Source of the DNA: Microbulbifer hydrolyticus | GTDB lineage: Bacteria; Pseudomonadota; Gammaproteobacteria; Pseudomonadales; Cellvibrionaceae | Assembly: GCF_009931115.1 (NCBI RefSeq) | Contig: NZ_CP047491.1 | Span: 1,997,501 to 2,061,500 of the forward strand | Reading direction: 5' to 3' | Length of the DNA stretch: 64,000 nucleotides | Shown here: in pieces, positions 1 to 64,000 of the stretch | Layout: the number at the start of each line of letters is the position of its first letter | Position numbering within the stretch: position 1 is the stretch's first letter | Made by a program: the position numbers and the translations under genes | The notes under the pieces: generated by a model | What the model was told of the DNA's origin: nothing | The model's input: only the letters and a program-made list of their open reading frames with translations | The model's database searches: none

Positions 1-2
1 GT

Positions 3-1169
3 GCGAAGGGAAAGGCACGAAAAAACAATTTCCGAGATGATCTGGCCAATATACTACAGATAGATAGGGTCGAAGATGGAGATTCGTTTATCAGTCTCGG
101 AGGCGACTCTCTATCTTATGTGGAGGCGACGGTTACCCTGGAAGAGCATCTGGGATTTTTGCCGGACAAATGGCAGATCTTAACTATGCGGGAGCTGGAG
201 GAGCTGTCCTTTTCGAAATCAACCAGTCACTGGCTAAAGCCCTTCGAAATATCGATTTTTTTGCGTGCATTTTCAATTTTCACTATTGTCTCGGGTCACT
301 TCAAGTTTTTTTCCCTCCCTGGAGGGGCGGCGTTGTTATTCGTTGTCGCGGGGTTTAACTTCTCCCGTTTCCAGTTGCCCGCCATCATCCATAAAGATTC
401 GGTGCTTCCCGTTTTTTCACTACTATGGCGGATTTTTCTGCCCACTGTGTTCGTCCTAGGTTTTTTTTCGGTCTTATCTGGGCGTCTAGATTTGCCAGCT
501 CTGTTTCTCGTTAGTAATTACTGGCCGCCTGATGCTTTTGGTGGGCGCTCATTTTGGTTTATTGAGGTGCTGATTCAAGTATACGTAATTATATTTTTAA
601 TATTCTCTCTTTCTATTGTTCGGAAAGGTGCAGGCAAATATCAGTTTTACTTTATTTTTGTAATGGTGTTGGTTTCGTACGGCGTTGCTAGCCTAATCGA
701 GGTGGCGTGGAATACAGAGTATTTATACCACCGTGTACCACATATAATGCTGGGAGTCTTTTCGCTGGGCGCACTTATTGGTGTGGCTGAGTTAAGAAAA
801 GAGAAACTGGTAACAACAATGTTGGCCATTATATTGTTATACCAATCGCTTTTCGATGGCCGGTTCGAACGCGCTGACTATATGTTTATTGGTGCGATGT
901 TGTTACTTTGGGTGCCGTTTATCAAGCTCCCCTGGTCTCTGTCGACAGTCTTTTCTTTGGTGGCATCGGCCTCAATGTACATATACTTGAGCCATTTTAA
1001 AGCAAAACAAGTCCTTCATCTCTTGCTGGGCGATATTGATTCTTCCGTTGCCGTTGTATTTGCGCTCGTCGTTGGCATCGTATTTTGGTGGGTTTGGGAA
1101 AGGGGAGTTCGGTTTGCTCAGCAATTTCACCTCACAGTAGTAAAGCCCAGACTAAAATCCGCTACCTAG
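3..1169 (+). CDS. Carrier-protein/acyltransferase-3 fusion, 3' part (5' end outside window)
   Basis: The reading frame is open from the left edge, so this is the last 388 codons of a longer protein. The first 60 or so residues look like the end of an acyl- or peptidyl-carrier domain: the motif GGDSL at 99-113 carries the serine (108-110) expected to hold phosphopantetheine. After a short linker come about ten hydrophobic segments. The first contains LRAFSIFTIVSGH, which resembles the arginine and histidine end of acyltransferase-3 proteins, followed by GGAALLFVVAGF. By inference the missing N-terminus is an adenylation domain that loads the carrier, and the membrane domain transfers the acyl group to a sugar, lipid or peptide. 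Substrate unknown. A GTG at 120 could be taken for a start but would cut the carrier domain in half. There is no gene for 100 bases downstream. Confidence 0.7.
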   Translation, partial: AKGKARKNNFRDDLANILQIDRVEDGDSFISLGGDSLSYVEATVTLEEHLGFLPDKWQILTMRELEELSFSKSTSHWLKPFEISIFLRAFSIFTIVSGHFKFFSLPGGAALLFVVAGFNFSRFQLPAIIHKDSVLPVFSLLWRIFLPTVFVLGFFSVLSGRLDLPALFLVSNYWPPDAFGGRSFWFIEVLIQVYVIIFLIFSLSIVRKGAGKYQFYFIFVMVLVSYGVASLIEVAWNTEYLYHRVPHIMLGVFSLGALIGVAELRKEKLVTTMLAIILLYQSLFDGRFERADYMFIGAMLLLWVPFIKLPWSLSTVFSLVASASMYIYLSHFKAKQVLHLLLGDIDSSVAVVFALVVGIVFWWVWERGVRFAQQFHLTVVKPRLKSAT

Positions 1170-1275
1170 TTCATTGACGTCGAATAGAATAAATGGGTGA
1201 CCCCATTGCGTAGATTCAGCGGCGATTCAGTTGTGCCAGGTTAAAAAGCAGGTGTGAATTCAAGGAAAACGCACC

Positions 1276-2301
1276 ATGCGCCAGGTCCCATACAGATTAC
1301 TCGCCGCTCTCACCATCACTTTGACGCTCGGTGGCTGTGTCACCTACCCAGCAGCCCCGCCGGTGGTCGTGGGGGGCACCTATGTCCGGAAGGCTCCTCC
1401 GGTTTACTCCTATTCAGTGATTACCGATCCCGGCTATCGCTACTACGACGATACCCTCGGCGTTTACGTATTCTACGACCGCAGTGACGTTTTCTATCGA
1501 CAGGGGCGCTACTATCGTTGGTATCAGGACCACTGGATCAGTGCCAGTCACTGGGGTGGCCGTTGGTATCCAGCCCCCAACTTTTATATCTCGGCAAACT
1601 TCAATGATCGCTGGCATACGCGCCTGCGTCGCCATGGTCATCACTATGCCGGAGGGCACCACGACAGACCGCCGCGCCGGCACGGTCATGACGACGGTTA
1701 CAACCGGCGGGACCGGCTTGACAGCAACGGGAATCGATATGATCGCCGTGACAAAGGCCAGGGTCGTCGTGAGAAAGCCCTGGATCGTCGTGAGAAGAGG
1801 CAGGATCGTCGTGAGATAGTCCTGGATCGTCGTGAGAAGCGCCAGAATCCTGGCCGAGGCGGCGAACATAGGTTTGTTGGCATGGCCGAGCCAAAGCGGC
1901 GGGCATCTCAGGCGGATAACCGGGATGGGGATCGGCATAGTGACCGCCGGAATCCACGTGGAAATCCAGGTCGGGACGAGCGGGTAGTTAAACGTGCGGA
2001 CAAGCCGACTGTTATTCGCGACCCACGCGTTGTTCCGGCAGTAGAGCGTCCGGGAATCGATCGCCGCACGGTGCGCGACAGACCCAAGCCACAAAGCCAG
2101 CGCGGCCAACGCCCGCGTAGTACGCCAGATGATCGGCGCAACACTTCCACGAAGCCGGCTTCGCGCCAGGAACGTGAGCAGCCAAAGAAAAAGGAAAAAG
2201 GAAAGAAGGCTGAAAAGAAAGCGGATAAGCGCGATCAGGTACGCCTGGTACACGAGCCGCTTAACCCCCGGTCCAGTGAAGCACAGCGTCGGATCCATTG
2301 A
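1276..2301 (+). CDS. Basic, repeat-rich putative lipoprotein
   Basis: 341 residues. The N-terminus is a lipoprotein signal with lipobox LGGC (Cys21). Residues 40-110 are rich in Tyr and Trp with several short aromatic motifs such as GRYYRWYQDHW, suggesting a compact domain exposed to the periplasm or surface. From about residue 120 the protein is extremely basic and low in complexity. It includes a heptad-like repeat DRREKxx encoded by a 21-base tandem repeat at 1762-1845, and the end is rich in Lys, Arg and Glu. The start ATG follows an AAGGA site. No known enzyme motif is visible. The tail could bind nucleic acid, polyanionic polysaccharide or lipopolysaccharide, but that is guesswork. Confidence 0.7.
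   Translation: MRQVPYRLLAALTITLTLGGCVTYPAAPPVVVGGTYVRKAPPVYSYSVITDPGYRYYDDTLGVYVFYDRSDVFYRQGRYYRWYQDHWISASHWGGRWYPAPNFYISANFNDRWHTRLRRHGHHYAGGHHDRPPRRHGHDDGYNRRDRLDSNGNRYDRRDKGQGRREKALDRREKRQDRREIVLDRREKRQNPGRGGEHRFVGMAEPKRRASQADNRDGDRHSDRRNPRGNPGRDERVVKRADKPTVIRDPRVVPAVERPGIDRRTVRDRPKPQSQRGQRPRSTPDDRRNTSTKPASRQEREQPKKKEKGKKAEKKADKRDQVRLVHEPLNPRSSEAQRRIH
1762..1845 (+). repeat. 21-base tandem repeat, four copies, inside a coding region
   Basis: Four consecutive 21-base units built on the core GGATCGTCGTGAGAA encode RREKALD, RREKRQD, RREIVLD and RREKRQ. The copies differ at a few positions, so the array is old enough to have diverged but could still expand or contract by slippage. It lies in the basic region of the lipoprotein gene. 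Confidence 0.8.
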
Positions 2302-2799
2302 TCCAGTCTTATCAATTGATCCAGATCAATAATTGGAGTCAGATTTACGTATTGACAGCGGAGGCTGCAGGGGAATAGGGCGCCAATATTTTACGACTTC
2401 CCAAATATTGATTCCAAAATATCTAAGGTTTTCGATCGTGAACCACCATGTACGTTTATTCGTTCCGCATCACGGATTTACGAATGGTACAAGTTGAAAA
2501 GATATTGCAACGTTGACCCTTTTTGGTCATTTCCATAATGAAATAAAAATGTCATAAAATTAAGGCATCGGTGCCCCACCGAAATGGATGTCCAGCCAGT
2601 GTAGTTACATTTTGAAATACGATATTTCAATATTTAATATGAGTTGTCTCTCATCATAATAATGAGATATTTTGGTGCGTTTCGAATTGCAGTTTATCGG
2701 AGCGGCTAGGCCTGCAACCGTTTTGACCTCACTACGTGCAAATATTGCACACAACGCCAGCTCATTTAGAGATTCAAAAGAACCGAGAAAGGTTTTCTC
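2302..2799. other. Gene-poor AT-rich gap
   Basis: About 500 bases with no credible gene. The 5' end holds a 10-base direct repeat ATTGATCCAG (2297-2306 and 2315-2324), the first copy straddling the preceding stop codon, and then a GGAGTCAGATTTAC string. The rest is AT-rich with scattered stops in all frames. Base composition is unlike the GC-rich genes on either side, as expected for an accessory stretch. The promoter of the next gene must lie here, but I cannot pick it with confidence. Confidence 0.6.
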
Positions 2800-3957
2800 A
2801 TGATCCATATTACGCGCCCAATTACAGTCGCCACATTTTTTCTAATATACTCCACGCTCGCTTTTGGATACACAATATCTCCAAAGGCGGATATTCATGA
2901 GGCAATCACTAGGGCTGCGAAAATTTGCTTCGACCAGTCTGATGAAAATTCAAAGCCGACCTCCTGCGAAAATGAGTTATATACCGCTAGCGATGTCGAT
3001 ATGACTTGGATTCATGATTCATCAATATCATTTCTAGACTTTTCCGCCTGGTATCGGCGAGCACGTGGGTATAGCGCAAAGTATCCGGATCTAGAAGAAG
3101 CCGTGCGATGGCCTGACGACCCAACACGTCAAATAGGTTTGAGGGGGATCGCAAAGTTTAGCGTAAATATGCTGACAACTTGCAACCAATTCCTGAATGA
3201 CAATCCGAACGGAAGAAATGACATCAACGATGGATTGTTGTGCAACTCTCATAACGGAGATATGCAATTTTTACATTCACAGGCAAGCTCTATCGGAGAG
3301 CCCCCTGAAGATACTTATAAGAAAATTTCCGATTGGGGTATGTTTTTATATAAGGTTGCCTCTCGGCATTTGTCAGATCAAGAGCTGGATCAGGAATATT
3401 GCTCATATTTTTCAGGTGACGACTTGTTCAGCAAAGCTCTACTTCCAAACTCTACTGCTATCCCTTGCGAGAACGTCAAAGATCCAAAATGGAAACTAAC
3501 AACTCTTTTTACACTTAAGTGTCCCAATCCCCTGTCGTCCACAGGTTGCTATGAAGAGATTGGCCCGAGTCGTTTTGATAAAGCTAGAATCAATGCGACG
3601 GGGGCGTTACTTCATCTAATTCAGGACTCATATTCACAAAGTCATGTTGAGCGTGGATCTTGCGAGGTGAAAAATAATAGAGTTACGGCAAAGGTGGAGT
3701 GCCTGCCAATAACTAGATTCACTACTTACAGAGGTCAGGTTAAACATAGTGATGCGGACAGGACTCCTATATTTGGCGAGGAATGTAATTCTACGGGAAT
3801 CAGCCCAACTCTTGCTAGCGCAATTATGCTTTGGAATATCGACCAAAAACGGCCACTCGATGAATTTAAATCTGATTTCGAGCGCATCTTTGGAACAGAG
3901 CAATACATTGCCGAAAGCGTATCCACGTCTAGCCTGGGTCAGTGTTTTGGTGGATAG
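2800..3957 (+). CDS. Secreted zinc-dependent phospholipase C / P1-nuclease-like protein
   Basis: 385 residues with a signal peptide of about 21-23 residues. The mature N-terminus reaches a HEAIT motif at His33. Further on are WPDDP (Asp106/107), a SHNGD segment (His151) with His159 nearby, and LLHLIQDSYSQSH, where His272, Asp276 and His282 form H-x3-D-x5-H. That spacing matches the zinc ligands of the Bacillus phospholipase C and S1/P1 nuclease fold, whose other ligands are an early His and an Asp/His pair. It is longer than those enzymes and has extra cysteines, probably disulfides. I infer a periplasmic or secreted phosphodiesterase; substrate (phospholipid or nucleic acid) unknown. The gene is AT-rich, with codon use unlike its neighbours, so transfer is likely. 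Confidence 0.6.
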   Translation: MIHITRPITVATFFLIYSTLAFGYTISPKADIHEAITRAAKICFDQSDENSKPTSCENELYTASDVDMTWIHDSSISFLDFSAWYRRARGYSAKYPDLEEAVRWPDDPTRQIGLRGIAKFSVNMLTTCNQFLNDNPNGRNDINDGLLCNSHNGDMQFLHSQASSIGEPPEDTYKKISDWGMFLYKVASRHLSDQELDQEYCSYFSGDDLFSKALLPNSTAIPCENVKDPKWKLTTLFTLKCPNPLSSTGCYEEIGPSRFDKARINATGALLHLIQDSYSQSHVERGSCEVKNNRVTAKVECLPITRFTTYRGQVKHSDADRTPIFGEECNSTGISPTLASAIMLWNIDQKRPLDEFKSDFERIFGTEQYIAESVSTSSLGQCFGG

Positions 3958-4385
3958 AGAAGTGCAAAGACAGAAGAATCATCACATTTAGTTTATTTTC
4001 ATGTGATCTAAGTCGCTATCAAAATTGTATGAGCTAATTCTCAATAAAACAGAGGCCATCCGTTTAATGTGCTACGGCGTCGTTTTTTCAAGCGTGACCT
4101 GACATATGATATTTGATGAAAATTAGGTTCTAAAATGAGTGGATTTTAATCATCGCCGTAGTTTTACTGTCAGTAAATATTTTTGACTTCTGATCTGTGC
4201 ACAGCATAGTAGCATGACAATAAAATACTTTTATTTTACTTGAATCTTGTGATGCCCGAAATCCAAGAAATACAGAGCGGTCGCTCAAGAAAAATTGACA
4301 ATAATACACAATCGCTTTCAGTGAATTAGTTCGCCCGAATCGCCCTTAAAAGTTGAAGAGAAATCATAAAATCAAAGGAAATGCT
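3958..4385. other. AT-rich gap without a visible gene
   Basis: Some 430 bases with stops in all frames and many short A and T runs. I see no strong hairpin plus T-run, so the end of the upstream gene is unmarked. Immediately before 4386 is a good AAAGGA ribosome site for the DUF1353 gene. Confidence 0.55.
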
Positions 4386-4994
4386 ATGACCGCAAAATTT
4401 TCAGGAGATCCCAAGACCACTTGGATTTCAGAGTCCGGAGCGGACCGCCGGATGTATCTGATGGAAGATTTTCATTTTACAGATAAAAATGGCTCAGTCT
4501 GGCTTGCCCCTGCAGGGTCTTTGATTGATGGAGCGAGCATCCCAAGAGCGTTCTGGTCGATCATCGGACCTCCATATGTGGGAGACTATAGAAGAGCATC
4601 AATCGTCCATGACGTTGCTTGTGTGAACGCGAATGCTCGCCAAGAGCGCCGCGCAGCCGACAGAATGTTTTATCAGGCTTGCAGAGCCGGTGGCTGCTCA
4701 ACCAGAAGCTCTATAATTCTATACATCGGTGTACGTATCGGAGCATGGTGGAAGTACAAATCATCATTAGAAAATGACAGCACCGATCCTAGAATTGTTG
4801 AACCTACATCAAGCACGGCTCTTCGCAGTCTTTTAAAAGAGAGCGCAGAAAGTATTTTCCAGTCGAAAGGCGAGATAGATGATGTAGAAATTCTAGAAGA
4901 ATTAATGGACCAAATTGAACCCACTCTAGATCAAAGATTTGATAAGGCTATCAAGCTTAAAGAAGAAACTAGAGGTGTATTGGAGCCGAACTAA
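4386..4994 (+). CDS. DUF1353 family protein
   Basis: 202 residues from the ATG at 4386, which has AAAGGA 6-7 bases upstream. A TTG at 4353 is in frame but has no such site. Residues 30-110 carry the DUF1353 pattern: a hydrophobic strand, a GSLIDGASIPRAFW core, GPP, and YRRASIVHDVAC with the conserved Tyr/His/Asp. The family is common in phages and bacterial accessory regions and has no firmly established biochemical role. The last 70 residues are charged and probably helical (many Glu, Lys and Asp) and extend beyond the usual domain. There is no signal peptide, so it is probably cytosolic. It shares the AT-rich composition of the preceding secreted protein, and both may have arrived together. 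Confidence 0.75.
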   Translation: MTAKFSGDPKTTWISESGADRRMYLMEDFHFTDKNGSVWLAPAGSLIDGASIPRAFWSIIGPPYVGDYRRASIVHDVACVNANARQERRAADRMFYQACRAGGCSTRSSIILYIGVRIGAWWKYKSSLENDSTDPRIVEPTSSTALRSLLKESAESIFQSKGEIDDVEILEELMDQIEPTLDQRFDKAIKLKEETRGVLEPN

Positions 4995-5470
4995 AGAACA
5001 CTTTTGACCCCACTAAATATAGTTCCGATAGCTGCGTTGTCGGGACTAATAAATGTATCAAATGATAACAAATGGGGTCATCAATTAGTGGTATATTGGG
5101 GGTAGCGTAAACTATTGGCACTTTATGTCTCTGCGGTTTCCACTGCCAAATCCATACACTGACGCCAATATTAGAGTGTTTAAAAAACGATCAGACTGAA
5201 TTGTGCGGATTTTAGACCGGAAGAATTATTGGCCCGCCTTGGTATCCCCCTAAGTCAGGACAGATGTCGCCTGAAATTTTCAGAGGAAAACCACGCCCCA
5301 GTATTCGCCGAACCTAAAGATACCCTTTTCAAGAAGATGGCAACGCCGATCCTAGGCCAAGCTGTGAGATCACGGCATTGAGGTACTTGAGAGCGCATCA
5401 TGCGCACTAGAGTGGCCGGATGCGTATAGTGGTTTGGCGTGCACACAGAATCAGGCGGTTTTTCCATCCC
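4995..5470. other. Gene-poor gap with possible decayed DNA
   Basis: About 475 bases. The first 120 contain TGACCCCA near 5004 and its reverse complement TGGGGTCA near 5072, a spaced inverted repeat of unknown meaning. The part from about 5210 to 5460 is more GC-rich and has short open stretches on the minus strand that do not resemble anything I know. It may be the remains of a gene. Confidence 0.45.
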
Positions 5471-5494
5471 AAAAAATGGGCGCCGAAGCGCCCA
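5471..5494 (-). terminator. Rho-independent terminator of the OmpW-like gene
   Basis: Read on the minus strand, the hairpin TGGGCGC-TTCG-GCGCCCA is followed by a run of T. The UUCG tetraloop adds stability. It lies 25 bases past the stop codon of the barrel-protein gene. Confidence 0.9.
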
Positions 5495-5518
5495 ATATAA
5501 TCTGCCGAATTTGTTGCG

Positions 5519-6301
5519 TCAGAAGGAGAATTTATACCCTACTGACAGATTAAACATCCAGGGATCATAGCTGTAGTCGCCGGAATAGGACTCAAAAATA
5601 GGGTCTACATCCGGGGGCGGCGGTACGTCGTCAAATACCCGTACCCGCAGATCTGTCTCGGATCTGGCGTACATTGCGGCGACATTTACCAGCCAGGAGC
5701 TATCGCGCCCGAAATTGAAGTCCATACCCATTTGCCAGGTATAGCCCCAGGCATACCCCATATCGAAGTCGCCACGCAGACCAAAGTCTGCCAGGTCGTC
5801 CCGCAGTTCACGCCTGAGCTTGCCTGTACCAAAGTCGGTATAGCTAATTCCACCACCTATATAGGGCTGAACCATGCAGGTGTCATCCAGGGGGTAGTAT
5901 TTAAGGCTTAAGGTGCTGATGTCGGCATCAAAACTGACCACGTCACGATAGTCGACGTCGTCGAAGCCGAAGGTGAAAAAGTCGTCACCGTGACTGCTGG
6001 AATGGCTGTCGCCATCCATATAGCCAAGCTCGATGCCCCAGTGCTCCGTAGGTTTCCACTCGAGGTTCATATACCAGCCCCACTCAGAACCCGGGTCAAC
6101 GTTTGAGCGGAACGCATCGAAATACTCGAAGGTCTCGTCGACAAAGCTAACCTGGTCGTCATTGGGCTCAATGTAGTAGCCGCCGACCCGGATAATCATG
6201 TCCTGTGGTCCGGTCAGGCCGAGGGGATTGGCCGAGACGGTGCTGCTAACCGCCAAAGCCAGTGGCGCCAGGATCGGTGAAAATTTCAAAATCCGTTTCA
6301 T
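5519..6301 (-). CDS. OmpW-family-like outer membrane beta-barrel protein
   Basis: 260 residues. A clear signal peptide (residues 1-24, ending SANP) is followed by alternating amphipathic strands. The protein ends in GYKFSF, the aromatic C-terminal signature used by the BAM complex. The order of features (early Gly-rich strand, WGIELGY, a middle strand giving YIGGGISYTDF, and a final barrel strand) fits OmpW-type eight-stranded barrels. It is slightly longer than the usual 210-230, with acidic loops. OmpW proteins form narrow hydrophobic channels for small molecules; here the substrate is unknown. An AAGGAG site precedes the ATG. It stands divergent from the TonB-dependent receptor gene. Confidence 0.75.
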   Translation of the reverse strand: MKRILKFSPILAPLALAVSSTVSANPLGLTGPQDMIIRVGGYYIEPNDDQVSFVDETFEYFDAFRSNVDPGSEWGWYMNLEWKPTEHWGIELGYMDGDSHSSSHGDDFFTFGFDDVDYRDVVSFDADISTLSLKYYPLDDTCMVQPYIGGGISYTDFGTGKLRRELRDDLADFGLRGDFDMGYAWGYTWQMGMDFNFGRDSSWLVNVAAMYARSETDLRVRVFDDVPPPPDVDPIFESYSGDYSYDPWMFNLSVGYKFSF

Positions 6302-6461
6302 TCAAGGTAACTCCTTAAATACCCATTGAATAAAAAGTGTAATACACGCTTTTTCGGCTGATCAAAAAAACAACAGACTTTACATGCCAAAAGTGCACGC
6401 AGCGGCTATCCCCAGGCGCTAATACTGCTCTGCATGCTTTTTGGGACGCAATTCCAGCTAT

Positions 6462-6490
6462 CGAAACTGGTTAATTAATGGGCAGTTTCG
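6462..6490. promoter_or_regulatory. Operator-like palindrome between divergent genes
   Basis: CGAAACTG at 6462-6469 and its exact reverse complement CAGTTTCG at 6483-6490 flank a 13-base AT-rich spacer. The site lies about 110 bases before the receptor start and 160 before the OmpW-like start. It would suit a dimeric regulator acting on one or both genes. No factor can be named. Confidence 0.5.
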
Positions 6491-6597
6491 GCAGGCTCAT
6501 GTAGCTTTCACATCTCAGCGACATTTTGTTCACATTGGCGTTGCTAACCTCTCGGTGTTTCATCAAATAAATACAGCCAATATTTGGGGATGGCATT

Positions 6598-8979
6598 ATG
6601 AGCAGGCAATTGAGGCAGGCATCGTGGTTGGCTCTATCGGCGTACCTGATTGGATTTCCACTTGTTACCCATGCAGCAGAGGCACCGGGTGCGCTGACGT
6701 TCATCGTCAAGGACCAGAATACCGACCGCCCACTCTCGTCTGTGCAGATCACGCTCGAAGAACGGGAAACCAATTCCACACGATCTGTAGTAACCGATGC
6801 ACAAGGCCGCATCGTCGTTGAGCAGCTGGACCCCGGTCTCTACTCGGTGAGCGTAGCCAAAAACGGGTTTGCTTCATCGTATCAGCCAAGCGTGCGCGTG
6901 GTTACACGCAAAAATGTCAAGATTGAATTCGAGCTTGGGCAGCAGGCGCTGGAGGAAGTGTCGGTTCTGGGGCAGCAAGTGGAAGCATTGGCCGTTAACA
7001 GCACCTATCTCAATAGAGAAGCGTTGCGCAGTGCGGTTGGCGGCGGCGCAGATCCGCTGCTGTCGCTGGACGGTTTACCTGGCCTGGCATCCGCCAGTGA
7101 ATTCGCGAGTTTTAGCGTGCGTGGCCGTGGTCCAAGAGATAATCTGATATTTGTTGATGACTTTCCCTTTGATAAAGCAGTGCACTTTGATGCGACTCTC
7201 GGCGAAGAAGAGGATGTCGGTGGGGGCGGTCGTTTCTCAATTTTCGCACCGAACGTGATTAGTGGCGCAGAGTTTTCACCGGGCGGGTGGAGTGCGGCTT
7301 ATGGCGGCCGGGCTGCATCGCTACTCAACCTGGAGGTCGCCGATGGTAACCCAAGCCCCTCAGCGAGTTTCCGCTACGACCTTGCCGGCTATGAAATTGG
7401 CTACGACGGCCCTACCGGTATCACCGAAGACTCTACATTGCTCGTTTCCGCTCGGCGACTGGATTTCGGCGCTCTATTTGAAACGATTGAAGAGCTCGAC
7501 ATTGGGGAGCCGGTGTTAAGAGACGTTATCGTAAAGTCGGTCATGCCAATCAATCAGAACCATACCTTTGAAGTTCTGATGATGGATACACACGAAGACT
7601 ATCGCCGCGGCGTAACCCACGTTTTTGCGTCGCCCAACTTCGAAGATGTTGCACTTCAGTACTCTGAGCAAGATAGTGATTTGTATGGTCTGACATTGCG
7701 ATCATTGGTCGGTGAAGAAGCGGTCTTGACCAATAAGCTGTACTACCGGGCCAGCGACAAGATCAGTTCAGAAGGGGAGTCATTCCCTGATCTCGTACCA
7801 GAGGGATCGCCCGCGTCAAGTTTTCCGGTGCGGGAAGATATTATTACCATCGGTGAAAACGAGACAGAGATCGGTTGGCGAAGCGACTTCGAGACTGTGA
7901 ATCAATGGGGCGTGTTTAGTGCCGGTGTGCGCGTCACGCAAATTGAACTGGCCTATGACACCGTCCTGGATGGCGACTGGATCCGGTTTGTCTACGACGA
8001 CGATGATTTTAGGGCAGACCCCGATCAGCGTTTTATCGTGCTGACGCCCGAGAGCATCAACTCTTCACTAAGACAGAAAGAAACGGGCTATGCCGGTTAC
8101 GTAGAGCAAGCCTTTGAGCGCGGCGATTGGGATGTTCGCACAGGTGTGCGGTTTGAGCGGGATGGTTTTGCAGACGAAAGCTTCGCGTCGCCCAGGTTCA
8201 GCGTCAATTGGCAGCCGAGTACAACGATCCGATACTTTGCGACAGCAGGGCTGTATCATCAGTCACCACGGTTCTTGGAACTGGCCGCGAACGAGTCGAA
8301 CGAACTTGAAAACGAAGTCATTACGCACGCCAGTATCGGGTATGAATATGTCCCGAACAACAATTGGTCGGTGTTGACGGAAGCCTATTACCAAAGCCTC
8401 GATAACCTGGTTGTGGACCTCGATCGCGCTAGCGGTATCTTTGCCAACATCGGTGACGGTACATCGTACGGGGTCGATATCGTGGCCAACCGGATGATTC
8501 GCGAGGGCATCTACGCTACCGCAACTTACTCATATAACGATGCAAAAGTCGACCGGAAAGATGGTCGCGGGCAGGTGGCTGCCGATTTCAGCCGCGAGCA
8601 TGTCGCTACCCTCGGTCTGACCTGGGAGATCAGCGATCGCTGGAAGGTCGCCGGGCGCTACAAGTACCTTTCCGGCACGCCAGACGACTTGTTTATTGTT
8701 CACTCAGACGTGTTGGGAGCAGGGCAACCACTGCGCTACTCGAAAGAGATTACTGAGCGTAATGTAGGCCGCAAAAGCGGTTCCGGCTTGTTCAACGTTC
8801 GCGTAGACTATCGGCGTGCATTTGGTCCCATCGATGTAACCGCCTTTCTCGATGTGATCAATGTAACCGCAGCGTCGTCGAGCGACGAATCCGAGTTTGA
8901 CTACCGCCGGGGCGTTGTAGTGAAAGATGATAGCGAAGCCGAGCCGCTGATTGGCCTGCGTTTAGACTATGCCTGGTAA
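6598..8979 (+). CDS. TonB-dependent outer membrane receptor with carboxypeptidase-regulatory-like N-terminal domain
   Basis: 793 residues. A signal peptide ends near AA at residue 26. Residues 30-105 form a beta-sandwich of the carboxypeptidase-regulatory-like type (DRPLSSVQITLEE, DPGLYSVSVAKNGF). A LEEVSVLG segment near residue 118 is a fair TonB box. The plug (about 125-250) holds SFSVRGRGPRDNLIFVDDFP, and the rest is a 22-strand-type barrel ending in LRLDYAW. Such receptors import siderophores, cobalamin or oligosaccharides using TonB-ExbB-ExbD energy; the ligand here cannot be told. A response regulator and a kinase follow at 43 bases and a 1-base overlap, so the three probably form one operon and the ligand or envelope state may be sensed. 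Confidence 0.85.
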   Translation: MSRQLRQASWLALSAYLIGFPLVTHAAEAPGALTFIVKDQNTDRPLSSVQITLEERETNSTRSVVTDAQGRIVVEQLDPGLYSVSVAKNGFASSYQPSVRVVTRKNVKIEFELGQQALEEVSVLGQQVEALAVNSTYLNREALRSAVGGGADPLLSLDGLPGLASASEFASFSVRGRGPRDNLIFVDDFPFDKAVHFDATLGEEEDVGGGGRFSIFAPNVISGAEFSPGGWSAAYGGRAASLLNLEVADGNPSPSASFRYDLAGYEIGYDGPTGITEDSTLLVSARRLDFGALFETIEELDIGEPVLRDVIVKSVMPINQNHTFEVLMMDTHEDYRRGVTHVFASPNFEDVALQYSEQDSDLYGLTLRSLVGEEAVLTNKLYYRASDKISSEGESFPDLVPEGSPASSFPVREDIITIGENETEIGWRSDFETVNQWGVFSAGVRVTQIELAYDTVLDGDWIRFVYDDDDFRADPDQRFIVLTPESINSSLRQKETGYAGYVEQAFERGDWDVRTGVRFERDGFADESFASPRFSVNWQPSTTIRYFATAGLYHQSPRFLELAANESNELENEVITHASIGYEYVPNNNWSVLTEAYYQSLDNLVVDLDRASGIFANIGDGTSYGVDIVANRMIREGIYATATYSYNDAKVDRKDGRGQVAADFSREHVATLGLTWEISDRWKVAGRYKYLSGTPDDLFIVHSDVLGAGQPLRYSKEITERNVGRKSGSGLFNVRVDYRRAFGPIDVTAFLDVINVTAASSSDESEFDYRRGVVVKDDSEAEPLIGLRLDYAW

Positions 8980-9008
8980 GAACATACCTGGTAAATCGTG
9001 CCTGGTAA
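8972..9008 (+). repeat. Triple direct repeat CCTGGTAA across the receptor stop codon
   Basis: CCTGGTAA occurs at 8972-8979 (ending in the stop codon), 8987-8994 and 9001-9008, with spacing of 15 and 14 bases. It ends just before the GGGGAGGG ribosome site of the response regulator gene. It may be a slippage product or a binding site. Confidence 0.6.
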
Positions 9009-9022
9009 GGGGAGGGCAGTAG

Positions 9023-9727
9023 ATGGGACATGCGCTTGGTGCCGTGCCGATCAGGGTGTTGATTGTCGAAGACAGTCGCGGTATTTGCGAGAACATTGCC
9101 GCGTATCTTGAAAAGCATAACTACGTTATGGACTTTGCCTATGACGGTATAAGCGCAATGCATCTGGCGTTGACGAATCGGTTTGACGTTATCGTTCTGG
9201 ACCTGATGTTGCCGGGTATGGATGGCCTGAGTTTCTGCCAAAAGCTACGGACGGATGCCGGAGTGGAAACGCCCGTGCTCATGCTAACGGCGAGGGACAC
9301 GCTTGACGATAAGCTCAAGGGGTTCGAGGCTGGAGCCGATGACTATTTGGTTAAACCGTTCGCATTACAGGAGCTACATGCGCGGCTGCAGGCGCTGTAC
9401 AAACGTAGGCACGGGAAAACTTCGAACCTGTTAACAGTAGGTGATCTTACGATGAACAGGTCCACGCTGCAGGTGCGTCGCGCGGGGCAGCACATCGATC
9501 TCAGCCCTGCAGGTATGAGGCTGCTTCAGCGACTGATGGAAGTGTCGCCGTCTGTTGTAACTCGCGATGATCTCGAAATACTGTTGTGGGCGGACGAGCG
9601 CCCCGATGGTGATGCGCTTCGCTCCCATTTGTACAAGCTGCGGCAGGCTATCGACAGGCCGTTTGATAGCCCGTTAATTCACACGGTGCATCGCATTGGG
9701 TACCGCATTGCGGAGGAAGCCCAGTAA
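9023..9727 (+). CDS. OmpR/PhoB-type response regulator
   Basis: 234 residues. The receiver domain (about 10-125) has the acidic pair Glu16/Asp17, phosphoacceptor Asp60 in VLDLMLPGMDG, the Thr in MLTARD and Lys in DDYLVKPF. Residues 135-232 are a winged helix (LTVGDLTMN, RSHLYKLRQAID, TVHRIGYRI) that binds DNA. A strong GGGGAGGG ribosome site precedes the ATG. Its stop shares one base with the start of the kinase gene, so the two are translationally coupled. Likely targets are the receptor gene upstream and the OmpW-like gene, by position only. Confidence 0.92.
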   Translation: MGHALGAVPIRVLIVEDSRGICENIAAYLEKHNYVMDFAYDGISAMHLALTNRFDVIVLDLMLPGMDGLSFCQKLRTDAGVETPVLMLTARDTLDDKLKGFEAGADDYLVKPFALQELHARLQALYKRRHGKTSNLLTVGDLTMNRSTLQVRRAGQHIDLSPAGMRLLQRLMEVSPSVVTRDDLEILLWADERPDGDALRSHLYKLRQAIDRPFDSPLIHTVHRIGYRIAEEAQ

Positions 9728-10956
9728 TGTATCGGCACAGTTTGCGCACGCGTGTCGCCATTGCATTTGCGGTGTGTGTTGCTGTACTCAGCGTGGTCTG
9801 GGGATTCGCATTCTTCGCTGCGATCAGGTTGAGCGAAGACCGTGTACTGACGCAACAGCTACAGCATGCCGCCGAAAACTATCCTTCCCTGACGACGAAC
9901 CTTCGCGGATACGAAGAGGCTGATAGCTTGCCGGTATCACTCAGGGAGTGGGCGCGGGCAAACCCCGCTGAAGGTTTGTACGAATTCGATGCCGAAGAGT
10001 TGCATGTCGCGGTCATACCTACTAACAACGAACAGGGAACCGCATTTGTGGTTTTCGATGTTGCCGGCATTGAGGCGGCGTCGTCCGAGGACTGGTGGTT
10101 GCTGCTTGTGATCAGCGGTGTTGTGGGTACGCTCGGTGTGCTTGGTTTTGGGCTGGGCGTGCTTGTGATGCGCAGAGCGGTCGCCCCGGTCACGCAACTC
10201 GCCAAAGTGGTTGCGGCTATCGACCCGGAACAACTATCGGGCGAGGATCATAAACGCATAGCGTCCAGCCGGTTCGGCGATGATGAGGTTGGCCTGCTCG
10301 CTGAGACCATCGAAAAGACACTGGAGCGTATCAGTGCATTTGTTGAGCGGGAGCGATACTTTACCGGTTCAGCCAGCCATGAGTTGCGGACACCTATCAC
10401 TGTGATAATGGGCGCACTTGAGCTGTTAGAGCAAAGCGATCTGTCTGCGACCGATGAGAAGACTATAGCTCGAGTGAGGTGTGCGACCTTCGAAATGAAA
10501 GCCACGATTGAAATGTTCTTGTGCCTTGCTCGTGAAACTGACGATGGGCTGTACGACGAGCAGTTTTTCGTGATGCCGCTGGTAAGCCAGGCGATAGATC
10601 AGCAGCGCCACCTGTTGAATGGCAAGTGTGTCGATGTGGAAATCGATGATCTATCAAAGCCCGTTGCCTGCGGACATTCACAGGCTTTCTCTATCGCGGT
10701 CAATAATCTGGTACGCAATGCGTTCGAGCACACGCTTGAAGGGCAGGGGCCAATCACGATTCACGTCAAGGAGCACGAGCTGTTCGTCACCAATCAGGTG
10801 AGTAATGAAGCGAATGAGGAGCACGCAGCGACCCATACGTCGTCCCACGGCTATGGTCTGGGCCTGGGTATCGTTCAACGGCTGTGTGAGCGTAATCGCT
10901 GGTCGTTTTCGCTGCACGCCGATGAGGCGTGCGTAGCCGCCCGTCTTTCGTGGTGA
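9727..10956 (+). CDS. Membrane sensor histidine kinase
   Basis: 409 residues. Two membrane segments (about 10-32 and 122-145) enclose a periplasmic sensor of roughly 90 residues. Then come a HAMP linker (RRAVAPVTQLAKVVAAID), a dimerisation domain with His218 in SASHELRTP, and a catalytic domain with N-box NLVRNAFEH and G-box GYGLGLGIV. The C-terminal domain is short but has the boxes needed for ATP binding. It starts within the stop codon of the response regulator (TAATG) and surely phosphorylates it. The signal is unknown; the neighbouring TonB receptor suggests a nutrient or envelope cue. Confidence 0.9.
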   Translation: MYRHSLRTRVAIAFAVCVAVLSVVWGFAFFAAIRLSEDRVLTQQLQHAAENYPSLTTNLRGYEEADSLPVSLREWARANPAEGLYEFDAEELHVAVIPTNNEQGTAFVVFDVAGIEAASSEDWWLLLVISGVVGTLGVLGFGLGVLVMRRAVAPVTQLAKVVAAIDPEQLSGEDHKRIASSRFGDDEVGLLAETIEKTLERISAFVERERYFTGSASHELRTPITVIMGALELLEQSDLSATDEKTIARVRCATFEMKATIEMFLCLARETDDGLYDEQFFVMPLVSQAIDQQRHLLNGKCVDVEIDDLSKPVACGHSQAFSIAVNNLVRNAFEHTLEGQGPITIHVKEHELFVTNQVSNEANEEHAATHTSSHGYGLGLGIVQRLCERNRWSFSLHADEACVAARLSW

Positions 10957-11006
10957 AGACCGGAGGCCGCCAGAGCCTTCATATACGCTTCCGGGATTGC
11001 TGATAT

Positions 11007-11022
11007 CTGTTCATTTATCCAG
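11007..11022 (+). promoter_or_regulatory. LexA (SOS) box of polB
   Basis: CTG-N10-CAG at 11007-11022 with an AT-rich centre (CTGTTCATTTATCCAG) and TA following fits the gammaproteobacterial LexA consensus CTGT-N8-ACAG except for one base in the right half. It lies 48 bases before the polB start codon. In E. coli polB is an SOS gene (dinA), so position and identity agree. Confidence 0.8.
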
Positions 11023-11069
11023 TAGAATGGCGCCCATCTTCAATCTAAGCCTCAACCCAGTACAGCCTT

Positions 11070-13451
11070 TTGCCTCAAGGATTTCTCCTCAGCCGCCACA
11101 GCTTTGATCAGCGCGGCAGCACCTGCATCCACTACTGGCTGGCCACACCCGATGGCCCGGTCAAGCTGGTCATTGAAGGCGAGCGCCCGGTCTTTATGGT
11201 GAAGGTGGCGGATCGCGCCCAGGTGACCGAGGCTCTGGCCGGCGTGCCGCATGACTGGCAGCAGCTGGGCTTCCAGACCTTTGGCCGCGAGGAAGCGGCC
11301 ATGCTGTATTTCCCCACCATCGACGCCCACCGCCTGGCCCAGACCCTGTTGCAACATCGCGGCATCGAGATATTCGAAGCGGACTTTCGTCTTCACGACC
11401 GCTACCTGATGGAGCGCTTTGCCCGGGGCGGCCTCTACTTTGAAGGTGTGGCCCGGGCCAGAGACGGCTATACAGAATACCGCCACGTGCGTCTCAAGGG
11501 CGCCGAGGTGCAGCCGGATTTCACGGTGGTTTCCCTGGACGTGGAGTGCTCCGGCCAGGGTGAGCTGTATTCCATCGGTCTCTACGGTGATGGCGTGGAA
11601 GAGGTGCTGATGGTGGGCAAACCGGAGGCCGCCGATACCACCATCCACTGGGTGGATGACGAGCGGGCATTGCTCGAGGCCCTGGAGGCCAGGATCAAAA
11701 GCCTGGACCCGGACATCATCATCGGCTGGGCCGTGGTGGACTTTGATTTTCGGCTACTGCTGAAACGGGCCGGGCGCCATGGCCTGCGCCTGAAGCTGGG
11801 CCGTGGTGGCACAGAGGCCCGCTGGCGGGATGGTCGGGAAGGGGGGCCGGGCTTTGTGACGCTGCCGGGCCGGGTGGTACTGGACGGCATCGACGGACTG
11901 AAGAGCGCCACCTACAGCTTTGATAGCTTCAGCCTGGAGTTCGTGGCCCAGACCCTGCTGGGCAGGGGCAAGGACACCGAAGACGTGGACAACCGCCTGG
12001 CGGCGATTGAACACGACTTTCGCCATAACAAACCCAAGCTTGCCGCCTACAACCTGGAAGACTGCCGCCTGGTCTGGGACATCTACCAGCACACTCGCTT
12101 GCTGGATTACCTGCGCCTGCGGGCCCAGCTTACCGGCCTGGAGCTCGACCGCAGCGGCGGCTCGGTGGCGGCCTTTACCAATCTCTACCTCCCCAGGCTG
12201 CACCGCAGCCGCTATGTGGCGCCCAACCTGCCGGCGGACGGCGGCCTGGCGAGCCCCGGCGGCTATGTGATGGACTCCCGGCCCGGGCTTTACGACAACG
12301 TGCTGGTGCTGGATTTCAAGAGCCTGTATCCCAGCATTATCCGCACCTTCAAGATCGATCCGATGGGCCTGGTTGAAGGATTGGCTGAAGGAGCAGATGA
12401 GGGAACGGAAGAGGGCGCGGCCGGTGACAACAGCATTCCCGGTTTTCGCGGTGCGCGCTTCTCCCGTGACAAACACTTCCTGCCGGACATCATTACCAGT
12501 CTCTGGGCGGAGCGCGACATCGCCAAGCAGGAGCAGGATGCCGCCCGCTCCCAGGCCATCAAGATCATCATGAATTCCTTCTACGGGGTACTGGGAAGTG
12601 GGGGCTGCCGTTTTTACGACACGCGCCTCGCCAGCTCCATCACCCTGCGGGGTCACGAGATCATGCAGCAGACCGCCCGCTGGATTGAGGAGCTGGGTCA
12701 CCAGGTGATCTACGGCGATACCGATTCCACCTTTGTCTGGCTGAGCGGCGGACCGAGTCTGGACGAGGCGGACGCGATCGGCAAAAAGCTCGCCAGCGAG
12801 ATCAATACGCGCTGGCAGAACAAGCTCAAAGACGAGCTGGCGCTGGAGTGCGAACTGGAGCTGGAATTCGAAACCCACTATCAGCGCTTTCTGATGCCCA
12901 CCATTCGCGGCTCTGAGGCGGGCTCCAAGAAACGCTATGCGGGCCTGGTTGTGAAGGCGGGCGAGGAAAAGCTGGTATTCAAGGGCCTGGAAACGGTGCG
13001 CAGCGACTGGACGGCCCTGGCCAAACAGTTCCAGACCCAGCTCTACGGGATGGTGTTTCACGGTGAGGATCCGTCCGACTATATCCGCGAGACGGTGGCG
13101 AAAACCCGGGTAGGGGAGATGGACGAGCAGCTGGTGTATCGCAAGCGACTCCGGCGCAAGTTGGATCAATACGTAAAAAACGTGCCACCCCAAGTCCGCG
13201 CCGCGCGAATGGCCGATGAACACCGCCGCCAAAAGGGACTGGAACCCCGCTATCAGAACAAGGGCTGGATCCGATACGTGATCACCCTCAATGGCCCGGA
13301 GCCGGTGGATCACCGTCAGTCACCAATGGATTACCAGCACTATATCGACCGGCAGCTCAAGCCGGTGGCCGATGCCATATTGCCTTTCATAGAACTCGAT
13401 TTTGACAGCCTGGTGGATGGGCAGCTGGGCCTGTTCGGAGGGGCCGATTGA
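11070..13451 (+). CDS. polB: DNA polymerase II (family B)
   Basis: 793 residues, close to the 783 of E. coli Pol II, and alignable end to end with it. The exonuclease part has Exo I SLDVECSG, Exo II GWAVVDFDF and Exo III YNLEDCRLV. The polymerase part has motif A DFKSLYPSI, motif B KIIMNSFYGVLG and motif C YGDTDSTFV. The protein ends GQLGLFGGAD. The start is TTG: an in-frame TAA at 11046 leaves no upstream ATG, and QGFLLSRH matches the family N-terminus. Oddities are Ala in place of the usual Asn in Exo II, and an acidic low-complexity insertion (EGADEGTEEGAAGD) after motif A. The enzyme restarts replication at damage and does error-prone bypass. A LexA box precedes it. Confidence 0.95.
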   Translation: MPQGFLLSRHSFDQRGSTCIHYWLATPDGPVKLVIEGERPVFMVKVADRAQVTEALAGVPHDWQQLGFQTFGREEAAMLYFPTIDAHRLAQTLLQHRGIEIFEADFRLHDRYLMERFARGGLYFEGVARARDGYTEYRHVRLKGAEVQPDFTVVSLDVECSGQGELYSIGLYGDGVEEVLMVGKPEAADTTIHWVDDERALLEALEARIKSLDPDIIIGWAVVDFDFRLLLKRAGRHGLRLKLGRGGTEARWRDGREGGPGFVTLPGRVVLDGIDGLKSATYSFDSFSLEFVAQTLLGRGKDTEDVDNRLAAIEHDFRHNKPKLAAYNLEDCRLVWDIYQHTRLLDYLRLRAQLTGLELDRSGGSVAAFTNLYLPRLHRSRYVAPNLPADGGLASPGGYVMDSRPGLYDNVLVLDFKSLYPSIIRTFKIDPMGLVEGLAEGADEGTEEGAAGDNSIPGFRGARFSRDKHFLPDIITSLWAERDIAKQEQDAARSQAIKIIMNSFYGVLGSGGCRFYDTRLASSITLRGHEIMQQTARWIEELGHQVIYGDTDSTFVWLSGGPSLDEADAIGKKLASEINTRWQNKLKDELALECELELEFETHYQRFLMPTIRGSEAGSKKRYAGLVVKAGEEKLVFKGLETVRSDWTALAKQFQTQLYGMVFHGEDPSDYIRETVAKTRVGEMDEQLVYRKRLRRKLDQYVKNVPPQVRAARMADEHRRQKGLEPRYQNKGWIRYVITLNGPEPVDHRQSPMDYQHYIDRQLKPVADAILPFIELDFDSLVDGQLGLFGGAD

Positions 13452-13498
13452 GCATCGGCATGGCGTGCAAAATAGGACATCCAGATGAAAAATGTAAA

Positions 13499-13522
13499 AG
13501 TGCGGCATTGGCCGCGTTTTTA
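13499..13522 (+). terminator. Rho-independent terminator of polB
   Basis: GCGGC-ATTG-GCCGC (13502-13515) is followed by GTTTTTATT. It lies about 50 bases past the polB stop and touches the last codon of the convergent lipoprotein gene. Confidence 0.8.
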
Positions 13523-13897
13523 TTGTAGATTCAGGCAGTCGTTACACGCAAAGTACTTAACCTTAGTGCCGCAGCGCAGCTCCGCGGTGTTCCCAGCCCT
13601 TATCTCCCACGTACAGCTCTGACTGCCAATACGCGCTGTTCCATTGGAATAGCAGGGGAGGTAGTCGTATTCATCGTGTAGTTGCTTGAACGATATTGGT
13701 TTTGCGCGCTTGAAGAATTCTGCAGCCGCTTCTTGAGAAACAGTGAAGTCTGAACAAAACTCTTTACTGTTGTTGTCTGTTCCCGAGCCAGTGACTTCAG
13801 TTATCTCTATCTCGTTTGAATCATTAGACTGCGTGCAGCTAATAATTAGCGCCATCGAGATGATAACCAATAAACGAAAACTGTATTTTTTTACCAT
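13520..13897 (-). CDS. Small cysteine-rich lipoprotein next to an amidase
   Basis: 125 residues. A short basic start and hydrophobic run end in lipobox ALIISC (Cys21). The mature part has five or six further cysteines (FCSDF, LPCYS, QSCTW, LRCGT, ACNDC), probably disulfide-bonded in the periplasm. I know no family for it. The start overlaps the end of the upstream amidase gene by seven bases, so the two are made together. A small periplasmic lipoprotein tightly coupled to a peptidoglycan amidase could be an immunity protein or a lysis accessory; this is inference. The composition is AT-rich compared with polB next door. Confidence 0.65.
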   Translation of the reverse strand: MVKKYSFRLLVIISMALIISCTQSNDSNEIEITEVTGSGTDNNSKEFCSDFTVSQEAAAEFFKRAKPISFKQLHDEYDYLPCYSNGTARIGSQSCTWEIRAGNTAELRCGTKVKYFACNDCLNLQ

Positions 13898-14499
13898 GTG
13901 GCACTACTCGCTTCGCTGGCCATTTTGTATGACACTTCAGGGTGTCTGTAGACGTCGGCACTTGTTATATTGAAATGTGTGTAGAGTTCATTAATAAGCC
14001 ATTTGAGAGATGAGTTCTGGAGCGGAGAAATTGCTTCGTATTGCTTTTTTAGTGTGTCATACGATCCGACAATTTCAATTCCTAAAGAATCGCTATTTAA
14101 TGGGAATCGATCCGGATATGGCTTCGCTTTTTCATGACGGTGTAGGCTGCTGACTCTTGAGGAGTACGGCACTCCTTTTTGGAATAACAGCTGAATCGCA
14201 GATTGAAGCTGTAATTTCGTGCAAGATTTAGTTTCGTAACATTTAGATTTTATCTTGCCGACATGGTAGGCCTTCTGGGTAACTCTTGCGGTCTGGTAAA
14301 TTGCTCCTTTCTTATCGATTAGAAAGTGTGCTCCATGCCCGCCTTTGGCATATGAGTTGAAAGTCTGTTGTGCCGTATTGGCTCCCGTCTGGTGTATTAC
14401 GAGGGCATTTACTTTATTCAGTGCGCCTCGCTCTATTCCGGAAAAGACCTTTTGTGTGACTTTAGGATCCAAAAGCAATCCTTGCTTTAGCGTTGACAT
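13891..14499 (-). CDS. N-acetylmuramoyl-L-alanine amidase (amidase_2/PGRP type)
   Basis: 202 residues from the ATG at 14499, which has GGGGAA seven bases upstream; a TTG at 14538 gives 13 more residues but no ribosome site. Amidase features in order: VIHQTG with zinc ligand His36, GAHFLIDKKGAIYQ, AYHVGK, SLGIEIVG and YRHPEVSYK with a second zinc His. It cleaves the bond between N-acetylmuramic acid and L-alanine of murein. There is no signal peptide, so it needs lysis or a secretion system to reach the wall. The C-terminus EASSATW replaces the K-x-D/C-P-G ending of AmpD-like enzymes. It overlaps the lipoprotein gene downstream, is AT-rich, and is flanked by polB and a polB remnant. Confidence 0.8.
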   Translation of the reverse strand: MSTLKQGLLLDPKVTQKVFSGIERGALNKVNALVIHQTGANTAQQTFNSYAKGGHGAHFLIDKKGAIYQTARVTQKAYHVGKIKSKCYETKSCTKLQLQSAIQLLFQKGVPYSSRVSSLHRHEKAKPYPDRFPLNSDSLGIEIVGSYDTLKKQYEAISPLQNSSLKWLINELYTHFNITSADVYRHPEVSYKMASEASSATW

Positions 14500-14615
14500 C
14501 AAATTCCCCAAATACTTTTTCGATGGTGAATATATCAACGATATCTGGCGCTCTCAACGTAGATTAATTCGACTCTGGCACACTTTTTTTATAAAGGCTT
14601 CATAAGTGAGGAATA

Positions 14616-14751
14616 TCAGTCCCCGACGGAATACAAGCACTATATCGACCAGCAGTTCAAGCCGATGCAATATGGCCCTTTATATAACTGGATTTTGACA
14701 GCCTGGTGGATGGGCAGCTTGGACTATTTAGAGCGAGCGAATGAGCATTGG
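14616..14751 (+). pseudogene. Decayed copy of the polB 3' end
   Basis: This stretch matches the last 135 bases of polB (13316-13458). Fourteen bases (14637-14650) and 29 bases (14691-14719) are identical to 13337-13350 and 13398-13426. In between, about seven bases are lost and the frame shifts. Translated in pieces it gives EYKHYIDQQFKPM and DFDSLVDGQLGLFRASE before a stop (14742-14744) that lines up with the polB stop. The corresponding polB residues are DYQHYIDRQLKPV and DFDSLVDGQLGLFGGAD. The amidase/lipoprotein pair lies between the two copies. Confidence 0.9.
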
Positions 14752-14773
14752 CCTGATAAGTCAGGCTCCCCAA

Positions 14774-15460
14774 TTAATCGGCCTTCAGCTGGTCGCGAAT
14801 CGCCTCCCCAACGCCGCGCGCCGAAGGGGGGTTCTGGCCGGTAACCAGGCGTCCATCTACGGTGACGGACTTCATAAAATTATCGGCCTTTTCGTGGATC
14901 GCTCCGCGCTCCTTGAGCTTGGAGGCGAGAAGGAAGGGGACCACATCGTCCTTTTCCACCGCACGCTCCTCTTCATCGGTAAAAACGGAGAGTTTCTTGC
15001 CGTCCACAAACCAGCTTCCATCACTGAGTTTGACGTTGACGAAGGCGGCTGGACCGTGGCACACAGCAGCTACGACCTTGCCGGCTTCGTACATTTCCCG
15101 CACCGCTGCCTGTACATCGGCATGGTCCGGTAAGTCCCACATGGTTCCATGACCACCGGGAAAATAAATGGCGTCATAGCCTGACAGGTCAAGCTCCCTG
15201 AGTGCCGAGGTTGCTTTCAGCTTGGCATTGACATCTTCATTCTCAACGAACTCCCGGTTCACCGAGTCGTCCAAATCCTTGCTACCGGGATCGATCGGAG
15301 CCTTTCCCCCCTCGGGGGTGGCGAAGTCCACGTGAAGGCCAGCCTCGCGCAGGACGCGCCAAGGGTGTGCGGCCTCGGATAGGTGAAAGCCTGTTTTGTC
15401 TCCGGTATCCCCGAGCTTGTCGTGACCGGTCAGGACAAAAAGTACAGGGCGATCAGGCAT
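14774..15460 (-). CDS. DJ-1/PfpI superfamily protein, Hsp31-like
   Basis: 228 residues, single domain, cytosolic. AAVCHGP (Cys134, His135) is the nucleophile elbow, Glu29 in FHLSEAAHPW is the conserved acid, and YFPGGHGTMWDL is the oxyanion loop, as in Hsp31/HchA-like class I glutamine-amidotransferase folds. Members act as glutathione-independent glyoxalases, deglycase-like enzymes or chaperones; which of these applies cannot be read from the sequence. The start has GGAGGT upstream. It lies divergent from the M14-type hydrolase, and its 3' end faces the polB remnant. Confidence 0.85.
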   Translation of the reverse strand: MPDRPVLFVLTGHDKLGDTGDKTGFHLSEAAHPWRVLREAGLHVDFATPEGGKAPIDPGSKDLDDSVNREFVENEDVNAKLKATSALRELDLSGYDAIYFPGGHGTMWDLPDHADVQAAVREMYEAGKVVAAVCHGPAAFVNVKLSDGSWFVDGKKLSVFTDEEERAVEKDDVVPFLLASKLKERGAIHEKADNFMKSVTVDGRLVTGQNPPSARGVGEAIRDQLKAD

Positions 15461-15609
15461 GGTTTACCTCCAGTAGGTTGGGGTAGAAAAAACGGGAGTG
15501 CAGGTGCCATGCACCGCAGTGGCTTTCGCAAGTACAGCAGACTATTCGCTTTAAGCCAGCCTGCCGGTGCTAAAATGCCTGCCTCGATGATGACTGGAGA
15601 AGCAGCACT

Positions 15610-16533
15610 ATGAACTCGGACCCCGCAACCTATCCAATCGGTACCCCCGGCGCTCCCTGGGGCGACACGGAACGCGCCGAGTGGCTGTCCCGTCAGATCC
15701 GTCACCGCAGTTACGAGGCGGAGGTGTTGAGCGCAATCGAGAAACTGCGCGCGCGCTTCGACGTGGAAGAGTATGGCTGTCTGGAATACGGCGACGAAAG
15801 CTTTCCGCTGTTGGCGATCCGCAGCCGTGACTGGAATGATGAGCTGCCGGTGGTACTGGTCACCGGTGGGGTACACGGTTACGAGACCAGTGGCGTGCAC
15901 GGTGCGCTGCAGTTCGTGGATCAGTATGCTGCGGATTACGCCGGCCGCGTGAACCTGCTGGTGGCGCCCTGTGTCAGTCCCTGGGCTTACGAGCGTATCC
16001 ATCGCTGGAACCCGAATGCGATCGACCCGAATCGCTCATTCTATGAAGACAGCCCGGCCGGGGAATCCGCGGCGCTGATGCGGCTGGTGGCGCCGGTGCG
16101 CGATCGTGTATTGATGCATATCGACTTGCACGAGACCACGGATACCGACGAAACCGAATTCCGCCCCGCACTCGCGGCCCGCGATGGCAAGCCGTTCACC
16201 CCGGGTGGCATTCCCGACGGCTTCTATCTGGTGGACGACAGTGAGAACCCGCAGCCCGAGTTCCAGCAGGCGGTGATCGCTGCGGTAGAGAAGGTCACCC
16301 ACATCGCCCCGGCCGATGACAACAACGAGATCATCGGCTCAACCGTGGTTGCGCGCGGTGTGATCGAGTATCCGCTTAAAAAGCTCGGCCTGTGTGCCAG
16401 CGTTACCAGTGCCAAGTACAAGACCACAACGGAAGTCTACCCCGACAGCCCCCGTGCCAAGCCCGAGCAGTGCAACCGGGCACAGGCTGTAGCGGTGTGT
16501 GCCGCGATTGATTACGCGCTGGCGCATGGTTGA
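15610..16533 (+). CDS. M14-family metallohydrolase (succinylglutamate desuccinylase/carboxypeptidase-like)
   Basis: 307 residues without signal peptide. GGVHGYETSG supplies the His and Glu zinc ligands, HIDLHETTD the third His, and NPNAIDPNRSF the conserved Asn/Arg that bind the substrate carboxylate in M14 enzymes. GVIEYPL near residue 250 may hold the catalytic Glu. It belongs to the cytosolic M14 group close to AstE/aspartoacylase and probably releases an amino acid or acyl group from a small substrate; the exact one is unknown. It starts with ATG about 150 bases from the divergent DJ-1 gene and converges on a small membrane protein gene. Confidence 0.75.
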   Translation: MNSDPATYPIGTPGAPWGDTERAEWLSRQIRHRSYEAEVLSAIEKLRARFDVEEYGCLEYGDESFPLLAIRSRDWNDELPVVLVTGGVHGYETSGVHGALQFVDQYAADYAGRVNLLVAPCVSPWAYERIHRWNPNAIDPNRSFYEDSPAGESAALMRLVAPVRDRVLMHIDLHETTDTDETEFRPALAARDGKPFTPGGIPDGFYLVDDSENPQPEFQQAVIAAVEKVTHIAPADDNNEIIGSTVVARGVIEYPLKKLGLCASVTSAKYKTTTEVYPDSPRAKPEQCNRAQAVAVCAAIDYALAHG

Positions 16534-16579
16534 GATTGTGTGGTGGTACCGGCAAAAAAACCGGAATGAATTTTGGGCT

Positions 16580-17029
16580 CTAGTTCGGTTTGGCATGAGC
16601 GGGGACGGATTCCGCGGGCCAGACCAGGCCTGCCCGTATACCCGCCAGCAGTATGACAAGCGACATTTCCAGTGTTAAAAAAACGCCGATGGGGTGGTCA
16701 GCTACACCGCGTACAAGCAGGTATACCAGATAGGTCATGGCAACCAGATTGGCTGTCAGGGTGATGCTGAGTGCGTAGCCGCGTTCTTGCCAGAGCGACT
16801 TGCTGAGAAAAATATTTAATACGGCGGTGCCGGCGAGCATCGCCCCGGGTAGCATCAACAGCAGGCGACGCTGCATGGCAGCATCACCGTCCATGATCTG
16901 CGCCCAAACAGCGACAAAATGGCCGTGGGCGCCGAGGATGAGCAGAGCTGCAAGAAGCACAGCACCAACTGCGGCGACGTTGTATAGATTATTGCGCTGC
17001 ACATCCCCTGTAGTGCTAGAAACCGACAT
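16580..17029 (-). CDS. Four-helix membrane protein in a two-component operon
   Basis: 149 residues starting at the ATG at 17029, behind a GGAGGG site lying inside the response regulator gene; the 14-base overlap indicates coupling. Four hydrophobic segments are visible (about 20-40, 55-80, 85-107 and 115-135). I do not recognise the family. Being last in the kinase-regulator-membrane protein operon, it may be an output or an accessory of that system. Confidence 0.65.
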   Translation of the reverse strand: MSVSSTTGDVQRNNLYNVAAVGAVLLAALLILGAHGHFVAVWAQIMDGDAAMQRRLLLMLPGAMLAGTAVLNIFLSKSLWQERGYALSITLTANLVAMTYLVYLLVRGVADHPIGVFLTLEMSLVILLAGIRAGLVWPAESVPAHAKPN

Positions 17030-17693
17030 TGCGCCCTCCGGCAGTGGCCAGTCCGCATTCGTAGGCGAAGACCACGGCCTGGGCCCGGTCGCGCAGCCCC
17101 AGCTTGGACAGCAAACTGGAAACATGGGTTTTCACTGTGGCTGCACCAATAAACAGGGCTTCGGCGATCTCGGCATTGCTCTTGCCATGGGCAATTGCCC
17201 CCAGCACTTCAAGCTCACGTCCGGTCAACCGTTCCAGGCGTTCGCTCAGGTTGCGTCCTGCCCCCATTTTTTGCGCGAATTGGCTGATCAGACGTCGGGT
17301 GATGCCCGGTGCAAGCATGGCACCACCATCTGCAACGGTGCGCACCGCCTCCACCAGTGATTCCGGCGGTATATCCTTCAGCACAAAACCACTGGCCCCG
17401 GCCTGTAACGCACGAAACACATATTCGTCGGGATCGAAGGTGGTGAGAATGATCACCCGGCAGGTTGATTCACCGGTTTTTAAAATGTTCGCTGTGGCTT
17501 CCAGTCCGTCCATCTCCGGCATACGGATATCCATCAGGATGATGTCCGGTTGCTGCTCGCGCGCTTTCTCAATGGCCTCGACACCGGTGCCGGCCTCTGC
17601 CACCACTTCCATATCGGGCTCATTATCCAGTATCAGCGCAAAACCGCGACGCACCAGTGCCTGATCATCGACCACCATTACACGTAACATCAT
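17016..17693 (-). CDS. NarL/FixJ-type response regulator
   Basis: 225 residues. The receiver has Asp9/Asp10, phosphoacceptor Asp55 in ILMDIRMPEMDG, and Lys in GFVLKDIPP. The C-terminal LuxR-type helix-turn-helix reads LTGRELEVLGAIAHGKSNAEIAEALFIGAATVKTHVSSLLSKL in conventional form. The start overlaps the end of the DesK-type kinase gene by four bases, making it the partner of that kinase. Targets are unknown, though autoregulation and control of the downstream membrane protein are plausible. Confidence 0.93.
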   Translation of the reverse strand: MMLRVMVVDDQALVRRGFALILDNEPDMEVVAEAGTGVEAIEKAREQQPDIILMDIRMPEMDGLEATANILKTGESTCRVIILTTFDPDEYVFRALQAGASGFVLKDIPPESLVEAVRTVADGGAMLAPGITRRLISQFAQKMGAGRNLSERLERLTGRELEVLGAIAHGKSNAEIAEALFIGAATVKTHVSSLLSKLGLRDRAQAVVFAYECGLATAGGRNVGF

Positions 17694-18979
17694 CTTCCCT
17701 TGTTCACAGTGGGCAGCTGTGCCGTCACTTCAAAGCCACCGCCTTCGATTACACCGGTGTGCAACTGGCCACCGAGCAGTTCCACACGTTCGCGCATGCC
17801 CGCGATGCCATGTCCACCGCTGGGTTGCTCTCCAATGGGTTTCTCTCCAATGGATTGTTCACCCGCGCCAAGCCCGTCATCACGCACACAAACAGCAATA
17901 AACCCGGGTTCTACACGCACGCTGACGTTCACGCTGGTCTGGGCACCGACGTGTTTGATGACGTTGGTCAACGATTCCTGAACGATGCGATAGACGGCGA
18001 GGGCGACCCGGGCGGGTACATCGCCGAGAGCGCCTCGGGTTTCATAGTCCACCTTGTTGACCACCCGCCGGACTTTCTCAATCAGTGCGGGGAGGTCATT
18101 TAAGTCCGGTTGTGGTGTGAGCGTGGCCTTTTCACTGTCACTGTTATTGTCACTGGCCGGGCGCAGCACGCCCAGCAAATGCCGCATCTCTGACAAAGCG
18201 TGGCGACCAGCGGCCTCCACCGCAGCCATCGCCTCACTGGCTGCCTCGGGATTACTGCGGCTGATGGTTCTGGCGGCGCCAGCCTGCACCGTCATCAGGC
18301 TGACCTGATGCGCCACCACATCGTGCATCTCGCGTGCGATTCGCGTGCGCTCGGCGGCCACGGCGCGCTCGGACTCGGCATTGCGCTCGCGTTCCAGATA
18401 CCCGGCTCTCTCTTCCATCAACCGCAGGTATTCGCTGCGAAAACGCAACCGCCGCCCGATGTACCACAGTGCCCACGCCAGTATCACCGCAACGGTTCCC
18501 CCAGCTGTGGGCTTGACCAGAACTTTCTCGTCAAACACCACGAAAGCCAGCGTTGCGACGAGTGCAATCCAGCTGGCCCGAGTATTGGCCTCGTAGCGGC
18601 CAAGGCAGTAGAGCGAAAACGCCATGGCAACGATGCCTTCGGCCGGCAGTCCCATTTCCAGCAGCACCGTCGCTGCGAGAACAACGGCGTGCACCTGCCA
18701 GGGGTGGGTGCGGCGCCACAGCAGGGCGAAACAGCCAATGAAGGCGCACTGGAAAGCGGCGACATCCCACAGGCTTTCCAGCGCTAGGATCTGGTGCGGG
18801 CCTGCGCGCGACCACATCAGCAGTGTCAGGAAAAAAGCGAACAGGGCAATCAGCAGGTCAGTCAGTTGCGGCCAGCGTTCGAATGGGCCGCGGATCGGCT
18901 GCCACGCCGGAAGCTTGGGTAATTCGGGGCCGGCATCGGGAGTATTCGTTGCCTGTTTGCTGGGGAATGGCGATTTCAT
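17690..18979 (-). CDS. DesK/NarX-type sensor histidine kinase
   Basis: 429 residues. The N-terminal third has four to six membrane segments with no large periplasmic domain, so the signal is probably read within the membrane. A coiled-coil linker leads to the HisKA_3 box with His219 in RIAREMHDVVAHQ, followed by a HATPase domain with DDGLGAG and GHGIAGMRERV. An odd GEQSIGEKPIGEQPSGG insertion sits between the two ATP-binding boxes, encoded by a short imperfect DNA repeat at about 17820-17855. It is the first gene of the operon that continues with the NarL-type regulator. Confidence 0.9.
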   Translation of the reverse strand: MKSPFPSKQATNTPDAGPELPKLPAWQPIRGPFERWPQLTDLLIALFAFFLTLLMWSRAGPHQILALESLWDVAAFQCAFIGCFALLWRRTHPWQVHAVVLAATVLLEMGLPAEGIVAMAFSLYCLGRYEANTRASWIALVATLAFVVFDEKVLVKPTAGGTVAVILAWALWYIGRRLRFRSEYLRLMEERAGYLERERNAESERAVAAERTRIAREMHDVVAHQVSLMTVQAGAARTISRSNPEAASEAMAAVEAAGRHALSEMRHLLGVLRPASDNNSDSEKATLTPQPDLNDLPALIEKVRRVVNKVDYETRGALGDVPARVALAVYRIVQESLTNVIKHVGAQTSVNVSVRVEPGFIAVCVRDDGLGAGEQSIGEKPIGEQPSGGHGIAGMRERVELLGGQLHTGVIEGGGFEVTAQLPTVNKGR

Positions 18980-19210
18980 TCCCGCATGCTAAACCAGGCT
19001 CGGTCGGCTGTCATGAGTCTTACGGGGGAGAGGCAAGCGGGCCATCTCCTCCTTTTGGGGGAGACCAGATTCCTGCCTGCGGCCGATGTGGAGAGGAAGC
19101 AAAAAGCTGACTATGCCCGGCAGGCACATTCAGCCCAAAACCGCGAAGACCGCGCCATGGAAAAGTACGGTGTGGGGTCCCGCTCCTCTATCAACGCCTG
19201 GAGAAAAACG

Positions 19211-20041
19211 ATGAACGACGCTGTACTCAGCCCGACGCTGCTCCGCTCCTTCGATACAAGGCGCGCTGTCAGACTGGCAGTAACCACCTGGTTTGGCATC
19301 GCGGCGATCGGCCACGCGATATTCCTTGCATACATTCTTGCCGTATTTTATCCGCCCATTGCACAGTCCGGGCTGCAGGGCCTGCAAGGGCTCGAGCATC
19401 TGCCAGCTGGCTTCCGCGAGGGCGATACACTGGGCAATCTGGCGGCGGTGTTTCATGTGCTGTTGGCCGCAATCGTGATCGGTGGCGGCCCCCTGCAGTT
19501 AATACCTGCCGTGCGCCGATACGCATCCGGGTTCCATCGCTGGCTGGGGCGCAGCTATTTGCTGGCTGCTGTCATCAGCAGCGTTGGCGGGCTGTATATG
19601 ATTTGGACGCGCCATAGCTTAGGCGACGTGGTTGCCCAGATCACCATCTCCATCGACGGTGTATTGATTCTCCTGTTTGCGTTTCTTGCGCTGCGCAATG
19701 CGATGGCCGGCCGTTTTGTCGAGCACCGCCGCTGGGCACTGCGCCTGTTCCTGGTTGCGAGTGCGGTGTGGTTCTTCCGCGTGGCCCTGATGGGCTGGGC
19801 GACACTGACCGGCGGATGGGGCATCGACTGGGAGTCCTTCACTGGTCCCTTCCTTTCCGCCCTCGGGGTTGGACAATATCTGATCCCCCTGGCCATGCTG
19901 GAATGGTATTTCCATTGTCAAACGCGCGAAGCAGGGCAGGGGGCACAGCTTGCCTTTGTCAGTACGCTGGTGCCGTTGACGGTGTTTATGGCCATTGGCA
20001 TCTTTGCCGCTACCATGGGCATGTGGCTGCCGCGGATCTGA
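19211..20041 (+). CDS. DUF2306 membrane protein
   Basis: 276 residues from the ATG at 19211, with GGAG eight bases before it. The frame is open back to 18986, but the upstream part is hydrophilic and lacks ribosome sites. Seven or eight membrane segments are seen, and FHRWLGRSYLL together with VEHRRWALRLFLV are the His/Arg motifs of DUF2306 proteins, which resemble heme-bearing or ferric-reductase-like helices. Function unknown. It lies between the divergent kinase operon and the arylsulfatase, with no clear tie to either. Confidence 0.75.
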   Translation: MNDAVLSPTLLRSFDTRRAVRLAVTTWFGIAAIGHAIFLAYILAVFYPPIAQSGLQGLQGLEHLPAGFREGDTLGNLAAVFHVLLAAIVIGGGPLQLIPAVRRYASGFHRWLGRSYLLAAVISSVGGLYMIWTRHSLGDVVAQITISIDGVLILLFAFLALRNAMAGRFVEHRRWALRLFLVASAVWFFRVALMGWATLTGGWGIDWESFTGPFLSALGVGQYLIPLAMLEWYFHCQTREAGQGAQLAFVSTLVPLTVFMAIGIFAATMGMWLPRI

Positions 20042-20280
20042 GCCCGTGTGGCAGGCCGGCTCGGCTGGCCGATGAACACTGCTGCCTGCATGGGCTGTTC
20101 GGCGTGGCGGGCTCAACATCGGCACGATAGAAGTCTTGCCGTGATGCCATGGCGCACAGCTTTTCCCATGAGCGTAAAAAAGCACGATAGGCACACAATA
20201 TGACATTGCTTCCTGAGTGATGGCCTATTTTGAAGAGTACTTTTTACTGTGCTTTTTCATTCGTCATGGGGTATATAACG

Positions 20281-22662
20281 ATGAATTTCATCAAGACGGC
20301 AACGCTCGCCACGGGCATGTTTGCGCTGATTGCCACGCGCTGCCTTGCGGATAGTACGGTAGACCGCACCCAGTTACCGATCCCGGATGTCGAGCCGAAA
20401 GGGTACACAGAACTGGATGTCAGAAATGTTGAACCTCCTGAGCCCTATAAGGCGTTAAAACCGCCGGAAGGCGCACCCAACGTCATAGTGTTCTTATTAG
20501 ATGATGTTGGTTTTGGCCAGTCCACGTTATTTGGTGGTTTGGTTGAAATGCCAACCCTCGACGCCATTGCCGAGCAGGGCTTGGTTTACAACCGCTTTCA
20601 CACAACGGCAGTATGCTCTGCCACGCGTACAGCGCTGTTAACAGGGCGAAATCACCACCAAAACAATATGGGCTCTATTGCAGAGACCGCCACGGCATTC
20701 CCTGGCAACACAGGGATGAGACCGAACTACATTGCCGCGCTGCCCAAGATATTGCGTTACAACGGCTACAAAACAGCGATGTTTGGTAAAAATCACGAGA
20801 TTCCGCCGTGGCAAACTGGCCCTGCAGGGGATCAAACCTTGTGGCCAAGTCAGGTGGGTTTTGAGAAGTTCTATGGTTTTTTTGGTGGTGAGACGGATCA
20901 ATTTCAACCGGTGCTGGTGGATGGTGTAACGCGTATCAAAACGCCACGTACCGAGGGTTATCACTTCACCACAGATATGGCGAATCAAACCATTGACTGG
21001 TTGAATCTGCAGCACAGTTACAATGCGGATAGGCCATTTTTTGTCTATTTCGCACCTGGGGCTGCCCATGCACCTCATCACGCGCCGAAGGAGTGGATCG
21101 ATAAGTATAAAGGCAAGTTTGACATGGGATGGGACGCGCTTCGTAAAGAGGTGTTTGAACGTCAGAAAAAGCTCGGCGTCATCCCCAAGGATACGATTCT
21201 GCCACCTATGCCGGATGGTGTTGCTCGTTGGAGTTCATTAACCAGCGATGAAAAGAAAATATTTACCCGTCAAATGGAAGTATATGCGGGCTATCTGGCG
21301 CATACCGATCACGAAATTGGTCGTGTCGTCGACAGTTTGAAGAAAACCGGTGAATTTGATAACACTCTGATCTTCTATATTGTGGGTGACAATGGCGCCA
21401 GTGCCGAAGGTAATCGCAATGGCAGCTTTAACTCGTTAGCGTTTTACAATGGCATAGAAGAAGACCCGAAGTTTATTTTGGATAACCTGGATAAATTGGG
21501 CAGTGAAGATAGCTTTGGTCATTACGCGAAAGGCTGGGCGATAGCGGGGGATACTCCATTTGTTTGGATGAAAGGCACGGCATCTGATTTTGGCGGTTCG
21601 CGTAACGGGATGGCCGTTAGCTGGCCCGACGGTATTAAGAAGGATAAGAACGTTATCCGCGACCAGTGGACACACGTCGTGGATATTGCACCTACAGTGC
21701 TTGATGTGGCGAAACTGCCTGAGCCGAAAGAAGTGGATGGGGTGAAGCAAATACCAATGGCGGGCAAGAGTTTTGTTGCGTCATTTAACCAGCCAAACGC
21801 TGAAAGCAAGCACAAAGTGCAATATTTTGAGCTTGGAGGTAATCGTGCCATCTATAAAGATGGGTGGTTCGCTCGTGTTATTCATTGGCCGCTTTGGGAA
21901 GATACGAAAAAGTTCAGTACGCTCCAGGATGATAAATGGGAACTGTTTGATATAACCAAGGACTTCTCCCTGGCGAACAATGTGGCAGACAAGTACCCGG
22001 ATAAACTTAAAGAGATGCAGAAATTATTTGACCAGGAGGCGTTTGATAATCACGTTTACCCGATTGATGACCGCACCCTAGAACGTATGAACGCGGAAAT
22101 TGCCGGGCGTCCGGATGCCATGTTTGGTAAAAAAACCTTGACGTTATACTCAGGCGCCAAGGGAATACCTGAAAACTCCTTCCTTAACATCAAGAACAAA
22201 TCATTTGATCTAACAGCCAAAATATCTACAGATAACGTAAAAGACACCAATGGTGTGATCATCGCACAGGGTGGTAACTTTGCGGGCTGGTCGCTGTACG
22301 TCAAAAATGGTGTCCCCACCTTTGAATACAACTGGTTGGGTTATGAATATACGCCAATTACCAGTAAATCCCCACTCAAACAAGGCGACAACGAAATCGT
22401 GGTGAAATTTCGCTACGATGAAAATGGCAAAGGTGGTAAAGGTAACAATGCCGGTCTGGGTAAGGGTGGTAATGCCTATCTATACCTGAACGGTAACCTG
22501 GTTGGGGAAAAGTTCATCCCCAATACCATTGCCAGCTTGTATTCACTGGATGACGGTGTTGGTGTCGGCGAAGATGAGGGCGGGGCGGTAAGTAAAGCCT
22601 ACAAGGCGCCTTTCATCTTTAACCAGGATATCGAAAGCGTGACTACCTCGATTGTAGACTGA
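20281..22662 (+). CDS. Secreted S1-family arylsulfatase
   Basis: 793 residues from the ATG at 20281; a second ATG at 20266 is possible. A signal peptide (about 1-22) is followed by the alkaline-phosphatase-fold domain. VFLLDDVGFG gives the calcium-binding aspartates, CSATRTALLTGR is the sulfatase signature with Cys112 to become formylglycine, and FGKNHE and GDNGASAEG are further active-site parts. The last 150 or so residues form a beta-rich, Gly-rich domain (FAGWSLYVKNGVPTFEY) of laminin-G/concanavalin type. It hydrolyses sulfate esters, in marine bacteria often from algal polysaccharides or aryl sulfates. No maturase gene (FGE or anSME) is in the window. The gene is less GC-rich than its neighbours. 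Confidence 0.9.
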   Translation: MNFIKTATLATGMFALIATRCLADSTVDRTQLPIPDVEPKGYTELDVRNVEPPEPYKALKPPEGAPNVIVFLLDDVGFGQSTLFGGLVEMPTLDAIAEQGLVYNRFHTTAVCSATRTALLTGRNHHQNNMGSIAETATAFPGNTGMRPNYIAALPKILRYNGYKTAMFGKNHEIPPWQTGPAGDQTLWPSQVGFEKFYGFFGGETDQFQPVLVDGVTRIKTPRTEGYHFTTDMANQTIDWLNLQHSYNADRPFFVYFAPGAAHAPHHAPKEWIDKYKGKFDMGWDALRKEVFERQKKLGVIPKDTILPPMPDGVARWSSLTSDEKKIFTRQMEVYAGYLAHTDHEIGRVVDSLKKTGEFDNTLIFYIVGDNGASAEGNRNGSFNSLAFYNGIEEDPKFILDNLDKLGSEDSFGHYAKGWAIAGDTPFVWMKGTASDFGGSRNGMAVSWPDGIKKDKNVIRDQWTHVVDIAPTVLDVAKLPEPKEVDGVKQIPMAGKSFVASFNQPNAESKHKVQYFELGGNRAIYKDGWFARVIHWPLWEDTKKFSTLQDDKWELFDITKDFSLANNVADKYPDKLKEMQKLFDQEAFDNHVYPIDDRTLERMNAEIAGRPDAMFGKKTLTLYSGAKGIPENSFLNIKNKSFDLTAKISTDNVKDTNGVIIAQGGNFAGWSLYVKNGVPTFEYNWLGYEYTPITSKSPLKQGDNEIVVKFRYDENGKGGKGNNAGLGKGGNAYLYLNGNLVGEKFIPNTIASLYSLDDGVGVGEDEGGAVSKAYKAPFIFNQDIESVTTSIVD

Positions 22663-22684
22663 TGCTTTCTGTTTGCGTTTAATG

Positions 22685-22717
22685 ACAAAGGCCACGTATT
22701 TTATGCGTGGCCTTTGT
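22685..22717. terminator. Terminator hairpin after the arylsulfatase
   Basis: A perfect 12-base stem ACAAAGGCCACG / CGTGGCCTTTGT with a nine-base loop starts 23 bases past the arylsulfatase stop. The T-run after it is short. It lies between convergent genes and may work in both directions. Confidence 0.75.
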
Positions 22718-22822
22718 TAAATTAGGCGAGTAAAAATAAAAATACAGCCAGTACACATGGGGATGTGAGTTCCGCGGATCTGAGCACGCTCGACACCGGG
22801 GCAACGTAATGCAGCGAGCGAT

Positions 22823-23728
22823 TCAGGCCAGTGCCTGCTTCAGGGGTTCGCGGTAGCGCCGTGAAAGGTTCAGCTGTTTGCCACAACGCAGCTGAACTTC
22901 GCCGTCGCCACTCGGCTGGAAGCTGATATGCTCAATGACATTGTGGTTGACCACCAGCCCGCGGTGGATACGGCTGAAACCGGCTGGTGCCAGACGCTCG
23001 GCAATCTCCTTTAACGTACTCCGCAGCGGGTAAATGCGACCGCGGCTATGCAGATTGACATAGTTACCGGAAGACTCGATCCACTCAATATCCCCCACGC
23101 GCACCAGAAACTCCTTGTCGAGTTTTTTGACCAGAAAGTGCTCGGGTGGTTTTTGTGCGATATCCGTGCTTGGTGCGGGTTCATTCTCCGCAATCAGGCT
23201 GGCTTCGCCCTTTATGCGGCTGTAAGCGAGCCGCAAGAGGTGGTAGATACCGAAGAAAAATACATAGCCCCAGGCGTCCTTGCGGTACTCGTACCAGTAT
23301 TCCCGCAGCCATGGGCCAAAGTTGTAGTTACCTTCTGCGAGGGCGTACAGGAACTCACGCATTGCCACCATCAGTGATACATGCGCCGCGGAAAACAAGA
23401 TGGTGGCCAGCAGGTGCCACAGGAATTGCCGGCCCATGCCGGTCAGGCGCGGTGGATTGCGGTTGAAGGCGAAAGCCAGAAAGGGAAACAGGATCAGCGT
23501 GCTGAGGGCGCTGGTGTATTCCCATACAAAGGGTTCCCACAGGTTGAGATCGGTCACGCCGTCGCGGTTGTGCTCCATCCACACCGAAGACGCATTGATG
23601 GTGTTGTTGGCAAACAGATAAACGGCCAGTGCCAGAAAGAGATACAAGGTGCGATGCCGGTCGAATCGCTCGATCCAGAGTGGGACCTGTGAAAGCGCTT
23701 GCTGGTTAGCGTGATCGCTGTACTTCAT
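22823..23728 (-). CDS. LytTR-type DNA-binding regulator with membrane domain
   Basis: 301 residues from the ATG at 23728, which has AGGGA seven bases upstream; an ATG at 23734 is too close to that site. Four membrane helices fill residues 30-180. From about 200 a LytTR domain follows: FLVRVGDIEWIESSGNYVNLH, YPLRSTLKEIAERL, FSRIHRGLVVNHNVIEHI and LSRRYREPLKQAL. There is no receiver domain, so the membrane part may sense directly. It stands divergent from an acyltransferase gene, a likely target since such pairs are often co-regulated. Confidence 0.88.
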   Translation of the reverse strand: MKYSDHANQQALSQVPLWIERFDRHRTLYLFLALAVYLFANNTINASSVWMEHNRDGVTDLNLWEPFVWEYTSALSTLILFPFLAFAFNRNPPRLTGMGRQFLWHLLATILFSAAHVSLMVAMREFLYALAEGNYNFGPWLREYWYEYRKDAWGYVFFFGIYHLLRLAYSRIKGEASLIAENEPAPSTDIAQKPPEHFLVKKLDKEFLVRVGDIEWIESSGNYVNLHSRGRIYPLRSTLKEIAERLAPAGFSRIHRGLVVNHNVIEHISFQPSGDGEVQLRCGKQLNLSRRYREPLKQALA

Positions 23729-23883
23729 TGACATCCCTATACCGCCGTTATTCCCTGATTTCGCAGTAATTTCATCCCCAAATGCCACCGCTTATCCCCG
23801 AGGTAAGGCGGGTTGGCCTTTGGGAGCCCCCGTCAGTCGGCGCTTTGCGAGAATGCGGCGACATACCTGGTTGACGGAGCAAA

Positions 23884-25095
23884 ATGATGACACAACCAAC
23901 CACAGAGCGTCGATATGATATCGACTGGCTGCGCACTCTCGCATTCGGGGTACTGATCCTGTACCACTTGGGCATGTACTATGTGGCGGACTGGGGCTGG
24001 CACCTGAAGAGTGCGCAGACTTCGGAGTGGCTGCAGAATCTGATGATACTCTCCGGGCCCTGGCGTATGTCGCTGTTGTTCTTTATTTCAGCAATCGCAC
24101 TGGCCCTGGTGCAGCGTCGAAGCGATGGCCGCAGCGGTCTGACAATGGTCCGCCGGCGGACACAACGGTTATTCACGCCGCTGCTGTTCGGCATGTTCGT
24201 GATTGTGGTGCCCCAGGTGTATATCGAAGCACTCAGCCAGGACCTGATCGCGCCGGGCTACTTCCAGTTCTGGGCCCAGTACATCAACCCGCGCACTGAC
24301 CTGCTGACCGAGCACCACAGCCCCATCGGCCTGCTGACCTGGAACCACCTCTGGTTTCTGCCGTACCTGTGGGTCTACAGTTTGCTGTTGATCGTACTAC
24401 GTGCGCCGCTGCATAGGCTGACGGAGAGCGAACGTTTTCAGCGGATCCCGCCAGTGGCGGCCATCTCAGCGGTGGTGCTGGTGCTGATGTTGGTTTGGCT
24501 GCTGTTACGCACAAAATTCCCCGTCACCCATGCGCTGCTGGACGACTGGTACAACCACGGGCGCTACCTGCTGGTGTTTGTCTTTGGTTACCTGTTTGCC
24601 CTGCAGCCGCGCTGGTGGCAGTTCGTGATCGAGCGGCGCTGGGTTTTCTTCTGCCTGGCGATGGTTTGCTACTTGCTGATTCTTGCTGACCGCAACGGGG
24701 TTTTTCCGACGCTCGATGCCGATGTGGCCGCGTATCCGGAAGTCCGCTTGATAGTCGGCACCGTGATAGCCCTGAATCTCTGGGCGTGGATCTTCTGTGT
24801 GGTGGGTTTTGCCGGCTTTTATCTCAATCGCCCGAGCCCATGGCTGCGCTATACCAACCCGGCCATTCTGCCCTGGTACATACTTCATCAGACTCTGATT
24901 ATCGTGTTTGCCTGGATGCTAAAGCCCTTCGCATTACCCATCGGTTTCGAGGCAATAGTTCTGCTGGCGCTAACGGTAGCGGGCTGTGTCGGCGGCTACG
25001 CAATCATCCAGCGCGTGAATATCTTGCGCTGGCTGTGTGGTATGTCTCTCAGAACAGTGCCGAAAAGTGCGCCGCACGGGGCACTGGCGCACTGA
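23884..25095 (+). CDS. Acyltransferase-3 family membrane protein
   Basis: 403 residues with ten to twelve membrane helices. The start RRYDIDWLRTLAFGVLILYHLGMYY carries the conserved Asp, Arg and His of the acyltransferase-3 (OafA/OpgC) family, and SLLFFISAIAL matches the next conserved helix. WNHLWFLPYLWVYS and PWYILHQTLIIV are further family blocks. Such proteins O-acylate periplasmic glucans, O-antigen or other surface sugars; the target here is unknown. An ATG directly follows this one. The LytTR regulator is transcribed away from the shared 155-base gap. Confidence 0.85.
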   Translation: MMTQPTTERRYDIDWLRTLAFGVLILYHLGMYYVADWGWHLKSAQTSEWLQNLMILSGPWRMSLLFFISAIALALVQRRSDGRSGLTMVRRRTQRLFTPLLFGMFVIVVPQVYIEALSQDLIAPGYFQFWAQYINPRTDLLTEHHSPIGLLTWNHLWFLPYLWVYSLLLIVLRAPLHRLTESERFQRIPPVAAISAVVLVLMLVWLLLRTKFPVTHALLDDWYNHGRYLLVFVFGYLFALQPRWWQFVIERRWVFFCLAMVCYLLILADRNGVFPTLDADVAAYPEVRLIVGTVIALNLWAWIFCVVGFAGFYLNRPSPWLRYTNPAILPWYILHQTLIIVFAWMLKPFALPIGFEAIVLLALTVAGCVGGYAIIQRVNILRWLCGMSLRTVPKSAPHGALAH

Positions 25096-25301
25096 TAAGG
25101 CAGGACAGTTGGGGCAAACCTCGCCAGAGGAAACCACTGCAGCTGAGCCGAACACAGTCGATACGTTAATTCTTGCTATCCTGACGCAACAGGAAGATTC
25201 CAGTCTCGGTGAGCCGTGCGTTACCGGTCGATGGAGGAGGGGCCGGATATCACTAACCTGTTCCAGCATTGTGGCTAATCAATTGACTGAATAGGTGCAT
25301 T

Positions 25302-25736
25302 ATGAGCAATGATAAGACGTACAAAGGCAGCTGCTTTTGCGGCGCAGTTCAATTGACCGTCAAGGGCGAGCCCGCCGCTATGGGTTATTGCCATTGCGAG
25401 TCATGTCGACACTGGTCTGCGGGTCCGGTAAATGCGTTCATCCTGTGGAAGCCGGAGGACGTTGAGATCACCCAGGGTGCCGAGAATATCGGGACTTACA
25501 GCAAGTCACCCCAGAGCCTGCGCAAATGGTGCAAAACCTGCGGAGGCCACATATTGTCGGAACATCCCACCATGGGGCTGACGGATGTATACGCTGCCGT
25601 GATCCCATCCTTCCCCTACAAACCTGGCGTGCATGTGAACTATCAGGAAGCCGTATTGCGTATCCACGACGGCGTACCCAAGTTGAAGGATTTCCCGGCA
25701 GAAATGGGTGGCTCGGGTGAGAGCATCCCAGAGTAG
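25302..25736 (+). CDS. GFA/CENP-V family zinc protein
   Basis: 144 residues, cytosolic. GSCFCGAV, YCHCESCRHWS and WCKTCGGH supply the cysteines that bind two zinc ions in the Gfa fold. Gfa was named for glutathione-dependent formaldehyde activation, but most members have no proven reaction. It ends with a GC-rich hairpin and is followed 41 bases on by a cytochrome b561 gene in the same direction. Confidence 0.88.
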   Translation: MSNDKTYKGSCFCGAVQLTVKGEPAAMGYCHCESCRHWSAGPVNAFILWKPEDVEITQGAENIGTYSKSPQSLRKWCKTCGGHILSEHPTMGLTDVYAAVIPSFPYKPGVHVNYQEAVLRIHDGVPKLKDFPAEMGGSGESIPE

Positions 25737-25753
25737 CGCCGGGAATCCCGGCG
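25737..25753 (+). other. Intercistronic hairpin between GFA and b561 genes
   Basis: CGCCGGG-AAT-CCCGGCG starts right after the GFA stop codon. No T-run follows, so it more likely shields or attenuates transcript than terminates it. Confidence 0.5.
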
Positions 25754-25777
25754 GGCTCCGGTAAGAAACGGACGCCA

Positions 25778-26332
25778 ATGCTGCGCAATACGGATCAGCG
25801 GTATGGCGTCGTGGCCATGGTGCTGCACTGGCTTATGGCGCTATTGCTGATTGGGCTTGTTGTGCTGGGGCTGTACATGAGCGGCTTGCCAGACGTGGGG
25901 TTCAACAAGCAAAAAATCCTGCTGATTTTCTATCACAAGGAATTCGGCATTCTGGCGCTGCTCCTGGCCACGGCGCGATTCGCATGGCGGGTTGGCAATG
26001 TGCTACCGCGACTGATCGTACAATTGCCGGACTGGCAGAAAGTGGTGGCACGGTTTGTCCACCTTTGTTTTTACGGCCTGATGTTTGCCTTGCCGATCAG
26101 TGGTTGGCTGATGTCTTCCGCTGCGGGGATTCCGGTGTACTTTTTCGGTTTCAGGCTGCCGGATTTAATTGCGCAGAATGAGTATCGCTTCCAGCTATTA
26201 ATCGATATTCACATGTGGCTGAGTTATGCACTCATCGGTTTGATTGTGGTACATGCCAGTGCGGCACTCAGGCACCATTTCCTTTCCCGCGACAACACCT
26301 TGCGCAAGATATTGCCCGACCTGCGCCGTTAA
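25778..26332 (+). CDS. Cytochrome b561 family protein
   Basis: 184 residues with four membrane helices. Heme-ligand histidines are placed as in YceJ/CybB: VLHWLMALLL in helix 1, YHKEFGIL before helix 2, RFVHLCFYG in helix 3, and DIHMWLSYALIGLIVVHASAALRHHF in helix 4 and beyond. It is expected to pass electrons from quinol or superoxide across the inner membrane. No partner YceI protein lies nearby. It converges on the lipoprotein gene with a gap of only eight bases. Confidence 0.9.
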   Translation: MLRNTDQRYGVVAMVLHWLMALLLIGLVVLGLYMSGLPDVGFNKQKILLIFYHKEFGILALLLATARFAWRVGNVLPRLIVQLPDWQKVVARFVHLCFYGLMFALPISGWLMSSAAGIPVYFFGFRLPDLIAQNEYRFQLLIDIHMWLSYALIGLIVVHASAALRHHFLSRDNTLRKILPDLRR

Positions 26333-26340
26333 CCCAGCGC

Positions 26341-26976
26341 TTACCGCGCATCCTCAAGTACAAATTCCGCCACCTGCCGCAGTGCGTTTGCGACGGCAAT
26401 GTTCGCCGCCACGACACCGGCGTAGGGCGTTTCCTCCCGCATGGGTTCGCGCAGTGAGAGGGTTTCACCGGCGATGACTCGATTCGACGTCCCGTCGACA
26501 AGTTGCACCCGCAGGGAAAAAACCAATGTGGCCGGCACGCTGGTGAAGTCCTGTGTGAGCGTGAGGATCTCACTGCGCAGCGCGTAGCGGTAGGAACCGA
26601 AGTGTGGTGGCGTGAGCACGGTATTGAAGGATTGGGTGTTCTCCATGGTCTGCGCCAGCAGGGGCAGCAGCATGTTCGCCGGTGATGCGCCCCATTCGTG
26701 CCGACTGAAATACTCAATTTCATGTGGCCGGGTTGTGTAGGCCATGCGCATGGTGTCGTAAACGGGATTGATGGCGGGAGGCAGTAGCAGGAGTGTGGCG
26801 GAACGGCCTTCTGCTTGCGGAAGTTCGAGCGGTAGCGTGTCGATTAGGCCCACCCGAACTTCGTTTTTGACCGGAGAAAACAGGGTGCAACCGGAAACCA
26901 GTATTGAGGCAAGTGCAGACACGAACAGTAGAGCGGCCTTGCTGTAAGACAATATCCCTTGGCGGTTTCCAATCAT
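26341..26976 (-). CDS. ABC-type transport auxiliary lipoprotein (PqiC/MlaD-partner type)
   Basis: 211 residues, lipobox LVSGC near residue 30. The mature domain (LLLLPPAINPVYDTMRMAYTTRPHEIEYFSRHEWGASP in plain terms: a strand, a turn and the conserved Y-x-W/HEW region) is that of the ABC transport auxiliary lipoproteins of the PqiC kind, which sit under the outer membrane and cooperate with MCE tunnels. It starts four bases inside the end of the MCE gene. Together they would form the periplasmic end of a lipid shuttle. Confidence 0.78.
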   Translation of the reverse strand: MIGNRQGILSYSKAALLFVSALASILVSGCTLFSPVKNEVRVGLIDTLPLELPQAEGRSATLLLLPPAINPVYDTMRMAYTTRPHEIEYFSRHEWGASPANMLLPLLAQTMENTQSFNTVLTPPHFGSYRYALRSEILTLTQDFTSVPATLVFSLRVQLVDGTSNRVIAGETLSLREPMREETPYAGVVAANIAVANALRQVAEFVLEDAR

Positions 26977-27926
26977 TCGGTCTCGCCCGGGCCGAGTGGC
27001 GGGGGACCGCTACCGCGTACAAGGATCGACGGATCGCGGTTGATTTTGTCCGTCAGTCGATTCATCGAGTGGCTGACTTTGTTTAGGGTCATCATGGTGC
27101 GATACGCTTCTGGCAGCACCTGTAGCTGGAGTGCGTTCACGGTGTCGCTGCTTGAATCCAGCAGCGGGCCGAGCCGACCGCTGGCCTGTTCGGTGTTGGT
27201 GATGATGGTGTTAAGCCGCTGCTGATTGCCGGCCAGCATGTGGCTGACCTGCTGCAGCGCGTTGATGGTTTCATTGCTGGATTCCAGTAGCGGTCCCAGC
27301 CGGCCGCTGGCCTGTTCGGTATTCGCGATGATCGCGCTAAGCTTCTCCTGGTTCTCCGCCAGCATGCGGGTGACTTGCTGCAGGTTCTCCACAGAATATT
27401 TGAAGGAGGCAATGGTTTTGTCATCCAGCAGCGTGTGCAACAGTTGCTTCAGTGTTTGCACGTTCTGGTTGACCTGGCTGATCGCCGTATCCAGGTTCAC
27501 CGAGCGAGATGGCGCGCTCGGTATCTGCGGATAGCGTTTGCCGGGCGCCGCTGCAAGTGGGCCTTCGCCGGTGCCGGTGTTTTCCAGCAGGATGTACACA
27601 TAACCGGTAAAGCCCCGGGTCGCGAGCCCGCGGGCGGTTATGGTGGCCACGGTTGCGCGGGAGATGGGGGCATCTTTCTCCACCTCCAGCAGAATGCGCA
27701 CGGAGTGGGGCCCGGTGAGTTCGACCTCGGTTACCTTGCCCACATCCACGCCGTGGAACTCCACGGGCGCACTCGCGATCAGCCCAGATACCGGATCTTC
27801 CGTGAGGATTTGGTAGGTTGCGTAGCGGCCGGCGGTCTGCGCGTACCAGAGCCAGCACGCTAGGAGGCCGAGAAGCACCACGGTTGCAAAAGCCAATCTT
27901 GCCCGGTTCGCAATGCTGATAGTCAT
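26973..27926 (-). CDS. MlaD/MCE-family periplasmic lipid-transport protein
   Basis: 317 residues. One N-terminal membrane anchor (about 9-28), an MCE domain (about 35-115: GLIASAPVEFHGVDVGKV, GLATRGFTGYVYILLE), then a long helical region that in this family forms hexameric tunnels. A stretch of about 40 residues with NTEQASGRLGPLL occurs twice (coded at about 27130-27360), lengthening the helix. The usual ABC ATPase and permease genes are missing upstream, so it must use subunits coded elsewhere or act as an adaptor. It overlaps the auxiliary lipoprotein gene by four bases. Confidence 0.88.
   Translation of the reverse strand: MTISIANRARLAFATVVLLGLLACWLWYAQTAGRYATYQILTEDPVSGLIASAPVEFHGVDVGKVTEVELTGPHSVRILLEVEKDAPISRATVATITARGLATRGFTGYVYILLENTGTGEGPLAAAPGKRYPQIPSAPSRSVNLDTAISQVNQNVQTLKQLLHTLLDDKTIASFKYSVENLQQVTRMLAENQEKLSAIIANTEQASGRLGPLLESSNETINALQQVSHMLAGNQQRLNTIITNTEQASGRLGPLLDSSSDTVNALQLQVLPEAYRTMMTLNKVSHSMNRLTDKINRDPSILVRGSGPPPLGPGETE
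27130..27360 (-). repeat. Internal duplication of about 39 codons in the MCE gene
   Basis: Two adjacent copies of roughly 117 bases encode segments sharing NTEQASGRLGPLL followed by E/D-SS-x-x-T-x-NALQ. The copies differ at several third positions. The repeat would add about two coiled-coil layers per copy to the tunnel. Confidence 0.75.
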
Positions 27927-28176
27927 TGAGCGATCCTGTTCATCGGGCGTTCCTCGGCCGGTGAGATTGGCCCGGACTGCGGGCAGTCCAAGTCTAGTTC
28001 AAAATTCCCACGGAAGAATGGATATGCCGTCAACGGGATCGAGCACCCTGCAGTGCTTTGCTGAATGTTTTGACATCAGTCCTGACAGGAGAAACGGGCG
28101 GAACGAGGCTCGCTTTAACGGGCCTCGTAATTGCGGGCGGTGTTAAATGCTGTAAACAGCTTTTTGTTTAAAACAG

Positions 28177-28194
28177 GGTCACGAAACCGTGACC
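28177..28194 (-). terminator. Hairpin over the OsmC stop codon
   Basis: On the minus strand GGTCACG-GTTT-CGTGACC is followed within a few bases by TGTTTT. The stem includes the stop codon of the OsmC gene. It probably ends that transcript, though the T-run is short. Confidence 0.6.
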
Positions 28195-28613
28195 TCGGCA
28201 TTCAGCGTTACCGTGGACTTGAGGGAGTTGGTCACCAGGCAACTCGCCTCGGACTTTTCCAGCAGCTTGTGCGCCTTATCTGTATCCGTACCGTCCGGCA
28301 CCTGCAACTTGGCATTGATGGTAAACGCCGTGAAGCAGGTTGTACGATCGACCTTGTCGAGGGTGCCGGTGGCGCTGCATTCAAGGGCGGTCCATTCCAG
28401 CTTTGAAAATTTGGCAATGGCGCGGAAGGTGAGAATGAAACAGTCCGCGACAGAAGCCACCAGCAGGTCTTCCGGCGACCAGCGATCCCCGGGGCCATCG
28501 AACTGCGCAGGGGCGGCCGAGGGCAGGGACTCTAGGCCTTCCGCGGTCAGTGTGATTTCACCTTCACTCGCCGCACTCGCGGCCACCTTGTACTCGTGGG
28601 GAAAGGCGTCCAT
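28179..28613 (-). CDS. OsmC family protein
   Basis: 144 residues from the ATG at 28613, behind GGAGG. The OsmC fold is seen in [19 protein letters not shown] with the first redox cysteine and [12 protein letters not shown] with the second. Such proteins reduce organic hydroperoxides with thiol cofactors. It is closest in style to short OsmC-like proteins of the YhfA group rather than Ohr. It lies divergent from prpD, 190 bases away, with no obvious link. Confidence 0.85.
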
Positions 28614-28805
28614 GGAACCTCCAACAATCAAATTACTGAGTTAAGCAGAGCAGACTCTGCGTCTCTCCGCCACAGTTGCCGGCGCTACCTGTCACGAGCG
28701 ATATCGTCGGGACCACCTGGGCGCCATCTATTGGGTGGCGCCAGGCTACTGGCACCGATGGCTATCCTTCTACCAGCGTTTCGCAATGATCGAAGGAAAG
28801 TGCCC

Positions 28806-30308
28806 ATGGAGAATACTGGCATCAAAAATATCCGCCCTGATTTCGATCAAGTCATCCAGGACATTGCCGATTATGTGATGGAATACCCCATCACCTCTGC
28901 CGAGGCATTCGATACCGCGCGCAACTGCCTGATGGACACCCTGGGCTGTGGCTTACTGGCGCTAAGCTTCCCCGAATGCACCAAACACCTCGGGCCGATT
29001 GTCGACGGTACTGTGGTGCCGAACGGTGCCCGTGTGCCGGGTACCGACTTGCGTCTCGACCCGGTCAAGGCTGCGTGGGATATCGGCTGCTGCTTGCGCT
29101 GGCTGGATTACAACGACACCTGGCTGGCGGCAGAGTGGGGCCACCCCTCGGACAACCTCGGCGCAATTCTAGCGGTGACCGACTACCTTTCGCAGAAGCA
29201 CGTCGCTCATGGAGTAAAACCCTTCACCATGCGCCAGGTGCTGGACGCCATGATTCGTGCCCATGAAATCCAGGGTGTGCTGGCGCTGGAGAACAGCTTT
29301 AACCGGGTCGGGCTGGACCATGTGCTGCTGGTCCGCGTTGCCTCGGCCGCCGTGGCCACCACGTTGAAGGGCGGTAACCGTGAGCAGGTAATGGCGGCGC
29401 TGTCACAGGCCTGGGTGGACGGCGGTGCGTTGCGCACCTATCGCCATGCGCCCAACGCCGGCTCGCGCAAATCCTGGGCTGCGGGTGATGCCACCAGTCG
29501 TGGTGTGCGCCTGGCGGATATCACCATGCGCGGCGAGATGGGTATTCCGGGCGCGCTCACTGCCAAACAGTGGGGCTTTTACGACGTACTGTTCAGCAAG
29601 ACTGTTGCGGACCAGCAACTGAAGCCGGAGGCTGAGCGTCAGTTCCAATTTCCCCAGGGCTACGGCAGCTACGTGATGGAAAACATTCTGTTCAAGCTCT
29701 CGTTCCCCGCCGAATTCCATGCCCAGACCGCCTGCGAGGCCGCGGTACTTCTACATCCTCAGGTAAAAGATCGCCTCGACCAAATCGACCGCATCGCAAT
29801 CACCACCCACGAATCTGCCATCCGCATTATTTCCAAGTCGGGCCCACTGGCCAATCCGGCTGATCGCGACCACTGCCTGCAGTACATGACGGCGGTGCCA
29901 CTGATTTTGGGCGAGCTGCAGGCGGAGTACTATGAAGACAGCTTCCATCGGGCGCATCCGGAGATTGACCAGCTACGGAACAAGATGGAAGTGGTGGAGG
30001 AGCCACGTTACTCGGCGGACTATCTGGATCCGGCCAAGCGCTCCATCGCCAATGCGCTACAGGTGTTTTTCAAAGACGGTAGTGCCACGGAGAAAGTCGC
30101 AGTTGAATATCCGGTAGGGCACCGACGCCGCCGGGAAGAGGGAATACCTCTGCTGGAAGATAAGTTCCGGACCAGCCTGGCGAGCCGTTTCCAGCCAGAC
30201 CGGTGTGATGCGATTTTCGCGCTGTGCAAGGACCAGAAAGCGCTGGAGGCAACACCGGTCAATGAATTCATGGATTTAATGGTGATTGAGCGGAGCGGGC
30301 AGGTGTGA
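28806..30308 (+). CDS. prpD: 2-methylcitrate dehydratase
   Basis: 500 residues from the ATG at 28806, behind AAGGA; the frame is open further upstream without a ribosome site. It aligns along its full length with E. coli Prp[76 protein letters not shown], and [12 protein letters not shown]. There is a small insertion near residue 280 ([13 protein letters not shown]). The enzyme dehydrates 2-methylcitrate to 2-methylaconitate in the methylcitrate cycle of propionate use. The partner genes prpB, prpC, prpF or acnD are not next to it, so it is either a lone copy or part of a scattered pathway. Confidence 0.93.
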
Positions 30309-30324
30309 GAGATGGGGGGATCGA

Positions 30325-30780
30325 TTAGGGTTGCCCTTGATAGCGCATCACTGAAATATCCCGCCCCTGCTTACGGTAGGTATGGAAGCGGTCAAGGATC
30401 GCGGAGGGCAGCGCATCGGGTTCTGTCTCCACAAACCCGAGTGAAGCGTACAATGGCATCAGGTGCTGGTAGGGAAAGGTGAAGGTCTGTTCGCCATACT
30501 TCTCCGCCATGTGGTTCAGTAACAGGCGTGCTACGCCATGGCCTTGATTGTCTGGTGCTACCGCCACCCCCGCGAGTAACTGGCTGTCGGTCAGGGGCCT
30601 GAGGATGCCGCAGGCGATAATCTGCCGCTGGGCATCGCGGATCACCATACACGGCTCATTGCGCCGCGCTTTACCGCGAAATTTGTGAGTGCGGTAGAAT
30701 TTGTTCGCCAACGGCATCTCGGCATCGGAGAGCCAGTGCGCGGTGCACGAATCGATCGAGAAATCCTGATCTTCAGCCAT
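30325..30780 (-). CDS. GNAT family N-acetyltransferase
   Basis: 151 residues. The acetyl-CoA binding motif is LLAGVAVAPDNQGHGVARLLLNHM, with the strand-loop-helix Q/R-x-x-G-x-G/A pattern, and LYASLGFVETEPDAL is the C-terminal block. The substrate is unknown. It converges on prpD and is divergent from the DTW gene, with 25 bases between their starts. Confidence 0.82.
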   Translation of the reverse strand: MAEDQDFSIDSCTAHWLSDAEMPLANKFYRTHKFRGKARRNEPCMVIRDAQRQIIACGILRPLTDSQLLAGVAVAPDNQGHGVARLLLNHMAEKYGEQTFTFPYQHLMPLYASLGFVETEPDALPSAILDRFHTYRKQGRDISVMRYQGQP

Positions 30781-30805
30781 TCTTTACCAACTGCATTTCC
30801 AAACT

Positions 30806-31384
30806 ATGTCGCGCGAACTCTGCCCAACCTGCCAACGTCCGCTGAAGGTCTGCTATTGCAGCGCACTGGTGCACATCGCCAATCGTATTGAGGTGCTGAT
30901 CATACAGCACCCACTGGAACAGAGGCATCCGTTCAACACCGGGCGTATGGCGCACCTGTGCCTGAAGAATAGCGAACTGGTGGTGGCGGAGCGGCTGCCC
31001 GATACCGAACTGGCGGCGCTTCTCAAACCCGGGGCGGCACTGCTGTATCCATCCCTGAGCTGGTTGCCGGAAGTAGAACAGATTGTGCCCGGTACAGCGC
31101 AGGCGGAGGCGCTGGAGCAGCTGGTGGTGATTGATGCAACCTGGCGCAAGTCCAAGAAAATGCTGCACCTGCATCCGATGCTGCAGCAGTTACCGCGGCT
31201 AAGCTTTGCAGGCGAGCTGCACTCCAACTATCAGATCCGCCATTCCTCGCTTGAGAACAGCCTGTCAACGATTGAAAGCATTGCGATGGCATTGGAAACA
31301 CTGGAAGAGGGGGCTGATTTCAAAGGTATGCTGCAGCCCTTTCAAAAAATGGTTTCTCTGCAGACAGGCCACTTGACCGACTGA
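30806..31384 (+). CDS. DTW-domain tRNA-uridine aminocarboxypropyltransferase
   Basis: 192 residues. CPTCQRPLKVCYC is the N-terminal zinc cluster, and VVIDATWRKSKKML is the DTW motif region (here DATW). SNYQIRHSSLENSLSTIESI closes the SPOUT-like domain. E. coli TapT (YfiP) of this family makes acp3U at position 47 of tRNA from S-adenosylmethionine. This protein is shorter than TapT and could be a second subfamily. Start ATG; the GNAT gene runs the other way. Confidence 0.82.
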   Translation: MSRELCPTCQRPLKVCYCSALVHIANRIEVLIIQHPLEQRHPFNTGRMAHLCLKNSELVVAERLPDTELAALLKPGAALLYPSLSWLPEVEQIVPGTAQAEALEQLVVIDATWRKSKKMLHLHPMLQQLPRLSFAGELHSNYQIRHSSLENSLSTIESIAMALETLEEGADFKGMLQPFQKMVSLQTGHLTD

Positions 31385-31470
31385 TCTGTCGAGAATTTGT
31401 CATTTTCCGTGCTGTCGATTGCACATCGAGGAATTCTTCGTTGCAATCTTGTCGCTAGTCATGGAATATT

Positions 31471-31508
31471 TTATTCGTTAGATCCTCTGTACATCCGATA
31501 ACGAATAA
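31471..31508 (+). promoter_or_regulatory. Inverted repeat over the ribosome site of the M14 peptidase gene
   Basis: TTATTCGTTA (31471-31480) and TAACGAATAA (31499-31508) are exact reverse complements around an 18-base spacer. The right arm touches the AAGAG ribosome site and ends nine bases before the ATG. As DNA it could be an operator; as RNA it could hide the ribosome site. Confidence 0.55.
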
Positions 31509-31517
31509 GAGTGAACC

Positions 31518-32921
31518 ATGGCAAGACGACTTCCCGCGCTGCTGAGTGTATTCCTTATCCTCTTCAGTCCCTTTTTACTTGCAGCAGATGGCGATGACGC
31601 ATACCTGAAGTACCAGGTTCCCGGGCTCGATAAGCCGGCGATTCGTCAGGCGGACATCCTGCCGTTAGTGCAGGCGCTGCAAAATTCTGAGCTGCTGCGT
31701 GTCGAGGAAATTGCGCACTCATATGAAGGTCGGCCCATTATCAGCGTCGGCATTGGCAATGGCGCTACGCGGGTGATGATGTGGTCGCAGATGCATGGCG
31801 ACGAGCCGACCGCTACGGCGGCTCTGTTCGATCTTCTCGCCTATATCACCGCACCAGAGCAGGCCGAGTGGCGCGAAGGGTGGATGGATGAACTCACCCT
31901 GATGATGGTCCCCATGCTGAATCCGGACGGGGCCGAACGCAATACTCGCCACAACGCGCAGAGCTTTGATGTGAACCGTGATGCGAAAGCACTGCAGTCG
32001 CCGGAAGGGCGTGCGCTGATGGCACTGGCCAAATCCTTCAAGCCGGATTTCGGTTTTAACCTGCACGACCAGAATCGTCACTATGGCGTTGGCCACACCG
32101 ACAAGATGGCGACGATTTCCGTGCTGGCCCCGGCCTATAATGAGGCGCGCGAGGTCAATGACAGCCGTGCGCGGGCCATGAAGCTGATTGGTTTGCTGGT
32201 TCAGGAAGTTGCCCCATCTATCGATGGTCATATCGCCAAGTACGATGACACCTATGCGTGGCGCGCCTTTGGCGACACTTTCTCGGAAATGGGTATCAGC
32301 ACCATTCTGATCGAATCCGGCGCCCACCCGAATGACCCCAACCGCCAGGTTGCGCGTCGTGCGAATGTCGAAATGCTGGTGACGGCCATCGACAGTATCA
32401 CCAGCCGTAGCTACGAGCCCGTCGCTGTCGCAGCTTATGAGCAGATTCCCCTGAACCGCGATGATGCGTTTGTGGATGTGAAAATTGCCAATGTGCGTGC
32501 GGGTGCTGGCGATAATGCCTACCGGACGGATATCGCGATCAATCATCGCTATGGATCCGTCAAGGTGGTGGATGTCGGTGATCTCTCCAACCTGTACGGC
32601 GCGCTGAGTCTCGATGCCGACGGCGCGCGCTATCAGCCAGCAAAGCCCTATCAACTCGAAAAAGCACTGGAGTTGACGGACCAGCGCTATCTGGAACTTC
32701 TGCGTGATGGCTACGGTTACTTCGTAGGTGACACTGAATTGCTGGTGAAGGAGACCCGGTGGCCAGTGGTGGTGAATCCGGGAAATCCCCCGGGTGAGCG
32801 GCCTGCGCGTCGCCAGAGTGCCACCTTCCTGCTCAGTGATGACACGGGGGTACGCCTTGCGGTACTCGATGGCGCGGTCGTGGATGTGCGTGGTGGCAAT
32901 CTCCTGGGGCTGGCCCTGTGA
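31518..32921 (+). CDS. Secreted M14 zinc carboxypeptidase
   Basis: 467 residues with a signal peptide (about 1-23, ending LLAAD). QMHGDEPT gives the His and Glu zinc ligands, and the later His is in FNLHDQN. MLNPDGAERNTRHNAQSFDVNRD carries the Asn/Arg substrate-binding residues, and TILIESG the catalytic Glu. About 170 residues beyond the peptidase domain form a beta-rich tail. It probably trims peptides or murein peptides in the periplasm. An inverted repeat lies over its ribosome site. Confidence 0.85.
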   Translation: MARRLPALLSVFLILFSPFLLAADGDDAYLKYQVPGLDKPAIRQADILPLVQALQNSELLRVEEIAHSYEGRPIISVGIGNGATRVMMWSQMHGDEPTATAALFDLLAYITAPEQAEWREGWMDELTLMMVPMLNPDGAERNTRHNAQSFDVNRDAKALQSPEGRALMALAKSFKPDFGFNLHDQNRHYGVGHTDKMATISVLAPAYNEAREVNDSRARAMKLIGLLVQEVAPSIDGHIAKYDDTYAWRAFGDTFSEMGISTILIESGAHPNDPNRQVARRANVEMLVTAIDSITSRSYEPVAVAAYEQIPLNRDDAFVDVKIANVRAGAGDNAYRTDIAINHRYGSVKVVDVGDLSNLYGALSLDADGARYQPAKPYQLEKALELTDQRYLELLRDGYGYFVGDTELLVKETRWPVVVNPGNPPGERPARRQSATFLLSDDTGVRLAVLDGAVVDVRGGNLLGLAL

Positions 32922-32992
32922 ATGGGCCAGTCCCGACAACTGGAGCGAATACAGTGGCCGTCGCTGAGGGCCTCTCATAGGAAGTAGTAACG

Positions 32993-33451
32993 TTGGAAAT
33001 CGTAGATTTACGCGCGGTACCGGAATGCATTGATGTGCTGGCGTTCTGGCACTATCAGGAGTGGAGTAGCCTCTATCCAGAGGAAACAGAGCAGGATTTC
33101 GCGGCTGAGTTGCGCAATTGTCTGCAACAGGCCGCGGTTCCAACAACATTCATCGCCTTGGAACATGGCGAGCCGGTTGGCTCTATCAGCCTCCTTGCCC
33201 GGGACATGGAAATCGACGAGCCCTGGGGGCCATGGCTCGCCAATTTCTACGTGCGGCCGGAATTTCGCAGTGGCGGAATCGGCAGGAAATTGATCGAGAC
33301 ATTGCTGGCCCACGGCCGCGCGAACGCCATTGCGGGCCTGTATCTGTTTAAACCGCATACGAAAGCGTACTACGAGCGCCTGGGGTGGCAGACCGTTAGG
33401 ACCACGGAATACCAGGGCGAGACCGTCGACATTATGTATCGGGCCCTCTGA
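32993..33451 (+). CDS. GNAT family N-acetyltransferase
   Basis: 152 residues from a TTG start preceded by AGGAAG. The acetyl-CoA motif is NFYVRPEFRSGGIGRKLIETLLAHG, and YLFKPHTKAYYERLGWQTV is the terminal block with a catalytic-type Tyr. The substrate is unknown. It lies 71 bases after the M14 gene and may be cotranscribed with it. Confidence 0.82.
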   Translation: MEIVDLRAVPECIDVLAFWHYQEWSSLYPEETEQDFAAELRNCLQQAAVPTTFIALEHGEPVGSISLLARDMEIDEPWGPWLANFYVRPEFRSGGIGRKLIETLLAHGRANAIAGLYLFKPHTKAYYERLGWQTVRTTEYQGETVDIMYRAL

Positions 33452-33540
33452 TTCTTGCTCGCTACTATTACCCTTTCCAATAGGAAACTGGCCTCGGCTT
33501 CCCTACAATACGCCGCCATTCCTCCAACCGAGCTCCTACC

Positions 33541-34944
33541 GTGACCACTTCTGACGCCCAGCACCCCCGCGACTTCCAGTCCCTGCCACTAGAGCCGGCC
33601 CTCCTGAAGAACCTGGAGGACCTCGGCTATACGCGCCTGACGGAAATTCAGGCGGCGGCGCTGCCGGCGATCGTGGAGGGCAGGGATGTGATCGGCCAGG
33701 CCAAGACCGGCTCGGGCAAGACCGTGGCTTTCGGCCTGGGGCTGCTGCACAAGCTGCGGGTGGACCGCTTCCGCGTGCAGTCGCTGGTGCTCTGTCCCAC
33801 CCGGGAATTGGCGGACCAGGTGGCACGGGAGCTGCGCAAGCTGGCGCGGGCCGTTCACAATATCAAGATCCTGACCCTGTGCGGCGGTATGCCGTTCGGC
33901 CCGCAGATTGGCTCCCTCAAGCACGGTGCGCATATCGTGGTGGGCACGCCTGGCCGAATCGAGGACCACCTGCGCAAGGGCAACCTCGACCTGAGCCATG
34001 TAGACACGCTGGTACTGGACGAGGCCGACCGCATGCTGGATATGGGCTTCCAGGCGGTACTGGACCAGATCCTGGCGGAGCTGCCCAGGCAGCGCCAGAC
34101 CCTGCTGTTCTCCGCCACCTACCCAAAGACCATCGATGCGCTGGCTGCCCGTGTCCTGCAGGATCCGGTAAAGGTAGAAGTGACCGCGGCACACACCCAG
34201 AGCACCATCGAGCAGAACTACTACCGGGTGGAAAATAACGAGGCACGCCCGGCTGCGCTGTACCAGCTGCTGGCCAATTACGATGCCTCCTCCGCACTGG
34301 TGTTCTGCAATACCAAGAAAGAAACTGAGGAGGCCGCCCAGGCCCTGAAACGCTCCGGTTTCGCCGCGCTGGCCTTGCACGGGGATATGGAGCAGAAAGA
34401 TCGTGACTGCACCCTGGCACTGTTTTCCAACGGCAGTGCTTCCATTTTGGTAGCGACGGACGTGGCCGCACGGGGGCTGGATATCGAAGAGCTGCCGGTG
34501 GTGGTGAATTACCATCTCTCCCGCGACCCGGAAGTGCACGTGCACAGGGTCGGTCGCACCGGGCGGGCAGGGCAGAAGGGCGTGGCCCTGTCGCTTGTCA
34601 GCAAAAAGGAAATCTACAAGCTGGAGCGGCTGGAAGAGCTGATGCAGCAGAAGATCACCCTGCAGGAAGTACCGGAACTGCCCAGAGCGTTCGCACCCAC
34701 GCGCCCGCTAATGTCTACCCTGCAGATCGACGGCGGTAAGAAACAGAAAGTCCGCCCCGGCGACGTGGTCGGCGCCCTGACCGGCGAAGGCGGCATCGAC
34801 GGCCAGCAGATCGGCAAGATCCAGCTGTTCGACTTCTCCACCTTTGTCGCTGTCGAGCGTCCGGTTGCCAAAAAGGCCCTGAAAAAGCTCGCCGATGGGA
34901 AAATCAAAGGCCGCAAGTTCCGCGCGCGTATTGTGGGTGTCTGA
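33541..34944 (+). CDS. dbpA: ATP-dependent RNA helicase DbpA
   Basis: 467 residues from GTG. DEAD-box motifs in order: TEIQAAALPAI (Q), AKTGSGKT (I), PTRELADQV (Ia), TPGRIEDHL (Ib), VLDEADRML (II), SATYP (III), ALVFCNTKKE (IV), VATDVAARGLDI (V) and HRVGRTGRAG (VI). The C-terminal 75 residues form the DbpA RNA-binding domain (VRPGDVVGALTGEGGI, IGKIQLFDFSTFVAV) that docks on hairpin 92 of 23S rRNA. It helps large-subunit assembly. The last 120 bases occur again, diverged, at 36786-36906. Confidence 0.93.
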   Translation: MTTSDAQHPRDFQSLPLEPALLKNLEDLGYTRLTEIQAAALPAIVEGRDVIGQAKTGSGKTVAFGLGLLHKLRVDRFRVQSLVLCPTRELADQVARELRKLARAVHNIKILTLCGGMPFGPQIGSLKHGAHIVVGTPGRIEDHLRKGNLDLSHVDTLVLDEADRMLDMGFQAVLDQILAELPRQRQTLLFSATYPKTIDALAARVLQDPVKVEVTAAHTQSTIEQNYYRVENNEARPAALYQLLANYDASSALVFCNTKKETEEAAQALKRSGFAALALHGDMEQKDRDCTLALFSNGSASILVATDVAARGLDIEELPVVVNYHLSRDPEVHVHRVGRTGRAGQKGVALSLVSKKEIYKLERLEELMQQKITLQEVPELPRAFAPTRPLMSTLQIDGGKKQKVRPGDVVGALTGEGGIDGQQIGKIQLFDFSTFVAVERPVAKKALKKLADGKIKGRKFRARIVGV

Positions 34945-35089
34945 GAGTTTTAGCTGGATGCTGCCGGCGGTAAGGCGCCGCTGACCGTCGCCGTACCGCG
35001 CACGGCAGGATTTGGCGCCTCGGGTTCGGTACAATTCGTGTCTCCCGAGACCTCTTGCCTCATTTATTTCCTGACCTAAGGAGTCACCT

Positions 35090-36601
35090 GTGAAATTCCG
35101 ATCCCAAGTTGCGCGGATTGCGGCTGCGCTATTGGTGTGCCCGCTGGCCGCGATAGCCGATGTCTCACCCGTTGCGCAAAAGACTGCAGAATACGCGGTG
35201 GAGCAATACGAAGCGGCGATGACCGACACCCTCGCCGATTTGGTGCAATTCAAGACAGTCGCACGGGAAGACCTGCCACTGGAAGAGAACCCTGAGTTCA
35301 CCGGTTTCAAGCGCGCCCTGTGCGACAAGGCTGACGCTCTGGGACTGGAGTGTGAGGACCACGGTTACGTGGTGATTGTTGCACTGGGGGACGGCAAAGA
35401 AAAAATTGGCATTGTCACCCATGGCGATGTGCAGCCAGCCAACCCGGATAAGTGGAAGAAGAGTCCATTTGAACTGGATCGAACCAGTGAGCCAGGCAAG
35501 CTGATCGCTCGTGGGAGCGAGGATGACAAAGGCCCGATTGCCACCGCCCTCTATGCGATGAAGGCAATCAAGGACAAAGGCGTGCCGATGAAACGGCGCG
35601 TGGAGCTGATTGTCTATCTGGCGGAGGAGTCTGATTGGGAGCCGCTGAAGATATTCCTGAAAGATTACGACATGCCCACCTACAACATCACCATCGACGC
35701 GGATTACCCGGTGGTGACTGCAGAGAAAGGTTGGAGTGAAGTGCGTGCCACATTTGCTGACGCCCCGGTTACGGACAAGAACAAGCCCTATCTGAGTGAG
35801 TTTCACGGTGGCTACTTCGGGAGCCAGGTGCCGGATGAGGGCCACGCCAGTATCGTCAATCCAACCCCTGAGCTGGGAAAGGGGATCCGTGCCCGCGCTG
35901 CCAAGCATCCGCAAGTGAAGTTTGAGTTCGCGCAAAAGCAGGGGGTGCTGGAAATCACCGCCCGCGGTGTGGCCACCCACAGCTCCGAGCCGGAACACGG
36001 TATCAATGCGATTGCTTTCCTGGCCGACGCGCTTGGGGATTACGATTGGCCGGCTAACGCTGCCGGCGCCACGGTGCGCTACATCAACGGCCTGATTGGC
36101 ACGGGCATCACCGCGGAACAGTTTGGTGATATCGCCTATAGCGATGACTTTATGGGGCCAATGACTGGCGCTCTCACCATGGTGAAAGTCAGCGACAAGG
36201 GGCTGACAAGTCACCTGAACCTGCGCCGCCCCACCGGCAAGACTGCCGAGTTACTGGAAAAGCAGATCCACAGTGCCATCGAAAACTGGCAGAAGGAGAG
36301 CGGTATCCAGTTGGCAGAACTGGGTGTGCATTTGGGGGAACCCTATCGCGCGGATAATGCACCGCATGTAGAGCCACTGCTGCAAGTATTTCGCCATTTT
36401 ACCGGTATTGAAGATGCGGGTCCGGTATCTATCGGTGGATCCACAAATGCCAAACTGTTGCCGAATGCGGTTAGCTTCGGGCCGTCAATGCCCGATAAGG
36501 CCTACACCGGCCACTCAGAGCACGAATTCATCACCGTGGATCAATTTCGCCTGAATCTGGAAATGTACACGGCGATGATGATCGAGATCTCGAATCTGTA
36601 G
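35090..36601 (+). CDS. Secreted M20-family metallopeptidase (dipeptidase)
   Basis: 503 residues from GTG behind AAGGAG. A signal peptide (about 1-24) precedes the M20 domain. IVTHGDVQPA is the first metal His, ARGSEDDKGP the bridging Asp, YLAEESDWEP the catalytic Glu pair, and ITIDADYP and YTGHSEHEF the remaining ligands. The middle lid domain (about 230-400) matches PepV-like dipeptidases. It should split dipeptides in the periplasm. It sits between dbpA and a remnant that includes a copy of the dbpA 3' end, so it may be an insertion into an older gene order. Confidence 0.85.
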   Translation: MKFRSQVARIAAALLVCPLAAIADVSPVAQKTAEYAVEQYEAAMTDTLADLVQFKTVAREDLPLEENPEFTGFKRALCDKADALGLECEDHGYVVIVALGDGKEKIGIVTHGDVQPANPDKWKKSPFELDRTSEPGKLIARGSEDDKGPIATALYAMKAIKDKGVPMKRRVELIVYLAEESDWEPLKIFLKDYDMPTYNITIDADYPVVTAEKGWSEVRATFADAPVTDKNKPYLSEFHGGYFGSQVPDEGHASIVNPTPELGKGIRARAAKHPQVKFEFAQKQGVLEITARGVATHSSEPEHGINAIAFLADALGDYDWPANAAGATVRYINGLIGTGITAEQFGDIAYSDDFMGPMTGALTMVKVSDKGLTSHLNLRRPTGKTAELLEKQIHSAIENWQKESGIQLAELGVHLGEPYRADNAPHVEPLLQVFRHFTGIEDAGPVSIGGSTNAKLLPNAVSFGPSMPDKAYTGHSEHEFITVDQFRLNLEMYTAMMIEISNL

Positions 36602-36681
36602 GTTTTTCGGGTATCTGACGGCGGCAGGTGTGGGTACTAATAGGGAGCATCACTGGCGTAGGCATGCCTTCAAAATCACCA

Positions 36682-36783
36682 TATTGGGCAGATGAGGCTT
36701 TATTGTCCGAAGTTTGTTGTTCGGAAAACATGTATTTTGTCTGCTCGGGTTTGGCTTGCTCATGATGGTACTCGCCATCGCTA
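36682..36783 (+). pseudogene. Fragment of a copy of the membrane-protein gene at 36980
   Basis: Translated with one frameshift it reads YWADEALL, then LFGKHVFCLLGFGLLMMVLAI. The intact gene from 37097 reads HWADDVLM, then FDKGAFYLLGVGLGMMALAI. It stops abruptly where the dbpA copy begins, which marks a recombination joint. Confidence 0.8.
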
Positions 36784-36785
36784 AC

Positions 36786-36906
36786 CTTTTTCGACTTCTC
36801 TACCTTCGTTGCAGTCGAGCGGTCGGTTGTCAAGAAATCGCTGAAAAACTTGGCGGACGGGAAGCCCAAGGAACGCAAGTTTCGCGCGTGTATTATTGGA
36901 GTGTGA
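36786..36906 (+). pseudogene. Diverged copy of the dbpA 3' end
   Basis: It encodes 39 residues, FDFSTFVAVERSVVKK and onward to RACIIGV and a stop at 36904-36906. By hand alignment about 30 of 39 match the DbpA C-terminus coded at 34825-34944, with the same stop position. There is no start or upstream domain, so it cannot be functional alone. Confidence 0.92.
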
Positions 36907-36979
36907 TGTCATATTCCTAGCGTGTTACGAAATCAGGGACCAATACAAATGTTTATTTATGACAAGGAATGAGTTGTAA

Positions 36980-37450
36980 GTGGGACACCGGGTTAGGCCT
37001 CCAATTTTGGCCCGCGTTTTTGGACCATTGATTTTTGTTATCGGTGCTCCTACAGCTGTCGCAGTATTCGCCATGGAGCTGTATCAGCTTGTTGCGCATT
37101 GGGCCGACGATGTCCTTATGTTTGATAAGGGCGCTTTCTATTTGCTGGGTGTTGGTTTGGGTATGATGGCGCTCGCCATCGTCACCGTGCAGGAGGGGTG
37201 GTTTGGCCGCACTTTAAGCAAAGCACAGGCTGCTCTGTTAACTCGATTGACCATTGTGGGGGTTGCGTTAATTCCAATTGCTCCAAATGTTGCACATTAT
37301 TTGGCCGATGAGCTTTTGAGAAGTGATGGGTATGTCGTGTGTGAACCGGCATCACATCAATGGCGTTTCGTTAGAGATATTGTGTATATAAAGCCGACCG
37401 TGGAGTGCAGTAGTAGTCTTCGGGATCGCGTTCTTGATGCGTCTCACTAG
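36980..37450 (+). CDS. Small membrane protein of unknown function
   Basis: 156 residues from a GTG, with AAGGA about 11 bases upstream; this start is not certain. Three hydrophobic segments are visible (about 10-33, 47-70 and 83-108), then a polar tail with two cysteines. I do not recognise the family. Part of a second, broken copy lies just upstream (36682-36783), joined to the dbpA 3' end copy. Confidence 0.6.
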   Translation: MGHRVRPPILARVFGPLIFVIGAPTAVAVFAMELYQLVAHWADDVLMFDKGAFYLLGVGLGMMALAIVTVQEGWFGRTLSKAQAALLTRLTIVGVALIPIAPNVAHYLADELLRSDGYVVCEPASHQWRFVRDIVYIKPTVECSSSLRDRVLDASH

Positions 37451-37528
37451 TGCGGTACGACATTGTTGGAGTTTCACTGGCTGTTAAAAAAACTAGCCTC
37501 CTTCCATCATTCGACCAGTCGCAAAAGT

Positions 37529-37570
37529 AAAAAAAAGGCCGCCTAAATCGCCGGGGGAAGCGGGCGGCCT
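37529..37570 (-). terminator. Terminator of the barrel-protein gene at 37613
   Basis: On the minus strand AGGCCGCC and GGCGGCCT form an eight-base GC-rich stem with a 19-base loop, followed by a run of T. It lies about 43 bases past the stop codon. Confidence 0.85.
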
Positions 37571-37612
37571 CAAAACATGTGCGGAACGCGTTCATAAGGG
37601 AACGCGGTCAGA

Positions 37613-38389
37613 TCAGAAACTCCAGCGAACGCCCACCTCGGCCATCCAGCTCTCGTTTTCGATTTCGAAATTTGCCGGCAGCAGGTTGGAGCTGATTTCC
37701 AGATCTTCGGTTTGACGCCAGCGCAGACCACCGAAATATTCCAGCTGATCATTACACTGATAGTTCAGGCCAGCCATAAGCTGGTAAGCCAGCACGCTGT
37801 CGTCATCGTCGATGATTGAAACGTTGGACGGGCTGTAATCCACATCGACCCAGGCATTACCGATACCCGCGCCGAGGTAGGGGTTGAGCGCCCATCCTGC
37901 GTCAAAGTCGTAGAAGGCATTGAAGAACAGGTAGTCGGCAGTGAAGTCACCTCTGCCATCGTTTACCAGGTCGGCGACGGAAATTCCGAGGTTGCCCGGC
38001 GCTCCGCTGACCAGTACCCCGGCATCTTCGTCACCGAGAGCGATACCTGCCGCGGACACGCCATAGTGCCGGTCAACATCATGGCTGGCATAGGCGTATT
38101 CCGCTTCGAATCGCATCTGCCCGGCGCGCCAGCCCAGAGCCAGATTCACACCGGCGCCGCTGTCTACATCGGTTTTCCAGCGGACATCGGTACCTGCGGG
38201 CAGGGCGACCCCAGCCGGAATGGTCGTGCCCGGTCCAGTGATAAATTCCTGAGTGAATACACCGTCATTTATGGTGTCATCCATATTGTTGTAGCTGAGT
38301 GTGCCGCTGACATAAAAACCGTCGGCCAGTGCAGCCGAGGAAGATAAGGCGAGGGCGACAGCAACGGCTGTGGGTGTTCTCTTAAACAT
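37613..38389 (-). CDS. Outer membrane beta-barrel protein
   Basis: 258 residues with a signal peptide (1-22, ALADG). The mature protein begins FYVSGTLSYNN, alternates strands with acidic loops, contains YLGAGIGNAWVDVDY and ends EVGVRWSF, the aromatic end of barrels. It resembles the eight-stranded OmpA-like/Omp25-type porin-like group of about 230-260 residues. The role is probably structural or adhesive; no specific partner is visible. It has its own terminator and stands alone, divergent from the ABC operon. Confidence 0.75.
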   Translation of the reverse strand: MFKRTPTAVAVALALSSSAALADGFYVSGTLSYNNMDDTINDGVFTQEFITGPGTTIPAGVALPAGTDVRWKTDVDSGAGVNLALGWRAGQMRFEAEYAYASHDVDRHYGVSAAGIALGDEDAGVLVSGAPGNLGISVADLVNDGRGDFTADYLFFNAFYDFDAGWALNPYLGAGIGNAWVDVDYSPSNVSIIDDDDSVLAYQLMAGLNYQCNDQLEYFGGLRWRQTEDLEISSNLLPANFEIENESWMAEVGVRWSF

Positions 38390-38648
38390 CTAGCACTCCA
38401 GATCAACTGATAAAGGTATCGAAGCTTACGCTTTGGTGATTTGTCTGGATCTGTGAAAATCCTGTTAGCGTTTTATAGTGCGCCTCTTTTCACATCTTCA
38501 TATCAATCTACCAAAACTCCTGATCCAACTTCACAAACGGACCGTAAGCATATGATCGACGAATCAGTTGGAAGTACCTCCCTTTATAAACCGCGCCAAT
38601 GGGGTAAGCTGAAAGCACTCCCCGAATGACGGTCTTCAAAAAGAAGCT

Positions 38649-39335
38649 ATGAACGACGCCCTGATTCAGGCACACGATCTCAGTCGGTCCTACCGCAACG
38701 GCCGTGAACAGATCAGTGTGCTTAGCCGCTTGTCTCTCGAGCTGCGGCGCGGTGAAGCAGTAGCAGTGATCGGACCTTCCGGCTCGGGAAAAAGCACACT
38801 ATTGAACCTGCTGAACGGGCTGATAGCGCCAGATAGCGGCGCGCTACGAGTGTTTGGGCGACCGCGCGATCAAATCAGTGAAAACGACTGGGCCGAGCTG
38901 CGCCGTACTCGCATTGCCACGCTATTCCAGGATGGCAACCTGATACCCACCCTTACTGTGGCCCGCAATATCGCTTTTCGCGCCGGGCTCGCGGGATTGC
39001 AGCAGCATAACGGCGCGGAACTATTGGAGCAGCTGGGGATAGCCGATATTGCACGTCGCTACCCCGATCAAATTTCCGGTGGCCAGCGACAGCGGGCTGC
39101 ACTGGCCTGTGCTTTTGTGATGCAACCAGAGTTAATCCTTGCGGATGAACCTACCGGCAGTCTGGATTACGCCTCCGCACAAAAAGTTGCACCATTGTTC
39201 TTCGACGCGATTCGCGAGCGCGCGCTCGGCGCCTTGATCGTCACCCATAATCCGGAACTGGCCCAGCGCTGCGACCGGATCCTCGAACTGCGCGAAGGAG
39301 CTCTGCGTCCATGGGACTCGGCAGTGTCTTCCTGA
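38649..39335 (+). CDS. ABC transporter ATP-binding protein (MacB/LolD type, AttE-like)
   Basis: 228 residues. Walker [11 protein letters not shown]-loop [11 protein letters not shown], signature ISGGQRQR, Walker [13 protein letters not shown] and the switch His in VTHNPEL are all intact. The type is that of LolD/MacB, which pair with FtsX-like permeases. The permease gene begins 25 bases before this gene ends. With the lipocalin-like lipoprotein after it, the set matches the AttEFGH layout first described in Agrobacterium. Confidence 0.92.
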
Positions 39336-41677
39336 GCCATTACCGGCGTCATCCAATACAGCTGGCCGGGTTACTGCTTATCCTGCTGTGTGCGGCGGCG
39401 CTGTGGAGCGGTGTGCGATCTCTCACCGGCGCTGCGGAAGAGGCCGTGGACCGTTCGCGGGCGGCGCTGGAGCCGCTCCTGAGTATTGTGCGCGAGGATG
39501 GCCGGGCGGTGGGCGTGGAGGATTTTGCGCGCCTGCGAAGAGCGGGGTTTTGTGCTTCGCCACGTCTTGAAGTGCGTTTCAGCGCTCCCGAGACACCGGT
39601 TGTGGTGGGTATCGACCCGTTCAGTGCGGGGTGTCTGCGACAATACAGCGAGCGACAGCGCGCGGATGACCCGGGCGCGGAGGCGATTGCACAGCTGATC
39701 ACTGAACTGGATAGGCCAACGCTGCTTGGCAGCGCGGCAGACCTGGCGCGTTGGCAGGATCTTTCACTACCGGATACCGTGGGCTACCAGTTACGTGAAG
39801 CGGAGGGCCTGCCGGCAGCCGAGCTACTCACCGATATTTCCGTGGCGGCCCAGCTGGAACCGGCGGGCCGCGGCACGCTCTCTATCCTGATGCCATCGGC
39901 GGAAGCCGAGAAAAAACCTTTGCCCGAGGGCTACCTCGGCCGGGTCCAGGATTATGGTGTGGAACCCGATCCACTGGTGGACGCTTTTCTGTTGAGTCTC
40001 GACGCCCTCGGTGCACTGGCACTCCTGGTGGCGGCGTTGCTTGTTCGGGCCGTGTACCGGTTTGCGCTGGAGCAACGGCGTCGGAGTCTGGAAATTCTGG
40101 TTCGGCTTGGCGTGCCACCGATACGGCTGAGGTCCGCGCTTATTGTGGAAGTAATGATCGTCGCGTTGGTCGGCGGCACCATCGGCATGTGGCTGGGGGA
40201 GCAACTGGCATCGGTAATGGCGGGCGGATTCCAGAGTACGGTCCAGGGCCTGTTCAGTGTCGATTCGCTCGGCACAAGCACGCCCACGGCGAAAACCTGG
40301 TTGGGAATGGTGCTTATTCTGGCGGTAGTGGTGGCCTGGGCCTGCGCTGATCTGTTGTGGTTACGGCGGCCGTCGGGGGGCTGGGAGCAGGTTACCCACT
40401 TGCGCTGGCTTGCGGCTGTGCTTTTGATGGGTTCATCGCTGACGGTTTTGTTACTGACGGGGAAGCTCTGGCTGATATTCCTGTCTACCCTGGGGTGCCT
40501 GATCGGCGTCGGTCTGTTGCTTCCGATGATATTGAACCGGGTACTGGCGCGTGCCGAACGCCATTGTTCCCGGCCACTGCTGGAGTGGTCCTGCTCCGAG
40601 ATGCGCGCACTCTGCCGGCTGTTGCAACTACCGCTTACTGCCCTGGCCTTCGCTATTGCCACTACGATTGGCGTGCATGCCATGGTGACCGGCTTCGAAT
40701 CCACTTTTGCCCGCTGGCTTGATCAGCGCCTGCAGGGCGATCTCTTTCTGGATCCGGGCCGATCCGTGAACACGCTGGAAATCACCGCAAAGCTACAGGG
40801 ATTGCCCGGGGTAACGAATGTATTGCCGATGGTGCGGGGGCGTGGCGTAGTGGGGGAGCTGCCGGTGGATGTGATGGCAGTTGATCCGGCCTCACCGCTG
40901 CTGAGCGACTGGCCGTTTCTCGATGCCGCCCCCAACCACTGGGCGGCACTGGTCACCGAAGGTGTAATGATCAACGAGCAATTGGCTCGCCGGCTGTCAT
41001 TGGCGGTTGGTGACCGCCTGATATTCCGCCTCGGCAAGGAGCGGTTTACTCGCGCAGTCATCGGCATTTATGCAGATTATGGCAGGCCAGAGGGCGAGCT
41101 CCTGTTACCTATCGCGGCGTTACCGGACGCGCTGCCCGGTCACTACACAACGTTTGCGCTTGCTGCGAGCGAACTCACTAAAATGCCATGGCGTGACTGG
41201 CCGCAAAAATATCCGTGGCTGGCGGGCAGCCAGTTGCGTGACCAGAAAGGCCTGAAGCAGGCGGCCAATGCCGCCTTCGATCGCACATTTCAGATCACCC
41301 GCATGCTGAATACACTGGTGTTGGCGCTGGCAGGCACTGCGCTGGCGTTGATGGGATTGGTTATTTTTCGGTTACGTCAGAGCAGCTATACCCTGCTGCA
41401 TGTTTACGGAGTGCACAGAGGCAGTCTGCGTCGGCGCCTGATCGCCCACAGCATACTGGTTACCGGTTTGCTCGCTGTGCTGGCCACCCCGCTGGGCGTT
41501 TTTCTCGGATGGGTGCTGGTAGCGAAGGTGAACCCCTCTGCCTTTGGCTGGGCACTACCTCTGCATCTCTATCCGGGATTCTGGCTTCAGGTGTGGCTGG
41601 CATGCCTGGTGATCGGGGCATTGGTCGGTGTGCTGGTGGGCAACCCGGTCCGGCTGGAGACCCTGAAAAATGAATAG
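39311..41677 (+). CDS. FtsX-family ABC permease
   Basis: 788 residues, with about ten membrane helices in an FtsX-style arrangement: one N-terminal helix, a periplasmic domain, a three-helix bundle near 230-350, further helices, a second periplasmic domain (about 465-660) and a final three-helix bundle. It corresponds to a fusion of the usual two permeases (AttF plus AttG). Such mechanotransmission transporters move lipoproteins or work on the envelope rather than pumping solutes. The gene overlaps both neighbours, so all three are coupled. Confidence 0.88.
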   Translation: MGLGSVFLSHYRRHPIQLAGLLLILLCAAALWSGVRSLTGAAEEAVDRSRAALEPLLSIVREDGRAVGVEDFARLRRAGFCASPRLEVRFSAPETPVVVGIDPFSAGCLRQYSERQRADDPGAEAIAQLITELDRPTLLGSAADLARWQDLSLPDTVGYQLREAEGLPAAELLTDISVAAQLEPAGRGTLSILMPSAEAEKKPLPEGYLGRVQDYGVEPDPLVDAFLLSLDALGALALLVAALLVRAVYRFALEQRRRSLEILVRLGVPPIRLRSALIVEVMIVALVGGTIGMWLGEQLASVMAGGFQSTVQGLFSVDSLGTSTPTAKTWLGMVLILAVVVAWACADLLWLRRPSGGWEQVTHLRWLAAVLLMGSSLTVLLLTGKLWLIFLSTLGCLIGVGLLLPMILNRVLARAERHCSRPLLEWSCSEMRALCRLLQLPLTALAFAIATTIGVHAMVTGFESTFARWLDQRLQGDLFLDPGRSVNTLEITAKLQGLPGVTNVLPMVRGRGVVGELPVDVMAVDPASPLLSDWPFLDAAPNHWAALVTEGVMINEQLARRLSLAVGDRLIFRLGKERFTRAVIGIYADYGRPEGELLLPIAALPDALPGHYTTFALAASELTKMPWRDWPQKYPWLAGSQLRDQKGLKQAANAAFDRTFQITRMLNTLVLALAGTALALMGLVIFRLRQSSYTLLHVYGVHRGSLRRRLIAHSILVTGLLAVLATPLGVFLGWVLVAKVNPSAFGWALPLHLYPGFWLQVWLACLVIGALVGVLVGNPVRLETLKNE

Positions 41678-42752
41678 ACGGGTAACAAAAAAGCTGCGAC
41701 TGCTGCTTGCAGCGCTTTTATTTTTAGTCGCTTGCTCAGACGATCCGGATGGCAAAACATCGATTGCGGCGTTAACCGATCCGCCGGAAGGCTTTCGTCA
41801 GGCCACACCGGGCATGACCATTAATCTGCCGGAGGACATGGGGCCACACCCGGCATTTCGCCTCGAGTGGTGGTATCTCACCGCAAACCTGAAAAGTGCC
41901 GATGGCCAGCGGTTTGGTGTGCAATGGACGTTATTCCGCAATGGTATTCGCCCTGGACCCTTTGCAGGGGACGGACGTGGCTGGCAGCGAAATGAGCTAT
42001 GGCTTGCCCATGCTGCCCTCAGTCGTCCGGATGAACACCGCTTCGCAGATCGCGCGGCCCGCGGCGGCACCGGCCAGGCCGGGGTAACGGCGCAACCATT
42101 CAGCGTCTGGATTGATCACTGGAAGCTACAAAGCCAGACGAAGGATACGTGGGAACTGCACGTCGATGGGGAGGACTTCAACTATCGTCTGAAGATTCAA
42201 CCACAGTTCCCTGCGGTGCTAAACGGCGAGCGCGGCTTCAGCGCAAAATCGTCCGGCGGCGGTGGCTCGATGTACTTCAGTCATCCGTTACAGATAATTG
42301 GCGGTGTGGTGGAACTCCATGGTGAAAAATTTGAGGTAAGTGGGCAGGGCTGGTTCGACCGTGAGTGGAGTAGCCAGTATCTGAAGCCGGATCAGCGTGG
42401 CTGGGACTGGATGGCGCTGCACCTGGATGACGGGCGTCACCTGATGCTATTCCGGGTTCGCGGTGAAGATGATTTCTATTCGGGTACCCTGGTTTCCGAA
42501 GATGGCCGTAGTCGCACCCTGAGCGTCGATGAATTCAGCCTTATGCCTGAAGAATATCGCGCTAGCCGTTTTGGTGACGTGCCTGTGGTGTGGCAGCTGC
42601 GAGTGCCTTCCGTTTCGTTGAATCTGACAATTCGCTCCTGGCCCGGCGATTACTGGAACCCGGGGACCCTGGGATACTGGGAAGGGCCGGTTACGGTCAG
42701 CGGCAGCCATACCGGTGAGGGCTACCTGGAAATGACGGGCTATGAGAAATGA
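41670..42752 (+). CDS. Lipocalin-like lipoprotein (AttH/CrtC family)
   Basis: 360 residues. A lipoprotein signal ends LFLVACS. The mature domain has FRLEWWYLTANL, FGVQWTLFRNG, WLAHAAL, GQGWFDREWSSQYL and GWDWMALHLDDGRHLMLFRV, which are hallmarks of the AttH/carotenoid 1,2-hydratase-like double lipocalin fold. It is probably the substrate-binding or hydrolytic partner of the ABC pair upstream. Its start overlaps the permease gene by eight bases. Confidence 0.88.
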   Translation: MNRRVTKKLRLLLAALLFLVACSDDPDGKTSIAALTDPPEGFRQATPGMTINLPEDMGPHPAFRLEWWYLTANLKSADGQRFGVQWTLFRNGIRPGPFAGDGRGWQRNELWLAHAALSRPDEHRFADRAARGGTGQAGVTAQPFSVWIDHWKLQSQTKDTWELHVDGEDFNYRLKIQPQFPAVLNGERGFSAKSSGGGGSMYFSHPLQIIGGVVELHGEKFEVSGQGWFDREWSSQYLKPDQRGWDWMALHLDDGRHLMLFRVRGEDDFYSGTLVSEDGRSRTLSVDEFSLMPEEYRASRFGDVPVVWQLRVPSVSLNLTIRSWPGDYWNPGTLGYWEGPVTVSGSHTGEGYLEMTGYEK

Positions 42753-42789
42753 TACCCGCTCCAAATATCTATGTGGTGGCTCTTTGCAG

Positions 42790-42851
42790 TGATTTTCGCG
42801 GTGGTTTTCGTGATGGTTTTCGCGATGCGGCGCCCCTCGGCGGGGCGCCGC
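42790..42851 (+). terminator. Micro-repeat and strong hairpin between convergent genes
   Basis: Three imperfect 12-base units GATTTTCGCGGTG / GTTTTCGTGATG / GTTTTCGCGATG (42791-42826) are followed by a 10-base GC stem GCGGCGCCCC / GGGGCGCCGC with a five-base loop (42827-42851). No T-run follows on either side, so termination may need Rho or pairing with nearby T's. Confidence 0.5.
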
Positions 42852-42880
42852 TCATAAAAATACAACAGGAAAATGATCGC

Positions 42881-45800
42881 TTACGGGCAGGCCGAAACCT
42901 TTTCCCAATAGCCCGGGTCGCTTTCCAGCAAAGTGCTGGTGGCGGGGAACCAGAGCGAACTTGACCCAAGAGCATCGCCGGATCCCACTGCGCACGCGCT
43001 GGCAGTGAACAGGGTTCCGCACTCTACTGCGCGACCAGCGCTGATGTGTGCAGTATTCGTGGCCGTTTCACAGGCTGCGGCGATTTCTGCTTCAAGGATT
43101 TTGAGCTCACTGGCATTGCCTGCTTCATCCATGGCCTGAACCTTGACTTCATATGTTCCTGCATCCGGTGCATTTGCTACACATTCAAACGTATCCACAC
43201 CCGAGCAGTTGAAGCTCAGCTCAGAATTGATCCGGATTTCCGCTGCATCGCCGTCTTTGTCGCTGGTGTTGCCAAAAACCCGTACCTCGTAGCCGGTAAT
43301 TGCCAGTTCCAGTGTATCGATCTCCGGTGGCTGGGATACTGGCAACAGGGTAACGCTATAGCTGTTAGAGATGGCTTCGTTTCCATTCGCATCTTGGGCG
43401 CGCGCGAAAAAGGTGTATTCCCCTGGTTCCCCGGTCAGGGAAAAAGTGGTAGCGAAGGTATGGTTGTCCGCATCGAATACGATTGCGCTGTCCGGTTGCA
43501 ATTTCTGGTCACCGTCGTATTCAAGTTCAATTGTGACAACATCGTCATCGATATCAAAGAACGTTGCGTTGATCCGGACAAGGTCGGGCTCGATACGGCT
43601 CCAGCCAAAATTATCTCGTCGGGGTGCATGGTCCCAATGGCTTCGAGTTACGTTGATGGTGCGCAATTGAAGGACGCTGGCGTTGTTGCTGCCGTCGAAC
43701 GCCTGATAGGTCTTGGTGTACGACCCTTCCGTGCTGGTATCGGGGCTTGCGCCTTCCCTGACCCACGGGAAATCGTCGAGATCGTCATCGACCTGATAGC
43801 CTGGTTCCGCATAGTAGTCGCCTATCTCTATCTCCGTGGTGCTCGGGCCAATGAGAGTCAGTGTCGGCGCCACGGTGTCTGTAATGATTTCCACCTGCTG
43901 TTCATCGACCACGGTATTGCCGTCGCTATCGGTAAAGGTTGCCGTAACGACGTACTGGCCGTCGCGAGAAGGGTCCACATTGTGTGTGAAGTTCTCTCGC
44001 GGCAGGGCCTGGAACCCGTCCTTCAGGTCCACCGTGTATGCGCTTGGATAAAAATTCCAGTCATCCCGGCGGTAGGTGCGTATGCTGCGCCGCTCAGCGG
44101 AGGTCGCGGTGTGCAGGTAATTCCCGTTGGGCTTGCCTTCAAATTCAATCACTGGAAGCTCCGGGCCTGCGATCCCGACCAGGCGGAACGCACTGCTTTG
44201 TGTCTCGTTACCCGCACTGTCCGCCACACGGTAGTGAACCGCTTGTATGCCCGTGGTGCTGGTGTCGATGGGTGTATAGGTTACGGCGTCAGTAATGTCG
44301 CCATCCAGAACATCCCAGCCGACATATCCCGGATCTTGCCAGGGCTGGCCGGCGGGATGCAGGAATGCATCACACCACCAAAAATTGCAGGCGGGGCCGA
44401 GCAGTGCGAGTCGCGGTGGTTCGTCGTTCGCAAGAACGGTAATTTTTTGCACCCAGGGTACGGCACGCATGTTGCCGCTATCGGTAGCGGAAAAGCGGCG
44501 CAGGTAGTGACCGGATTGCTGGGTGTCGGGCATGCCACTGTCAGCGAGTGCCTGGGAGATATCGCCGTCCTGACGGTCGCTCGCCGAGAGAATTGGCTGT
44601 GGAGCTGTATCGCCCCGGCGGAGGTACACTTGCTGTGCTGACTCGCTAACAAGGGTGGGTGGTGTATTTGAGGGTGGACAGCTATTCGCGCTGCTGTAAA
44701 AGCCTGGCTCTGGGTTATACAGCACAACCTGCTGCGTCGCGTAGTTGGTGCCGATATATTCATTACTGCCCAGGGCACAAAAATTGACGTAGGTGCCAGC
44801 GCAATAACCCGCGCGTCCGGCGAGGAAATGGTTCATCGGTGTGGCCGAAAAGCTCGGGCATTCGCTGGATGGTATATGGGTCAGTGCACGATAAAGATTG
44901 AGTCGTCCACTATTGAGAGTCACGCCAGCGAGTGATGTTACCGGTTCGGCGCTCTCGATCAGCACTGCTCGCAATTCTTCGACGCTGATATCCGGGAATT
45001 CAGCGGCCACCAGCGCGGCGGCTCCCGCAACAAAAGGGGAGGCCATGGAGGTACCGCTGAAACGTTCATAGCCGCCCCCGGGTACCGTTGACAGTATTTC
45101 TACACCGGGCGCTGCGATATCGGCACCGGTTTCTCCATGGTTTGAAAACGAAGCGCGCTTATCACTGCGCGTGTTGGCCGCTACGGAAATTACATTCGGG
45201 TGGTCGATTGTTGCGGGGGAGGTTACCTCCATTGATGTATCCGAATTCAACCCGTTATTGCCTGCAGCGGCAACGAACAGCATTCCAGCGTCATTTGCAT
45301 AGCCAATGGCATCAGCTACCGGGCGGTTAAAAATACTTTCGGCAACCGAGTCAGTGAATACTGCTCCATAGGAGTTGTTGGATACCTTTGCGCCCATATC
45401 AGCTGCATAGAGAATCCCTTTAACAATGTCGGAGGTGTATGCGAAGTTGGACTCGTCGGAAAACACTTTGACTGCCATCAATTTCGTGCGCCAGGCAACG
45501 CCGGTTACACCAGTATTGTTGTCCCCAGAGGCGCCGATAATCCCTGCCACATGGGTGCCATGGCTGTTGGCATCCATCGGATTGCCATCTTTGTCTGCAA
45601 AGTCATAGCCGTGGACGTCATCGACAAAACCGTTTCCATCGTCGTCGATGTTATTGCCAGGGATCTCGCCGGGATTGGTCCACATATTTTCGGCAAGATC
45701 CGGGTGGGTATAGTCGATGCCACTATCGATTACCGCGACGATAATGTCTTCTGCATTGGTGCGGACAGACCAGCCCCTTTCTGCGTCGATGTCAGCGCCG

Positions 45801-46258
45801 GCGACGCCGTTTTCCTGTCCATCGTTATGCAGTCCCCATAATTCAGGCGAGTAATCATTTGGCAAGGATTGCAGCTGGAACTTGGAGTTTGGTGCTACAT
45901 ATTCGATATCCGGGGATTTTCTGAGATCCTCGAAGCTTAACCCGGCACTGGTGGCGCTTTCGAAGGTGACGAGCTGCCAAGGGGATAGTTGCTGGCTGAA
46001 TGACTGTAGATATTTGGCTGGAGAGTACAGTGTCTGCATCGAAGTGAATGCATAGGGCTGTAATAATTGGTTCCAGATGGTTTTGCTGGTCCCTTCGCGA
46101 AATTTCACCAGCAATTGTCGGCTTGCAAGGTGTGATGATGTGGCGGTAGGTAGTGGGAAGGTTAAATCAGGTTCTGGTTCCGCCTCAGTGGCAGCGATAT
46201 CGTACGAGTTGGAAAACTGGAGGAATGTGATAAGGCACAACGCGGCCGGCAATCTCAT
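42881..46258 (-). CDS. Secreted multidomain subtilisin-like (S8) protease
   Basis: 1125 residues from the ATG at 46258, behind GGGAG. After a signal peptide (about 1-23) and an inhibitor-like propeptide (about 45-120), the peptidase domain has Asp178 in AVIDSGIDYTHPD, His233 in NSHGTHVAGI, Asn334 in AAGNNG and Ser404 in GTSMASPFVAG. A four-cysteine module follows (about 480-545). Then come Ig-like repeats with the DUF5011 look (ASDRQDGDIS, DGDITDAV with ADSAGNETQ, and IGPSTTEIEIGDYYAEPGY). A second four-cysteine module with HISAGRAVEC and PGYWEKVSACP closes the protein. The modules probably bind substrate or surface sugars. It is expected to degrade proteins outside the cell. Confidence 0.92.
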   Translation of the reverse strand: MRLPAALCLITFLQFSNSYDIAATEAEPEPDLTFPLPTATSSHLASRQLLVKFREGTSKTIWNQLLQPYAFTSMQTLYSPAKYLQSFSQQLSPWQLVTFESATSAGLSFEDLRKSPDIEYVAPNSKFQLQSLPNDYSPELWGLHNDGQENGVAGADIDAERGWSVRTNAEDIIVAVIDSGIDYTHPDLAENMWTNPGEIPGNNIDDDGNGFVDDVHGYDFADKDGNPMDANSHGTHVAGIIGASGDNNTGVTGVAWRTKLMAVKVFSDESNFAYTSDIVKGILYAADMGAKVSNNSYGAVFTDSVAESIFNRPVADAIGYANDAGMLFVAAAGNNGLNSDTSMEVTSPATIDHPNVISVAANTRSDKRASFSNHGETGADIAAPGVEILSTVPGGGYERFSGTSMASPFVAGAAALVAAEFPDISVEELRAVLIESAEPVTSLAGVTLNSGRLNLYRALTHIPSSECPSFSATPMNHFLAGRAGYCAGTYVNFCALGSNEYIGTNYATQQVVLYNPEPGFYSSANSCPPSNTPPTLVSESAQQVYLRRGDTAPQPILSASDRQDGDISQALADSGMPDTQQSGHYLRRFSATDSGNMRAVPWVQKITVLANDEPPRLALLGPACNFWWCDAFLHPAGQPWQDPGYVGWDVLDGDITDAVTYTPIDTSTTGIQAVHYRVADSAGNETQSSAFRLVGIAGPELPVIEFEGKPNGNYLHTATSAERRSIRTYRRDDWNFYPSAYTVDLKDGFQALPRENFTHNVDPSRDGQYVVTATFTDSDGNTVVDEQQVEIITDTVAPTLTLIGPSTTEIEIGDYYAEPGYQVDDDLDDFPWVREGASPDTSTEGSYTKTYQAFDGSNNASVLQLRTINVTRSHWDHAPRRDNFGWSRIEPDLVRINATFFDIDDDVVTIELEYDGDQKLQPDSAIVFDADNHTFATTFSLTGEPGEYTFFARAQDANGNEAISNSYSVTLLPVSQPPEIDTLELAITGYEVRVFGNTSDKDGDAAEIRINSELSFNCSGVDTFECVANAPDAGTYEVKVQAMDEAGNASELKILEAEIAAACETATNTAHISAGRAVECGTLFTASACAVGSGDALGSSSLWFPATSTLLESDPGYWEKVSACP

Positions 46259-46344
46259 GTCATACTCCCTTTTAGATGACAATTGCTTGGGATTGGTGCG
46301 CTTCAGAGTTGCTCTATTACCATCTGGCTTCCCTTTTGAGGCAC

Positions 46345-46530
46345 GTGAAAACTCTCACTATCGGCGGCGCCATTATATTCTTGCCGATCTTATTTGCCCT
46401 GATACCTTCGTATTACATCCCTTGGTCGTACACGTATGTGTTTGCCTCTTGGAAATCTGAGTACTGGCAGCGCACAGACATGCGCGTTTACGTCAACGTA
46501 AATATTTTTGGAAATCGAGTAGGGGAATAA
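46345..46530 (+). CDS. Possible small membrane protein
   Basis: 61 residues from a GTG with GAGG four bases upstream. One strongly hydrophobic segment (TIGGAIIFLPILFALIPSYYIPW) is followed by an Arg/Tyr-rich tail. An ATG in the same frame at 46276 overlaps nothing but has no ribosome site. It lies in the 365-base gap divergent from the protease gene. I know no relatives, so it could be chance. Confidence 0.35.
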   Translation: MKTLTIGGAIIFLPILFALIPSYYIPWSYTYVFASWKSEYWQRTDMRVYVNVNIFGNRVGE

Positions 46531-46546
46531 CGGCGGGGTGGTGTAC

Positions 46547-46612
46547 TGGCTTTCGCGGGACTGAAAGCCAGGGGAGAAGCGCTGCCAGGTCGATGTTCCT
46601 GAATCAGCGCTT
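46547..46612. terminator. Two hairpins before the small barrel gene's 3' end
   Basis: TGGCTTTC / GAAAGCCA (46547-46554 and 46563-46570) is an exact eight-base stem with an eight-base loop. AAGCGCTG / CAGCGCTT (46577-46584 and 46605-46612) is a second exact stem with a 20-base loop. Neither has a T-run. They separate the possible small gene from the convergent barrel gene. Confidence 0.5.
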
Positions 46613-46623
46613 GCGGGTGCGGG

Positions 46624-47052
46624 TCAGAAGCGCAGGCGAACGCCCAGCGCGCCATCCACGCCAAAACCTTCCTTGCTCTCGTTATCGCTGAACGCAAAGT
46701 TTGGCACGGCCTGGATATAGGCCTGCAGGCTGGGCGCAATACCGAAGGTCAGGCCTACCGGGAGGCGAACACCGGCTCTGTCGTTGTAATCGTAATTACC
46801 GCCATCCTCGTAGAAACCGCCAACGTCGATGTACGCATGCGCGGTGCCAAGGTCGTTACTAAAGTTTTCGATACGCACGTCCACGGCCAGCGCATCGCTA
46901 TTCACGAACACCGAGGTACCACGAAACTGTCCGGTCACACCGACGCCCAGATCGTAAGCGACCCCGAGTCCGAATCCGGAATTACCGTTGGCAAGTGATG
47001 GTGCGCTGAATACAGCCGCAAGAAGGGGCAGGGCAAAACGGAGCGATTTCAT
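46624..47052 (-). CDS. Small outer-membrane beta-barrel-like protein (YfaZ-like)
   Basis: 142 residues with a signal peptide (1-22, SLANG). The mature part consists of alternating strands (FGLGVAYDLGVGVTGQF, ALAVDVRIENF, AHAYIDVGGFYE, AGVRLPVGLTFGIAP, LQAYIQAVPNFAF) and ends VDGALGVRLRF. The final Phe and the strand pattern suggest an eight-strand barrel such as YfaZ. No function is known. Confidence 0.68.
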   Translation of the reverse strand: MKSLRFALPLLAAVFSAPSLANGNSGFGLGVAYDLGVGVTGQFRGTSVFVNSDALAVDVRIENFSNDLGTAHAYIDVGGFYEDGGNYDYNDRAGVRLPVGLTFGIAPSLQAYIQAVPNFAFSDNESKEGFGVDGALGVRLRF

Positions 47053-47248
47053 AGGTACCTCGTAGATGGCTCGTTTATCGATGTAAGCACGGACGCGAGT
47101 ATAGAGCTGCGGTCGTACGGTACTTTGCTTTAGATCACACTTGTGCCAAGGCTTCCGGTTTGTTCCAAACGAGCAAGACGGAGGGGGCTAAAAGCGGGAT
47201 AATGCCGCGCCTCAGGCCACGCCAAATTCTCCAATTCCGGTAGTCTCC

Positions 47249-49441
47249 ATGGAAATCAACGTCAACTTCCTCGATAACCTGCGACTTGAAGCCAAGTTTG
47301 ATGACTTTACAGTCATTACTGACCAGCCGATTCGCTACAAGGGCGATGGCTCGGCACCGAGTCCGTTTGACTACTTTCTCGCCTCTTCGGCGCTGTGTGC
47401 GGCGTATTTTGTGCGGGTGTACTGCCTGTCGCGGGATATTCCGACAGACAATATCCGCCTGTCTCAGAACAACATCGTTGACCCCGAGAACCGCTATAAC
47501 CAGGTCTTCAAGATCGACGTTGAATTACCGGAGGACATTTCGGAGAAGGACCGTCAGGGCATTCTGCGCTCCATAGACCGCTGTACCGTAAAGAAGGTGA
47601 TCCAGACCGGGCCGGACTTCCAGATTGAAACGGTCGAAAATCTCGCCGAAGACGCGCAGGCGCTGCTGATGGTGGAACCGGATGCCGAGCACCGCACGTT
47701 CATCGAAGGCAAGGACCTGCCGCTCGAGCAGACCATCGCCAACATGACAAAGATCCTGGCGGACCTGGGGATGAAGATCGAGATTGCGTCCTGGCGCAAT
47801 ATTGTCCCTCACGTCTGGTCACTCCATATCCGCGACGCGGCTTCCCCCATGTGTTTTACCAACGGCAAGGGCGCGACCAAGGAGAGCGCGCTGTGCTCGG
47901 CGCTGGGTGAATTTATCGAGCGACTGAACTGCAACTTCTTCTACAACGACCAGTACTTCGGTGAGGAGATTGCCAATGCGGAGTTCGTGCATTACCCAAA
48001 CGAGCGGTGGTTCGAGCTGGAGGAAGACGACGCGCTGCCGGAAGGTATCCTGGATGAGTACACACGCGCGATTTATAACCCGGAGGGCGAGCTGGGTGGA
48101 TCCAATCTGATCGACACCAATTCCGGGCGCGCCGACCGGGGCATCTGCTCGTTGCCGTTTGTACGCAAGTCCGACGGTGAAGTGGTGTATTTCCCTTCCA
48201 ACCTGATCGAAAACCTGTACCTGAGCAACGGTATGAGCGCGGGAAATACCTTGCCTGAGGCGCAGGTACAGTGCCTGTCGGAGATCTTTGAGCGCGCCGT
48301 TAAAAAACAGATCCTCGAACAGGAACTGGCGCTGCCGGACGTGCCTCGTGAGGTACTGGAAAAATACCCGGATATCGTCGAGGGCATTGAGGAGCTGGAA
48401 AAGCAGGGATTCCCGATCCTGGTGAAAGACGCCTCGCTGGGCGGCCGGTTCCCGGTCATGTGCGTAACCCTGATGAACCCGCGCACTGGCGGTGTGTTCG
48501 CGTCCTTTGGCGCGCACCCGAGCCTGCATGTAGCACTCGAGCGCAGCCTGACGGAGCTGATGCAGGGCCGCAGTTTTGAAGGGCTGAACGACGTACCGCC
48601 GCCCACATTTAACAGTCTGGAAGTCACCGAGCCGAACAACTTTGTCGAGCACTTTGTGGATTCCACCGGGGTAGTGTCCTGGCGTTTCTTCAGTGCCAGG
48701 TCCGACATTGATTTTGTCGAGTGGGACTTCTCCGGCAATCATGCCGATACCAACGAGACTGAAGCCGATCGCCTGTTCAAAATCCTCGATGACCTCGGCA
48801 AGGAGGTCTACATGGCGGAATACAACGAGCTGGGCGCGCCCGCCTGTCGTATTCTGGTACCCGGTTATTCCGAGGTCTATCCGGTGGAGGACCTGATCTG
48901 GGACAACACCAACAAGGCGCTTGATTACCGCGAAGACATCCTCAGCCTGCACACCCTTGATGACGAGCAGCTGGAAGACCTGGTGGAGCGGCTGGAAGAG
49001 AGCCAGATCGACAATTACGAGACCATCATCACCCTGATTGGAGTGGAGTTCGATGAGAACACCGTGTGGGGGCAGCTGACGGTACTCGAGCTCAAGATCC
49101 TTGTTTATCTGGCATTGCAGCGTCACGAGGAGGCGCTGGAACTGGTTGAGGCATTTTTGCAGTACAACGACAACACCGTAGAGCGCGGCCTGTTTTACCG
49201 TGCGGTGCAGGCAGTGCTGGAGATTGCCCTCGACGAGGAGCTTGCGCTGGACGATTACATCGTCAACCTGCGCCGCATGTATGGTGACGAAACGATGGCC
49301 GCAGTGGCCGGTTCCGTCGATGGCTCCGTGCGCTTCTACGGCCTCACCCCCACCAATATGCAGCTGGAAGGGTTGGACAAGCATCTGCGCCTGATCGAGA
49401 GCTACAAAAAGCTCCATGCCGCGCGGGCGACGCAAAAGTAG
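47249..49441 (+). CDS. OsmC-YcaO fusion protein
   Basis: 730 residues. Residues 1-140 form an OsmC-like domain (PSPFDYFLASSALCAAYFVRVYC and SIDRCTVKKVIQTG with the paired Cys). From about 165 to 560 is the YcaO ATP-dependent domain (TNGKGATKESALCSALGEFIERL, GMSAGNTLPEAQVQCLSEIFERAVK, LERSLTELMQGR). The last 150 residues look like a helical TPR-type tail that YcaO proteins carry. E. coli YcaO lacks the OsmC part and is linked to beta-methylthiolation of ribosomal protein S12 with RimO. The fused form is known in marine gammaproteobacteria; a redox link to the YcaO reaction is inference. Confidence 0.9.
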   Translation: MEINVNFLDNLRLEAKFDDFTVITDQPIRYKGDGSAPSPFDYFLASSALCAAYFVRVYCLSRDIPTDNIRLSQNNIVDPENRYNQVFKIDVELPEDISEKDRQGILRSIDRCTVKKVIQTGPDFQIETVENLAEDAQALLMVEPDAEHRTFIEGKDLPLEQTIANMTKILADLGMKIEIASWRNIVPHVWSLHIRDAASPMCFTNGKGATKESALCSALGEFIERLNCNFFYNDQYFGEEIANAEFVHYPNERWFELEEDDALPEGILDEYTRAIYNPEGELGGSNLIDTNSGRADRGICSLPFVRKSDGEVVYFPSNLIENLYLSNGMSAGNTLPEAQVQCLSEIFERAVKKQILEQELALPDVPREVLEKYPDIVEGIEELEKQGFPILVKDASLGGRFPVMCVTLMNPRTGGVFASFGAHPSLHVALERSLTELMQGRSFEGLNDVPPPTFNSLEVTEPNNFVEHFVDSTGVVSWRFFSARSDIDFVEWDFSGNHADTNETEADRLFKILDDLGKEVYMAEYNELGAPACRILVPGYSEVYPVEDLIWDNTNKALDYREDILSLHTLDDEQLEDLVERLEESQIDNYETIITLIGVEFDENTVWGQLTVLELKILVYLALQRHEEALELVEAFLQYNDNTVERGLFYRAVQAVLEIALDEELALDDYIVNLRRMYGDETMAAVAGSVDGSVRFYGLTPTNMQLEGLDKHLRLIESYKKLHAARATQK

Positions 49442-49451
49442 CGCCGGACAT

Positions 49452-49480
49452 AAAAAAAGGCGGCCGCAGCCGCCTTTTTT
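49452..49480. terminator. Bidirectional terminator between OsmC-YcaO and M16 genes
   Basis: AAAAAAAGGCGGC-CGCA-GCCGCCTTTTTT is a near-ideal Rho-independent terminator in both directions. It lies ten bases past the OsmC-YcaO stop and sixteen past the M16 stop. Confidence 0.95.
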
Positions 49481-49495
49481 CCGGTAGGCCGGAAG

Positions 49496-52438
49496 TTACA
49501 GGCTTGCCGAGTCTGGCGTTGCTTCCACTTTTTCCGTGTCAATCACATAACCGTCTTCATCCAGCTCAACGATGGGCATACCCAGCGCCTCAACGTCTTC
49601 GCGGATCTCGGCAGCATCGCCGACCACCACGATTGCCATGTTGTCCGGTTCGAGCAGGCTGGTGATGGCCTTGTTGAGGGTTTTGCGATCGGTCTCCTGC
49701 AGGATCGTGCCTTGCTGTGAGCGATAGTCCAGCGGGAGGTCATAGCGCAGGATACGATTCAGCAAACCGAGTTTCGCCGAGGGTGTTTCATAGCTGCGGG
49801 CTTCCTGCTGGCCGATGGCAGAGCGCAGGTAGTTGAATTCGGATTCGGTCATGCCGTCCTTGTCGTAAGTAGCCAACTCGGTGAGCACTTCATTGAGTGC
49901 ATCCGCCGTAGCTTCTTTCTTCACCTCTGAGCTGAACATGTAGGAACCTTCCTGTGGCTCACCCACGAGGTAGGTGCGGGCACCATAGGTATAACCCTTG
50001 TCTTCGCGCAGGTTAAGGTTGATACGGCTGTTGAAGTTACCACCCAGTGGGAAGTTGCCAAGATACGACAGGTAGTAGTCTCCCAGCGCATCGTAAGGCA
50101 GGGCGTGTTGGCCGATCCGCAGACTGGACTGGGCAGCACCTTCCTTGTTTACCAGGTAAACCGTGCGGCCTTCGATTTCCGGTTTCTCGAAGGCGATGGC
50201 CGGACGCGCTGGCTGGGATACTTTCAGCTGTGCCAGTCCGTCCAGCGCCTTGACGATTTTATCGTGGGGCAGGCTGGTACTGACGGTGACACCGCCAAAG
50301 TTAGCGGGGAAGTGCGCCGCGTAGTATTGCTTGACGTCTTCGAGAGTGATGTTGGCAACGGTATCCGGGAGGCCGCCACCGGGAAAGCTCAGAGGGTGCT
50401 CTGGGCCGCGCATCACTGCACCGACTGCGCGGGTGGCCAGGCCCTGCGGGGTCTTGCGGGCCTGCTGCAGACCTTCAATGGTCTGTTGCTTGATGCGCGC
50501 GAAGTCTTCCTCGGTGAAGGCAGGCTTGAGCATACGCTCCATCATCAGCGGCACGGCCTTGTCCAGGTGCTTGGCCAGCACATTGAGAGAAACCGTGGTG
50601 TCGTAATCGCCGGCGCTGACGCTGACTGATGCGCCCAGCCGTTTCAGTTCCTCGGCGAACTCGGCGGCGCTGCGCTCGCTGGTGGCCTCGGTCATGAGGG
50701 AAGTCATCAGGGAGGTGAGGCCTGCTTTGCCACGAGGCTCGTCGCGCTGGCCAACGCCAAACACTGCCTGCACGGTAACGGTGGGAGTCTCTTCATTCTG
50801 CACGGCCAGCAGGCGTACGCCATTTTTCAGCTTGCCGTCCTGGATTGTCGGCAGCTCTACCTGTGGATTCACGCCCGGGGAAGGCTGCACACTGCGGTCG
50901 AATGTATCCTTGACCGGTCGCAACGCCAGGGCTTCTTCATCGTCGCCATAGCTTTCCGGGATGGTGCGTTGCCATTCATAGTTCTGCGGTGCAGCGGCCA
51001 GTTCTTGCTTGCCGTTGGGGACCACGCTCAGCAGTACCGAGGGCTTGGCAGCAATGTACTGGTCGAAAACGCGGGTCACGTCAGCGGTCTCAACAGCCAG
51101 ATAGGCATTGATCTCATCGTCGATGCCTTTGGGGCTGCCGGTGAAGGTTTCAAATGCGGCGAGAGTGGAGACTTTACCGGCAACAGACTGCAGGCCGAAC
51201 ACGCGGCTGGATTCATAGCCTGCCTTGAATTTAACCAGGTCATCCTCGGTAACGCCGCGCTCGACGAAATCGGTAAGGGTGTCGCGTACTGCCTGTTCCA
51301 TTTCCGCGAGGGTTTCACCGGATGCGGGGTTCTGGATCACGATGAACCACATCTCGCAGGCCAGTTCTTTACAGGAATGAGAGACACTTGCCGATACCGC
51401 ACGGCCGGTCTGCACCAGGCGCTGATAGAGCATGGAGTCCTGGCCCTGGCCAAGAATCGCTGCGGCTGCATCCAGCGCGGGCTCATCCGCATGGCTGCTG
51501 TGGACCGTTGGAATCATCATTGCCAGTGCCGGCAGGTGGATATTGTCCTCCAGCGTGACATAGCGGTCTTTATCGAGCTTGGCCGGCTGCTTGGGCAGGT
51601 TTTCGACTTCAGGGCCAGCGGGAATCGACCCGAAATATTTGTTTACCCACGCGAGTGTCTGCGCCTTGTCGATATCACCGCCAATGGTCAGCACTGCATT
51701 GTTGGGACCATACCAGCGCAGGAAAAACCGTTTGAGGTCGGTAAGGTCTGCACGATTCAGGTCTTCCATCCAGCCAATGGTTGGCCAGGAGTAGGGGTGA
51801 CCATCCGGGTAGGTGGCGGCAAACATGGTTTCCAGGGCGCGCCCATAGGGGCGGTTGTCAACGCGCTGGCCACGTTCGTTTTTCACCGTTTCGCGCTGAA
51901 CCTCGAACTTTTCCTGGGTAACCGCGTCGAGGAACACGCCCATGCGATCGGCTTCCAGCCAAAGTACGGTTTCCAGCTGGTTGGCCGGTACGGTTTCGTA
52001 GTAGTTGGTGCGGTCGGTATTGGTAGTACCGTTCATGGTGCCACCGGCTTCGGTGATGATGCGGAAATGCTCTTCGTCCGCAACGTTCACCGACCCCTGG
52101 AACATCATATGTTCGAAGAAATGGGCAAAGCCGGAGCGGCCTGGATCTTCGCGGTTGGAACCGACGTGATAGGTAACATCCACGTGCACTAGCGGATCAG
52201 AGTCATCTTCGTGCAGTACAACGGTCAGGCCGTTGGCAAGTTTGTATTTGTCGTACGGAATGGCGATTTCTGCGCCGTCGCCGTCGAAAGTTTCGACCAG
52301 CGTTATACCGGCGGGGAGGGCACTCTGCGCTTCACTGGCGGCGTCGGTGTTTGCTTGCGGGGCCGAATTCTCGGGCCCTTTGCTACAGGCTGCCAATAGC
52401 GCTGCAGCGAATATCATTGCGACTTTGGTGCGATGCAT
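49496..52438 (-). CDS. M16 insulinase-type lipoprotein peptidase
   Basis: 980 residues from the ATG at 52438; the frame is open to 52552 but that part lacks a signal. Lipobox LLAAC near residue 18 makes it a periplasmic lipoprotein. The first half has the inverted zinc motif HFFEH in FAHFFEHMMFQGS, with the distal Glu in ETVKNERGQRVDN. The second half is the inactive-type M16 repeat (AEFAEELKRLGASVSVSAG, GRTVYLVNKEGAAQSSLRIG). Together they form the clam-shell that digests peptides. It is larger than the paired PqqL/YhjJ halves because both are in one chain. Confidence 0.93.
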   Translation of the reverse strand: MHRTKVAMIFAAALLAACSKGPENSAPQANTDAASEAQSALPAGITLVETFDGDGAEIAIPYDKYKLANGLTVVLHEDDSDPLVHVDVTYHVGSNREDPGRSGFAHFFEHMMFQGSVNVADEEHFRIITEAGGTMNGTTNTDRTNYYETVPANQLETVLWLEADRMGVFLDAVTQEKFEVQRETVKNERGQRVDNRPYGRALETMFAATYPDGHPYSWPTIGWMEDLNRADLTDLKRFFLRWYGPNNAVLTIGGDIDKAQTLAWVNKYFGSIPAGPEVENLPKQPAKLDKDRYVTLEDNIHLPALAMMIPTVHSSHADEPALDAAAAILGQGQDSMLYQRLVQTGRAVSASVSHSCKELACEMWFIVIQNPASGETLAEMEQAVRDTLTDFVERGVTEDDLVKFKAGYESSRVFGLQSVAGKVSTLAAFETFTGSPKGIDDEINAYLAVETADVTRVFDQYIAAKPSVLLSVVPNGKQELAAAPQNYEWQRTIPESYGDDEEALALRPVKDTFDRSVQPSPGVNPQVELPTIQDGKLKNGVRLLAVQNEETPTVTVQAVFGVGQRDEPRGKAGLTSLMTSLMTEATSERSAAEFAEELKRLGASVSVSAGDYDTTVSLNVLAKHLDKAVPLMMERMLKPAFTEEDFARIKQQTIEGLQQARKTPQGLATRAVGAVMRGPEHPLSFPGGGLPDTVANITLEDVKQYYAAHFPANFGGVTVSTSLPHDKIVKALDGLAQLKVSQPARPAIAFEKPEIEGRTVYLVNKEGAAQSSLRIGQHALPYDALGDYYLSYLGNFPLGGNFNSRINLNLREDKGYTYGARTYLVGEPQEGSYMFSSEVKKEATADALNEVLTELATYDKDGMTESEFNYLRSAIGQQEARSYETPSAKLGLLNRILRYDLPLDYRSQQGTILQETDRKTLNKAITSLLEPDNMAIVVVGDAAEIREDVEALGMPIVELDEDGYVIDTEKVEATPDSASL

Positions 52439-52665
52439 CACGATTGAAGACTCTCTTTTTATTGGAGACGCATCGATGCTAACACAGCCAGGGGCGCTAG
52501 TTAGGTCTAATGGGCCAGGTTCGCGGCATTGTCCGTCACAATAAAGTGCCATAGAACATTTGGACCATCATCACAATCAAGGCCCCCTAACTGGTTATCC
52601 TGCACTTTTAGCGCATTGGGGCATTTTAATGACAGCTCGGGTACTTTGTTTGAGCCAAGTGCTTC

Positions 52666-53601
52666 TTAGAACTTGAACTCTGTACCTACACCCACGTAGC
52701 TGCGCTCGTAGTCGTCCGCTGCGCTTTCGTTGGTGTAGAAGCTGAACACTTTTGCCGCTTTAGACAGCTTGTAATCCAGCCCCAGGCTAAAAGTCTCTCC
52801 ATCCGTTTTTACGATGTCGGACTGGCCGTATTGCGCCTTCGCGGTCCAGTTGCTGATTTTGTAGGCCACGGATGTCATCCAGCCATCCTGGTTGCTGTTG
52901 TCGGCTTTTTCCTGCTCTTCGTAAAGGCCGCCAACCTGCAGGTTGCCGAAGTTATACTGGGCTACCACACGGTTAACCTTCCAGTCGTTGGCTTCAACAC
53001 CCTGATCGTAAGCATACGCCAGGTACACACCGGCGTTGTCGTACGCAAATGATACGGAAGTACCATTGTCGCGGGTATCGATCACATTACCGCCGTCATC
53101 CAGAATCTCGGCTTCCTTGTTGCTGACGTAGGCCGCGGCAACCTTGAAGCCGGCAAACGACGGCGTGGTGTACTGCAGGTTGTTGGATTCGCGGTTGTCG
53201 CTCTTGGTGACCAGGCTTTTGATGTCGCCCTCAAGGTCGTTGAAAAGATCGACCTTCTTCTGCGCCACTTTCAGCGGGGTATCGAATTTACCGCCGATGA
53301 CCTGACCGAACCCGCCTTCCAGGCCAGCGTAGATGTTGCGCTGGCTGAAGGTTTCGCCTTCACCGTCGATGTTTACCTGATATTCCATTTTGTAAATGCC
53401 ATTGATGCCGCTATCCAGTGGCAGCTCGCCTTTTACCCCCAGGCGGGAAGCATTGCTTTTCACATCAGTCGTGGCGCCATCGCCTTCATCGTTGGATTGG
53501 AAAGAGGCGTTGGCCTTACCGTAAAAGGTGAATACTTCTTCTGCGTTGGCGAGGGTAGGGAGGGCCGCTGCCAGTGCCAGGGTGATCGCAGTCTTTTTCA
53601 T
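52666..53601 (-). CDS. Gram-negative trimeric porin
   Basis: 311 residues from the ATG at 53601. The signal peptide (1-21, LANAE) is followed by VFTFYGKANASFQ, typical of the porin_4 group. SNASRLGVKGELPLDSGI, NIYAGLEGGFGQVIGGKFDTPLK and the ending YVGVGTEFKF are classic general-porin blocks, where the GGKFDTP loop is the L3 constriction. It lets small solutes across the outer membrane. A repeated 18-base element lies 55-95 bases upstream. Confidence 0.92.
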   Translation of the reverse strand: MKKTAITLALAAALPTLANAEEVFTFYGKANASFQSNDEGDGATTDVKSNASRLGVKGELPLDSGINGIYKMEYQVNIDGEGETFSQRNIYAGLEGGFGQVIGGKFDTPLKVAQKKVDLFNDLEGDIKSLVTKSDNRESNNLQYTTPSFAGFKVAAAYVSNKEAEILDDGGNVIDTRDNGTSVSFAYDNAGVYLAYAYDQGVEANDWKVNRVVAQYNFGNLQVGGLYEEQEKADNSNQDGWMTSVAYKISNWTAKAQYGQSDIVKTDGETFSLGLDYKLSKAAKVFSFYTNESAADDYERSYVGVGTEFKF

Positions 53602-53655
53602 GGTTGGTCTCTGAATGTAAAAAAGGGGAAGCCGTCGTTCAGTTGCTGCGCAGTT

Positions 53656-53695
53656 TGCTTCGCTTTTGTTACACACATGCTTCGCTTTTGTTACA
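53656..53695 (-). promoter_or_regulatory. 18-base direct repeat upstream of the porin gene
   Basis: TGTAACAAAAGCGAAGCA on the minus strand is present twice without change (53656-53673 and 53678-53695), with a 22-base period, about two helical turns. The position suits a regulator binding as two dimers or an upstream leader element. Confidence 0.65.
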
Positions 53696-53878
53696 AACAG
53701 ATGAAACATGAAAATTTCTTGAATTTTTTGTGTCTACCTCGCGGCCAACGAGACGGTTTGGGCAGTAATGCTCACTGCGGACTGGTGCAAAACCATAACT
53801 ATTGGACGGGTGTCCGTTTGCGGGGGCGGCCACATCGGGATTTAATCGCGTAGCTATTGGACATGGATGTTGTGAAAA

Positions 53879-56437
53879 ATGGGGCAGGGATTGTTGCGAA
53901 GGCCTTGTGCTGATAGTGGCAAGGTGGGGCTTTCCGTCACCGGTGGGTTATGGCTATTCGGTATTGGCATTGCCCAGGTCGCGTTGTGGCCGCGGTTGCC
54001 GGGCCTGTCCACGGCACTTTGCGCTGTCTATTTCAGCCTGGTTCTGGTTTTACTGCTGGCGGCAGTACTAGTTGCTCGCCGGGGGTATGGGCGACCGTCA
54101 AAATGGCTAATGGTACGTGGCGCTTGCTATTGGTTGTTGCCCTTCCTCATCGGCGCCGGCTGGGGGCTTTATTGGGATCGCGCAGCGCTGGATGCGCGTT
54201 TGCCACCGGCTCTTCACGGCACGGATTTTGAAGTCACCCTGCAAATCACTTCTTTGCCCGAGTCCCGACCTGCCGTATTCCGCTATGGCCGAGGCCACGG
54301 CTCCGGATCAACGGCGCTGGATGTGCAGTTTCTCGCGGAAGTCGAGTCTGCTGAACATGCTGCGCTCGTGGGACAAAAGGTACTGGTGTCCTGGTATGGC
54401 AGCGACCGTATCGCTGAGATCCGGGCGGGCAGCCGCTGGACCATGCGGTTGCGGCTAAAGCGCCCGCGGGGCAGCGTGAATCCCCATACGTTTGATTACG
54501 AAGCCTGGCTATTGCAGGAGGGCGTTTTCGCAACAGGCTACATCCGTGAAAAGGCGCTGCGGCCCGTGTTGCTGGAGGACGGCGCAGGCCTCTACCGCTT
54601 ACGGGAGTCAATCCGGGACCGGGTGACCGCTGCGAACCTCGGTTTTGGACGGCTTCTGCGCGCGCTGCTACTCGGGGATAAATCCGGCTTGACGGATACC
54701 GACCGGAAGGTTTTGCAGAGCACGGGTACCGCGCACCTGTTGGCGATCTCCGGGCTGCATGTGGGCATGGTCGCCGGGTTCTTCCTGCTGATCGGCGGGT
54801 ATTTAGGACGCCTGTTGTCCCCGTTCGGTTCGTGGAACTCGCGCCTGCTCGCCGGGTCGGGTGGACTGGCCGCCGCCGCGGGTTACACACTGATATGTGG
54901 GGCACCGTTGTCCGCGCAACGGGCCCTGATCATGACAGCAGTCGCCATCAGCGTGTGGATATGGGGCAGGCGTGTTGCGTCCGGGCTGGCATTTGCCCTG
55001 GCTGTGGCGATGGTATTACTGCTGCAGCCATTGGCTGTGCTCAACCCGGGGTTCTGGCTTTCGTTCCTCGCTGTGGCAGCGTTGCTGCTGTGCTACAGCG
55101 GCCGGACAGTGTCTGGTCCGGACGTTTTTCATGCGAGCGAATCGCGCTCGACCCTCGCGAAACTGCTCAGTTATGTCGGTCAGTACATCAAACCCCACAC
55201 GATCGTCGCGGTGCGCAGTCAATGGGTTGTGATACTGGCGCTTCTGCTGCCGTCTCTCCTGTTTTTTTCCGGAGCCAGTGCCTCCGCACTACTGGTCAAT
55301 CTGGTGGCGATTCCGTGGATGGGCCTGCTGATCCTGCCCTCGATCATGCTCGGCGCAGTGATGCCAATGGGGATCAGTGGCTTCTGCTGGCAGTTTGCCG
55401 ACTGGCAGCTCGCGCTACTCATGCGGTTTCTCCACGGGGTGGACGGGCGCTTCCCCAGCTGGCAATGGCTGACCGCGCCCGGTTGGTGGGTGGTTGGTCT
55501 CGCACTGGTCAGCGTGCTTATCCTCATGCTGCCGCGGGGCTTTCCCGGTCGCTTGCTGGGGTGGTGCATGCTGCCCGTTGTATTGGCTCCAGCGTTACCC
55601 TGGCGCTCCCAGGAGCCAACAGCGCTGAGTGTCACGGTGCTCGACGTGGGTCAGGGCCTGGCGGTAGCGGTGGCGTCGGATGACCAGTATCTGGTACTGG
55701 ATACGGGGGCTGGAATCAGCGGGGGCTGGAGCGCCGGAAGCAGTGTGGTGGCTCCGTACTTGGTCGGGGAGGGCGCTACCGAAATCGCAGCCTTGGTGGT
55801 GAGCCACGGTGATCGCGATCACGCGGGTGGTGCCGCAGGGCTTGCGGAGGTGTTGCCCGTCAGCGAGGTCATAGCGCCCGGCGACCTGGGTGCGCGCCTG
55901 GCCGGTACCTTTCCGCGGCCCACGACCAGCACAGGTTGCACCGCGGGCGAAAGGCTGTCGGTGGCGGATCTCAACATTCAGTGGTTATGGCCACCGGCGA
56001 GCCCGCGCGTCGATGGCGAAGAAAATGATCACAGCTGTGTGGCATTGCTGGACTGGCGTGGAGTGCGAATCCTGTTTACCGGCGATATATCCCGCAAGGT
56101 GGAGCGACGATTGGCCGCGCTATATCCGGATTTTGCCCCGGTTGACCTGTTGATAGTGCCGCACCATGGATCCCGTACTTCCTCATCGGCGACTCTACTG
56201 GATTGGTCGCAACCGGCACGTGCGGTGTTCAGTGCGGGGTACCGGCATCACTTCAGCCATCCGCACCCCGCGGTCGTGCAGCGGCTGTCAAGTCGCGGGG
56301 TGAAACTATCCAACACTGCGGATGCCGGCGCGGTGCGCTTTCTCTGGCTAGCGGGATCCGTTGTGCCCGAAGTGTATTGCGCGCGTGATTCCGGACGATT
56401 CTGGCGGACCCTTGGGCCATTAAGCGAGTGTGGCTAA
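53879..56437 (+). CDS. comEC: ComEC/Rec2-family DNA uptake channel
   Basis: 852 residues. The N-terminal part has helices and an OB-like DUF4131 domain (about 55-210). The competence domain (about 250-520) has LLLGDKSGLTDTDRKVLQSTGTAHLLAISGLHVGM and GAPLSAQRALIM. From about 580 a metallo-beta-lactamase-like domain follows: LDVGQGLAVAV, VLDTGAG, VSHGDRDHAGG, LFTGDIS and VPHHGSRTSSS. It passes single-stranded DNA across the inner membrane. The gene is followed by others in the same direction but has no clear partner for type IV pili in this window. Confidence 0.93.
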   Translation: MGQGLLRRPCADSGKVGLSVTGGLWLFGIGIAQVALWPRLPGLSTALCAVYFSLVLVLLLAAVLVARRGYGRPSKWLMVRGACYWLLPFLIGAGWGLYWDRAALDARLPPALHGTDFEVTLQITSLPESRPAVFRYGRGHGSGSTALDVQFLAEVESAEHAALVGQKVLVSWYGSDRIAEIRAGSRWTMRLRLKRPRGSVNPHTFDYEAWLLQEGVFATGYIREKALRPVLLEDGAGLYRLRESIRDRVTAANLGFGRLLRALLLGDKSGLTDTDRKVLQSTGTAHLLAISGLHVGMVAGFFLLIGGYLGRLLSPFGSWNSRLLAGSGGLAAAAGYTLICGAPLSAQRALIMTAVAISVWIWGRRVASGLAFALAVAMVLLLQPLAVLNPGFWLSFLAVAALLLCYSGRTVSGPDVFHASESRSTLAKLLSYVGQYIKPHTIVAVRSQWVVILALLLPSLLFFSGASASALLVNLVAIPWMGLLILPSIMLGAVMPMGISGFCWQFADWQLALLMRFLHGVDGRFPSWQWLTAPGWWVVGLALVSVLILMLPRGFPGRLLGWCMLPVVLAPALPWRSQEPTALSVTVLDVGQGLAVAVASDDQYLVLDTGAGISGGWSAGSSVVAPYLVGEGATEIAALVVSHGDRDHAGGAAGLAEVLPVSEVIAPGDLGARLAGTFPRPTTSTGCTAGERLSVADLNIQWLWPPASPRVDGEENDHSCVALLDWRGVRILFTGDISRKVERRLAALYPDFAPVDLLIVPHHGSRTSSSATLLDWSQPARAVFSAGYRHHFSHPHPAVVQRLSSRGVKLSNTADAGAVRFLWLAGSVVPEVYCARDSGRFWRTLGPLSECG

Positions 56438-56538
56438 TTCCGTGCGTGCGCTGGTGGGCAATGCCTTCGGCGACAGGAGCACGTTCCGGGCGCGGTGGTG
56501 TTCATGTTCGGTTGTCCGGCGGGCATTACAGGAGGTCG

Positions 56539-56622
56539 ATGAGATGTGGTTCAAGTTTATGTATCACGCTAAGTGGTACTGTCATGCCCATATTCAGCAA
56601 GCAGATGTTTCGGATTGTATGA
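56539..56622 (+). CDS. Possible 27-residue leader ORF coupled to the next gene
   Basis: An ATG at 56539 lies three bases past an AGGAGG and opens a frame MRCGSSLCITLSGTV to MFRIV. Its stop (56620-56622) overlaps the ATG at 56619 of the secreted-protein gene as ATGA. An ATG at 56544 in the frame of that gene has better spacing from the AGGAGG, so this site may instead be the gene's own start. Confidence 0.35.
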   Translation: MRCGSSLCITLSGTVMPIFSKQMFRIV

Positions 56623-57443
56623 AAATGAACCAATTGTCCGGTGCCATTGCAATGGTGGCCAGCCTTTCGTTAAGCGGTGCGGCTGTGGCCGACGAATGGA
56701 AATATTCCCTCGGCACCGATATCAGCAGCGGTAAGTACGGTGATACCGCAGAGACCGAGATTGTCGCGACACCTTTTACCGTCAGTTATTCCCCCAACGC
56801 ATCCTGGACATTCAAGGCGTCCATGCCCTGGACAAGCATCGAGGGTCCCGGCGGTGTCATTCCCGGTGGGGATGGCGGAATCGTTGTTGGCAAGGGCAAT
56901 CGCCCAGGAAATGGCAATGGCGGGAACCAAATCGACGATCAAACCGTGTTAACAGAAGAGTCGGGTCTTGGGGACCTTTGGTTAACCGGCACCTATAGCC
57001 TGCAACCCATCGGCGAACGTTACTTTGTGGACCTGACAGCCAAGTACAAGCTACCGGTGGCCGATGAGACCAAGGGGCTGGGCACCGGCGAAGCGGACTA
57101 CACGCTGCAAGCCGAGATGTTCACGGTCATCGATAACTTCACGCCGTTTGTAACGGTTGCCAGGAAGTTCAAGGGGGATCTCCCGGAGACCGAACTGCGA
57201 GATGTGTGGTACACCTCGGTTGGGAGTGGCTACCGACTGAGCGAGATATCCAGTGTTGGCGCGTCTCTGGACCACCAGCAGGCTGCGACTGCACAAAGTG
57301 ATCCGCAGACGGAAATTTTCGGCTATTACAGTCACAAACTCAGCCCACAGTGGACTGGAATGGTTTATGGCTACCTTGGGCTCGCAGACGGTAGCCCGGA
57401 TCAGGGCTTTGGGTTTCAGATCAGTTACCGCCAGGTTGACTGA
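56619..57443 (+). CDS. Secreted or outer-membrane protein of unknown function
   Basis: 274 residues from the ATG at 56619, which gives a clean signal peptide (MKMNQLSGAIAMVASL, cleaved after AVA). The alternative start at 56544 adds 25 residues. The mature protein has amphipathic strands (WKYSLGTDISSGKYGD, FVDLTAKYKLPV, WTGMVYGYLGLAD, FGFQISYRQVD) and looks like a barrel of the transporter-like or DUF3187-type kind. A Gly/Asn-rich loop (GKGNRPGNGNGGN) stands out. It may work with the following acidic protein, 94 bases on, as both are exported. Confidence 0.6.
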   Translation: MKMNQLSGAIAMVASLSLSGAAVADEWKYSLGTDISSGKYGDTAETEIVATPFTVSYSPNASWTFKASMPWTSIEGPGGVIPGGDGGIVVGKGNRPGNGNGGNQIDDQTVLTEESGLGDLWLTGTYSLQPIGERYFVDLTAKYKLPVADETKGLGTGEADYTLQAEMFTVIDNFTPFVTVARKFKGDLPETELRDVWYTSVGSGYRLSEISSVGASLDHQQAATAQSDPQTEIFGYYSHKLSPQWTGMVYGYLGLADGSPDQGFGFQISYRQVD

Positions 57444-57536
57444 TATAGAAGTGTTTTACGGCACGCGGGACCGTATTGGTCGACCGTTACCCGGTAATGC
57501 CGCGTGGGAATAACAGTTAAACAGGAGAAATGAGCG

Positions 57537-58301
57537 ATGAGAATTCCATTTAAGTCGACGGTACTGGCGGCTGCGGTTGCTGCCATGGCAAGTGTGCCCC
57601 TGGTCTGGGCAGATGATGATATGCCCGACACGGATACCAGTGAGACAGAAGTTGTCGAAGTGGCTGACGCCGTTCCCAGTGAGCGGATTATCGGTTATTT
57701 CAGTGAGTTTTTCGGTGAAGAAACCGAGACCGTGGCCTCAGGCCTGCGCAACGGCACTATCCAGTATGTGGAGCCGGTGCCGGAAACTGAGGAGGGCGGT
57801 ACCGAAACGGATACCGAGACTGAGACTGATGCTGCCGCAGATGCCCCGGAAGTAGAAGATGGCGCTGAGTCCGGCACCGGTATGGGCTGGGGCAATGTCG
57901 TCATTAGCATGGCTCTGGCGGAGCAGCTGGCGGGGATATCCCAGGCTGAGGCGCTGGAGGGCGAAGAGGGTATGACCGCGAATGAGTCCCTGAATGAAGT
58001 CCTGCGCATGCGCCAGGTAGAGGGCATGGGCTGGGGACAGATTGCCAAGGCGATGGGAGTCAATCTCGGCGAAGTAATGAGCGGTATCCACTCTAATCGC
58101 CCGGAAATGGCCGAGAAGCTGGCGAAAGATGACGCGCGTGCAGAGCGTGCCGCCGATCGTGAGCTGGCCCGTGCCGAGCGCATGGAGAAAATTGGCAAGC
58201 CGGAAAAGGTGGCGAAGATGGATCGCCCAGAGCGACCCGTACGCCCTGAAAAGGCGGAACGCCCCGAAAAGCCACAGCGCCCGGAGCGTCCAGGCCGCTA
58301 A
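57537..58301 (+). CDS. Exported acidic/basic two-part protein with GMGWG motifs
   Basis: 254 residues with a signal peptide (1-25, VWADD). The N-terminal half is very acidic, with a TETDTETETD stretch. In the middle GMGWGNVVISMALAEQL and GMGWGQIAKAMGVNLG form a repeat, probably two helical hairpins. The last 60 residues are basic with repeated RPE/KPE units (RPERPVRPEKAERPEKPQRPERP in short form). I do not recognise the family. A strong terminator follows. An RBS AGGAG lies before the ATG. Confidence 0.65.
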   Translation: MRIPFKSTVLAAAVAAMASVPLVWADDDMPDTDTSETEVVEVADAVPSERIIGYFSEFFGEETETVASGLRNGTIQYVEPVPETEEGGTETDTETETDAAADAPEVEDGAESGTGMGWGNVVISMALAEQLAGISQAEALEGEEGMTANESLNEVLRMRQVEGMGWGQIAKAMGVNLGEVMSGIHSNRPEMAEKLAKDDARAERAADRELARAERMEKIGKPEKVAKMDRPERPVRPEKAERPEKPQRPERPGR

Positions 58302-58332
58302 TAGCGTCTGAGATGTGACCGGTTTTACACAG

Positions 58333-58366
58333 CAACAGCCGCCGATTGGGCGGCTGTTGTTTTTTG
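58333..58366 (+). terminator. Rho-independent terminator before exbB
   Basis: CAACAGCCGCC-GATTG-GGCGGCTGTTG is an 11-base perfect stem followed by six or more T. It closes the transcript of the exported-protein gene. Confidence 0.93.
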
Positions 58367-58535
58367 AGCTCCCCCCTGCGTCGGCGCGGGCTTCACGAGG
58401 GCGATCTGGAATCCGGTTCACAGGGATAAAATTGATGCCTCACAAGGACTTAGCCAACTCTGTGACCTGTGGTAGAGTTCGAGCCTTAGCTTGAATCCAT
58501 AACAAAACCCTTCCGCAGTCTGGGGCGTATAAAAA

Positions 58536-59159
58536 GTGTTAGAAATTATCAAGTCTGGCGGCTGGCTGATGCTGCCGATCCTGCTCTGTTCCATTGCCGT
58601 TATTGCCATCTTCATCGAGCGTCTTTGGACCCTCAACGAGCGCAAAATCGCCCCTCGCGCACTGCTGGGCGAAGTTTGGAGCAGCCTAAAGAACAACCAG
58701 CTCACCACCGAAAAGATCAAACAGCTGCGTGACTCCAGCCCGCTGGGCCGTATCTTTGCCGCTGGCCTGGCCAACTCCAAGCATGGCCGAGAGGTCATGA
58801 AAGACAGCATCGAAGAAGCGGCCAGCCAGGTGGTTCACGAACTGGAGCGCTTCCTGAACGTGTTGGGCACCATCGCCGCCGTGGCACCACTGATCGGCCT
58901 GCTGGGCACGGTGGTGGGCATGATTCAGGTATTTACCGCGATCATGCTTGAAGGTACCGGTAACGCCGGCGTACTGGCAGGGGGTATCTCCCAGGCGCTG
59001 ATCACCACCGCGGCGGGCCTGAGTGTGGCGATTCCGGCGTTAATGGCGCACCGTTACTTCCAGCGTCGTGTGGATTCCATTGTGGTGACCATGGAGCAGG
59101 AGGCCGTCAAACTTGTCGATGCCCTGCACAGTGATCGCCGTATCGAAGCGGCCGCCTGA
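58536..59159 (+). CDS. exbB: ExbB/TolQ-type proton channel protein
   Basis: 207 residues from a GTG start. Three membrane helices are seen: the first (GGWLMLPILLCSIAVIAIFIERLW), then two in the C-terminal part (FLNVLGTIAAVAPLIGLLGTVVGMI and AGGISQALITTAAGLSVAIPALMAH). The Thr/Ala-rich last helix lines the proton path with ExbD. It energises TonB-dependent transport, for which the window has at least one receptor. No tonB gene is in the window. It precedes exbD by 28 bases. Confidence 0.92.
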   Translation: MLEIIKSGGWLMLPILLCSIAVIAIFIERLWTLNERKIAPRALLGEVWSSLKNNQLTTEKIKQLRDSSPLGRIFAAGLANSKHGREVMKDSIEEAASQVVHELERFLNVLGTIAAVAPLIGLLGTVVGMIQVFTAIMLEGTGNAGVLAGGISQALITTAAGLSVAIPALMAHRYFQRRVDSIVVTMEQEAVKLVDALHSDRRIEAAA

Positions 59160-59187
59160 GCGCTAACAACAGATTCAGGAGCGCTCA

Positions 59188-59607
59188 ATGCAATTCCGTC
59201 GCCAGAGCACAGAGCAGGATGGTGTTAACCTCACGCCACTGATTGATGTGGTATTCCTGCTGCTGATCTTTTTCATGGTATCGACCACCTTTACCAAAGA
59301 GAGCCATCTCAAACTGAACCTGCCGGAGGCCGCCGGGCCGCAGGCAGAGAGTCCGCCCTCGACCATCGAGGTGCTGATTAACGCCGATGGTTCCTACTCC
59401 GTGGATGGCCGAGCTCTTATTAACAAGAAGCTGCCCACGCTCAAATCTGCACTGTCGGAAGTATCCGGTGGCGAGTACAATCGCCCGCTGATCATTACCG
59501 CAGATGCCACCGCCCAACACCAGGCGGTGGTTCGTGCCATGGATGCCGCTGGCCAGCTGGGATTTGTTCATCTCAGCATTACCACCCGGCAACCGGACGA
59601 ACAGTAA
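59188..59607 (+). CDS. exbD: ExbD/TolR-type biopolymer transport protein
   Basis: 139 residues. The N-terminal LTPLIDVVFLLLIFFMVSTTF helix holds the proton-carrying Asp in LIDVV. A periplasmic domain (STIEVLINADGSYSVDG, LIITADATAQHQAVVRAMDAAGQLGF) follows. It pairs with ExbB to couple the proton gradient to TonB. The AGGAG site precedes the ATG. The order exbB-exbD-msbA-lpxK-kdsB is that of Pseudomonas relatives. Confidence 0.92.
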   Translation: MQFRRQSTEQDGVNLTPLIDVVFLLLIFFMVSTTFTKESHLKLNLPEAAGPQAESPPSTIEVLINADGSYSVDGRALINKKLPTLKSALSEVSGGEYNRPLIITADATAQHQAVVRAMDAAGQLGFVHLSITTRQPDEQ

Positions 59608-59721
59608 TCTATAAAGTGTTTAACCGCCGGGCGCGGCATCTGTCGCGCCTGTGCTGTACCCTGAGTGGTAATACTGCCATTCCGGGTTGCTCTTCGCGGA
59701 GAACACGCTGCCAAGAAATTT

Positions 59722-61560
59722 ATGGATAAATCCCCCCAGCCGGTGCAGAAGCCCCGGCACGGTGCCAAAACCTACCGTCGCCTTCTTTCTTACGCCGTTC
59801 CCCAGTGGCCGCTGTTTGTCGTTGCCGTGCTCGGTTTCCTGCTGTTTTCCAGTATGGAAGTGGTGCTGATCGCCGTTACCGAGCTACTGCTGGACGCCGT
59901 GGGCGCCGGTATTGAGCAGGGAAAAGGCTTCCTTTCCCGTTATGTGGCGGGCTTTTTCCCCGGTGGCATCATGCCCCAGGAAACCGCGCGCTGGCTGGTG
60001 CCCAGCGCCATGCTGGTCATCATCATGCTGCGGGCCATTGGCAACTTCGTCGGTAGTTACGGCCTTGCTTACGTTGCGCGCGCCGTGATTCACCAGCTCC
60101 GTTCCGAGCTGTTCGAGCATATCGGATATCTGCCGAGCCGCTATTTCGACCGCTATACCGGCGCTTTTCTGATATCCAAGGTTGCGTACAACGTAGAGCA
60201 GGTGACCAATTCGATCACCAAGGCATTGCGGACATTAATCCGGTCGTCTTTCACCGCCATTGGACTGCTCACATACCTCCTGCTGGTGAACTGGCAGCTG
60301 ACGCTGACATTTTTCCTGTTTGTACCCATCATCGCCGCAATCGTCGGCATCGTAGGGCGGCGCTTCCGCAAGCTCAGCCATCGTATCCAGAACACCATGG
60401 GGGATGTAACCCACGTTACCCAGGAAGCCATTAATGGCTATGAAGTGGTGCGTATGTACGGTGGCCGCCACTATGAAAATGCCCGCTTCCAAGCTGCCAG
60501 CAACGCCAATCGGCAGCAGTTTATGAAGCTGGTGGTGGCAGACAATGCGAGTGTGTCGGTCATCCAAACCCTGGTGGGGCTGGCCACGGCGGTTCTGGTG
60601 TGGTTCGCGTTGGCGCCGGGCATGGTCGAGTCGATGACGGCCGGTGTTTTCGCTTCCTATATCGGCGCGGCAGCGTCTCTGGCAAAGCCGATTCGTAATT
60701 TGTCGGAGGTATATGCGGAAATCCAGAAAGGGATCGCCGCTGCAGAAAGTATCTTCGAGGTGTTCGATGCACCCAAAGAGCCGGTTGGGGGAGAGCTTCA
60801 CTTAACGAGCCCGGTCACCGGAGAGGTCACCTTCGATCACCTTGGTTTCCGGTATAACGAGGACGGCCCGCTGGTGTTGAATGACATCAATTTCACTGTG
60901 CCGGCGGGGCAGACGGTCGCACTGGTGGGGGCGTCCGGCTCCGGTAAGACCACGATGGTAAGCCTGTTATCCAGGTTTTATGAACCCAGCTCCGGCCGTA
61001 TTCTGCTGGACGGGGTGGATATCACCCAGGTTCCAGTGTCGGAGCTGCGCGAGCAGATCAGCCTTGTATCCCAGAATATTGTTTTGTTCAACGACACGGT
61101 TTATCGCAATATTGCGTACGGTGAGCTTGAGGGTAAACCGCCGGAGGAGGTTGAGCGCGCGGTTGATCTGGCACATGCACGTGAATTTATCGAAGACCTC
61201 CCGGAAGGCCTCAATACGGTGCTTGGCGATAATGCCCAGATCCTGTCGGGCGGCCAGCGCCAGCGCCTTGCGATAGCACGAGCGCTGCTGAAAGATTCCC
61301 CGGTTTTGATCCTGGATGAAGCCACCTCCGCACTGGATAACGCTTCCGAGCGACATATTCAGGCCGCGTTGTCGGAGGTGATGAAAAATCGCACCACTTT
61401 CGTTATCGCTCACCGCCTGAGTACCATCGAAGGTGCGGACTGCATCCTGGTGATGGATCAGGGGCGCATCGTCGAGAGCGGTACGCACAAAGAGCTGTTG
61501 GCGCTCGGCGGGCGTTACGCTCTGCTGCTACAGCAGCAGTCCGGTGGGACTTTGAGCTGA
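59722..61560 (+). CDS. msbA: Lipid A export ATP-binding/permease protein
   Basis: 612 residues from the ATG at 59722; the frame is open to 59665. Six membrane helices (residues 25-320) are followed by the ATPase domain: Walker A GASGSGKTT, Q-loop VSQNIVLFND, signature ILSGGQRQRLAIARA, Walker B VLILDEATSALD and switch His in IAHRLST. It flips lipid A-core from the inner leaflet of the inner membrane. The neighbour lpxK, 47 bases on, acts just before it in the pathway. Confidence 0.93.
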   Translation: MDKSPQPVQKPRHGAKTYRRLLSYAVPQWPLFVVAVLGFLLFSSMEVVLIAVTELLLDAVGAGIEQGKGFLSRYVAGFFPGGIMPQETARWLVPSAMLVIIMLRAIGNFVGSYGLAYVARAVIHQLRSELFEHIGYLPSRYFDRYTGAFLISKVAYNVEQVTNSITKALRTLIRSSFTAIGLLTYLLLVNWQLTLTFFLFVPIIAAIVGIVGRRFRKLSHRIQNTMGDVTHVTQEAINGYEVVRMYGGRHYENARFQAASNANRQQFMKLVVADNASVSVIQTLVGLATAVLVWFALAPGMVESMTAGVFASYIGAAASLAKPIRNLSEVYAEIQKGIAAAESIFEVFDAPKEPVGGELHLTSPVTGEVTFDHLGFRYNEDGPLVLNDINFTVPAGQTVALVGASGSGKTTMVSLLSRFYEPSSGRILLDGVDITQVPVSELREQISLVSQNIVLFNDTVYRNIAYGELEGKPPEEVERAVDLAHAREFIEDLPEGLNTVLGDNAQILSGGQRQRLAIARALLKDSPVLILDEATSALDNASERHIQAALSEVMKNRTTFVIAHRLSTIEGADCILVMDQGRIVESGTHKELLALGGRYALLLQQQSGGTLS

Positions 61561-61607
61561 CCCTGGGCGGGTCAAAATTTACAACAGGGACAGGAGCGAA
61601 TTACGCA

Positions 61608-62639
61608 ATGTCGCTTGAAGACTGGCTGAACAAACGCTGGTATCCCGCCGCTGAGAGTGGTGAGGACATCGGCGCGCAGTTACCGTTACTGGCGCCGTTG
61701 GAGCTGGCATTCCGGCACGGCAGCCGCCTGCGCAAGTTGCGCAATCAGCCCGCGCCGCTTCCGGTTCCTGTGATTGTGGTCGGTAACATCACCGTAGGCG
61801 GCGCCGGCAAGACGCCGGTGGTCGCCGAACTGGCGCGCTGGCTACAGGAGCGCGGACGCAAGCCGGGCATTATCAGCCGGGGCTATGGCGGTCGCGCCAA
61901 ACACTATCCCTACAACGTTACCGCCCAGTCCCATCCGCTGGAATCTGGCGATGAGCCGCTGATGTTGCACCTCATGACCGGCTTGCCGGTGATGGTTTCG
62001 CCCAAGCGTGCCGAGGCCGCCGAGGCGCTCATTGCCGAGCATGGCTGTGATGTGATCCTTTCTGACGATGGCCTGCAGCACTATGGCCTCTGGCGGAGCA
62101 TGGAGATCTGCGTCGTTGATGGACAGCGAGGACTGGGCAATGAACACCTGTTGCCGCGCGGTCCTTTGCGGGAATCCCCGGAGCGGCTGGATAGCGTGGA
62201 TTTGGTCATCGTGAATGGCGAGCCCAGCCCGCTGGTCCAGGCCCAGTGCGGGGACAAGGCGGATTTCACCATGCACCTAGTGCCGTCCCTCTGGCACCAG
62301 TTCAACCTGGACCAGACCTCCACCCTGAAGCTCGAGTCAGGGCCTGAAGTTGGTCCCTGCCACGGCGTCGCAGCGATCGGTAACCCGCAACGATTTTTCA
62401 ATGCTTTGCGACACCTTGGCTATACGGTGATGGAAATGGCTTTCCCAGACCATCACCAGTTCAGCCAGCAGGAGCTGCACCTTGACGGCGAGACTCCGGT
62501 CATCATGACCATGAAAGACGCGGTCAAGTGCCGCGATTTCTGGCAGAGCCACTGGTGGGCAATGGAAGTGCAGGCGCAATTCCCGGATCTGTTTTACCAG
62601 CGCATCCACCAACACCTGGAGAGTTTTTCCCCCGCATGA
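61608..62639 (+). CDS. lpxK: Tetraacyldisaccharide 4'-kinase
   Basis: 343 residues. An N-terminal membrane-associated helix is followed by Walker A in [16 protein letters not shown], then [29 protein letters not shown] with the conserved Asp pair, and FPDHHQFS. LpxK adds the 4'-phosphate to lipid IVA precursor. The stop overlaps the ATG of kdsB (ATGA), so the two are coupled. Confidence 0.95.
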
Positions 62640-63409
62640 GCGACAACAGCAGCTGTGAATTTGATGTCATCATTCCCGCGCGTTACGCATCCAGCCGACT
62701 GCCGGGCAAACCACTGGCGGACATTGGCGGCAAGCCGATGGTGCAGCGGGTATACGAGCGCGCCACCGAAAGTGCGGCACAGCGGGTGGTCGTCGCTACG
62801 GACGATATGCGAGTTGCCGAAGCGGTGCAGGGTTTTGGCGGCGAAGTGTGTATGACCAGTGCGGATCACTTGTCCGGTACTGATCGCCTGCAGGAAGTCG
62901 CGGTAAATCTCGGAGTGGCCGAAGATCGTATCCTGGTCAATGTGCAGGGTGACGAGCCGCTGATCCCGCCGTCGGTAATCAACCAGGTGGCGCAGAATCT
63001 CGCAGCAAATACCACAGCGGGTGTGGCCACGCTGGCCGAGCCCATTACAACGGCGGAGGACTTCCTCAATCCCAATATCGTCAAGCTGGTCACGGAGGCG
63101 TCCGGGCTTGCGCGGTACTTCTCTCGAGCCCCCATCCCGTGGCCGCGTGACGCCTTCTCCCTGAGCGAGCAATCCCTGCCTCAGGGGTTGAATCCCCGGC
63201 GCCATATTGGCATCTATGCTTACCGGGCGGGGCTGTTGAATGCGTTTATCGGCTGGCCCATGGCGCCAATCGAGCAATTCGAGGCGCTTGAACAGCTCCG
63301 TTTCCTCTACAACGGACACGCCATCCATGTGGCGGACGCCTGCGAAGAAGTGCCAGGAGGCGTGGACACGGCGCAGGACCTGGAGCGGATGCGGGCGTAC
63401 TTTGCATAA
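62636..63409 (+). CDS. kdsB: 3-deoxy-manno-octulosonate cytidylyltransferase
   Basis: 257 residues from the ATG at 62636. [24 protein letters not shown] is the nucleotide site, [23 protein letters not shown] and [12 protein letters not shown] bind CTP and Mg, and [11 protein letters not shown] and [17 protein letters not shown] complete the KDO pocket. It makes CMP-KDO for lipid A-core. It starts four bases inside the lpxK end. Confidence 0.95.
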
Positions 63410-63417
63410 CTTCTGAT

Positions 63418-63438
63418 ACGGCCCGGGGCCCGGGCCGT
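63418..63438 (+). other. Hairpin between kdsB and murB
   Basis: ACGGCCCGG / CCGGGCCGT is a perfect nine-base stem with a three-base loop starting nine bases past kdsB. There is no T-run, so it may slow or partly stop transcription, or protect the upstream message. Confidence 0.5.
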
Positions 63439-63475
63439 AGCGTTCCGCGCGTACAGGTATTGAGACCGGTATTAC

Positions 63476-64000
63476 ATGATTCAGTCCGACGTAGATCTGC
63501 AGCCCTATAACACCATGACAATCGCCGCACGGGCGAAGTATTTCTGTGCGGCGACCTCCCTCGATGACCTTCGCGAAGCCCTCAAGTTTGTGCGCGAGCA
63601 CAAGCTCCCGATTCTCCCTCTTGGTGGCGGCAGCAATATCGTCCTGACCGGCGACTTTCCCGGGTTGGCATTGCATCTCGGGATACTGGGGCTGGAGTTC
63701 GAGCCGCTGGATGATGGTGTACGTATCCGCGCGGCGGCAGGCGAAAACTGGCATCAGCTGGTGATGCACAGCGTTGACCAGGGTTACGGCGGTCTGGAAA
63801 ACCTGGCGTTGATCCCAGGCAACATTGGTGCCGCACCCATCCAGAATATCGGTGCCTACGGGGTGGAACTGAAAGACAGTTTCGAACAGCTGACAGCGAT
63901 GGACATCGCTACCGGCGAACTGAGCACCTTCAGCGCGGAAGACTGTCAGTTCGGATACCGCGACAGTGTCTTCAAGGGGAGGGCAAAAGACCGCTTCCTG
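63476..64000 (+). CDS. murB: UDP-N-acetylenolpyruvoylglucosamine reductase (3' end outside window)
   Basis: 175 codons are in the window; the gene runs off the right edge. LQPYNTMTIAARAKYF, PILPLGGGSNIVLTGDFPGL and ENLALIPGNIGAAPIQNIGAYGVEL are the FAD-binding blocks of MurB, and FGYRDSVFK holds the conserved Tyr and Ser area of type I MurB. It reduces UDP-GlcNAc-enolpyruvate to UDP-MurNAc in murein synthesis. In relatives murB follows kdsB too. Confidence 0.95.
   Translation, partial: MIQSDVDLQPYNTMTIAARAKYFCAATSLDDLREALKFVREHKLPILPLGGGSNIVLTGDFPGLALHLGILGLEFEPLDDGVRIRAAAGENWHQLVMHSVDQGYGGLENLALIPGNIGAAPIQNIGAYGVELKDSFEQLTAMDIATGELSTFSAEDCQFGYRDSVFKGRAKDRFL

What the first reader, a model, noticed from the sequence alone, without database searches (positions are those of the whole stretch)
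13316..14751. Amidase/lipoprotein pair bracketed by polB and a decayed polB 3' end
The last 135 bases of polB (13316-13458) recur at 14616-14751 in the same orientation, with identical blocks of 14 and 29 bases, a small deletion, a frameshift and an aligned stop codon. Exactly between the copies lie two AT-rich genes on the opposite strand. This is direct evidence that the pair entered at the polB 3' end, either by insertion with duplication or by recombination with a donor carrying its own polB end. The divergence between copies fits a donor from a related species better than a fresh duplication.
Basis: partly seen in the sequence, partly recalled or inferred. Interest (0 to 1): 0.8.

Follow-up and report, generated by a model that had tools for sequence, protein, structure and literature searches.

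The report
Toxin–immunity pair spliced beside polB
In a marine bacterium, a probable wall-cutting toxin and its antidote were spliced in right after a DNA-polymerase gene, leaving a decayed copy of that gene's end as a scar, and some sister species carry similar scars near the same gene, so this stretch of chromosome seems to take in new genes repeatedly.

Summary
The last 136 bases of polB plus about 11 beyond (13316-13462) recur at 14616-14755, same strand, with a 7-base deletion and an aligned stop (Smith-Waterman 143; best of 2000 shuffles 29). Between them lie a lipoprotein gene and a zinc-amidase gene on the other strand, 43.6% GC against 62% in polB. The genus is inferred to be Microbulbifer. 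There the polB region is a recombination hotspot: of 36 polB loci, 12 carried polB fragments, all on polB's strand; N-terminal pieces lay upstream and C-terminal pieces downstream, with one internal exception. Another cargo shows the process most clearly: a donor-like polB-cargo arrangement, an empty polB-neighbour arrangement and a junction of the two exist in different genomes. I favour one-sided homologous recombination (homology-facilitated illegitimate recombination) bringing an effector-immunity pair. A similar displacement has been proposed for Vibrio T6SS arrays; the housekeeping anchor and mixed cargo make this a variant.

The parts
11070..13451 (+). polB, DNA polymerase II, 793 aa, intact; homologous anchor
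   Evidence: NCBIfam NF004421 DNA polymerase II, 1162.7 bits, cut-off 570; ORF
13316..13462 (+). 3' part of polB plus about 11 bases beyond the stop that recurs downstream
13520..13897 (-). small lipoprotein (lipobox around Cys21), probable immunity protein
   Evidence: no Pfam or NCBIfam family; 9 homologs at E <= 0.001; lipobox read by eye
13891..14499 (-). N-acetylmuramoyl-L-alanine amidase (Amidase_2), probable antibacterial effector
   Evidence: PF01510 E 3.3e-18; AmpD-like fold; invariant H36, H186, E196 in 22 aligned sequences
13490..14588 (.). unit conserved with two other genomes of the genus (lipoprotein, amidase and its upstream region)
   Evidence: blastn 80% (G024, L072) and 79% (G059, L089) over 1.1 kb
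14616..14755 (+). decayed polB 3' end (scar)
14774..15460 (-). DJ-1/PfpI family gene beyond the scar; found only in the window among the 33 loci searched for it
   Evidence: PF01965; tblastn
15610..16533 (+). AstE/AspA-like gene ('F1'), the commonest gene family near polB in these loci
   Evidence: PF24827 28.1 bits, cut-off 25
33541..34944 (+). dbpA, RNA helicase, with its own 3' scar downstream (second case in the window)
   Evidence: NF008744 over cut-off
35090..36601 (+). M20-type dipeptidase gene lying between dbpA and the dbpA scar
   Evidence: NF004809 over cut-off
36781..36903 (+). decayed dbpA 3' end, residues 427-467
   Evidence: tblastn 73% identity, E 9e-12

Best explanation
Incoming DNA carrying [polB 3' part - lipoprotein - amidase] paired with the resident polB by homology. 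On the left, ordinary homologous exchange kept polB whole; on the right the incoming end joined, without long homology, about 136 bases (or more, before decay) ahead of the resident stop. The resident polB end was thereby pushed 1.3 kb downstream, where it decayed (homology-facilitated illegitimate recombination, HFIR, or its equivalent with a circular molecule). The same kind of event has happened repeatedly at polB, and apparently at the AstE/AspA-like gene F1 and at dbpA, in Microbulbifer. The cargo here is most likely an antibacterial amidase with its lipoprotein immunity protein, perhaps delivered by the genome's type VI secretion system. Shown: the duplication; the recurrence and its polarity; donor-like, empty and joined states for another cargo; the conserved gene pair. 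Inferred: that this window's event ran the same way, that the pair is toxin and antidote, that T6SS delivers it, and the uptake route.
For: Census of 36 polB loci (35 of the 48 genus genomes searched have polB; plus Microbulbifer sp. NKW57): 17 matches in 12 loci, all same strand; N-terminal pieces upstream in 6 of 6 loci, C-terminal pieces downstream in 5 of 5 loci (6 tails), one internal piece downstream (L065) outside the rule. L052: collinear with L047 and L068 from polB through two cargo genes (methanethiol-oxidase-like and, label recalled, HupE-like) to position 2626-2629, then from 2655 collinear with the polB-F1 junction of L063; L058 shares that junction and keeps a longer tail from polB residue about 711. 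The tails of L052 and L058 end in the GTGTAGAATGCC of the polB-F1 junction seen in L060 and L063. L089: the pair is preceded by the last polB codon, its stop and about 10 bases (18 identical bases, E 0.001), behind an F1 fragment, which suggests that polB-pair linkage predates that rearrangement. No integrase or transposase family among 10 cargo proteins scanned with Pfam, two of which matched no family, nor in the two L052 cargo proteins (NCBIfam). Partial self-copies: 49 in 39 hotspot loci (about 817 kb scanned) against 4 in 22 other stretches of the own genome (438 kb). F1 census of 39 loci, 32 with full F1: 21 of 21 fragments same strand, pieces of the C-terminal half downstream in 11 loci. 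Pair: a small lipoprotein-like ORF follows the amidase, overlapping or abutting, in 5 of 6 loci outside the genus and next to a decayed amidase beside YD/RHS repeats in the sixth.
Against: No relative with polB directly joined to the DJ-1 gene (this window's exact empty site) was found; DJ-1 was seen only in the window of 33 loci. The right junction is not resolved to the base. F1 fragments break the polarity rule in L031, L065 and L107/L089. The tail groups with its own polB, without support here and at 94/92 in L031, which in-situ duplication would also give. Same-strand fragments are not special to the hotspot: the 4 control fragments were same strand too. The dbpA scar was seen only in the window among 30 dbpA loci fetched, though these hold just 1.5 kb of flank. 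A left boundary about 12 bases after the polB stop is shared by many different cargos, which random joining does not explain. VgrG and Hcp lie about 1.58 Mb away, so T6SS delivery is unproven. ComEC is in 48 of 48 genomes, but it also rings in E. coli and 9 other control genomes, so it says little about uptake.
Confidence: 0.62

Rival explanations
1. In-situ duplicative insertion: replication or repair switched from polB to foreign DNA and back into polB about 136 bases upstream of the stop, so the tail is a copy of the genome's own polB end.
For: The tail joins its own polB in the tree, 69/0 here and 94/92 for L031_T1; one strand only, and no mobility genes needed.
Against: In L052 and L058 the working polB end and the tail have different termini, and the tail is attached to the resident neighbour F1, which a self-copy would not give.
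Confidence: 0.2
2. Remnant of an integrative element whose recombinase targets the polB 3' end and restores the gene, leaving displaced attachment-site DNA.
For: The gene end is restored and the old end displaced; a GCATCGGxATG-like flank follows the stop in 13 of 23 distinct contexts (5 or more of the first 7 bases; my count by eye, in which L044 and L047 share a longer flank).
Against: Tails differ in length and start (L058 from residue 711); N-terminal pieces also occur upstream of polB; F1 and dbpA show similar scars; no recombinase family in the cargo proteins scanned.
Confidence: 0.07
3. The pair is an old vertical resident of the region, and the polB fragments are debris of repeated polB gain, loss and tandem duplication.
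For: polB is present in 35 of 48 genomes; polB heads remain in L071 and L072 while the intact polB lies on another contig; the amidase is 87-88% identical in G024 and G059, close to polB itself (89% and 92%).
Against: The polarity of polB fragments and the L052/L047/L063 chimera point to insertion between an intact gene and its own end.
Confidence: 0.08

Closest known systems
Displacement of T6SS effector-immunity modules in Vibrio cholerae (PMC5361080, Sci Rep 2017; passages read; I recall the first author as Kirchberger)
   Same: The paper proposes, as a possibility, that an incoming module anchors by homology at one end and joins illegitimately at the other, shifting older genes and in one case an effector 3' end downstream; arrays of immunity genes without effector result. 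Here L031 and L035 hold the lipoprotein without a detectable amidase.
   Different: There the anchor is the T6SS cluster itself; here it is a housekeeping polymerase gene far from the T6SS, and cargo includes metabolic genes.
Homology-facilitated illegitimate recombination (described for Acinetobacter, Streptococcus pneumoniae and Pseudomonas stutzeri; passages of PMC2884548 and the search listing of PMC3240628 seen; primary papers not read)
   Same: One homologous end, one non-homologous end, insertion of non-homologous DNA.
   Different: Experiments there; here inferred from scars across genomes, with no experiment.
AmpD / PGRP-type Amidase_2 enzymes, including AmpDh3 of Pseudomonas aeruginosa
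   Same: Fold and zinc-site pattern (AmpD residues recalled).
   Different: 18% identity to AmpD and 17% to AmpDh3; a glutamate in place of the usual last zinc ligand (comparison recalled); partner lipoprotein without a matching solved fold.
Integrative elements that use gene 3' ends (recalled)
   Same: Gene 3' end restored, old end displaced.
   Different: No recombinase found in the cargo scanned, variable scar length, several target genes, both gene ends used.

Membership tests
HFIR event | homologous anchor on one side | tested here: met
   L052 collinear with L047 across polB and cargo; for the window itself inferred from polB-lipoprotein adjacency shared with L031 and L062
HFIR event | non-homologous join at the other side | tested here: inconclusive
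   Junction narrowed to about 30 bases (L052 2626-2655, window 14588-14616), not to the base
HFIR event | dependence on RecA and on incoming DNA | not testable with these tools
   needs experiments
T6SS-type effector-immunity pair | toxic enzyme domain with intact active site | tested here: met
   Amidase_2; H36, H186, E196 invariant in 22 aligned sequences; toxicity itself untested
T6SS-type effector-immunity pair | adjacent co-inherited immunity gene | tested here: met
   lipoprotein-like ORF next to the amidase (intact or decayed) in 6 of 6 loci outside the genus, read from the ORF tables, and in 6 genus genomes, one with a decayed amidase; that it confers immunity is untested
T6SS-type effector-immunity pair | T6SS in the genome | tested here: met
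   TssC/VipB in 38 of 48 genomes including the own; VgrG and Hcp in the own genome
T6SS-type effector-immunity pair | linkage to VgrG, Hcp, PAAR or Rhs | tested here: not met
   only VgrG-type and Hcp matches of the own genome about 1.58 Mb away; one pair outside the genus lies beside YD repeats (over cut-off) with RHS_core below cut-off; PAAR not searched
Integrative element at a gene 3' end | recombinase gene within the element | tested here: not met
   none among 10 cargo proteins (Pfam) nor in the two L052 cargo proteins (NCBIfam); short ORFs not scanned
Integrative element at a gene 3' end | fixed attachment core | tested here: inconclusive
   variable scar starts but a shared left boundary about 12 bases after the stop

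The most novel reading that the evidence does not exclude
The polB gene end works as a recombinase-free cassette site. Each cargo is bracketed by polB ends, so cargos can be excised, swapped and stacked by ordinary homologous recombination between the ends, an integron-like array (L031 has two tails in series) that uses a housekeeping gene instead of an integrase site.
Probability: 0.12. Interest if true: 0.72.

Novelty: new variant of a known kind. Interest (0 to 1): 0.46.

Why it matters
Small gene insertions in bacteria often leave no trace of how they arrived. Here the displaced gene ends are readable fossils: they give strand, side and, for one cargo, the donor-like and empty states. The rule 'an intact gene with its own decayed end beyond the cargo' can be searched for in any genus, giving a way to count one-sided recombination and to trace how toxin-immunity pairs spread outside their secretion clusters.

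Tried and rejected
Phage origin of the amidase: no match in the phage collection. Relation to a solved structure by sequence: none at E 0.001. Fold of the lipoprotein: model mean pLDDT 81, no PDB match at E 0.001 or better, so no known inhibitor fold can be named. A stem-loop or recombination core at the polB stop (GCCGAT-TGAGC-ATCGGC in the window): judged by eye it is broken in several genomes, so I did not build on it. Foreign origin of the remnant by tree: 135 columns cannot decide, the bootstrap had not settled, and six rows were left out beforehand (two duplicate genomes and the tails L031_T2, L051_T, L052_T, L058_T). A mosaic break within the window's own polB: the nearest relative changes along the gene but differences are small. 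T6SS presence and the pair: all 8 genomes with a lipoprotein match at E 1e-20 or better have TssC, but 38 of 48 do anyway, so this decides nothing. F1 promoter: the GTGTAGAAT seen at polB-F1 junctions resembles F1's own upstream region in many genomes, so that short string alone is not a polB fossil; the preceding coding bases are.

Limits: the control stretches come from one genome (20 fetched, 2 from the window), the hotspot set from many. The call prints 851 kb for the 39 hotspot loci, counting the whole window; about 817 kb was scanned. These 39 loci hold two genomes twice (L033/L108, L042/L110) and two loci without polB (L071, L072), the 49 matches include repeat-rich and antisense ORFs, and one of the 4 control matches is the dbpA scar of this window, so the ratio is rough. 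The 36-locus census removes those four loci and adds L054; its flanks are uneven (L051 has nothing upstream of polB, L046 2.3 kb, L058 3.9 kb). L045 was left out of all counts as a cut contig. In the F1 census L089 and L107 are one genome, so one fragment is counted twice. The link between named loci and G handles rests on equal contig lengths and positions. Literature: seven answered queries; the query on polB as an insertion hotspot returned no paper, and no title or abstract start in the other listings named polB scars in Microbulbifer. I read passages of PMC5361080 and PMC2884548 only.
Full report
The observation. Bases 13316-13462 (last 136 bases of polB and about 11 more) recur at 14616-14755 on the same strand at 82-85% identity. 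A gapped alignment scores 143 against a shuffle maximum of 29; with both identical blocks masked it scores 57 against 27 (2000 shuffles each). The second copy has a 7-base deletion, hence a frameshift, and an aligned stop. Between the copies, on the other strand, lie a 125-aa lipoprotein gene (13520-13897) and a 202-aa Amidase_2 gene (13891-14499). The unit is 43.6% GC, polB 62.0%.

The organism. The window is part of a 4.2-Mb single-contig genome. Of 27 named loci fetched with its polB, 23 are Microbulbifer, and named contigs agree in length with same-genus handles, so the genus is inferred to be Microbulbifer; the strain itself is unnamed here. polB is present in 35 of the 48 genus genomes searched (28 of 37 including the own, 7 of 11).

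polB is a hotspot in the genus. The commonest gene family near polB is an AstE/AspA-like gene, called F1 here. It starts 37-47 bases after polB in L032, L060, L063 and L066. In other genomes different cargo lies next to polB, in 23 distinct immediate contexts by my clustering of 37 loci. Five loci carry a decayed polB 3' end further downstream: the window, L031 (two in series), L051, L052, L058. Six carry polB N-terminal pieces upstream: L041, L044, L060, L061, L062, L107. In the census of 36 loci these are, with one more, 17 matches in 12 loci, all on polB's strand, all N-terminal pieces upstream and all C-terminal pieces downstream; the one more, L065 residues 382-405, is internal and downstream. 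In L071 and L072 a polB head remains at such a region while the intact polB lies on another contig.

Not only polB. F1 leaves fragments too: 21 of 21 on F1's strand (one counted twice), pieces of its C-terminal half downstream in 11 loci (L072 counted for one of its two F1 copies), but upstream pieces in L031, L065 and L107/L089, against the rule. In this window dbpA (33541-34944) is followed by a dipeptidase gene and then a decayed dbpA end (36781-36903); the 30 dbpA loci fetched, with 1.5 kb of flank, show no second such case. A scan for partial self-copies found 49 in 39 hotspot loci (about 817 kb) and 4 in 22 other stretches (438 kb); all of both sets are same strand. The redundancy of that set is told under Tried and rejected.

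Direction of one event. L047 and L068 have polB followed by a methanethiol-oxidase-like gene (NF052453, below its cut-off) and a HupE-like gene (label recalled) and no detected scar. L060 and L063 have polB joined to F1. L052 is collinear with L047 from polB through both cargo genes to position 2626, and from 2655 on is collinear with the polB-F1 junction of L063, beginning about 70 bases before the polB stop. L058 has the same right junction with a longer tail, starting near polB residue 711 and broken by deletions, and a further 5.5 kb of cargo next to polB. Thus the scar is the resident's old end, still joined to its neighbour, and the working polB end goes with the cargo. Tails shrink by decay, so the 136 bases in the window may once have been more.

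The pair's history. The lipoprotein is found beside polB in the window, L031 and L062, and one gene further off in L035; the amidase is intact in the window, decayed to about its last 50 codons in L062, and not detected in L031 and L035 or their genomes. In G024 (L072) the pair lies behind an F1 tail. In G059 (L089) it lies behind an F1 fragment followed by the last codon of polB, its stop and about 10 following bases, 18 bases identical to the window (E 0.001). So the pair was probably linked to a polB end before that rearrangement. In G024 and G059 the amidase is 87-88% and the lipoprotein 68-70% identical to the window's, and the conserved unit spans about 13490-14588. The remnant in the window groups with its own polB without useful support (69/0), L031's with its own polB at 94/92; a foreign donor for the remnant is therefore not supported.

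What the pair does. The amidase model (pLDDT 96.6) matches AmpD and other amidases of this fold. H36, H186 and E196 are invariant in 22 aligned sequences; the spacing of ten from H186 to E196 equals the His-Asp spacing that I recall for AmpD. It has no evident signal peptide (by eye), and its partner gene, overlapping by a few bases, encodes a lipoprotein with a conserved cysteine pattern. Of 369 genomes drawn from the class, 5 besides the own have a relative at E 1e-20, giving 6 loci; in all 6 a small lipoprotein-like ORF (by eye) is the neighbour, and in one, with a decayed amidase, the pair lies beside YD repeats of RHS type. A wall amidase without export signal and with a lipoprotein partner is what an exported antibacterial effector with periplasmic immunity looks like. 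Delivery by T6SS is plausible (TssC in 38 of 48 genomes) but unlinked: VgrG and Hcp are about 1.58 Mb away.

Mechanism and rank. One-sided homologous recombination with a non-homologous join on the other side explains polarity, variable scar length, mixed cargo without recombinases among those scanned and the chimera of L052. In-situ duplicative insertion remains the main rival. What is left unexplained is a common left boundary about 12 bases past the polB stop among unrelated cargos; this is the strongest hint that something more regular, such as exchange of cassettes between polB ends, may be at work.

Against the literature. PMC5361080 (passages read) proposes a mechanism akin to HFIR for T6SS immunity arrays in Vibrio cholerae, including a shifted effector 3' end, and PMC2884548 (passages) argues that illegitimate recombination, in part assisted by homology, makes much small-scale genome diversity. 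The present case differs in anchor (housekeeping gene) and cargo (immunity pair, metabolic genes, others). It is a new variant of a known kind.

Noticed in passing
window 33541-36903: Second scar of the same type: dbpA, then a dipeptidase gene, then a decayed dbpA 3' end (residues 427-467). Of the other dbpA loci fetched, L142, L144 and L145 have the same dipeptidase downstream of dbpA and L149 has it on the other side.
   Followed up: partly
L031:12834-12965 and L031:14020-14097: Two polB tails in series downstream of one polB, with the lipoprotein alone before the first and a decayed F1 piece between them.
   Followed up: partly
window 13452-13462 and the same position in many relatives: A GCATCGGxATG-like flank after the polB stop is shared by unrelated downstream contexts and similarity stops near base 12.
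   Followed up: partly
L065:12713-12784: A 24-residue internal polB piece, 100% identical at protein level to residues 382-405, 2.4 kb downstream of polB; it fits neither head nor tail rule.
   Followed up: no
L060, L063, L032 polB stop: The polB stop codon TAG is part of a GTGTAGAAT string resembling the element that precedes F1 in many genomes, suggesting polB was once fused to F1's promoter region.
   Followed up: partly
window 54665-55534: A ComEC/Rec2 competence gene lies about 41 kb downstream of polB; in several relatives (for example G032, G008, G015) it is on the polB contig within a few tens of kb.
   Followed up: no
   Followed up: no
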